Source: Chromatiales bacterium (GTDB lineage: Bacteria > Pseudomonadota > Gammaproteobacteria > CAMYNG01). Taken from it: DNA of 36,248 bases. Both the position numbers and the translations under genes were made by a program. The stretch is taken from the NCBI GenBank assembly GCA_027005735.1, contig JALTLF010000214.1:1-36248 (forward strand). The letters are read 5' to 3'. Shown here one piece after another: positions 1 to 36,248 of the stretch. The number at the start of each line of letters is the position of its first letter. The first letter of the stretch is position 1. Under the pieces are notes generated by a model, which ran no database searches, had not been told where the DNA came from, and worked only from the letters and a program-made list of their open reading frames with translations.

Positions 1-686
1 GCCTTTTCCAGCTCGTGGGTGTTGAGCAGGCCGCGGCTCAGGGCGACGGCGATGGCGCGGGTGCGCAGGTTGAGGGTCTCGGTGGCCGGGGAGGGGAGGC
101 CGTCGAGATGGTCCACCTCCAGCTTGCTGTACATGGAGCGCAGGCGGCTCTGTACGCCGCGGCGGGAGAGAAAGCGCCGCCGCGCAATGGCGTTGTCCGT
201 GAGGCCGAGAGCGATATCCAGCAGCACCTCGAACTCGGCATCGGTCACCGAGGTATCGGTGCGATTGAGGCGCGCCTGCACCGGGCGCACCGCCGGATCG
301 ATCCAGCACTGGCACTCATCGAAGACCGCCTCGATGGCGCGGCGGATGTTTTCGCCGGCATTGTCCTTGAGCACGTAACCATAGACCGTCTCCGACGGGA
401 TCATGCGCGAGATGGAACGCAGGTAGATCTCGTCGCTGTACTGGGACCAGAAGACGATGCGCGCGGCGGGATGTCCTTCCCAGATCTGCCTTGCCAGCTC
501 CACGCCGCCCATGCCCGGCATTTGCAGATCGGTGATCACGCGGGGTTCACCCTCCCAGCTCGCCAGCTGCGCCAGGGCCGTCTCGCCGTCCGGCGCCTCG
601 CGGATGGTGCAGTCGGGAAACAGGCCGCGCAGAAAGTCGCGGTCACGGGGGTTGTCTTCGGCTAGCAGTATGGCATCGGCGTTCAT
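1..686 (-). CDS. NarL/LuxR-type response regulator (partial, C-terminus runs off the left edge)
   Basis: Reverse-strand translation from ATG at 686: MNADAILLAEDNPRDRDFLRGLFPDC...VITDLQMPGMGG... (receiver Asp motif), then a GerE-like HTH ...LTDNAIARRRFLSRRGVQSRLRSMYSKLEVD. Not in the ORF track because it has no stop in the window. Its start overlaps the kinase stop (ATGA). Confidence 0.85.
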   Translation of the reverse strand, partial: MNADAILLAEDNPRDRDFLRGLFPDCTIREAPDGETALAQLASWEGEPRVITDLQMPGMGGVELARQIWEGHPAARIVFWSQYSDEIYLRSISRMIPSETVYGYVLKDNAGENIRRAIEAVFDECQCWIDPAVRPVQARLNRTDTSVTDAEFEVLLDIALGLTDNAIARRRFLSRRGVQSRLRSMYSKLEVDHLDGLPSPATETLNLRTRAIAVALSRGLLNTHELEK

Positions 687-2074
687 GGGGTCGGTTCCTT
701 GGCTGGGCCGCGCTCCAGCGGCAGTGTCAGGGTCACGGCGGTACCGCTGCTGAAGCGCGAGTCATGCCAGCGGATCTCGGCGCCGAGGAGGGCGGCACGC
801 TCGCGCATGTTGGCCAGGCCGTAGCCCGCGGGTTCGCCCAGGTTGACGGGATCGAAGCCCCGGCCGTTGTCTTCCACGCGCAGTGTCAGCCCCTCCGCAT
901 CCTCGCTCAGCGTTACCTCGATACGACTGGCCCGGGCATGCTTGAGTGCATTGTTGATGGCCTCTACGGCGATGCGGTAGAGGTTGATCTTCTGCGAGGG
1001 CGTGAGCCGATCTTCACGGATCGACGACAGGCTGGCGTAGATCGCCGTGCCCCCGGCAGCGGATCCTTCCAGTGACTTCTTCAGCTTGTTGACATGCCCC
1101 TCCAGCGTGGCGCGCAGGCCGAGCAACTCGATGGACTGGGGGTGCAGATCGTCGATGAGGTTACGGATATTGCCCATCACGTGATCGAGCTCGGCGACGA
1201 CCTCCTGGGTGGCCTCGCCGCCCCTGTCGGCAAGGGTGCGCTTGATGGCGGTAAGATCGGCGAGCAACTGGTCATGCATATCCATGGCGATGCGCCGACG
1301 CTCGGCCTCGGCGCCCTCGAGCACCTTGCTGACGGAGACCGTGTGCACCAGCTTGCGTGCCATGTTGGTGAAACAGCCGGCGAGATTGTCCAGCTCGTCC
1401 ACGTGCGGGCGGGATTCCTTCGGCAGGTTGACGTTGCCCTCGCACAGGGCCTGTGCCACGTTGTAGAGCTTGCCGATGCGCCGCTTGAGGGTGCGGCGCG
1501 TGTGCACTGTCATGGCGATGGTCAGGATGATGCACAGCAGTAACACCGACAGCGAAACATAGGTCAACTGGTTGATGATCACCTGCAGGTTGTCGTAGTA
1601 GTCCGTGTAGGCCGCGCGCTTGCGTGAACGCCAGGCCTTGTAGACGTTCTCCAGTTGCGGCAGGCTTGCGTCCAGCACGCGCACCACCTTTGCCGGATCG
1701 AAGTTATCCGTGTATCGCACCGCGGCCTCGGTGTTGATCATCTGTTCGCGCGTGGCCTCGCTCATCTTGTTGACGCACTGCGGGTAGAGGATGCTGTCGG
1801 AGAAGATGCGCGACTGTTCGAGATAGTCGAAGTGCAGATCATCGACATCGGCGCCCTCGGGCGAGAGGAGCTTGTGGGCGAGCACCGACATGCGGTTGCC
1901 GGCGGCAATGGCCACGTAGAGGCGGTCAGTGATGCGCGCCCACTGGCGGATGTTCTCGTTTTCCTCGCGGATCACGCCCACCTGGTGGAGGGTGTAGGCC
2001 ACCAGCCCGAAGAGCAGCACCACCACCGTGACGGGGGCGATGGAGATATGGGTCCTGATGGGAAGCGGGCGCAA
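683..2074 (-). CDS. Membrane sensor histidine kinase, HisKA_3 / NarX-DegS type
   Basis: N-terminal TM (APVTVVVLLFGLVAYTL), second TM, HAMP-like linker, RRRIAMDMHDQLLADLTAIKRTL dimerisation/His box, C-terminal HATPase motifs (EAINNALKHA, VEDNGRGFD, GYGLANMRERAALLGA). ATGA overlap with the response regulator. Confidence 0.92.
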   Translation of the reverse strand: MRPLPIRTHISIAPVTVVVLLFGLVAYTLHQVGVIREENENIRQWARITDRLYVAIAAGNRMSVLAHKLLSPEGADVDDLHFDYLEQSRIFSDSILYPQCVNKMSEATREQMINTEAAVRYTDNFDPAKVVRVLDASLPQLENVYKAWRSRKRAAYTDYYDNLQVIINQLTYVSLSVLLLCIILTIAMTVHTRRTLKRRIGKLYNVAQALCEGNVNLPKESRPHVDELDNLAGCFTNMARKLVHTVSVSKVLEGAEAERRRIAMDMHDQLLADLTAIKRTLADRGGEATQEVVAELDHVMGNIRNLIDDLHPQSIELLGLRATLEGHVNKLKKSLEGSAAGGTAIYASLSSIREDRLTPSQKINLYRIAVEAINNALKHARASRIEVTLSEDAEGLTLRVEDNGRGFDPVNLGEPAGYGLANMRERAALLGAEIRWHDSRFSSGTAVTLTLPLERGPAKEPTP

Positions 2075-2228
2075 GGTGGTTAGTGGATTTTCCGTGATGA
2101 AACAACAGCATGCCGGGCAAGGGGAACTATAGTGCAGCTGCCGTGGCGCAACAAGCGCGACCAGTTATAGCCCAGTCCGCGGCGCTCGCCACTGTGGATA
2201 TGCACAGCCGGCCGCGCCGGGGATCGTC

Positions 2229-2846
2229 TCAGGATGCAGCCGGTACCTCGGCACGGGCGGTGAGGCGCATGAGCCACAGCAACACCGGTGGGATCAACAG
2301 CCACTGGAGAAAAGGCATGCCGCCGATCTCCACCACCGGGACCAGGGGCATGAGCTCGGTATAGCCCCAGGTGCCCTTGATACGGACGTTGCGGATCTCG
2401 CTGTAGACGGTGTAGGCCGCGCCCAGCACCGTGAACAGCAGGCCCGCGGACAGGCCGCGCGGCGCCAGTGCCCAGGCCCGGTCGCGGCGCACCAGGGCCA
2501 CCAGTTCGTAACAGACCAGCAGGATGAGGAGATCCCCCAGGGTACAATGGGCCAGGCCGTAGAGGATGTAGCTCCAGTCGTTCTGGTGCCAGACATCGTA
2601 GAGGGGAAACTGCGCGATTTCCCACAACAGCTCCAGCGGCAGGCCCAGCATCAGCAGGCGTACCTCGGGGCACAGGCGCCACACCCGCCGGCACAGGCCG
2701 GTGAAGGCCGGATTGCGCGATGGCGACGGCCGGCGCAGTGCCACCACCAGGGCGAGGAGGAAGATCACCGCGGCCACCCAGAAAGCCACCATCTCCAGGC
2801 GTTCGAGGTTGCCCATCATCCAGGGCATGTCCATGTGGTCGGGCAT
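2229..2846 (-). CDS. Conserved multi-pass membrane protein of unknown function
   Basis: ORF 2229..2942; start more likely at internal ATG 2846 (MPDHMDMPWMMGNLERLEMVAFWVAAVIFLLALVVAL). Several hydrophobic helices; WEIAQFPLYDVWHQNDWSYILYGLAHCTLGDLLILL. Confidence 0.65.
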   Translation of the reverse strand: MPDHMDMPWMMGNLERLEMVAFWVAAVIFLLALVVALRRPSPSRNPAFTGLCRRVWRLCPEVRLLMLGLPLELLWEIAQFPLYDVWHQNDWSYILYGLAHCTLGDLLILLVCYELVALVRRDRAWALAPRGLSAGLLFTVLGAAYTVYSEIRNVRIKGTWGYTELMPLVPVVEIGGMPFLQWLLIPPVLLWLMRLTARAEVPAAS

Positions 2847-3120
2847 GTGGGAGCTCGCGGTTTGAGGTATAAGGATACAACAAAGCGGTGTCGTGCCATT
2901 CAGGCCGGGGATCCGGAAAATACCCCAGGCCGGCGCCACCATTATAAATGCGCATAATACATATTATGTTAAATAATACGCATGCAGCGCACCCGCACGC
3001 CGGTCCCCTGTTTGGCGCCTCTCCAGCCGATCCTTCACGTTGAACTCCCGGTGTGCTCCATGGTCTGTATTAAGGTACGGACTTTGAGCATCAACGCATT
3101 AACGAGAGGATCTGCCTGCC

Positions 3121-3528
3121 ATGAGCCAGCCCCTCACCATCGGCCAGGTGGCCCGGGCCGCCGGCGTCAACGTGGAAACGGTGCGCTACTATCAGCGCGT
3201 GGGCCTGATCACGGAACCGCCGAAGCCGCCGCAGGGCTTTCGCCACTACCCGCGGGAGACGGTGGCAAAGATCAGTTTTATCAAGCGTGCCCAGCAGTTA
3301 GGCTTTAATCTTAAAGAAATTGCTGAGCTACTGGTACTGGGCGAAGGTCATTGTGACGATGTGCGGGCCCGTGCCGAGGAAAAACGTGCCCATGTGGCCC
3401 GCCAGATCGCCGATCTCGAGCGTCTCCGCGATACCCTGGATGGGCTCATCCGAGCCTGCGAGGGCGAGCATGGCGCGTCGGCCTGCCCCATCGTCGAAAC
3501 CCTCTCGGCCGGCGCGGATCCCGCTTGA
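3121..3528 (+). CDS. merR: MerR-type mercury-responsive transcriptional regulator
   Basis: MSQPLTIGQVARAAGVNVETVRYYQRVGLITEPPKPPQGFRHYPRETV; three Cys in MerR-like contexts (GHCDD, IRACEG, SACPIV). Directly upstream of merT/merP. Confidence 0.88.
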   Translation: MSQPLTIGQVARAAGVNVETVRYYQRVGLITEPPKPPQGFRHYPRETVAKISFIKRAQQLGFNLKEIAELLVLGEGHCDDVRARAEEKRAHVARQIADLERLRDTLDGLIRACEGEHGASACPIVETLSAGADPA

Positions 3529-3556
3529 CACCGTACCATGGTACAGGGATTAGGCT
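3525..3556 (+). promoter_or_regulatory. MerR-type operator/promoter of merTP
   Basis: TTGACA (3525-3530), dyad GTACCATGGTAC (3533-3544), TAGGCT (3551-3556); long 19-20 bp spacer as in MerR-family promoters. Confidence 0.8.
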
Positions 3557-3616
3557 TTCCTTAACGAGACAGCCGGCTGCGACCACCGCGGCACATGCCA
3601 ACAGGAGCAAAACGCC

Positions 3617-4027
3617 ATGACGGATACCACATCATCGGTTCAGGATGCGACGTCAGTGAACGACACCACTGAAGGCACAGGGCCAACCCGAACACGGGCC
3701 TCCGTGATTGGCGCCGTCCTCGCGGCCATTGGCGCCTCCCTGTGCTGCATCGGGCCCCTGGTGCTGCTGGCGCTGGGGATCGGCGGCGCCTGGATAAGCT
3801 ATCTCACGGCGCTGGAGCCCTACCGGCCCATATTTATCGGTATCACGCTGGTATTCCTGTTCCTCGCCTTCCGCAAGCTCTATCTCGTGCCACGTCGGTG
3901 CGCGCCCGATGCGGCCTGCGCCGTCCCGGCGACGCTGCGCAACCAGCGCATCATTTTCTGGATCGTCACCGTAGTGCTGGTCGCCCTGCTGACCTTCCCC
4001 TACTACGGTACGATGTTTTTTGAGTAG
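3617..4027 (+). CDS. merT: Mercuric ion transport protein MerT
   Basis: Three hydrophobic segments; TM1 vicinal Cys pair GASLCCIGPL; second Cys pair RRCAPDAACAVP; adjacent to merR and merP. Confidence 0.88.
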   Translation: MTDTTSSVQDATSVNDTTEGTGPTRTRASVIGAVLAAIGASLCCIGPLVLLALGIGGAWISYLTALEPYRPIFIGITLVFLFLAFRKLYLVPRRCAPDAACAVPATLRNQRIIFWIVTVVLVALLTFPYYGTMFFE

Positions 4028-4039
4028 CCCGCGAAGTCC

Positions 4040-4348
4040 ATGGAGGCCAAGATGTTACGCGCAAGTAAAGTCGTCGTTCTGCTGTTCTTTCTCGTTTCCG
4101 CCCTGCCCCTGGCCAGCCTTGCCGCCGCGCCACAGACGGTAGTGCTGGACGTGCCGGGTATGACCTGCCAGTTTTGTCCCATCACCATCCGCAAGGCACT
4201 GGAAAAGGTCGATGGCGTCATCGAGGCGAAGGTGGTGTTCGAGACCAAGACCGCCACGGTGACCTTCGATCCGGACAAGACCAACGTGGAGGCGCTGATC
4301 AAGGCCACCACCGATGCCGGTTATCCCTCGACAGTGAAAAAACCATGA
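4040..4348 (+). CDS. merP: Periplasmic mercury-binding protein MerP
   Basis: Signal peptide then VVLDVPGMTCQFCPITIRKALEKVDGVIEAKV: heavy-metal-associated GMTCxxCP motif typical of MerP. Confidence 0.88.
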   Translation: MEAKMLRASKVVVLLFFLVSALPLASLAAAPQTVVLDVPGMTCQFCPITIRKALEKVDGVIEAKVVFETKTATVTFDPDKTNVEALIKATTDAGYPSTVKKP

Positions 4349-4383
4349 GCCGGAAAGAATTTTGGGGCCGGCATCGCTGAGCA

Positions 4384-4596
4384 ATGGCAATGGCGGCGGG
4401 CTTACCGGGCAGCGAGCAGATCAGTAGTTACATTGCCGATTTTTTCCCGCGCCTCGATGCGGATGAGCAAGCCCTCTCGCTGACGCTCTACCGGCTGCTG
4501 GCCAGGGGCAGGACATCCGGGCACTTTTCTGCTCCCACTTGCGGATGCCTTCACCATTGGCGCAATGGTCAATCGCCGGCGCTACCCTCGGCTTAA
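4384..4596 (+). pseudogene. Possible remnant of an organomercurial-lyase (MerB)-like N-terminal domain
   Basis: ISSYIADFFPRLDADEQALSLTLYRLLARGR resembles the helical N-terminal region of MerB-type proteins; similarity is lost after RLLARGR and the ORF ends after 70 codons. Located right after merP. Confidence 0.35.
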
Positions 4597-4597
4597 C

Positions 4598-4615
4598 ACC
4601 TGAGAGGCCTCAGGT
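4598..4615. terminator. Hairpin between convergent mer cluster and eptA-like gene
   Basis: ACCTGAG-AGGC-CTCAGGT, perfect 7 bp stem; no clear U-tract on either side. Confidence 0.35.
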
Positions 4616-4620
4616 ACCTG

Positions 4621-6237
4621 TCAGTTCCTTGCCAGGCGATGATGCGGGTGAGGGATGATGTCCAGCCCCGGATCATAGACCCCTGTCTCGACATGGAACA
4701 GTCCCAGCATGGTGTGAAAGATATTGTCATGGGTGTATCGGCCCTGGCTCCTGGCGAGCAGCCCCTTCAGACCTTGCGGGCCCGGATCGAAGTTGTCGCC
4801 GAACCACATGATCAGGGGAACGTGTTTCTGGTTGTCCGGGGCCATGAAGTACGGCAGGCCGTGCAGGTAGAGGCCGTACTCGCCCAGTGACTCGCCGTGA
4901 TCGCTGGCGTAGATCATGGCGGTTCTGAATTGTGGCGTGTTGTGCTTGAGCAGGCCGATGACCTTCGACAGGAAATAGTCGGTGTAGAGAATGCCGTTGT
5001 CATAGGTATTGGCGATTTCCTCGTCCGTGCAGTCCTCCAGCTGGTTGGTCCGACATACCGGCGTAAAGCGCTCGAAGGCACGGGGGTAACGCTTGTAATA
5101 GGCCGGACCGTGGTTGCCCATCTGGTGCAGGACGATGAGGATGTCGCCCTCACGGTGTGAATCGATGTAGTCCTGCAGACCGGCCAGCATGCCTTCATCA
5201 CGGCATTCCTCGTCACACACGGGGTTGACCTCGGGGCTGCGGAAGTCCTCGTAGGGCACCCGCAGGGCAACCCCCTTGGAACTGGAGTTGTTGTCCCGCC
5301 ACAACACGTTGACCCCCGCGCGATGCAGGATATCCAGCACGTTTTCCGTGGCTGCGGCATTTTCTTCGTCGAAGTCCTGCTGCGAGAACACCGAAAACAT
5401 GCAGGGCACCGAGATGGCAGTGGACGTGCCGCATGACCACATGCTCTGGAAGCTGATCACCCTCTCCTTTTTCAGTAAAGGATTGGTCTCCCGCTCGTAA
5501 CCGTTCAGGGAAAAATGATCGGCGCGCGCCGTCTCCCCCACCACCAGGATGACGAGTTCGCGTTTCTTGCCGCTTCCCACATCACGAATGCGAGGCGCCT
5601 CGGCGATGCGCTGAAATTCACGGTGACCACCTGCCAGTGCACGGCTGCCATAGCGGGCCAGCGAGTACATGTGGTAGGCGGGATTGGCGTAATAGCGCAA
5701 GGGCTTGTGCTCACGGAAGAAGGACGCGTAGGAATCGCCAAAGCTGAACAGCATGACCGCAATGGTGACGAACGCGATACCCAGCAGCTTCAGGCGTGCC
5801 ATCAGGTTGGCGCGCAGGGGCGCCTCTCGCAGGGGGAGGCGCAGGATCAGCCAGGCCGGCAACAGCCCAAGCAGGAACACGTAAAGCAGCAGGCGAAAAT
5901 TGAACAGGTCGAGGGATTCCGACAGGTTGGTGTGCAGCACGTTGTCGATCATCTGCGCGTCGATAACGACGTTGTAGCTGTCCATGAAGCAGGCCGCCAG
6001 GGCGGACAGGATCAGCACGCCGATCAGCACGGGCTTGATGGTATGGCGGGTACACAACAGGCCAAGGAAAATCACGGCCACCGCGGTGAACAGGACGACC
6101 ACGGAGGCGAGAAACAGGAGACTGCGGAGCGTCACCGGATAGGCGGCAAAAAAGTTCTCGAAGAAGGCAAAGTTGCCGAAGGCCATGATGAACACGGCGG
6201 TGAGGACGATGAGGACGGACTGGCTGATGGGTTTCAT
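4621..6237 (-). CDS. eptA: Lipid A phosphoethanolamine transferase, EptA/MCR-like
   Basis: N-terminal TM helices; VVGETARADHFSLNGYERETNPLL; SCGTSTAISVPCMFS (Thr nucleophile context); LHQMGNHGPAYYKRYP; ASDHGESLGEYGLYLHGLP; Cys pairs CDEEC and CRTNQLEDC in MCR-like positions. Confidence 0.9.
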   Translation of the reverse strand: MKPISQSVLIVLTAVFIMAFGNFAFFENFFAAYPVTLRSLLFLASVVVLFTAVAVIFLGLLCTRHTIKPVLIGVLILSALAACFMDSYNVVIDAQMIDNVLHTNLSESLDLFNFRLLLYVFLLGLLPAWLILRLPLREAPLRANLMARLKLLGIAFVTIAVMLFSFGDSYASFFREHKPLRYYANPAYHMYSLARYGSRALAGGHREFQRIAEAPRIRDVGSGKKRELVILVVGETARADHFSLNGYERETNPLLKKERVISFQSMWSCGTSTAISVPCMFSVFSQQDFDEENAAATENVLDILHRAGVNVLWRDNNSSSKGVALRVPYEDFRSPEVNPVCDEECRDEGMLAGLQDYIDSHREGDILIVLHQMGNHGPAYYKRYPRAFERFTPVCRTNQLEDCTDEEIANTYDNGILYTDYFLSKVIGLLKHNTPQFRTAMIYASDHGESLGEYGLYLHGLPYFMAPDNQKHVPLIMWFGDNFDPGPQGLKGLLARSQGRYTHDNIFHTMLGLFHVETGVYDPGLDIIPHPHHRLARN

Positions 6238-6442
6238 GGTCTCGGGGACAGGGCTGCGGCATTCTGGCGGACCGTACTGGTACTGCCCGCATGAGTTTAC
6301 GCTATTCGTGCATGCAAGGATGGTGCCTGTATCCGGCGAGCCGCTTTCCTCCGCCTCGGCTCCCGGACTCTACATAGCATACTTTGTCGAGCTTAACACT
6401 GGATTAAGCCTCATAATCCATGTATAATGCATCAGTTTGCCG

Positions 6443-6467
6443 TTATAGTGTATAGATAACACCATAA
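6443..6467. promoter_or_regulatory. Inverted repeat upstream of XRE regulator gene (candidate operator)
   Basis: TTATAGTGT-ATAGATA-ACACCATAA: 9 bp arms with one mismatch, 27 bp before the ATG of the HTH gene. Confidence 0.4.
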
Positions 6468-6493
6468 AAATAGCAAATCAGGATGGATTAGAC

Positions 6494-6736
6494 ATGATTA
6501 CAGCCGGACAGATGCGCGCCGCCCGGGCCCTGTTGGGCATCGACCAGCGTCAGCTCGCCGACGCCGCGGGCCTGTCCCTGCCGACCATTCAGCGCATGGA
6601 AAGCAGCGACGGGCAGGTGCGTGGCAACGTGGATTCGCTGGTCAAGGTGGTCGAGGCCCTGGAGAAGGCCGGTATCGAACTCATCAGCGAGGGTGCGGAG
6701 AGTACCGGCGGCGGTCGAGGAGTCAGACTGCGCTAG
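6494..6736 (+). CDS. Small XRE-family HTH transcriptional regulator
   Basis: MITAGQMRAARALLGIDQRQLADAAGLSLPTIQRMESSDG: canonical HTH_3 pattern. Confidence 0.85.
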   Translation: MITAGQMRAARALLGIDQRQLADAAGLSLPTIQRMESSDGQVRGNVDSLVKVVEALEKAGIELISEGAESTGGGRGVRLR

Positions 6737-6761
6737 ATTGCAGTAACCTGGAGAAAAATGA

Positions 6762-8543
6762 ATGAACCTGGTCTGGAACAGGCTGTTGCCTTTTCTTGCG
6801 TGGCTGCCGGGGGTCAACCGGCAGATCCTGAAAGCTGACTTTGTCGCCGGTTTGACCGGTGCCATCATCGTCCTGCCCCAGGGCGTGGCCTTTGCCACCA
6901 TTGCCGGCATGCCGCCGGAGTACGGGCTCTACGCGGGCATGGTTCCCGCCATCATTGCCGCCCTGTTCGGCTCCTCGCGCCTGCTGGTGTCCGGGCCGAC
7001 CACCGCGGCGTCCATCGTCCTGTTCTCGTCACTCAGTGTCTTCGCCGAGCCGGGCAGTGCCGACTACGTCACCCTTGCCCTGACGCTCACTTTCATGGTG
7101 GGCGCCATCGAACTGGGTCTCGGGCTGGCGCGCATGGGCGCGCTGGTCAACTTTATCTCCCACTCGGTGATCGTTGGCTTTACCGCCGGCGCGGCGATCC
7201 TGATCGCGGCCAAGCAGTTGAAAAACTTCTTTGGCGTGACCATCGAGGGTGGGGGTCACCTGCACGACATTCTCATCAAGTTCGGCCAGCAGATCACGGA
7301 GATCAACCCCTGGGTGACTGGCGTGGCCCTGGCGACGCTCCTCAGCGGTATCGCGGTGAAGCGCTGGTGGCCGAAGATGCCCTACCTCATCGTTTCCATG
7401 CTGGTGGGCAGTTTTCTCGCCTGGGGCCTGAATCGCTGGCTGGGCTTCGAGCAGACGGGCATCAGCACGGTGGGCGCCCTGCCCCGCAGTCTGCCACCCC
7501 TGTCGGCGCCGGATCTGTCACTGGAAACCATCAAGAACCTCATGCCGGCCGCCATCGCGGTAAGTCTCTTCGCGCTGACCGAGGCGGTGTCCATCGGCCG
7601 CGCGCTGGCGGCCAAGACCGGGCAGCGCATCGATGGCAACCAGGAGTTCATCGGCCAGGGCCTGTCCAACCTGTTTGGCGCCTTTTTCTCCAGCTACGTC
7701 GCCACCGGTTCCTTCAACCGCTCGGGGGTGAATTACCAGGCAGGCGCGAAGACGCCGCTGGCCGCGGTTTTCGCCGGTGTCCTGCTCGTGGGCGTGGTCC
7801 TGCTGGTGGCGCCGCTTGCCGCCTACCTGCCCAACGCCACCATGGCGGGTATCCTGTTCATCGTCGCCTGGGGACTGATCGATTTCCACGAGATCAAACA
7901 CATCTTCGCAAGCAGCAAGCGGGAGATCGCCGTATTCCTGGTGACCTTCCTCGGTGCCCTGTTCCTCGAGCTGGAACTGGCTATTTTCGCCGGCGTGCTG
8001 CTCTCGCTGATACTCTACCTGGAACGTGTGTCCAAGCCGCGTATTGTCACGCGCGCGCCGGATCCACGCCTGCCCCGCCGGGCCTTCTCCAGTGATCCCA
8101 CGCTGCCCCAGTGCCCGCAGTTGAAGATCATTCGTATCGATGGTTCCATCTTCTTTGGCTCGGTAAACCACGTGCAGGAGGCCTTCGATCGCTTCCGCAA
8201 GCAGAACCCGGAGCAGAAGCACCTCGCCCTCGTGGCGCGGGGGATCAACTTCGTCGACCTGCAGGGCGGCGAGGCCCTGGTCGCCGAGGCAAAGCGGCGA
8301 CGTGCCGACGGCGGTGACTTCTACCTCATCGACGTCAAGCAGGGCCTGTGGGACGATCTCGAACGTTGCGGCTGCCTCGATGAAACCGGCGCGCGCAATG
8401 TCTTCATGTCCAAGACGGCGGCGATCCGCGCCATATTCCAGAAGCTCGACCGCAATATCTGCAAGACCTGTACGCGGCGCATCTTCGAGGAATGCCAGTC
8501 CGTCGAGTACGAGGGCGAGGAAAGCCTGCCGGAGAAGCAATAG
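6762..8543 (+). CDS. SulP-family inorganic anion transporter with STAS domain
   Basis: DFVAGLTGAIIVLPQGVAFATIAGMPPEYGLYAGMVPAIIAALFGSSRLLVSGPTTAASIV; C-terminal STAS-like PQLKIIRIDGSIFFGSVNHVQEAF; terminal Cys motif ICKTCTRRIFEEC. Confidence 0.92.
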   Translation: MNLVWNRLLPFLAWLPGVNRQILKADFVAGLTGAIIVLPQGVAFATIAGMPPEYGLYAGMVPAIIAALFGSSRLLVSGPTTAASIVLFSSLSVFAEPGSADYVTLALTLTFMVGAIELGLGLARMGALVNFISHSVIVGFTAGAAILIAAKQLKNFFGVTIEGGGHLHDILIKFGQQITEINPWVTGVALATLLSGIAVKRWWPKMPYLIVSMLVGSFLAWGLNRWLGFEQTGISTVGALPRSLPPLSAPDLSLETIKNLMPAAIAVSLFALTEAVSIGRALAAKTGQRIDGNQEFIGQGLSNLFGAFFSSYVATGSFNRSGVNYQAGAKTPLAAVFAGVLLVGVVLLVAPLAAYLPNATMAGILFIVAWGLIDFHEIKHIFASSKREIAVFLVTFLGALFLELELAIFAGVLLSLILYLERVSKPRIVTRAPDPRLPRRAFSSDPTLPQCPQLKIIRIDGSIFFGSVNHVQEAFDRFRKQNPEQKHLALVARGINFVDLQGGEALVAEAKRRRADGGDFYLIDVKQGLWDDLERCGCLDETGARNVFMSKTAAIRAIFQKLDRNICKTCTRRIFEECQSVEYEGEESLPEKQ

Positions 8544-8548
8544 CACAT

Positions 8549-8580
8549 GCCCGTGTCGGCCACGGTGGGTCGGCACGGGC
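8549..8580 (+). other. Strong RNA hairpin between SulP and APC permease genes
   Basis: GCCCGTGTCGGCC-ACGGTG-GGTCGGCACGGGC: 13 bp stem including two G-U pairs; no T-run follows. Confidence 0.5.
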
Positions 8581-8620
8581 GCCCGGTGACGACTTTCCTG
8601 GCCCCGGGAACCGTGGGGAC

Positions 8621-9949
8621 GTGCAGGTGAAGAACAACAACAACTTTCACATTCACCGCCGGCGCAACAAGGCCCTGGGCGTGCCCGAGCTCATTGCCAT
8701 CGCGCTGGGCGGCATGGTCGGTGGCGGGATCTTCACCGTCCTTGGTATCTCCGTCGCCACCATCGGCGCCTGGACGCCGGTGGCGATCGCCGTCGGCGGC
8801 GCCATTGCGGCGCTGGCGGCCTATTCCTATATAAAGCTCGGCGTATACTACCGGGACGAAGGGGCCACCTACGCGTTCTACAAGAAGACCTTTCCGCGCA
8901 CTCCCTTTGCGGCCTCCCTCATCGGCTGGTGGGTGATCTTCGGCTATATCAGCACCCTGGCATTGTATGCCTACACCTTCGCCTCCTATGCCATCGCCGA
9001 CTTCGCCTTTGCCGATGTCGAGTGGGTGCGCAAGCTGGTGGCAGGCGGCATTATTCTGGCCTTCACGCTGGTCAACCTGTGGAGCGTGAAGGGCATGGGG
9101 CGCATCGAGGATCTCATGGTCTACACCAAGCTGGCGATCCTGGTGCTCATCTCCGTGGTACTCGTCATCAACGGCAAGACGACCATCCCCGAGCTCATCG
9201 AAAACGACCATCAGTTCTCCGTCATGGGGATCCTCATCGTTGCATCGGTGACCTTCGTGGCCTACGAGGGCTTCCAGCTGGTGATCAATGCGGTCAACGA
9301 GATGGAGACGCCGGAGCGCAACATCCCCCGGGCCATCTACGCGGCCATCGTGCTGGCGGTGGCGATCTATGTCATCATCGCCCTTGGCGCCATCCTTGCC
9401 ATCCCCTTCGACGACATCGTTCGCGACCAGGAATACGCCCTTGCCGCCGGCGCGCAGGACGTGCTGGGCGCCTGGGGAAGCGGCCTGGTGATCGCCGGCG
9501 CGCTACTTGCCACCAGCAGCGCCATCAGCGGCACCATTTTCGGCGCCTCCAGGCAGATGGCGGTGATCGCCCACGATGGTTACTTTCCCGCCATTCTCGC
9601 CAGGCGGCGCGCGCGCATTCCCGTCCATGCCATCATCAGCATGGCGCTGTGCGCCTTTGCCCTGATCCTCGTCGGCTCCCTGCGCGTGATCCTCGAGTTT
9701 GGCAGTGTGACCTTTTTGCTGGTATCCCTGATGATGGCCTGGGCCAACTTCCGCATCCGGGAGAAGACGCGCTCTTCCACCCTGGTGACCCTGCTCGCCA
9801 TCCTTGGACTGCTGGGCGGTACGGTATTCATTTTCTACTATGAAATGAGCACGCAGCCGGAACAGCTTGTTTTCATCGGCGGCCTGTATGTCCTGCTGTC
9901 GGTTTCCGCCTGGCTGTTCGCACGCTACCGGAGAGACCACCCCCTGTAG
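8621..9949 (+). CDS. APC-family amino acid permease
   Basis: ORF 8492..9949; GTG starts at 8621 or 8627 fit the domain boundary (VKNNNNFHIHRRRNKALGVPELIAIALGGMVGGGIFTVLG). About 12 hydrophobic segments. Confidence 0.85.
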   Translation: MQVKNNNNFHIHRRRNKALGVPELIAIALGGMVGGGIFTVLGISVATIGAWTPVAIAVGGAIAALAAYSYIKLGVYYRDEGATYAFYKKTFPRTPFAASLIGWWVIFGYISTLALYAYTFASYAIADFAFADVEWVRKLVAGGIILAFTLVNLWSVKGMGRIEDLMVYTKLAILVLISVVLVINGKTTIPELIENDHQFSVMGILIVASVTFVAYEGFQLVINAVNEMETPERNIPRAIYAAIVLAVAIYVIIALGAILAIPFDDIVRDQEYALAAGAQDVLGAWGSGLVIAGALLATSSAISGTIFGASRQMAVIAHDGYFPAILARRRARIPVHAIISMALCAFALILVGSLRVILEFGSVTFLLVSLMMAWANFRIREKTRSSTLVTLLAILGLLGGTVFIFYYEMSTQPEQLVFIGGLYVLLSVSAWLFARYRRDHPL

Positions 9950-10049
9950 GTCATCGCACACGGGCGGGGAAGGATGAACGTCGCCCCTGCGGGTGGTATA
10001 GTCGGGCGGACGGTGGCGCCGGCATGTTTCCCCCTCAAACCGCGGAGAA

Positions 10050-11021
10050 TTGTTCCCCTTGGAAACCCAGAAAGAGTTCCTCACCCTGCGTGAACACATC
10101 CAGGGCGTTATCGTGGGTCAGGCGGCGCTCATCGATCAGATCCTCGTCGGCCTGCTGACCGGTGGCCATCTGCTGCTGGAGGGACCGCCCGGCGTGGCCA
10201 AGACCACCGCCGTCAAGGCGCTCGCCAGCGGGGTACACGCCAGTTTTCAGCGTATCCAGTTTACTCCGGACCTGATGCCCTCGGATCTCACCGGTAGCGA
10301 GATCTTCGATCCCCGTGAATCGCGTTTCGAATTCTCCCCCGGCCCCCTCTTCCACCAGATCGTGCTGGCCGACGAGATCAATCGCGCGCCGCCCAAGGTC
10401 CAGTCGGCGCTGCTGGAAGCCATGGAGGAACACCAGGTCACGGTGGGCAATACCACCCACCCCCTGCCCGAGCTGTTCGTGGTCATGGCGACCCAGAATC
10501 CGCTCGAACAGGCAGGCACCTATCCTCTGCCCGAGGCCCAGCTCGATCGTTTTCTGTTGCACGTCCTCATCGATTATCCCGACGAGGACGAGGAGTTTGA
10601 TATCCTGCAACGCGATCGCGAGAGCCACTTCGGTGAAGATGCCGAAGGGATCGAAACACGTCTGCATCCGGCGACGGTATTGCGGGCGCGCCGCGAGGTG
10701 GCCGAGATCCACATCGAGCCGGAACTGGAAAAATATATCGTGCGCCTGGTGCAGGCGACCCGCCAGCCAGAGCAGTGGCGGCCGGAATGGCAGGACTACG
10801 TGGAGTACGGCGCCTCGCCACGTGCCAGCCTGGCACTGGTGCGCTCCGCCTCCGCCCTGGCGTACCTGAACGGGCGTGACTATGTCGTGCCGGACGACAT
10901 CCTTGCGCTCGCCCCCTCGGTCCTGCGTCACCGGGTATTGCCGGCGTTTACCGCACGCAGCGAGGGCCTCGACAGCGACGCCATCATCGCGGCGCTCCTC
11001 GAGGCCATCCCCGTTCCCTGA
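10050..11021 (+). CDS. MoxR-family AAA+ ATPase
   Basis: Walker A LLLEGPPGVAKTTAVKAL; Walker B LADEINRAPPKVQSALLEAMEEHQVT; VMATQNPLEQAGTYPLPEAQLDRF. TTG start. Confidence 0.93.
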   Translation: MFPLETQKEFLTLREHIQGVIVGQAALIDQILVGLLTGGHLLLEGPPGVAKTTAVKALASGVHASFQRIQFTPDLMPSDLTGSEIFDPRESRFEFSPGPLFHQIVLADEINRAPPKVQSALLEAMEEHQVTVGNTTHPLPELFVVMATQNPLEQAGTYPLPEAQLDRFLLHVLIDYPDEDEEFDILQRDRESHFGEDAEGIETRLHPATVLRARREVAEIHIEPELEKYIVRLVQATRQPEQWRPEWQDYVEYGASPRASLALVRSASALAYLNGRDYVVPDDILALAPSVLRHRVLPAFTARSEGLDSDAIIAALLEAIPVP

Positions 11022-11023
11022 TC

Positions 11024-12064
11024 ATGGTCGTTCCGCTGCGCGAAAGGCCACCGCATCCCCACCGGAGGGGACCGGCAAGCCGCATGCACCGCTTGCGAAG
11101 ACTGCTTGGCCATATCTTCCCCGCGCGTCCCGGCGGCGGCCATGTTCCCGCCCGCGAGCCCTTGCTGGACGACATGGATCTGCGCCGTATCCGTGAACTC
11201 GCCCTTTCCCCCGCGGCCCACCTGCCCCTCGGCGCACGGGAGAGTCACGCGATACTCGCCGGCGAGCGGCAGGCGCCGTTCGCCGGGGGCGGGATCGAAT
11301 TTGCCGAGCACCGCGCTTTTCAGCCCGGCGATTCCCCGCGTTTCATCAACTGGCGTCTCTATGGTCGCAGTGGACAGTTGTTCGTGCGGCGTTTCCAGGA
11401 GGAACGGCGGGAACAGCTTTTTCTCCTCATCGACCAGCGTGCCGCCATGTGGTTTGGCACCCGCCGACGCCTGAAGGTGGCGCGGGCGCTGGCGCAGGCC
11501 GTCTTCCTCGCCCAGGTGGCCGAACACAGGCAGATGGAGATCGGCGCAGCCGTGCTGTCGGATCACCTGGACTGGCATGCGCCGCGACGGCGTTTCGCCG
11601 CACTGGCGCCGCTGTTCGCGCAACTGAACCGGCAAGCCGATCCGGTCGGCCTGTCCCGGCATGAACCCGCCCTGAATGCGATCCTGCCCCAACTGGCGCT
11701 GCGGATCCCACGGGGGAGCACCGTGTGCCTCATCAGCGACTTTCACGATCTCGATGCCGACAGTGTCGCGCTTCTCCATGCCCTCGCCCGGCACCATTCG
11801 CTGACAGCATTCCACGTCCAGGATCCCATCGAGTTGCAACTGCCGCGACAGGGGCGTTATAGCATCGCCGATGCCGCGCGGCCCGACGTGACACGCGTCA
11901 TCGACTGCGACGATGCGGCCCGGCGTCGCCAGTGGCAGGCAAGACTCGATGAAAGGAACGCCCGCCTGCGCGACTGGCTGGGGCAGGGCGGCGCCATCTG
12001 TCATCACTGTCTGACCACGGACGACTGGCAGGATCTGCTTCATCCCGGCCGGAGTGATACCTGA
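11024..12064 (+). CDS. DUF58 domain protein
   Basis: GGGIEFAEHRAFQPGDSPRFINWRLYGRSGQLFVRRFQEER is the DUF58 signature; follows moxR. Confidence 0.85.
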   Translation: MVVPLRERPPHPHRRGPASRMHRLRRLLGHIFPARPGGGHVPAREPLLDDMDLRRIRELALSPAAHLPLGARESHAILAGERQAPFAGGGIEFAEHRAFQPGDSPRFINWRLYGRSGQLFVRRFQEERREQLFLLIDQRAAMWFGTRRRLKVARALAQAVFLAQVAEHRQMEIGAAVLSDHLDWHAPRRRFAALAPLFAQLNRQADPVGLSRHEPALNAILPQLALRIPRGSTVCLISDFHDLDADSVALLHALARHHSLTAFHVQDPIELQLPRQGRYSIADAARPDVTRVIDCDDAARRRQWQARLDERNARLRDWLGQGGAICHHCLTTDDWQDLLHPGRSDT

Positions 12065-12533
12065 TATGGCCATGCCCTCCCCGGCCGGCGGATCAGACGG
12101 CGGACCGGCCAGCTGGATCGACATCCTGCCGCCACCCGAGGCCGATCCCCTTGGGCCGGGGATGATCCTCTTCATGGTGGTGGTCCTTGTCCTGGGCCTG
12201 CTGCTGGCATGGCTGGCGTGGCGTCATCCGAAGTTGCGCGGCCTGGCGGGAATGCACCGGCTCATGCGGCGGTGGCGACGCGGCGCCATCGCACCGCGCC
12301 AGTCCCTCTATCAGGCCGGGCGACTGTTGCAGACGGCCTGGTCGGCAAATCGGCTCGAGGATCTGTCGCCGCCGAAGGCGGACGCGGATGCGTGGCGGGG
12401 CTTCTGTCGTCGATTGCGGGAAGCGCAGTTTTCCGCCCGTGAGCCGGATGGGGAGAGCGTGGCAGGGCTCCTGCGCGAGACCCGGCGCTGGTTGCGGGCG
12501 GCTCCGCTGAGGAAGCGTGCGCATGACGGGTGA
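12054..12533 (+). CDS. DUF4381-like membrane protein of the MoxR/Bat operon
   Basis: One TM helix (MILFMVVVLVLGLLLAWLAW) followed by a charged cytosolic region; overlaps both neighbours in a tight operon. Confidence 0.65.
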   Translation: MIPDMAMPSPAGGSDGGPASWIDILPPPEADPLGPGMILFMVVVLVLGLLLAWLAWRHPKLRGLAGMHRLMRRWRRGAIAPRQSLYQAGRLLQTAWSANRLEDLSPPKADADAWRGFCRRLREAQFSAREPDGESVAGLLRETRRWLRAAPLRKRAHDG

Positions 12534-13581
12534 GATCGTTTTCCAGCAAGCCAACTGGCTGGCCCTCCTCCCCGTGGCCCTGCTGGCCTGGGCCGTGCTG
12601 GCATGGCGTTTCCCGCACATGCTGGTGGACTTCGCCGCCCCCTGGCGCATGCTTGCCCGGCGAGTCTATCGCCACCCCTTGCTGGCGGGTCAGTTGGCGG
12701 GCGAATCGGGGCGGCCGCGATCATCCTGGTACGCGTGGGGGATGCGCTGGCTGGCCTGGCCGGGTTTCATCGTGCTGGTACTGCTGGCCCTGGCGGCGCC
12801 GGTGCAAAACGGCCAGCGGCTCCCGGATCCGCCTTCCCATCGCGATATCATGTTCGTCATCGATACCTCCATCAGCCTGGTGCTCAGGGACTATGTGCTC
12901 GGTGGCAGGCCGGTGTCGCGCGAAAAGGTTCTCAAGGACGTGCTCGCGGGTTTCGCGCGGGACCTGCGCGGCAACCGCCTCGGCCTGATCGCCTTCTCGG
13001 AGCAGGCCTATACCTGGGTGCCGCTCACCGAGGACCACGCCCTGTTGCGTTATCAACTGGCACGCCTGGCGCCGGCACGGCTGACCGGGCGGACCAGCCG
13101 GCTGGGTGAGGCCCTGCTCTATATCGCCAAGCGCCATGGCAGGACGGCGGCGGGTGCGTCGCCGCCGGTCTTCGTGCTCATCAGCGACGCCAACCGTCCG
13201 GGGCGTGAAATCGATCCACGCGTTGCCGCCGCCTGGCTGGCGAAGCAGGGTATCGTCCTGCACACCATTGCCCTCGGCGCCGGGGCACGCGGCGCCGTGG
13301 AAGGCGGGCCTTCGGATCTCATCTACCAGCCAATGAATATCCAGTTACTGGAAGAAGTGGCCGCGGCGGCCGGCGGCAGCTTTTTCTGGGCGCGGGACAG
13401 GGCGAGTCTCGATGCCGCGCTGTCGGTGATCCGCGCGACGGCGAGATCGCCGGACACACCGCTGCCGGAGTACGTGGCCATCCCCCTCTATCCCTGGGCG
13501 CTGGGGACGGGACTCCTGTGGATCCTGCTGTGGCAGGTTCCGATCCTGCTACGCGGACGTGATAGCTCGGCGGGGCCATGA
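12517..13581 (+). CDS. VWA-domain membrane protein, BatA-like
   Basis: MIDAS DTSIS (IMFVIDTSISLVL), LISDANR, flanking TM helices. Confidence 0.85.
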   Translation: MRMTGEIVFQQANWLALLPVALLAWAVLAWRFPHMLVDFAAPWRMLARRVYRHPLLAGQLAGESGRPRSSWYAWGMRWLAWPGFIVLVLLALAAPVQNGQRLPDPPSHRDIMFVIDTSISLVLRDYVLGGRPVSREKVLKDVLAGFARDLRGNRLGLIAFSEQAYTWVPLTEDHALLRYQLARLAPARLTGRTSRLGEALLYIAKRHGRTAAGASPPVFVLISDANRPGREIDPRVAAAWLAKQGIVLHTIALGAGARGAVEGGPSDLIYQPMNIQLLEEVAAAAGGSFFWARDRASLDAALSVIRATARSPDTPLPEYVAIPLYPWALGTGLLWILLWQVPILLRGRDSSAGP

Positions 13582-15395
13582 TGGATCTCTCCGCCGTCGT
13601 CCTGCGCCAACCCCTGTGGCTGCTGCTGGCACTGGTGCCGTTCGCGGCCCTGTTGCTGGCATGGTTGCGGCAGGGTTTGCGTGGTGACGGATACGCGGAA
13701 CGCCAACTCCTGCCCTGGGCGCTCATGGGAAGCCGGCGATCCCGCGGCGAGATCCTGCGACGGGTGTTGCTCGTCCTCGCCTGGGCGGGATTTGCCCTGG
13801 CCATGGCCGGTCCCCGCGAGGCCCTGCGGAGCTGGCAGGCGGATCACGCCCGGGACGTGCCCGTGGTGGTCCTGGTGGACGTCTCCCGTTCCATGGCGGT
13901 GATGGATGGCGGACTGAGCCGCATCGCGCGGGCACGCATCGAGCTCCTGGATCTGCTGAAGCAGGTGAAGCATGTGCGCATGGGGATCACGGTGTTTGGC
14001 GCCCGCGCGCACCTGCTCGCCCCGCTGACCCATGACCGCGTCCTCCTGCGGCACTATGTGGGCCTGTTGCGCACCGATCTGTTGCCCACCGCGGGTTCGG
14101 ACATCGACATGGCCCTCGCCAGCGCACAGGGGCAACTGGCGGACGCCGGCATGCCCGGCGCCATTCTGCTCATCAGCGATGGCGACTATCAGCTCGACGC
14201 CGAGGCCCGCGCGAGGTTGGAGACACGGCTCGGCGCCCTGCGTCGTGCCGGCATTCGTCTCTACGTGCTCGGCGTTGGCAGCGAACAGGCGCGGGCCATT
14301 CCCGATGCCGCCAAGGGCTGGCTCCACTACCGGGGAAAGGCGGTGACCACGCGGCGTGACCGCCGGCTGCTGCGGCGACTGGCCGAGGTCGGTGGCGGCC
14401 GCTACAGCGACGCGCAAAATGGCAACGGGGACTGGGCGCGACTCTATGGCGAGGGGATCGCCGGGCTGTTGCGCCGTGACGGCGGGCACGTGGCAGGCGG
14501 GCGTGAATACGTCCTCTGGCGTGAGCTGTATCACTGGCCCCTGTTGTTCGCAGCCGGCCTGTTCCTCCTCGCCCATCTTCGCCGTCCCCGGGCAGGGGGA
14601 CAGGTCGTCGTCCTGTTGCTGCTCACGCCCCTGCTGTTCTCCCCGCCGCCGGCGTCGGCCGACGACGCGGCGGAGGCCTATGCGCTCGGCATGCAGGCCT
14701 GGGCGCGAGGGGATTTTGCCGACGCTCAGGCACGTTTTGCGCGGCTGCCCGGCTATCGCGCGCGCATGGGAGAAGGCGCGGCGCGCTACCGGCAGGGGCA
14801 GTACCGCGGGGCCGCCACGGCGTTCATCCAGGCCGTGCTGCAGGCAACGGATGATGATCAACGCAGCCGGGCCCTGTTCAACCTGGCCAACAGTTACTTT
14901 CGTCTCGAAGACTATGCGCAGGCGGCCAGCCTCTACGAGGACGTGTTGCGTTACCGCCCCGCCTGGCAGGCGGCGAAAAACAATCTCGAGTTCGCCCGCG
15001 CCCTGCAGGCACGCGTGGAGGCGGCGACGATCCCGCGCGCCGGGGGCCGGGCCGGGCGGGGGCCGGGATCGGCGCGCCTGCCCCCTGGCAGTGATCCCGG
15101 CGAGGGCGGCGTCGGCCTCGACGAGGCGGCCACCGCGATGCCTATCCTGCCGCCCCTGCCCGCCTCGCCGCGGGAGAGCACCGACGCCGCCGATGCCGCC
15201 GCGGTGGGCGGGGCCGAACGCTATCGCGACGAGGCCTGGACCTACACCATCGATGACATGGCCTTTCTGCCGCAACAACTGGAACGTCTCTCCGGCGACG
15301 AGGCGGTGATCTGGCAGCGCCTGTTCGAGGCCGAAGAAGGATTTCACGCCCCCCTCGAGACACCGCGCGCGGTGCCGGGAGTGAGGCCATGGTGA
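13578..15395 (+). CDS. VWA plus TPR protein (BatB-BatC fusion-like)
   Basis: MIDAS VLVDVSRSMAVMDGG and LLISDGDYQLD; C-terminal TPR-like repeats (AEAYALGMQAWARGDFADAQARF, ALFNLANSYFRLEDYAQAASLYEDVLRYRP). Confidence 0.85.
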   Translation: MMDLSAVVLRQPLWLLLALVPFAALLLAWLRQGLRGDGYAERQLLPWALMGSRRSRGEILRRVLLVLAWAGFALAMAGPREALRSWQADHARDVPVVVLVDVSRSMAVMDGGLSRIARARIELLDLLKQVKHVRMGITVFGARAHLLAPLTHDRVLLRHYVGLLRTDLLPTAGSDIDMALASAQGQLADAGMPGAILLISDGDYQLDAEARARLETRLGALRRAGIRLYVLGVGSEQARAIPDAAKGWLHYRGKAVTTRRDRRLLRRLAEVGGGRYSDAQNGNGDWARLYGEGIAGLLRRDGGHVAGGREYVLWRELYHWPLLFAAGLFLLAHLRRPRAGGQVVVLLLLTPLLFSPPPASADDAAEAYALGMQAWARGDFADAQARFARLPGYRARMGEGAARYRQGQYRGAATAFIQAVLQATDDDQRSRALFNLANSYFRLEDYAQAASLYEDVLRYRPAWQAAKNNLEFARALQARVEAATIPRAGGRAGRGPGSARLPPGSDPGEGGVGLDEAATAMPILPPLPASPRESTDAADAAAVGGAERYRDEAWTYTIDDMAFLPQQLERLSGDEAVIWQRLFEAEEGFHAPLETPRAVPGVRPW

Positions 15396-16984
15396 GTCGG
15401 CGTGGGCACATTGGATGGGTGATCCTCGCTCTGCTGCTCCTGCCGCTGGTGGTGGCCGCGGCGCCGGCACCGGATCCTGTACCGGATCCGGCACCGGATC
15501 CCGCCCTGCGCGTGACGCTCTCCGCGCCGCGGGTGGAACTGGGAAAGTCCTTCCAGCTTCGGGTTTCCGCCCCGGCCAACGCGCCTGCGCTCGCGGAACT
15601 GGATCTCGCGCCCCTGTCCCGTGACTTCGTGGTGGAGGAAAGGGAAGCCGCCGTGGATACCGCGACGGGGAGACAGACACTGCGCCTGCGCCTGTCCCCC
15701 ACCGCCACGGGCACCTTGCGCCTGCCGGCCCTGCAACTGGGTCCCCTGCACAGCGCGCCGATGGGCATCGAGGTGACGCCGGCGGTGGATCCCAAGGTCC
15801 GTGCACCCGTTTATGTGCGCACGCAGGTGGATACGCGAACGCCCTGGCAGGGCCAGCAGGTGCGCCTGCGCATGGAAATCACGGCGCCGGTGGCGATCCT
15901 CAAGCTGCAACGGGACGCGCCCGACATCCCGGGTGTCCGTCTGCTTCCCCTGCCCCGTTCCACCGAGGCCGTGATAGTGGACGGCCGCGCCATGACACGC
16001 CATGTCCTGCAATGGGCGCTGTTCGTCGATACACCCGGCACGCGGCGCCTGCGTCTGCCGGCGGTGGCCTATGTTCGCGACGGCATCGTCACGCACCGTT
16101 TCCATTTTCCCGACACGGTGTTCGAGGTGCACCCCCTGCCCATCTACGTGCCTCCCACCATGAACATCGGGCGCGTCAGCGTCGAGCACCTCGACGCCCT
16201 GCCCCGGCTGGGTTTCAGCCAGGAACTCATGGTCTGGCGCCTGCGCCTGCGTGGCGAGGGGGTACCGGCCGCCCGCCTGCCGGATGTCAGCGCCCTGCAC
16301 GGCGGCACGGACGCCATGCTGATCTACCCGCCGCGGGTACGGCGCCGCGACGAAGCCGCGCATGGGGGCCTGCGCGGCGAGGCGGTATTCGATGTCCCGT
16401 TCAAGGTGGTGCGCAGTGGCCTGGTGCGCAGCCCCGAGGTGGTGGTGCGCTATTTCGATCCGGTGCGCGGCGTGCTGGGTCAGAGCCGGCTGCCGTCGCG
16501 CCTCCACCTGTTCCTGCCACGCTGGCTGGCGTGGTCGCTCGCCGTGGTCCTGTTACCCATCCTCGCGCGACTGGCATGGCGGCTCGCCGCCCGACTGTGG
16601 CGGCGCTGGCGCAAGCTGGCCGAGTACACGAGGATCCTGCGAGCGCTCGCCGAGGCCGACAGTCCGCACGCGCTGCGTGCCTGTATCGCGCGCAGTGCCG
16701 CCGTGGAAGGCTGGCCCCCGGGTCTCAGCGTGCGTGGCTGGCATGGGCGCTGGCAGGCGACGTATGGCGCCGTCGTCCCGGCACCCATGGCGTCGTTCCA
16801 TGCCGCCCTGTACGGGGGCAAGGGTGGAGACGGCATCACGGAAGACATGCGGCAATGCCTGCAGGCATTGTTTCGATACCGCCGGCGACACCTGTGCGGC
16901 CTGGCCTGGGCACGGCGCGGCGGGATCAGCAGGGCAGGCGCAGGCAGAAGCAGGCGCCTCCGCCGGGATTGTTGTCCGCGGTGA
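15389..16984 (+). CDS. BatD-like oxygen-tolerance protein
   Basis: Signal peptide, long beta-rich ectodomain (VRTQVDTRTPWQGQQVRLRMEI), TM helix near the C-terminus, last gene of the MoxR/Bat operon. Confidence 0.8.
   Translation: MVSRRGHIGWVILALLLLPLVVAAAPAPDPVPDPAPDPALRVTLSAPRVELGKSFQLRVSAPANAPALAELDLAPLSRDFVVEEREAAVDTATGRQTLRLRLSPTATGTLRLPALQLGPLHSAPMGIEVTPAVDPKVRAPVYVRTQVDTRTPWQGQQVRLRMEITAPVAILKLQRDAPDIPGVRLLPLPRSTEAVIVDGRAMTRHVLQWALFVDTPGTRRLRLPAVAYVRDGIVTHRFHFPDTVFEVHPLPIYVPPTMNIGRVSVEHLDALPRLGFSQELMVWRLRLRGEGVPAARLPDVSALHGGTDAMLIYPPRVRRRDEAAHGGLRGEAVFDVPFKVVRSGLVRSPEVVVRYFDPVRGVLGQSRLPSRLHLFLPRWLAWSLAVVLLPILARLAWRLAARLWRRWRKLAEYTRILRALAEADSPHALRACIARSAAVEGWPPGLSVRGWHGRWQATYGAVVPAPMASFHAALYGGKGGDGITEDMRQCLQALFRYRRRHLCGLAWARRGGISRAGAGRSRRLRRDCCPR
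15466..15501 (+). repeat. 3 x 12 bp tandem repeat encoding a Pro-Asp linker
   Basis: GGCACCGGATCC TGTACCGGATCC GGCACCGGATCC, encoding APDPVPDPAPDP just after the signal peptide. Confidence 0.8.
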
Positions 16985-17978
16985 TGCGGCCCTGGTGCAA
17001 TTCGACGATGCGCCGGCTGAGCGAGAGGCCGATCCCCAGTCCTTTCTGGTGATGCAGGATATTGTCGACGCTGAACTCGGCGAACAGGGTGTTGAGGCGT
17101 TCGACCTCGATGCCCGGTCCCTGGTCGGAGACCGCGAGGACGTACTCTGCGCCCTCCACCCGGTCTTCCACTTCCACCACCGTCCCCTGCGGCGAATAGC
17201 GCAGGGCGTTTTCCAGCAGGCTCCACGCCGCCACGCGGAGGAGCTCGAAGCTGGCGGTGAAACAGGTCTCGGTGTTGCGCCGGAAGGTGACGTCCTCGCG
17301 GCGCCCGGGCGCCAGGCTGGCGAGTTTCTGTTCCAGCGAGCTCATGATGTCGTTGCTGTAGACCGGGTGTTGCTCCCAGGCAGTCTCGGAGCTCAGCTCG
17401 CTGAGCATCAGCACGCGGGCGATCTTTTCTTCCATGAGCAGACTCGCCTCGCGCACCGCGGCGATCATCTCGCGACTGGCCTCGGGCAAGTCGGGTTCGG
17501 CGGCAATCATGGAGGCATAGGAGGAGATGGCATTGAGCGGAGTACTGGTCTCGTGGGTGATCAGGGAGCGGAACTGCCGCTTGAGTTCCTCCACCTCGCT
17601 GTCCGCCCGGAAGCGCGACAGGACGGTGAGCCACGCGCACAGCTCCGCGGCATCGATCCCCGCAGCGATGATCTGCGCCACGCCCTGTTCATGGAGCCGG
17701 ATACGTGTGGCGGCATCAGCGGTATCGTCGCTGAGGACGACGATCTTCATGCTGTCGAGACCGTCTTCACGGCGCAGCGCCTCGATGGTCTCTGCGAGTT
17801 GCTCATCGAGTTCCGCGACCCGCAGGAGGAGGATCCCGGGGCGCAACTGCCTTACCCTGTCCGGGAGATCAGCGTCGAATGCGCAGTGGCGCAGGGTAAA
17901 GGCCTCGCCGAGGCGCGCGGTGAGCGAGGCAGTGGCGATTCCTTCGCGGGTGGCGAGCAGTAGCCGTGTGTTTTCCAT
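16926..17978 (-). CDS. Sensor histidine kinase with N-terminal degenerate receiver domain
   Basis: HATPase motifs LLENALRYSPQG, VSDQGPGIE, KGLGIGLSLSRRIVELHQG; His box FRSLITHETSTPLNAISS; N-terminal receiver-like fold with LLLRV in place of the usual LLLD[IV]. Confidence 0.8.
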   Translation of the reverse strand: MENTRLLLATREGIATASLTARLGEAFTLRHCAFDADLPDRVRQLRPGILLLRVAELDEQLAETIEALRREDGLDSMKIVVLSDDTADAATRIRLHEQGVAQIIAAGIDAAELCAWLTVLSRFRADSEVEELKRQFRSLITHETSTPLNAISSYASMIAAEPDLPEASREMIAAVREASLLMEEKIARVLMLSELSSETAWEQHPVYSNDIMSSLEQKLASLAPGRREDVTFRRNTETCFTASFELLRVAAWSLLENALRYSPQGTVVEVEDRVEGAEYVLAVSDQGPGIEVERLNTLFAEFSVDNILHHQKGLGIGLSLSRRIVELHQGRITADNNPGGGACFCLRLPC

Positions 17979-18135
17979 CAGGTGCCTTCCCTGGTCGTGG
18001 TGTGACGTGCTGACGGGACGTCAGTGACGAGGCTGGAGAGCATTGTCCTCCCTTTTCGCTAAAGTAATATATAAAGTGTGTCTCCTGCCTGTCTTTTCGG
18101 CATCCCGCCACGGTTCTTTACCGCGGAAAACGGCA

Positions 18136-18813
18136 TCAGTCTGGCGGACCAGAGGCCAGGCGGTGCGCCTGGCGCGTGGTCTCCGGCAGCCGGTAGCGCG
18201 TCAGGCACTGCATGACGATGCGGCGGCAGCTTTCGTGCCCGATGCGATGGCCGGGCGAGACGAACAGGGGTTTGACGCGGCGGCGGGTGCGCAGCACCCA
18301 GCCCAGTTGTTCGTCGCCATCCATGAGCGGGCTGGCCTCACCCTTTTCCTCACCCGGTTCAGTATAGTCGCCGCACAGGCGGGACTTGGCCACGCCGATG
18401 GCAGGCAGATCGGTGAGCACGCCCAGGTGGCAGGCGATGCCGAAGCGCCGTGGGTGGGCGATGCCCTGTCCGTCACACAGCAGCATGTCCGGGGCCTGCG
18501 CCAGCCGTCGCAGGGCATCGATAAGGGCGGGGATCTCGCGAAAGGACAGATAGCCGGGAATGTAGGGGAAACGGGTTTCCCGCCGGGCGATGGCATGTTC
18601 CACCAGTTCCAGCCCGGGGAAGGACAACACGGCCACCGCCGCGCGGGTGATGGTGTTGTTTGCCTCGAAGCCGACGTCCACGCCGGCGATCCGGCGCAAC
18701 TTGCCAAACGCGTCCTTTATCCTTACTCTCTGTTTCAACGATTCCTGAATGCGACGCGCGTCCTGAACCTTCAGGTCGTCCCATTCATGGCCGATACGCT
18801 GTGGTGGCCACAT
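18136..18813 (-). CDS. nfi: Endonuclease V (deoxyinosine 3' endonuclease)
   Basis: ORF 18136..18954, probable start at 18813 (MWPPQRIGHEWD). Motifs IAGVDVGFE, FPYIPGYLSFREIPAL, LLCDGQGIAHPRRFGIACHLG, IGVAKSRL, SPGHRIG. Confidence 0.92.
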   Translation of the reverse strand: MWPPQRIGHEWDDLKVQDARRIQESLKQRVRIKDAFGKLRRIAGVDVGFEANNTITRAAVAVLSFPGLELVEHAIARRETRFPYIPGYLSFREIPALIDALRRLAQAPDMLLCDGQGIAHPRRFGIACHLGVLTDLPAIGVAKSRLCGDYTEPGEEKGEASPLMDGDEQLGWVLRTRRRVKPLFVSPGHRIGHESCRRIVMQCLTRYRLPETTRQAHRLASGPPD

Positions 18814-18832
18814 CGGTGGCGTCTCCCGGTAA

Positions 18833-18856
18833 ACTGGTAGCCAGACTGGTAGCAAG
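18833..18856 (+). repeat. Tandem 12 bp direct repeat in the divergent nfi / cytochrome c intergenic region
   Basis: ACTGGTAGCCAG ACTGGTAGCAAG (11/12 identical). Confidence 0.7.
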
Positions 18857-18866
18857 GGTAGTCTGC

Positions 18867-19913
18867 ATGCGAGTAGTTCAATATAGCCTCTCCCTCCTGC
18901 TGATGATATGGCTGGTCTTGCCGGCATGGGCCGCGGAACCTGATGGCCGCACACTCTACGAGGAAAATTGTGCCGCCTGTCATGGCCTGCGCGGCTTTGG
19001 CGGCGTGGGCGTGCCCCTCGCGCTGGAGGGCTTCCAGCGCGTGGTGACCGACGAGTACCTGAGGAAAACCATCAGGCTGGGTCGCCCGGGCCGCGTCATG
19101 CCCGCCTTCACGCGCCTGTCCGACGACGAGGTCCATGCCATCATCGCTTACGTGCGCAGCTGGAACAATATCCCCTCGCCGGTCTACAGCGATACCCCTG
19201 TCCGCGGTGATGCCGCCCACGGCAAGCAGCTGTTCGCCAGACACTGCGCCGCCTGCCACGGCCCCGAGGGGATCGGCGGCAAGGGCACCGGCGTGACCTT
19301 TTCCCGTCCCCGCGAGGCCCCGCTGATCGCACCGGCGCTCAACAACGCGGGTTTCCTCGCCGCCGCCTCCGATGCCATTCTGCGCCAGACCCTGCTCAAC
19401 GGGCGGCGCGGCACGCCCATGCCGTCGGCCAGGGAGCTTGGCCTGTCGGATCAGGATATCAACGACGTGGTGGCCTACCTGCGCACCCTCGGCAAGGGCA
19501 CGCCCGAGCTGACCGACTGGGAGACCGAGCCCACCTATCTCGTCGTGGAGACCGACATTCCCATCGAACAGGCGGTGGAGAACGTCAAGCGGGCCGTGCT
19601 GGGGGTCAATTTCCGCCTCATCCGTATTCAGTACCTCAACCAGGGCCTGGTGCCGGCGGGCAAGGAGAACAGGCAACAGGTCATTGTCTATTTTTGCAAT
19701 TTCGATTTTCTCTACGAGGCCCTGGCCATCGATCCGCGCGTTGGCATTTACCTGCCCTGCCGGATCACCCTCGTCCGTGAGGGGGGCGTGACGCGCATCA
19801 TGGCGGTCAACCCCAAGCGTATCAGCCGGATCTTCAACAACCGTGAATTGATCCGCGCCTGCGGCGAAATGAAGGAAATCTACGAACAGATCCTCGACGA
19901 GGCCTCGCTATGA
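18867..19913 (+). CDS. Diheme c-type cytochrome fused to a C-terminal DUF302 domain
   Basis: ORF 18660..19913, start at 18867 gives a signal peptide. Two CAACH heme motifs (18969-18983, 19245-19259) each followed by a candidate Met ligand (GRVMPAF, GTPMPSA); C-terminal VVETDIPIEQAVENVKRAVLGVNFRLIRIQYLNQGLV... is DUF302-like. Confidence 0.85.
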   Translation: MRVVQYSLSLLLMIWLVLPAWAAEPDGRTLYEENCAACHGLRGFGGVGVPLALEGFQRVVTDEYLRKTIRLGRPGRVMPAFTRLSDDEVHAIIAYVRSWNNIPSPVYSDTPVRGDAAHGKQLFARHCAACHGPEGIGGKGTGVTFSRPREAPLIAPALNNAGFLAAASDAILRQTLLNGRRGTPMPSARELGLSDQDINDVVAYLRTLGKGTPELTDWETEPTYLVVETDIPIEQAVENVKRAVLGVNFRLIRIQYLNQGLVPAGKENRQQVIVYFCNFDFLYEALAIDPRVGIYLPCRITLVREGGVTRIMAVNPKRISRIFNNRELIRACGEMKEIYEQILDEASL

Positions 19914-20377
19914 AAGGTATCGGGAAAGGGCGTGGTAGCCTGCTGCTCGTTCTCCTGCTGGGCCTGGCGTGCCTCACGGCGCAGGCCGACGATCTCATCA
20001 TGGTACGTTCGGCACAGGATTTTCCCGAGACCATGCTGGCCCTGCAGGAGGCCATCAAGGCCGAGGGCTACCAGATCGCCCGCGTGCAACGCGTGGACAT
20101 CGGCCTCACGCGGCGCGGCTTCAAGACCGACAAGTACCGCGTGGTCTTTTTCGGCCGCAACGAGGAAATCAGCCGTTTGATCCGGCAGCAACCGGAACTG
20201 GCGCCCTACCTGCCACTGAAGATCTCCATTTTTGCCGAGGGCAGCGAAACCCTGGTGGTGACCATGAACCCGCTGATCCTGGCGGAGTTGTATCCCGACT
20301 CCCCCGCCAGGCCGGTCTTCCGGCGCTGGGCGCAGGACGTACAGCGGATCCTGCGACGCATCCGGGTCGCGCAGTAA
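19910..20377 (+). CDS. Secreted DUF302-domain protein
   Basis: Signal peptide (LLLVLLLGLACLTAQA), then DLIMVRSAQDFPETMLALQEAIKAEGYQIARVQRVDIGL. ATGA overlap with the preceding gene. Confidence 0.8.
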   Translation: MKGIGKGRGSLLLVLLLGLACLTAQADDLIMVRSAQDFPETMLALQEAIKAEGYQIARVQRVDIGLTRRGFKTDKYRVVFFGRNEEISRLIRQQPELAPYLPLKISIFAEGSETLVVTMNPLILAELYPDSPARPVFRRWAQDVQRILRRIRVAQ

Positions 20378-20436
20378 ACCGATAACTCACTGTAATACAA
20401 GGGTATTTTTGCCTGTTCCCACTCTTTCCGGCAGCC

Positions 20437-20450
20437 TTGATCCAGGTCAA
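20437..20450. promoter_or_regulatory. FNR/ANR-type binding site upstream of hemN
   Basis: TTGATCCAGGTCAA versus consensus TTGAT-N4-ATCAA (one mismatch), 60 bp before the hemN ATG. Confidence 0.75.
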
Positions 20451-20509
20451 GGCCATTTTCTTCCTTCATCATTAGTATCCCCGTGGAAATAAACCACGGA
20501 TGTTGCACC

Positions 20510-21904
20510 ATGGATCAGACTGTCGAATTCGATCGCGAGTTGCTCGAGCGCTACAACGCCACCGGACCCCGCTACACCTCCTATCCCACGGCGAACCGTT
20601 TTCACGATGCCTTCGGTGCCGAGGAACTGGCGCGCAGCGCACGCTGGTCCAACGAGGATCTGATCCCCAATCCCCTCTCGCTGTATGTCCATATCCCCTT
20701 CTGCGAGACGGTCTGTTTCTATTGCGGTTGCAACAAGATCCCGACGAAGGACCACAGCAAGTCCGTGCCCTACCTGGAGGCCCTGCACAAGGAGGCGGCC
20801 CTGCTGGAAGATTTCTTCGACATGGACCGGCGCGTGGAGCAGATGCACTGGGGTGGCGGGACCCCCACCTTTCTCGGTACCCGGCAGATGAAGGAGCTGA
20901 TGTTCTTTATTCGCAGCAACTTCAACCTGCGTGACGATGACAGGGGCGAGTATTCCATCGAGATCGATCCCCGCGATGCCGATGAGGCCATGATCGCCAT
21001 GCTGCGCGAAATCGGCTTCAACCGCCTGAGCTTCGGTATCCAGGACTTCAACGAGAAGGTGCAGGAGGCGGTCAATCGTGTTCAACCGCTGGAGCAGACC
21101 ATGAACGCGTATAAGGCGGCGCGCGAGCACGGTTTCCACTCGGTGAATTTCGACCTCATCTATGGCCTGCCCTTCCAGAGCATGGACAGTTTCGGCACCA
21201 CGGTGGAGATGGTCATCGATGCCCGCCCCGATCGCATCGCGGTGTTCAACTACGCCCACCTGCCCCACCTGTTCAAACCCCAGCGCCGCATCAACGAAGC
21301 CGATCTGCCACCGCCCGAGGAGAAGCTGGGTATTCTGCAACAGACCATCGAGCAGCTGACTGCTGCCGGCTATGTCTATATTGGTCTCGATCACTTCGCC
21401 CTGCCGGAGGACGAACTGGCGCAGGCGCAGTTGAACGGCACCCTGTACCGCAACTTCCAGGGCTTTTCCGCCCATTCCGAATGTGATCTCATCGCGCTGG
21501 GGGTCTCCTCTATCGGCAAGGTGGGCGACTGTTACTACCAGAACGAGCGTTCCATCGACGCCTACTATGCCGCCCTCGAGCGCGGCCAGTTGCCGGTGGC
21601 GCGTGGCGTGCAACTCACCGCCGACGACATCATCCGCCGAGACGTGATCAATTCCCTGATCTGCTATTCGCACCTGGACTTCGCCAGGATGGAAGAAAAG
21701 TACGGGCTGGAATTCGAAGACTATTTCGCCGAGGAACTGGAACGCCTGAAAGAACCGCTGGTGGACGGACTGGTTTCCCTGCAGGACAGGGTGATCACCG
21801 TCAATCCGCGCGGCAAGCTGCTGGTGCGCAACGTCGCCATGATCTTCGATCTCTACCTGCGTGATGCCGGCGATACGGTCACCCGCTTCTCACGGGTGAT
21901 CTGA
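20510..21904 (+). CDS. hemN: Oxygen-independent coproporphyrinogen III oxidase
   Basis: YVHIPFCETVCFYCGCNKIPTKDHSKSVPYLEAL radical-SAM CxxxCxxC motif; MHWGGGTPTFL; FNRLSFGIQDFNEKVQEAVNRVQP; start at 20510 (MDQTVEFDRELLERYNATGPRYTSYPTA). Confidence 0.95.
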   Translation: MDQTVEFDRELLERYNATGPRYTSYPTANRFHDAFGAEELARSARWSNEDLIPNPLSLYVHIPFCETVCFYCGCNKIPTKDHSKSVPYLEALHKEAALLEDFFDMDRRVEQMHWGGGTPTFLGTRQMKELMFFIRSNFNLRDDDRGEYSIEIDPRDADEAMIAMLREIGFNRLSFGIQDFNEKVQEAVNRVQPLEQTMNAYKAAREHGFHSVNFDLIYGLPFQSMDSFGTTVEMVIDARPDRIAVFNYAHLPHLFKPQRRINEADLPPPEEKLGILQQTIEQLTAAGYVYIGLDHFALPEDELAQAQLNGTLYRNFQGFSAHSECDLIALGVSSIGKVGDCYYQNERSIDAYYAALERGQLPVARGVQLTADDIIRRDVINSLICYSHLDFARMEEKYGLEFEDYFAEELERLKEPLVDGLVSLQDRVITVNPRGKLLVRNVAMIFDLYLRDAGDTVTRFSRVI

Positions 21905-21919
21905 ACGCCGAAGCGCCGC

Positions 21920-22684
21920 TCAGCTGTCGGAGATCATGTCCTTGATGTGCTGGCAGTTGATGCCGGCATATTCCGCCAGCGCCACCAGCTTGCTCATGTC
22001 GCGGATGGTGACGAGGCGGCGGTGGACTTCGAGGATGCCGTCTTCCTGGAAGCGCGTGAACAGGCGACTCACGGTTTCCACCGCCAGCCCCAGGTAATTG
22101 GCAATATCGTGGCGGGACATGCTCAGGTTGAACTCGTTGGGCGAGAAACCCCGCGTGCGAAAACGGCAGGAGAGATTGAGCAGGAAGGCGGCGAGGCGCA
22201 CGTCCGCCATCTTCTTGCCCAGCATGAGCAGCATCTCGTGCTCGGAACCGATCTCCTTGCTCACCAGGCTCATGAACTGGTGGTTGAGGCCGGGGATCTG
22301 GTGACACAGCTCCTGCATGTTCTGGTAGGGCAATTCACACACCGTGGTGGTCTCCAGCGCCACCGCCGAACAACTGTGCGTATCATGCTCCATGGCGTCG
22401 AGACCGAGGAGTTCGCCGGGCATGTGGAAGCCGACGATCTGCTCTTCCCCGGAAGGCGTCGGCAGGAAAACCTTCACCGAGCCGGAGCGCACGGCATACA
22501 GCGAGCGAAACGGCTGGCCGACCTGAAAGAGAAATTCCCCCTTCTTGATGGGCCGCTTGCGCTGCACGATGTCGTCCAGCCGCACCATTTCCGAATCGTC
22601 CAGACTGCGCGGCAGGCAAAGCTCGGAGAGACTGCAGGCCTGGCAGGTGGTCTTGAGCGACTTGAGGTTGACGATCTGGTTCAT
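21920..22684 (-). CDS. fnr: FNR/Crp-family oxygen-responsive regulator
   Basis: N-terminal Cys cluster TTCQACSLSELCL, cNMP-binding fold, central HSCSAV Cys, HTH MSRHDIANYLGLAVETVSRLFTRFQEDGIL. Confidence 0.93.
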   Translation of the reverse strand: MNQIVNLKSLKTTCQACSLSELCLPRSLDDSEMVRLDDIVQRKRPIKKGEFLFQVGQPFRSLYAVRSGSVKVFLPTPSGEEQIVGFHMPGELLGLDAMEHDTHSCSAVALETTTVCELPYQNMQELCHQIPGLNHQFMSLVSKEIGSEHEMLLMLGKKMADVRLAAFLLNLSCRFRTRGFSPNEFNLSMSRHDIANYLGLAVETVSRLFTRFQEDGILEVHRRLVTIRDMSKLVALAEYAGINCQHIKDMISDS

Positions 22685-22783
22685 GGAATGCTTGTATTTT
22701 TGTGTGCGGACCCGTGACTACTTTGCCCCGCCGGCGGGACGCGGTCAACCCGTGCTTCTGTACACATGACGCTTGACTTGCAT

Positions 22784-22806
22784 GGATTTAATACCCATAT
22801 AAATCC
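22784..22806. promoter_or_regulatory. Inverted repeat in the divergent fnr / host-attachment gene intergenic region
   Basis: GGATTTA-ATACCCATA-TAAATCC, perfect 7 bp arms, close to a TTGACT (22773) and TATAAA. Confidence 0.4.
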
Positions 22807-22849
22807 TGAGGGCAAAATCTGGACTAAGCTGCAGGGTAAGCCGGGCCCC

Positions 22850-22863
22850 TTGATCGGGATCAA
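22850..22863. promoter_or_regulatory. Perfect FNR/ANR box upstream of the host-attachment-family gene
   Basis: TTGATCGGGATCAA matches TTGAT-N4-ATCAA exactly, about 60 bp before the ATG. Confidence 0.82.
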
Positions 22864-22921
22864 CGCCCGAGTTGTCTTGCGAGTCCATCATGTCCACAGG
22901 ATCGGAAAAAGGAGGTATGCC

Positions 22922-23374
22922 ATGGCTACAACCTGGGTTGTCGTTGCGGATGCGGCGCGGTCTCGGATCTTTTCCTCGCTGGGTGGCAAGCGCCCGCTGG
23001 TGGAACTGGAAGTCCTCACCCACCCCGTGGCGCGGATCGCGGAACGTGAACTGGGCAGCGACGAACCGGGGCGAAGTTTCGACAGCCAGGGTCAGGGCCG
23101 CCACGCCATGGGTAACAAGGGCGCCATCAAGCAGCATGAAACCGAGGAATTTGCCCGGCAAATCGCCGCCCGGCTGGACGCCGCGCGCAAGGAGGACGCC
23201 TTCCAGCATCTCATCCTGGTGGCGCCCCCCGCCATGCTGGGCGCCCTGCGGGACCATCTCCCCGCCCCCACCGCGAAGCGTCTGTTCTATGAACTGGACA
23301 AGGATCTGACCCAGGACACGGGTGACGCCATACGCGCGCGCCTGCCGGAGTTTTTTCCCAACAATCTGCGCTGA
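22922..23374 (+). CDS. Host attachment protein family (AtsE-like)
   Basis: MATTWVVVADAARSRIFSSLGGKRPLVELEVLTHP...HHAMGNKGAIKQHETEEFARQIAARLD-type pattern (here GRHAMGNKGAIKQHETEEFARQIAARLD); GGAGG ribosome-binding site upstream. Confidence 0.82.
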   Translation: MATTWVVVADAARSRIFSSLGGKRPLVELEVLTHPVARIAERELGSDEPGRSFDSQGQGRHAMGNKGAIKQHETEEFARQIAARLDAARKEDAFQHLILVAPPAMLGALRDHLPAPTAKRLFYELDKDLTQDTGDAIRARLPEFFPNNLR

Positions 23375-23382
23375 GGGGGGAT

Positions 23383-23640
23383 TCAGCGCGCTGCCCGGAT
23401 CAATGCCTGCTTTTCCGCGCGGGAGAGGCGCTTGAGGGCCGCCTCTCGCCGGCTGGCGGTGGCGCGGTCCGGCCAGGGTTCCTGGTAGACGAGGCTGACC
23501 GGCGCGCGGGAGCGGGTATAGCGCGCCGCCTGCGGGCCGTCGCTGTTGTGTTCCGCCAGGCGGCGGTGGAGATCGGTGGTGATGCCGGTGTACAGCGAAC
23601 CGTCCGCGCATTCGACCATGTAAACGAACCACTCCGACAT
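23383..23640 (-). CDS. GIY-YIG nuclease family protein (UPF0213-like)
   Basis: MSEWFVYMVECADGSLYTGITTDLHRRLAEHNSDGPQAARYTRSRAPVSLVYQE. Confidence 0.9.
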   Translation of the reverse strand: MSEWFVYMVECADGSLYTGITTDLHRRLAEHNSDGPQAARYTRSRAPVSLVYQEPWPDRATASRREAALKRLSRAEKQALIRAAR

Positions 23641-23742
23641 GGCTACCTCGTCCCTCGGGCATGCTCCCGTCGGGGCGGATTGTAGCAGTTGCGCCATGCC
23701 GGGGGCATGTGGCGGCGGCCTTCACGGGAAGGAGGACAGGCA

Positions 23743-26427
23743 ATGGCGAGGTCACCGGGCACGGTGAGCGCAGCCCACGCGCAGGCGCCCGAGGCGGTGC
23801 TGGCGCGCCTCGCTGCCACGCGTCAGGGTCTCGAGCGATCCGAGGCGCGGCGCCGGCAGGCGCAGTACGGCCCCAATCGCCTGCCGCGCGCCCGCCCCCC
23901 GGGGATGGCGCGGATCTTCCTGCGCCAGTTCGCCAGTCCCCTCATCTACGTCCTGCTGGCCGCCGCCCTGCTGTCCCTGCTCATCGGGGAATTCTCCGAT
24001 GCCGGCTTCATCGCCGCGGTGTTGCTGGTCAATGCCCTCATCGGCGGCTTTCAGGAGCACGCCGCGCAGCGGGCCGCGGTGGCCCTCGGAGAGCTGGTGC
24101 CCGTGCAGTGCCATGTGCTGCGCGACGGCGAGGCCTTCGAGATCCCTGCCGAGGAACTGGTGCCCGGGGATCTCGTCCTGCTCGAGCCGGGTGACCGCGT
24201 GCCGGCGGACATCCGTCTGCTGGCCGCCCACGAACTGCAGGTGGACGAGTCGGCCCTGACCGGCGAGTCGCTGGCCGTCAGCAAGGCGGCGGATGCCCTG
24301 TTGCCCGCCGATACCTACCTCGGCGAGCGGCGCAACATGGCCTTCGCCGGCACCCTGGTGGTGCGCGGACGTGCGCGCGGCGTGGTGACGGCCACCGGGC
24401 TGGCCACCGAACTGGGCGGGATCGCCAGCGCCGTGCTGGCCCGTGGCCTGACCACTTCGCCCCTCATGGTGCGGATGGAGCGCTTCACCCGGCGGGTGGC
24501 GCTGGTGGTGGGCCTCGCGGCCCTGCTGGTGGCCGCCATCGCCTTCGGCCGCGGCATGCCGCTGGTGGAGATCTTCTTCCTCACCGTGGCACTGGCAGTG
24601 TCGGTGATCCCCGAGGGTCTGCCGGTGGCGCTCACCGTCGCCCTGGCCATCGGCATGCGGCGCATGGCGCGGCGCAATGTCATCATTCGCCGCCTCGTGG
24701 CGGTGGAGGCGCTCGGCTCCTGTACCTTCATCGCCACCGACAAGACCGGCACCCTGACGGTCAACCAGCTCACCGTGTCGCGCCTGGCGCACCCGGATGG
24801 GGGCACGTGCGTGCTCAGTGGCGAGGGATTCGATCCCGAGGGCGGGATCGACTGCGATGAAGGCGTGCCGGCGGCATCCCGCTGGCTCACCGAACTGTGC
24901 GAGGCCGCGGTGCTGCCCAACGAGGCCTTCTTCGGCCGGCGCGACGGCGAATGGGTGCAGCACGGCGATGCCGTGGATGTCGCCCTGCTGGTGATGGCCC
25001 ACAAGGCGGGCGTGGTGCGCGAGGTGCTGCTCGACAGCCGGCCGGAACTGGCCAGCATTCCCTTCGAGTCGGAGCGCATGATTTCGGCGAGCCTGAATCT
25101 CGTCGACGGTGAACCGCAGGCCTTCGTCAAGGGCGCGGCCGAGCGGGTGCTGGCCATGTGCGCGCGCACGCCGACTTCGGCGCAACCCCCCGATCCCGCC
25201 GCCATCGAAGCCCTGGTGGAAGAACTGGCGCAGCAGGGCTGCCGGGTGCTGGCGCTAGCGCGGGGTCCGGTGCACCTGGCCGAGGGCGAGGTCTTCAGCG
25301 AGGAACATCTGCAGGGCCTGTGTTTTCTCGGCCTGGTGGGCATGATCGATCCCCTGCGCGAGGAAGCCGCCCCGGCGGTGGCGCGCTGTCGCGCCGCCGG
25401 TATCGAGGTCGCCATGGTCACCGGCGACCACCCCCTCACGGCACTGGCCATTGCCCGCCCACTGGGACTGGCGGAAGACCTCGGCCAGGTGGTGACGGGC
25501 CCGGAGCTGCGACGCGCCGCCAACGAGGAACAGCTGGACCGGCTCACCCGCAACGCGCGCGTGTTCGCCCGCGTGGAGCCGACACAGAAGCTGGACATCG
25601 TCACCTCCCTGCAGCGCCAGGGGCATTTCGTCGCGGTCAGCGGCGACGGCGCCAACGATGCGCCGGCCCTGCGCGCGGCGCAGGTGGGCGTGGCGATGGG
25701 CAGGTCCGGCACCGACGTGGCGCGCGAGACGGCCGATCTGATCATTACCGACGACAACTTCAGCTCCATCGTCGCCGGAGTCGAGGAAGGACGCGTCGCC
25801 TACGCCAACGTGCGCAAGGTGATCTTCCTGCTGGTCTCCACCGGCGCCGCCGAACTGGTGCTGTTCACCCTCGCCCTGCTCACCGGGCTGCCGGTGCCGC
25901 TGCTGGCGGTGCAACTCCTGTGGCTCAATCTCGTCACCAACGGCATTCAGGACATCGCCCTCGCCTTCGAGCCCGCCGAGGGTGACGAGTTGCGCCGTCC
26001 GCCGCGTTCGCCGCGCGAGCCGATCTTCAATCGCATCATGGTGGAACGCGTGTTGCTCTCCGCACTGGTCATCGGTGGCGTGGCCTTCTGGCTCTACCAG
26101 TGGCTGCTGGCGCAGGGATACAGTCTCGAGGCGGCGCGTAACGGTACCCTCCTCCTCATGGTGCTGTTCGAGAACATCCATGTTTTCAACTGCCGTTCCG
26201 AGCGGCGTTCCGTGTTCATGCATGGTTTTCTCGGCAACCGGATCCTGCTCGCCGGTACCGTCGCGGCGCAACTGGTTCATATCGGCGCCATGTACACGCC
26301 CGGGCTGCGCGAGGTGCTGGGCGTGCAGCCCGTCTCGCCCATGCACTGGGCGCAGCTCCTCCTTGCGGCCCTGAGTATCCTGGTGGCGATGGAGATCTAC
26401 AAGCTGCTGCGCAGCCGCCTTGCCTGA
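23743..26427 (+). CDS. P-type cation-transporting ATPase (P2-type, Ca2+/cation-like)
   Basis: DKTGTLTVNQLTVSRLAHP, IPEGLPVALTVALAIGMRRMARRNVIIRRL, TGES, VTGDHPLTALAIARPLGL, GDGANDAPALRAAQVGVAMG. Confidence 0.93.
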   Translation: MARSPGTVSAAHAQAPEAVLARLAATRQGLERSEARRRQAQYGPNRLPRARPPGMARIFLRQFASPLIYVLLAAALLSLLIGEFSDAGFIAAVLLVNALIGGFQEHAAQRAAVALGELVPVQCHVLRDGEAFEIPAEELVPGDLVLLEPGDRVPADIRLLAAHELQVDESALTGESLAVSKAADALLPADTYLGERRNMAFAGTLVVRGRARGVVTATGLATELGGIASAVLARGLTTSPLMVRMERFTRRVALVVGLAALLVAAIAFGRGMPLVEIFFLTVALAVSVIPEGLPVALTVALAIGMRRMARRNVIIRRLVAVEALGSCTFIATDKTGTLTVNQLTVSRLAHPDGGTCVLSGEGFDPEGGIDCDEGVPAASRWLTELCEAAVLPNEAFFGRRDGEWVQHGDAVDVALLVMAHKAGVVREVLLDSRPELASIPFESERMISASLNLVDGEPQAFVKGAAERVLAMCARTPTSAQPPDPAAIEALVEELAQQGCRVLALARGPVHLAEGEVFSEEHLQGLCFLGLVGMIDPLREEAAPAVARCRAAGIEVAMVTGDHPLTALAIARPLGLAEDLGQVVTGPELRRAANEEQLDRLTRNARVFARVEPTQKLDIVTSLQRQGHFVAVSGDGANDAPALRAAQVGVAMGRSGTDVARETADLIITDDNFSSIVAGVEEGRVAYANVRKVIFLLVSTGAAELVLFTLALLTGLPVPLLAVQLLWLNLVTNGIQDIALAFEPAEGDELRRPPRSPREPIFNRIMVERVLLSALVIGGVAFWLYQWLLAQGYSLEAARNGTLLLMVLFENIHVFNCRSERRSVFMHGFLGNRILLAGTVAAQLVHIGAMYTPGLREVLGVQPVSPMHWAQLLLAALSILVAMEIYKLLRSRLA

Positions 26428-27492
26428 TCACTCGCGCGACGCTGCTGCGCCGTCCTGCGGATCGTCCTCGCGCAGGCCGCTGACCCAGAAGGCATGCTCG
26501 CTGTCGAGAAACTCGTCGTAGGGAATATAGTGGGAACCGTCGCAGGAGAAGGTCAGGCCGACGATGCCGTTGAAGATATTCAGCGTGCCGGTGCGCAGGT
26601 ACAGGGTGTCGTCCATGGTACGCAGCTTCTTGAAGCCGTCGAGGATGGGACGGATGGCATCCCGCGGGGTGATGGCATCGGCGGGATAGTCGCGCCGCGG
26701 GTAGGCAAGGCAGGTGTCGGGATCGACGAGGGCATCGATGTCCAGCAGGCGGTAGCGGTAGGGATCGTCGTAGAGCCAGATCACTGCGCGGCTGCTGGAG
26801 AAATGGATCATGATGTGGAACACGCCGTGATCGACCATCAGTTCCTCCACCACGCCGAGGACGGTATCCATTTGCCGATCCAGCTCGCTTTCCTGCCGCG
26901 TCTGGAAGAAGACCGTACCGCGAATGGAGGGATCGCCCTTGATCTGCCGCCAGTGGCGCGGTTCCTCGTAGAGATCGCGCGTCAGGGGCAGTTCGCGCAG
27001 GTCGAAGTCCGCGCCGACGAAGCCCAGCACGTTGTCCTCCCTGTCGCGCACGATCTGGATGGCGGTGAGCGCCGGGCGCTTCGCGCGCAGGCTGATGTAG
27101 GCCTCGCTGAGCAGAAAGCCGGTGCTGGGTACCGCCTCGCGCATGTAGGGGCGTTGCGAACGGTCGCGGCCGAAGTCCTTTTCGTCGATGCCCTCGCGCG
27201 TGATGTTGTCGCTGATCTGGTGGGCGTTGGTGTCCAGCGCATAGAGATAACTGCAGTTGGGAATGGAGGCCAGGCGGCCCTGCAGGACCGCGTCGAGCTT
27301 GCGGCGATCGGGCCAGACCTCGCTGCAGGCCTCCGCCGTGAGGCGCAGGGGCGCCTTGAGCATGGTGGCGAGTTCTTCGCGCTGGCGGGCGATGCTGTCG
27401 CGCAGTGTTTCGGTGCTGGCTGGCATGGCTTCCGGTTCGTGTTCGTTTTCAATATTAAAACATACTGATATTCGCTGGCGGAAGGCGTGCAT
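26428..27492 (-). CDS. Soluble Cache/PDC-sensor-like protein without output domain
   Basis: ORF 26428..27660; ATG at 27492 overlaps the stop of the upstream gene (TGATG), alternative start at 27426 (MPASTETLRDSIARQ). GRDRSQRPYMREAVPSTGFLLSEAYISLRAKRPALTAIQIVRDREDNVLGFVGADFDLREL is Cache-like. Confidence 0.7.
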   Translation of the reverse strand: MHAFRQRISVCFNIENEHEPEAMPASTETLRDSIARQREELATMLKAPLRLTAEACSEVWPDRRKLDAVLQGRLASIPNCSYLYALDTNAHQISDNITREGIDEKDFGRDRSQRPYMREAVPSTGFLLSEAYISLRAKRPALTAIQIVRDREDNVLGFVGADFDLRELPLTRDLYEEPRHWRQIKGDPSIRGTVFFQTRQESELDRQMDTVLGVVEELMVDHGVFHIMIHFSSSRAVIWLYDDPYRYRLLDIDALVDPDTCLAYPRRDYPADAITPRDAIRPILDGFKKLRTMDDTLYLRTGTLNIFNGIVGLTFSCDGSHYIPYDEFLDSEHAFWVSGLREDDPQDGAAASRE

Positions 27493-27938
27493 CACAGATC
27501 GATGATGTGATCGATCAGCTGCTCGGGGTGAATGTGGGTCTCGCTGAAGCAACGGCCGCACATGCTGATGCCGGCGCGGCGCACGCTGTCGGCCTCGCCA
27601 CTGACGAGGGGATGCCATGCGGGCAGCTCGCGGCCTTGCGCGAGACGACGGTAGGCGCAACTGTCGGGCAACTGTGCCAGCAGGTTGTCATCCAGCGGTC
27701 GCAGGTCGAGGCAGCCGGCGACCCGCTCGCGGCGATGGGCGTAGTCCCGGCAACGGCAGCGGTCGAGATCCAGCATGGCACAGGCGACGTTGGTGAAGTA
27801 GAGCCTGCCGGTGTCCTCGTCTTCGAGCTTGACCATGCAGCAGCGCGCACAGCCATCGCACAGCGCCTCCCATTCCTGCTCGCCGAGTTCATCCAGCGAC
27901 CTGTGTTTCCAGAAATCCCTCGCGGGTGGATCCGACAC
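27492..27938 (-). CDS. YcgN-family cysteine-cluster protein (UPF0260)
   Basis: GTG start at 27938; FWKHRSLDELGEQEWEALCDGCARCCMVKLEDEDTGRLYFTNVACAMLDLDRCRCRDYAHR. Confidence 0.9.
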   Translation of the reverse strand: MSDPPARDFWKHRSLDELGEQEWEALCDGCARCCMVKLEDEDTGRLYFTNVACAMLDLDRCRCRDYAHRRERVAGCLDLRPLDDNLLAQLPDSCAYRRLAQGRELPAWHPLVSGEADSVRRAGISMCGRCFSETHIHPEQLIDHIIDL

Positions 27939-27948
27939 GGCATGCCTC

Positions 27949-28317
27949 TCAGTTGATCTCGCGACGCAGGGGAACGACCCTGCCCTCGATGGGTGCGCGG
28001 GGCGTGGCAAATGCCTCGGGATCGAGCCACAGCTCCGTCACCCGGTCCCCTGCCAGCACCACGTTGCCACCATAGCGTACCTGTCCGTCGGTGGCGAACT
28101 CGAAACGGTAACGGCGCACTACCAGCAGGCCGCCCCTGCCGCCGCGGCGCAGGCGGGTGCGTTGCAGGGCCACGGTGTCGTCGAGGAAATGCACCCCGGC
28201 ACGCTCGCAGGCGCGGCGCCCGGCGGCCGTGGCGCGCTCCCTGGCGCGCAGCTGTGCCTGCCAGTTCACGGCGATCAACACCAGCACGATAACGAAGGCC
28301 AGCTCCTGGCCCGTCAT
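27949..28317 (-). CDS. DUF3301-like membrane-anchored protein
   Basis: MTGQELAFVIVLVLIAVNWQAQLRARERATAAGRRACERAGVHFLDDTVALQRTRLRR...RYRFEFATDG. Confidence 0.75.
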   Translation of the reverse strand: MTGQELAFVIVLVLIAVNWQAQLRARERATAAGRRACERAGVHFLDDTVALQRTRLRRGGRGGLLVVRRYRFEFATDGQVRYGGNVVLAGDRVTELWLDPEAFATPRAPIEGRVVPLRREIN

Positions 28318-29144
28318 TGCGGTGTCCCCGCAAGAAAGCGCGCCAGTGCCTGCTGGTAGTCGGGCTGGCTGAGCAGGAAGCCATAGTTGTGGTCGCCGCG
28401 CAGGCGCACGAAGGTCTTTGCCTGCGGCGCCGCGGCAAAGAGACGCTGGCCCAGTTCGAAGGGAATGATTTCGTCTTCGGGACTGTGCAGCATGAGCAGG
28501 GGGACGCGCAGGCCGCGGATGGCACCCTCGGCATCGAAGTCGTAGCGCAGGATCACGACACGCGACAGCCAGGGCATCATGTGGCGGGCCATGTCGCGCG
28601 CCGAGGAAAAGGTCGATTCCAGGATCAGGCGCGCGGGTTCCACTTCCACGGCCAGTTTCGTCGCCACCACGCCACCCAGCGAGCGGCCGAAGACGGTGAT
28701 GCGCCTGGCGGGCACGCCGCGCTGCTCGACGAGATACTTCCAGGCCGCGCGGGCGTCGCGGTAGAGGCCGCGTTCCGAGGGGCTGCCGCTGCTCTGGCCA
28801 TAGCCGCGGTAGTCGAAGATGAAGACGTTGAGGCCGAGGCGATGAAAGATGCGCAGCGAGTCGCCGCGGTGGGAAATGTTGCCTGCGTTGCCGTGCAGGA
28901 AGAGCAGGGTGTCGCAGTCCTGCGGCGCGGGTCGCGCGCAGGGAAGGTACCAGCCGTGCAGGGTTTCGCCGTCTTCCGTCCGGAAACGTACCTCCTCGAA
29001 GGCCAGTCCCCAGTCACGCGGCGTGGCCTCCAGCGTGCGCAGCGGGTAGAAGACCATGGCCGCCTGCTGAAAATAGAACAGGGCGTTCAACAGCAGCAGG
29101 CCGCCGGCGAGGTAGATGAGAAACTTGACGAGAATGGCTTTCAC
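28314..29144 (-). CDS. Alpha/beta hydrolase, membrane-anchored
   Basis: N-terminal TM; LLFLHGNAGNISHRGDSL; FIFDYRGYGQSSGSPSE; VFGRSLGGVVATKLA (nucleophile elbow); LMLHSPEDEIIPFE; GDHNYG. Confidence 0.88.
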   Translation of the reverse strand: MKAILVKFLIYLAGGLLLLNALFYFQQAAMVFYPLRTLEATPRDWGLAFEEVRFRTEDGETLHGWYLPCARPAPQDCDTLLFLHGNAGNISHRGDSLRIFHRLGLNVFIFDYRGYGQSSGSPSERGLYRDARAAWKYLVEQRGVPARRITVFGRSLGGVVATKLAVEVEPARLILESTFSSARDMARHMMPWLSRVVILRYDFDAEGAIRGLRVPLLMLHSPEDEIIPFELGQRLFAAAPQAKTFVRLRGDHNYGFLLSQPDYQQALARFLAGTPQ

Positions 29145-29177
29145 CCTTCGAGGTTCGGGAGGCGGTAATGGTGATGT

Positions 29178-29588
29178 TCAGCCCGTCGGCCGTGTCGCCA
29201 GCAGCGGCGCCAGCGCGGCTTCCATTTGCGCGGCGTCCACCGGCTGGACCAGCGTGGCGTGGACGGGAAACAGGGCCGCCAGCCTGTCCACGAACTGGCG
29301 CTCGGCGGGCTCCACCAGCACCACCACGCGGCAGTCCGGGGCGTACTTCGGCAGGCTGGCGAGGAGCACGTCGAGATTGCTGACATTCACGCCGGCGTAG
29401 TTGTTGCCCCAGCCGTAGAAGAACTCGCCCACCAGTACCGTGGGCGGGTGTTTCTTCACCACCCGGATGGCCTCGCGCACGGAACGCGCCTGCCGGGGCG
29501 CGAGGCCGAGGCGGCGGTAGAGGGCGTCCAGGTCCGGGTGGGCCGGACTCTCCCTCACCGAGAGGATTTCGGGGCGGGTGGTGTGCAT
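29178..29588 (-). CDS. Small protein with receiver-like fold, unknown function
   Basis: ORF 29178..29633, start likely 29588 (MHTTRPEILSVRESPAHPDLDALYRRLGL). Alternating strands/helices: PTVLVGEFFY, CRVVVLVEPAERQFVDRLAALF, ATLVQPVDAAQMEAALAPLL. Confidence 0.6.
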   Translation of the reverse strand: MHTTRPEILSVRESPAHPDLDALYRRLGLAPRQARSVREAIRVVKKHPPTVLVGEFFYGWGNNYAGVNVSNLDVLLASLPKYAPDCRVVVLVEPAERQFVDRLAALFPVHATLVQPVDAAQMEAALAPLLATRPTG

Positions 29589-29743
29589 TGGGTTCTCCCG
29601 GGTGACTGTGGGCCGGTCGCGGGCGGGGCCCACCGGCCCGCAGGGGCTGATGGGGGTAGTTTACCCGGCTTTGGGGCCAGACCACAGGCGTGCGCATCGC
29701 CGCCCCTTCCCTGCCCTGGCGCGGCCGGGAGGGCGCCTGATAA

Positions 29744-29760
29744 CCTTGTCAAGTACAAGG
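29744..29760. repeat. Inverted repeat upstream of rapA
   Basis: CCTTGT-CAAGT-ACAAGG, 6 bp perfect arms, about 95 bp before the rapA ATG. Confidence 0.35.
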
Positions 29761-29855
29761 AAAAGGCTGCCTCGGCGCCGCCCGGAGCGGGCCACTGTCC
29801 CCCGCCGCGCGCGGCCTGTTAGAATTGCGCGCTTTTGCGGCCCTGGAGCCTGAAG

Positions 29856-32747
29856 ATGGACGACTACGTACCGGGTCAACGCTGGATCAGCGACGCCGAA
29901 CTGCAACTGGGGCTGGGCCTCATCCTCGAGCGCGACGCGCGTCGCGTCACCGTGGCCTTTCCCGCCACCGGCGAGACCCGCACCTATGCGCTGGAAGGCG
30001 CGCCGCTGACGCGCGTGCGCTTCGCGCCCGGCGATCTGCTCGCCAGCGAGGATGGCTGGCAGTTGCGGGTCACGGCGCTGCGCGAGGGCGACGGCGTGAT
30101 CATCTACGAGGGCCTGCGTGAGGACGGCGAACCCGCCAGCCTGCCCGAGTACCAGCTGGACCACCGCACCCAGCTCAGCCGCGCCTCGGATCGCCTGCTC
30201 AGTGGCCAGGTGGACGGCGACAAGTGGTTCGAGCTGCGCGTCGCCACCCTCCAGTGGCACAGCCGCCTCATGCAGTCGGACATGTACGGCCTCATCGGCG
30301 GGCGCACCAGCCTCCTGCCCCACCAGCTGTACATCGCCCACGAGGTGGCCCACCGTTACGCCCCCCGCGTGCTGCTCGCCGACGAGGTGGGTCTCGGCAA
30401 GACCATCGAGGCGGGCATGATCCTGCACCAGCAACTGCTCACTGGCCGCGCGGCGCGGGTGCTCATCCTCGTGCCCGAGAGCCTCGTCTACCAGTGGCTG
30501 GTGGAAATGCTGCGCCGTTTCAACCTGCGCTTCAGCATCTTCGACGAAGAGCGTTGCGTGGCCATCGAGGAGAGCAGCGGTCAGGCGAATCCCTTTCACA
30601 GCGAACAGCTGGTGCTGTGCAGCGTGGATTTCCTCGCCGCGAACCCGCAACGGGCGGCGCAGGCCCGCGCCGGCCAGTTCGACCTGCTGGTCGTCGATGA
30701 GGCCCATCACCTGGCGTGGTCGCCGCAACGGCCCAGCGCCGAGTACCAGCTGGTAGAGGGCCTCGCCGGGGACATCCCCGGCGTATTGCTGCTCACCGCG
30801 ACGCCGGAACAACTGGGCAAGGCGAGTCACTTTGCCCGCCTGCGCCTGCTCGACCCGGTGCGGTTTCCCGACTTTGATGCCTTCGTTGCCGAGGAGGCGG
30901 ACTACGAACCCGTGGCGCGGGCCGTGGACAGCCTGCTCTCGGGTGAGGCGCTGGACGAGGCGACGCGCCGCGTTCTCGCCGATGCCCTCGGCGAGACGGA
31001 CAATCGGCACCTGCTGGAGGCCATCGCCGATGCCGCGACGGCGGAGGAAAAACAGGCGCTCAGCGAACAGCTCATCGAACACCTGCTCGACCGCCACGGC
31101 ACCGGACGGGTGCTGTTTCGCAACACCCGCGAGGCGGTCAAGGGCTTTCCCGAGCGGGAACTGCACGATGCACCCCTGCCCCTGCCGGAAGCCTACGCCG
31201 AACTCGTCACGGCCCTGCAGGCCACCAGCATTACCCGGGCACAGGAACTGCTGCGCCCGGAACGCCTGCATGCCGCGGCGGCGGAAAACGAAAACTGGTG
31301 CGACATCGATCCGCGCGTGGCGTGGTTGCGTGATCGCTTGCGCAGCCTGCGCCCGGCCAAGGTCCTCGTCATCGCCGCCTGTGCCGAGACGGTGCTGGAG
31401 CTGGCCGCGCATTATCGCCAGCGTGAAGGCCTGCATGTGGCGGTATTCCACGAAGGCATGGGGATCCTCGAGCGTGATCGCGCGGCGGCCTATTTCGCCG
31501 ATCCCGAGGGCGCGCAGGTGCTGGTGTGTTCCGAGATCGGCAGCGAGGGACGCAACTTCCAGTTCGCCCATCACCTGGTGCTGTTCGATCTGCCGCTGGA
31601 TCCCGACCTGCTGGAGCAACGCATCGGCCGCCTGGATCGCATCGGCCAGACACAGACCATCCGCATCCACGTCCCGTGGCTGCGCGGCTCGGCGCAGGAA
31701 GTCATGTTCAGGTGGTTCCACGAGGGGCTTGATGCCTTCCTGCATACCTGCCCGTCGGGCCAGGCGGTGTTCGCGCAGGTCAGGGAGGAACTCCTCGACA
31801 GCCTGCACCAGCTCGATGAAGGTCTGCGCGACCTGCCGGCGCTGCTTGCCACCAGCCGCGCCCTCAACGAACAGTACCGCGAGCAGCTCACCCGCGGGCG
31901 CGACCGCCTGCTGGAATACAATTCCTGCCGACCCCGGCGGGCCATGGAACTCTACCAGCGCGCACTGGGCAGTTGCCGCGAACGCGAGCTGGCGGAGTAC
32001 ATGGAAGACATGTTCGACTGCTTCGGCGTGGACAGTGAACCCCATGGTGAACAGGGCCTGGTGCTGCGCGCCGGCGACAGGTTGCAGTCCAGTTATTTCC
32101 CCGGCCTGCCCGAGGACGGCCTCACCGTTACCTGGGATCGCAGGACCGCCCTCGTCCACGAGGACATCGGCTTCCTGAGCTGGGAACACCCGCTGGTGAC
32201 CGACGCCATGGACATGGTCATGAGCAACGAGTACGGCAATACCGCCATGACCGCCCTGCGCTACAAGGGCGCACAGGCGGGCACCCTGCTGCTCGACTGC
32301 ATCTTCGTGGTACAGGCGGTGGCGGATACCCGCCTGGGCCTGGCGCGCTACCTGCCCGCGACGACCATCCGCAAGGTGGTGGATGCGCAGGGCCGGGACC
32401 ATGCCCGCGCCCTGTCCTTCGAGGTGGTGCGCAAGTACGGTCAAAAGGTGGATCGTGAAACCGCGCGCAAGGTGGTGCGCAGCCAGCAGAAGATCATGCG
32501 CAAGCTCCTCGATGTCGCGGAGCAGGTGGCCACGAAGGACATCCCGCCGCTGGTCGAGGCCGCGCGCCGCGAAGCGGAGACCGTACTGCTCGGCGAGGCC
32601 GACCGACTGAGCGCCCTGCAACGCAACAACCCCAACGTGCGCGAAGACGAGATCGCCTGGTTCCGCGAGCGCCACCGGGAGGTCAACGCGGTGCTGGATT
32701 CCGTGGAACTGCGCCTCGACGCAGTGCGAGCCATCATCCTCGTTTGA
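29856..32747 (+). CDS. rapA: RNA polymerase-associated ATPase RapA
   Basis: MDDYVPGQRWISDAELQLGLGLIL; LPHQLYIAHEVAHRYAPRVLLADEVGLGKTIEAGMILHQQL; DEAHHL; SEIGSEGRNFQFAHHLVLFDLPLDPDLLEQRIGRLDRIGQ. Confidence 0.95.
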   Translation: MDDYVPGQRWISDAELQLGLGLILERDARRVTVAFPATGETRTYALEGAPLTRVRFAPGDLLASEDGWQLRVTALREGDGVIIYEGLREDGEPASLPEYQLDHRTQLSRASDRLLSGQVDGDKWFELRVATLQWHSRLMQSDMYGLIGGRTSLLPHQLYIAHEVAHRYAPRVLLADEVGLGKTIEAGMILHQQLLTGRAARVLILVPESLVYQWLVEMLRRFNLRFSIFDEERCVAIEESSGQANPFHSEQLVLCSVDFLAANPQRAAQARAGQFDLLVVDEAHHLAWSPQRPSAEYQLVEGLAGDIPGVLLLTATPEQLGKASHFARLRLLDPVRFPDFDAFVAEEADYEPVARAVDSLLSGEALDEATRRVLADALGETDNRHLLEAIADAATAEEKQALSEQLIEHLLDRHGTGRVLFRNTREAVKGFPERELHDAPLPLPEAYAELVTALQATSITRAQELLRPERLHAAAAENENWCDIDPRVAWLRDRLRSLRPAKVLVIAACAETVLELAAHYRQREGLHVAVFHEGMGILERDRAAAYFADPEGAQVLVCSEIGSEGRNFQFAHHLVLFDLPLDPDLLEQRIGRLDRIGQTQTIRIHVPWLRGSAQEVMFRWFHEGLDAFLHTCPSGQAVFAQVREELLDSLHQLDEGLRDLPALLATSRALNEQYREQLTRGRDRLLEYNSCRPRRAMELYQRALGSCRERELAEYMEDMFDCFGVDSEPHGEQGLVLRAGDRLQSSYFPGLPEDGLTVTWDRRTALVHEDIGFLSWEHPLVTDAMDMVMSNEYGNTAMTALRYKGAQAGTLLLDCIFVVQAVADTRLGLARYLPATTIRKVVDAQGRDHARALSFEVVRKYGQKVDRETARKVVRSQQKIMRKLLDVAEQVATKDIPPLVEAARREAETVLLGEADRLSALQRNNPNVREDEIAWFRERHREVNAVLDSVELRLDAVRAIILV

Positions 32748-32759
32748 GCCTGTCGCGGC

Positions 32760-33113
32760 TCAGGGCACGGGCAGCTTGCGGTACACCGATTCCCTGCCCG
32801 TGGCGCTGGTGACGATGCGCAGTTCGTTGCGGTCCGTGTTGAAGAAGAAGGTGGTAAGGAGATCCCTGCCGTCGATGGTAAACACCGCCTTGACATCATA
32901 ATGGGTGACGACATAGAAGCCGCCGATGCGGGTACCATCCTGCCAGATGTTGAAGACATCGCCGTTGGGCAGGAATTCCAGCCAGTCACGGGGGTTGCCG
33001 TCGGGATCCTCGATCAGTTCCCAGCGGCCATGGATCCACGCCTCGGGGGCGTCCGCCCACAGGCTTGCCGGCCAGCACAGAACAAGGATGATCAGGAGAT
33101 GTCTGCGTGCCAT
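32760..33113 (-). CDS. Small exported protein of unknown function
   Basis: MARRHLLIILVLCWPASLWA signal peptide then APEAWIHGRWELIEDPDGNPRDWLEFLPNGDVFNIW. Confidence 0.7.
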   Translation of the reverse strand: MARRHLLIILVLCWPASLWADAPEAWIHGRWELIEDPDGNPRDWLEFLPNGDVFNIWQDGTRIGGFYVVTHYDVKAVFTIDGRDLLTTFFFNTDRNELRIVTSATGRESVYRKLPVP

Positions 33114-33175
33114 GTCGCCAGTCTAGCAAAACCGCGCCGGTCGTGCATGCCGGTGGAGCGTGATAGGATAAGCGC

Positions 33176-34342
33176 GTGATACACGATCACCTGTTCATCA
33201 TTTTTCTGATCTTTGCCGGCGCGGCGCTGGTTTCGACTCTGGCCCTGTTTGCGCGCCAGTCGCTGCTCGTGACCTACATCCTCGTCGGCATGTTGCTCGG
33301 CCCCTCAGGGCTCGGGCTGGTGGCGGATCCCGAGCTCATTACCGACATGTCCGAGGTGGGGATCATTTTCCTGCTCTTCCTGCTCGGCACCAACCTGCCG
33401 CCGCAGAAACTGCTGCACCTGTTCCGCCAGACCACCGTGGTGGCGGGGATCAGTTCGCTGGTGTTTACCGCCATCGGCTTCGGCCTTGCCCTGGCGTTTG
33501 GTTTTTCGCCGGTGGAATCCCTGCTGATCGGTGCGAGCATGATGTTTTCCTCCACCATCATCGGTCTGAAACTGCTGCCCACCACCGTCCTGCATCACCA
33601 GCACACCGGCGAGATCATCATCAGCATCCTGCTGTTGCAGGATCTGATCGCTATCCTGATCCTCATGTTGTTGCCGGCGCACGGTACCGACAGCGGCCTG
33701 TCCATGGAACTGCTGCGGCTGTTCGTCTCCCTCATCGGCGTGGTGACTTTCGCCTGGCTGTTCGAGCGTTTCATTCTCGTCAAGCTCATCCGGCGCTTCG
33801 ATCAGATCCGTGAATACATCTTTCTCATGGCCATCGCCTGGTGCCTGAGCATGGCGGAGCTGGCCTCGCTGGTGGGCCTGTCCGCGGAGATCGGCGCCTT
33901 CATCGCGGGCGTCATGCTGGCCACCAGCCCGCTGGCCCTGTTCATCGGCGAGAGCCTCAAGCCCCTGCGCGACTTCTTCCTGATCATCTTCTTCGTCGCG
34001 CTGGGCGCCAGCTTCGACCTGGGGATCATCCAGCAGGTGCTCCTGCCCGCCACCATACTGGCGGTGCTCATGCTGGTGGGCAAGCCCTTCGTGTTCAGGT
34101 GGTTGCTGGTACGCTCCGGTGAAGAGGCGCCCCGCTCCATGGAAATCGGCGTGCGCCTCGGCCAGATCAGCGAGTTTTCCCTCTTCGTGGCAATGCTGGC
34201 CCTGCAACTGGCGGTGATCGGCGAACGCGCCGCCTACGTCATCCAGGTGAGCACCCTGCTGAGCTTCATCGCCTCATCCTGGTTCATCGTGCAGCGCTAT
34301 CCCACGCCCATTGCCACGTCGGCGAAATTGCGCCGCGATTGA
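33176..34342 (+). CDS. Monovalent cation:proton antiporter (CPA2 / Kef-type), membrane domain only
   Basis: GTG start; LVTYILVGMLLGPSGLGLVADPELITDMSEVGIIFLLFLLGTNLPPQKLLHLFRQT and about 11-12 hydrophobic segments; no C-terminal TrkA-N domain. Confidence 0.9.
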   Translation: MIHDHLFIIFLIFAGAALVSTLALFARQSLLVTYILVGMLLGPSGLGLVADPELITDMSEVGIIFLLFLLGTNLPPQKLLHLFRQTTVVAGISSLVFTAIGFGLALAFGFSPVESLLIGASMMFSSTIIGLKLLPTTVLHHQHTGEIIISILLLQDLIAILILMLLPAHGTDSGLSMELLRLFVSLIGVVTFAWLFERFILVKLIRRFDQIREYIFLMAIAWCLSMAELASLVGLSAEIGAFIAGVMLATSPLALFIGESLKPLRDFFLIIFFVALGASFDLGIIQQVLLPATILAVLMLVGKPFVFRWLLVRSGEEAPRSMEIGVRLGQISEFSLFVAMLALQLAVIGERAAYVIQVSTLLSFIASSWFIVQRYPTPIATSAKLRRD

Positions 34343-34382
34343 CCGGCCCGGTGCGCGAGTGTTTGCCGCCGCTCCGCGCCTG

Positions 34383-34994
34383 CTACATGCCGAAGCCGAA
34401 CTTGTCGTTCTCGGTGACGCCCGAGGCGCGCACCTTCGCCAGTGCCGCGGCATATTCCCGCAGGATCCCCAGTGACCAGCGGAGTCGTTCCCGGTACCAC
34501 GGATCGGCGCGTTGGTCGTTCTTCTCCGGATCTTCGTTGAGCACCGACTCCACCTCGCGGATGATGACGTGGTCGGGGATGTAACAGATACGGCAATTCT
34601 TGTAGCTGCTCATGCGCAGTTCCGCCACCGGGTAGGCACCGCCGGCGCCCGAGGAAACCGCAACGATGAGCGCGGGCTTGTGGCCGAGTTCCGCCTTGCC
34701 AAACAGCAGGAAGAAGTTCTTCAGCCCTGCCGGCACCTGGCCATGCCATTCCGGCGTGATGATGACGAAGGCATCGCTGCTCGCCAGTTGCTCGCGCGCG
34801 GGCGCAAGGCGCGCCAGCCAGTCCGGGTCATTGTTCCAGACGCCCTCGTCCCACAAGGGGAACGGCGTTCTGCCCAGGTCGAGCAGCCAGCTTTCTTCGC
34901 TGATCCCGGCGGCGAGTTCGGCCTGGATGTGCCGCGCCACCTTGCCGCTCTGCGAATCGGGCCGATGGCTGCCGCTGATGATGCTGATCTTCAT
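34383..34994 (-). CDS. NADPH-dependent FMN reductase / flavodoxin-like protein
   Basis: MKISIISGSHRPDSQSGKVARHI; FVIITPEWHGQVPAGLKNFFLLFG; VSSGAGGAYPVAELR. Confidence 0.88.
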   Translation of the reverse strand: MKISIISGSHRPDSQSGKVARHIQAELAAGISEESWLLDLGRTPFPLWDEGVWNNDPDWLARLAPAREQLASSDAFVIITPEWHGQVPAGLKNFFLLFGKAELGHKPALIVAVSSGAGGAYPVAELRMSSYKNCRICYIPDHVIIREVESVLNEDPEKNDQRADPWYRERLRWSLGILREYAAALAKVRASGVTENDKFGFGM

Positions 34995-35030
34995 GGGTGC
35001 TCCTTGGGTTTGCTTGTGGACGGAGTAGCG

Positions 35031-35783
35031 TTAGCCGCGTTCGGGCAGTGCCAGCCGGCGCAGGCGAAAATCGAGTTTGCGCCCCGGCGTGCGTGGCAGT
35101 GCCTCCAGCGCCTTATATAAGGTATGCCGTTCCGCGTCAACGCGCAGGAAGGCGCCGACGACATTGTCGTAGACGGGCAGGTCCAGGCGCCAGGCGCGGC
35201 GAAAACCACGCGCGGTGTGCCACCGGGTGCACAGGGCGCTGCGGCGCAGCTCGCCCGGCCCGAGGGTGTTGACCACCAGGCTGCCCCGCCGCGACAGGTG
35301 CCGCTTCAGCAGGGCACACCAGCCGGCATCCAGGGGGACGGCGCGCCGGGGCTGGCCGTCGGCGTCGCCAAACAGGTCCTCGATGATGAGATCGAAGGGC
35401 GGGCCCCGGTAGTTCTCCAGCCAGTGGCAGGCATCGGCCGCGATCAGCGCCGCCGAGGAAGACCTGACGCCGAAGAAGCGCCGCGCCACGGACAGATGCA
35501 CCGGGTTGAGATCGATGCCGATGATTTCACGCGGCCGGACGTGCGACTGCAACAGGCGGATGACGGCACCGCCGCCGACGCCGAGAACCAGCACGCGCTG
35601 GATCTCGCCGGGTGGATGAAACAGCGCAGGCAGCATGAGCAGATCCCACACGCCGTGTGTCCAGGGGCGCGCGGGACTGTACTGGCTGTGGAACACACCA
35701 TTGGTGTACAGGCGGCGGGTGTGGCCGGCGCTGCGGACTTCGTAGTCGGTACCCTCGCAGGTCTTGCGCCAGAGCAGGGCCAC
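35031..35783 (-). CDS. Spermidine-synthase-like methyltransferase-fold protein
   Basis: VLVLGVGGGAVIRLLQSHVRPREIIGIDLNPVHLSVARRFFG; FDLIIEDLFGDADGQP; Rossmann-type motif. Confidence 0.82.
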   Translation of the reverse strand: MALLWRKTCEGTDYEVRSAGHTRRLYTNGVFHSQYSPARPWTHGVWDLLMLPALFHPPGEIQRVLVLGVGGGAVIRLLQSHVRPREIIGIDLNPVHLSVARRFFGVRSSSAALIAADACHWLENYRGPPFDLIIEDLFGDADGQPRRAVPLDAGWCALLKRHLSRRGSLVVNTLGPGELRRSALCTRWHTARGFRRAWRLDLPVYDNVVGAFLRVDAERHTLYKALEALPRTPGRKLDFRLRRLALPERG

Positions 35784-35797
35784 CTGGGCGGACTTTG

Positions 35798-36248
35798 CTA
35801 CTGCACGCTGGCGGCCAGCTTCTTCAACGGCAGGCCGGCGACAAATTTCATCAGCTCCGCCTTTTCCGGTGCCGGCTGGAAGCTGACTTGAATGAGCATG
35901 GTGGGAGAGAGAATGACGATGAGTGCAGTCTGCTTGCCCGGGCGATCCAGCTGGTAGATGGCCTTGAACCCATTTAGCATGGTGGGCTGGTGGATCTCCT
36001 CCGGGGTCTCCACCTGCATGTCGCGGACCATCTCGAAGGGCATGATCAGGGATCGGCTACTGTCATAGATCAACATGATCTCCGCCGTGCGGTCACCATC
36101 GCGGTAGCGCACCGTCAGGGAGGAATTTTCTATGTCGTTCATGGTGACATTGGCGCCATCGGGATCACCGCTGCGTGGCATGCCCATGGCCGACTCCGGT
36201 AGCAATGACAACCACTGTTTGTAATCCGCGGCCTGGCACAGGGAGGTC
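35798..36248 (-). CDS. Conserved hypothetical protein (partial, N-terminus beyond right edge)
   Basis: The listed ORF begins at a TTG codon (36211) but the frame stays open to the window end (TSLCQAADYKQWLSLLPESAMGMPRSGDPDG...), so the real start is probably outside the window. Confidence 0.7.
   Translation of the reverse strand, partial: TSLCQAADYKQWLSLLPESAMGMPRSGDPDGANVTMNDIENSSLTVRYRDGDRTAEIMLIYDSSRSLIMPFEMVRDMQVETPEEIHQPTMLNGFKAIYQLDRPGKQTALIVILSPTMLIQVSFQPAPEKAELMKFVAGLPLKKLAASVQ

Follow-up and report, generated by a model that had tools for sequence, protein, structure and literature searches.

Two overlapping genes at the locus

The stretch of DNA analysed here (the window, 36,248 nucleotides from a Chromatiales bacterium) carries two adjoining forward-strand genes, A and B, whose exported products both contain a DUF302 domain. 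The features of the pair, with conservation counted over 68 relatives, are listed below.

18867 to 19913, forward strand: gene A, secreted diheme cytochrome c–DUF302 fusion, 348 aa, ATG start at 18867
18867 to 18932, forward strand: signal peptide of A, residues 1–22, cleavage after AWA (between VLPAWA and AEP) placed by eye
18969 to 18983, forward strand: heme 1 attachment motif CAACH, residues 35–39; C35, C38 and H39 in 68/68
19098 to 19100, forward strand: Met78 (GRVMP), candidate axial ligand of heme 1, 68/68, ligation putative
19245 to 19259, forward strand: heme 2 attachment motif CAACH, residues 127–131; C127 and C130 in 67/68, H131 in 68/68
19419 to 19421, forward strand: Met185 (GTPMP), candidate axial ligand of heme 2, 68/68, ligation putative
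19533 to 19910, forward strand: DUF302 domain of A, residues 223–348, with the PF03625 match at residues 264–316 and a fold that matches 1Q9U
19910 to 19913, forward strand: ATGA overlap of the A stop and the B start, read from the sequence
19910 to 20377, forward strand: gene B, secreted stand-alone DUF302 protein, 155 aa, with a signal peptide and no Cys at A-type positions

Pfam profiles matched A as Cytochrome_CBB3 (4.1e-28) and Cytochrom_C (5.5e-26), each over two stretches, and as DUF302 (PF03625; 9.8e-11, 41.8 bits); B matched DUF302 as well (3.8e-7, 30.3 bits), both DUF302 scores lying above the curated cut-off of 23 bits. In the predicted structure of A (mean pLDDT 81), the C-terminal region matches the solved DUF302 structure 1Q9U with a target-normalised TM of 0.87, and the model of B (pLDDT 91) matches it with a target-normalised TM of 0.83; 1J3M was matched by both. 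The initial annotation had described a secreted diheme cytochrome c with CAACH sites, candidate Met ligands and a C-terminal DUF302 domain, followed in an ATGA overlap by a second exported DUF302 protein. This description is borne out by the Pfam calls, by the signal peptide of B and by conservation of the heme residues in 67 to 68 of the 68 relatives, and its reservation that the C-terminal region might not be DUF302 is removed by the scores of A and B.

The hydrophobic stretch of the Sec-type signal of A aligns across all relatives, one of which, full-length and from the same genus, is 81% identical, and the 4-base overlap recurs in most relatives inspected. Two CxxCH motifs with a downstream Met, the pattern of class I diheme cytochromes, are found in 67 of the 68 A relatives, the exception being L121. 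At this locus (L121:8387-9409, genome G065) both heme 2 cysteines are gone and the His and Met are kept. A resembles CcoP, cytochrome c4 and the bc1-cc diheme cytochromes in its pair of class I heme domains, each with CxxCH and Met, but it falls far below the curated cut-offs of these families (57.3 bits against the cbb3 oxidase subunit CcoP, TIGR00782, cut-off 179.95) and differs from them in its C-terminal DUF302 domain. TsdA and SoxX, periplasmic c-type cytochromes of sulfur oxidation, resemble A only weakly: A scored 34 bits against SoxX (TIGR04485, cut-off 61), and its similarity to TsdA is marginal (E about 0.008), A having conserved Met78 and Met185, candidate ligands, after both CxxCH motifs, where TsdA is characterized by a His/Cys-ligated active heme.

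Pairing and distribution of A and B

Gene B follows A on the same strand in 68 of 68 loci, which comprise those of the A-bearing genomes and further relatives. Of 369 gammaproteobacterial genomes, 61 (about one in six) carry full-length A; the reverse search, which started from B, recovered B in 60 of the 369, and all 60 also have A. Two trivial explanations were rejected on these counts: chance pairing or a misread domain by the Pfam DUF302 calls and the invariant gene order, and a curiosity specific to the window by the distribution of A among the Gammaproteobacteria. The proposal of a periplasmic redox module coupled to a second DUF302 protein, together with the expectation that the pair should co-occur in other genomes, is thus supported by both the loci and the reverse search. 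In a phylum-wide sample of 399 genomes, full-length A occurred only in the window and in one further gammaproteobacterium; the remaining matches inspected were diheme cytochromes of a molybdenum (Mo) operon, described below. Plasmid records yielded distant stand-alone DUF302 matches only, and searches against PADLOC profiles of known anti-phage defence proteins and against PHROGs gave no match.

The genes that flank the pair differ between loci, indicating that A–B is a self-contained two-gene unit. Many A–B loci adjoin cyaA, an esterase gene, lysA or argH, and several have soxY and/or soxZ immediately upstream of the pair. The literature passages on DUF302 that we found contain no description of a cytochrome–DUF302 fusion; the A–B module is real and apparently undescribed. 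The solved members of the DUF302 family (PF03625; 1Q9U, 1J3M, 7TJ1) have the same fold and share a CN...LPC cysteine pair with A, but they are short single-domain chains, whereas A is a diheme fusion paired with a Cys-poor DUF302 protein.

Neighbourhood, FNR-type boxes and the molybdenum operon

In the window, an endonuclease V gene lies upstream of A on the opposite strand, and the following features lie downstream of B.

20437 to 20450, forward strand: FNR-type box TTGATCCAGGTCAA, between B and hemN, the box nearest to the pair in the window
20510 to 21904, forward strand: hemN, oxygen-independent coproporphyrinogen III oxidase, neighbour (TIGR00538, 598 bits)
21920 to 22684, reverse strand: fnr, anaerobic regulator, neighbour (NF008365, 294 bits)

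As hemN lies near A–B in a few families only, the varying neighbours show that hemN and fnr are not constant members of the unit. Of 64 non-redundant loci, 28 have a palindrome of the FNR type (TTGAYN4RTCAA) in the 250 bases that precede A, mostly at a distance of 50 to 90 bases from its start, compared to 0.07 expected from shuffled sequences. All 913 kb of the loci collected contain 44 such sites, and the box is about 100-fold enriched upstream of A. The window and the sister genome of its own genus lack an FNR-type box upstream of A, and the box at 20437 to 20450 probably serves hemN rather than the pair. Thus, the hint at low-oxygen physiology that the initial annotation drew from hemN and fnr gains support from the FNR-type boxes of 28 of the 64 loci, whereas adjacency to these two genes is not general and the window itself has no box before A. 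Other members of the FNR/CRP family, such as DNR or FixK, recognise similar sites, so the signal read at these boxes could be oxygen or nitric oxide. A further observation concerns fnr itself: a perfect FNR box (TTGATCGGGATCAA) at 22850 to 22863 precedes, by about 60 to 70 bases, the ATG at 22922 inside the open reading frame at 22766 to 23374. This arrangement suggests that ATG 22922 is the actual start of that gene and that the gene and fnr have a regulatory region in common.

One alternative assigns A–B to anaerobic respiration, as an electron partner, to or from a NapA-like periplasmic molybdenum enzyme. In two genomes (G006 and G273) the pair sits inside the Mo operon, after the genes for the NapA-like Mo enzyme and a NapG-like protein and before those for a NapH-like protein, further ferredoxin-type proteins and hemN. 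Presence of the operon goes with that of A, confirmed cases numbering 7 among 16 A genomes compared to 1 among 79 others in the same search (p = 8e-6). The operon is present in the genome of the window as well, on a different contig (C188). However, this colocation is confined to one family, 9 of the 16 A genomes lack the Mo-operon cytochrome at the search threshold, and the operon carries a diheme cytochrome of its own, which together make a dedicated partnership with the Mo enzyme quite improbable. Besides C188, the operon occurs without A–B in other Gammaproteobacteria and in other members of the phylum.

The Mo operon is conserved in its own right (L213:2-7583 on G000:C188, L130, L184, L239-L253) and comprises up to eight genes. 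Its Mo enzyme is NapA-like and periplasmic, with an NARMCM motif and a score far below the NapA cut-off. The operon further encodes, besides its diheme cytochrome and NapG/NapH-like proteins, a 527-aa membrane ferredoxin-type protein and a 205-aa protein (HHVLGRPSYSL) with no Pfam or NCBIfam match.

Conserved thiols and association with sulfur oxidation

Three cysteines of the DUF302 domain of A, and one position of B, bear on the function of the pair.

19695 to 19697, forward strand: Cys277 (YFCNF) of A, 66/68
19758 to 19760, forward strand: Cys298 (LPCR) of A, 65/68
19860 to 19862, forward strand: Cys332 of A, 59/68, substituted in one clade with a new Cys at B62
20093 to 20095, forward strand: Val62 of B, Cys at that position in the clade without A Cys332

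Cys277 and Cys298 correspond to the CN...LPC pair of other DUF302 proteins, including 1Q9U and 1J3M. A keeps this pair in 65 to 66 of the 68 loci; B lacks it, typically reading FG/LPLK, and normally has no cysteines at A-type positions. The third cysteine behaves differently. Across the 68 loci, 59 have a cysteine at A332 and none at B62, seven have the reverse, two have neither and none has both, the reverse arrangement being that of one clade in which A lacks Cys332 and B has gained a cysteine in 7 of 7 loci. Such a swap is expected if A332 and B62 approach each other in an A–B dimer, and the sequence pattern suggests that A and B form a heterodimer and share a thiol site, possibly a three-thiol cluster. 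Since the swap amounts to about one evolutionary event on the tree, and the independent-pairs test found only one supported pair and so had no power, it is suggestive only.

The thiols also bear on a simpler reading, a plain diheme electron shuttle in which the two DUF302 domains would provide no more than a platform for docking or dimerization, with cysteines of a structural kind. In its favour, the two heme domains are of the ordinary class I type with putative Met ligands, DUF302 homodimers are predicted in a passage of PMC5037610, and the one lineage without the three thiols (G215 and G315, of one genus, the only two genomes in which all three A cysteines are lost) retains A and B together. 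Retention of Cys277 and Cys298 across deep divergence argues against purely structural roles, as does the appearance of the third cysteine in B where A has lost it, and we regard a plain shuttle as somewhat unlikely.

Comparison of genomes with and without the pair associated A–B with sulfur oxidation, which by itself does not establish a function. Sox or Dsr genes are present in 59 of the 61 A–B genomes, including soxB and dsrA in the genome of the window. Strong soxB matches occur in 56 of 61 A genomes compared to 95 of 308 others (p = 1e-19), strong dsrA matches in 48 of 61 compared to 71 of 308 (p = 3e-16), and soxB by family in 32 of 33 with A compared to 46 of 149 without (p = 4e-13), a test that counts related genomes and in which collapse to families corrects for kinship only in part. 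As only 32 of the 78 soxB-bearing families have the pair, A–B is an accessory of the pathway at most. In the genome of the window the pair lies off the soxB contig (C237), and so does not share the place between soxA and soxB that is characteristic of the DUF302 genes of sox operons.

The two exceptions without Sox or Dsr genes are again G215 and G315, neither of which gave a Sox, Dsr or FCSD match. Among the other A genomes without a strong soxB match, dsrA is present in G059, SoxY, SoxA and an FCSD domain are present in G319, and a partial soxB match was obtained in G339, a genome that is 75% complete. A broader rule, that every genome without soxB and dsrA also lacks the cysteines, was narrowed by the findings for G319 and G339, and loss of the thiols coincides with loss of Sox in one genus only. 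In G319, A lacks Cys298 despite the presence of Sox genes.

DUF302 genes have been noted before near genes of sulfur oxidation. Passages of PMC5037610 place them in sox clusters of Acidithiobacillia, where the authors speculate on periplasmic trithionate oxidation, and passages of PMC11034169 place one or more in Sulfitobacter sox clusters; these cases, compared here by description, are similar to A–B in their link to sulfur oxidation, and the same passages describe neither a cytochrome fusion nor a DUF302 pair. A passage of PMC5061849 mentions a DUF302 gene resembling one of the Synechocystis sqr operon.

The CN...LPC pair is common among DUF302 proteins, including copies in copper operons of the genome of the window, and therefore is not sulfur-specific. 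Copper handling is another possible role of A–B: Cu(I) would sit on the thiols and the hemes would carry out Cu(II) reduction or Cu(I) oxidation, helping at low oxygen either to mature cuproenzymes or to defend against copper. In the genome of the window, an RND efflux operon for copper/heavy metals, its adaptor bearing a CusF domain, has a DUF302 gene directly behind one for a monoheme cytochrome c (C151, L207:2269-7976), and another DUF302 gene lies by genes for a cupredoxin, a multicopper oxidase and a response regulator (C61, L210:118-5018). Passages of two reports point the same way: a Bradyrhizobium DUF302 gene raised in microoxia is listed beside ccoG (PMC6515984), and DUF302 is mentioned in an Acidihalobacter metal-resistance cluster (PMC7760498). 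On the other hand, G215 and G315, which have lost the three thiols, have the copper enzymes cbb3 oxidase and NosZ, whereas G229, which keeps Cys277 and Cys298, has neither, in a comparison of ccoN and nosZ that covered 9 to 10 genomes only. Furthermore, the genes that recur around the 68 pairs, a minority of which were annotated one by one, include no prominent copper gene. We consider a primary role in copper handling unlikely.

We propose instead, tentatively and with a little less than even confidence, that A–B is an accessory electron-transfer unit of sulfur oxidation. A and B would form a periplasmic complex in which the DUF302 domain of A, with its three conserved thiols, and the Cys-poor DUF302 domain of B make up a heterodimeric ligand site, in line with the suggestion of the initial annotation that DUF302 may bind or sense a small ligand. 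That ligand is presumably thiophilic, with reduced sulfur the better candidate and copper less likely. The thiols would bind a reduced sulfur species or a sulfane intermediate, and the two Met-ligated c-type hemes of A would pass its electrons on, acting as a shuttle that links the ligand site with the pool of soluble cytochromes. The unit would thereby serve reduced-sulfur oxidation at low oxygen, and A–B may be an unrecognised electron-entry point of that process. Of this picture, the domain make-up, the constant pairing, the thiol conservation, the sox/dsr association and the FNR-type boxes are observed; formation of the heterodimer, the arrangement of the thiols, a sulfur ligand and the direction in which electrons flow are proposed.

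To our knowledge, DUF302, although widespread and structurally solved, has no assigned function in the literature found. An obligate unit in which the domain is joined to hemes, and which is connected with lithotrophic sulfur oxidation and an FNR-type switch, offers a specific, testable hypothesis for its role. A bolder version, which we think doubtful, is that the unit is a new sulfur-cycle enzyme, a DUF302/DUF302 heterodimer whose shared three-thiol site would catalyse redox reactions of a reduced sulfur compound (e.g. sulfane or polythionate sulfur) and hand the electrons to the attached diheme cytochrome. If true, this would be the first biochemical role for DUF302.

Several A–B genomes contain a second, cytochrome-free version, an overlapping pair of an A-type and a B-type DUF302 gene, suggesting that the DUF302 pair is probably the core of the unit and the cytochrome an attachment. 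Inspection of these cytochrome-free pairs (L218-L225) showed, as a separate observation, that the A-type cysteines are kept in those inspected and that some of the B proteins have a lipobox-like Cys.
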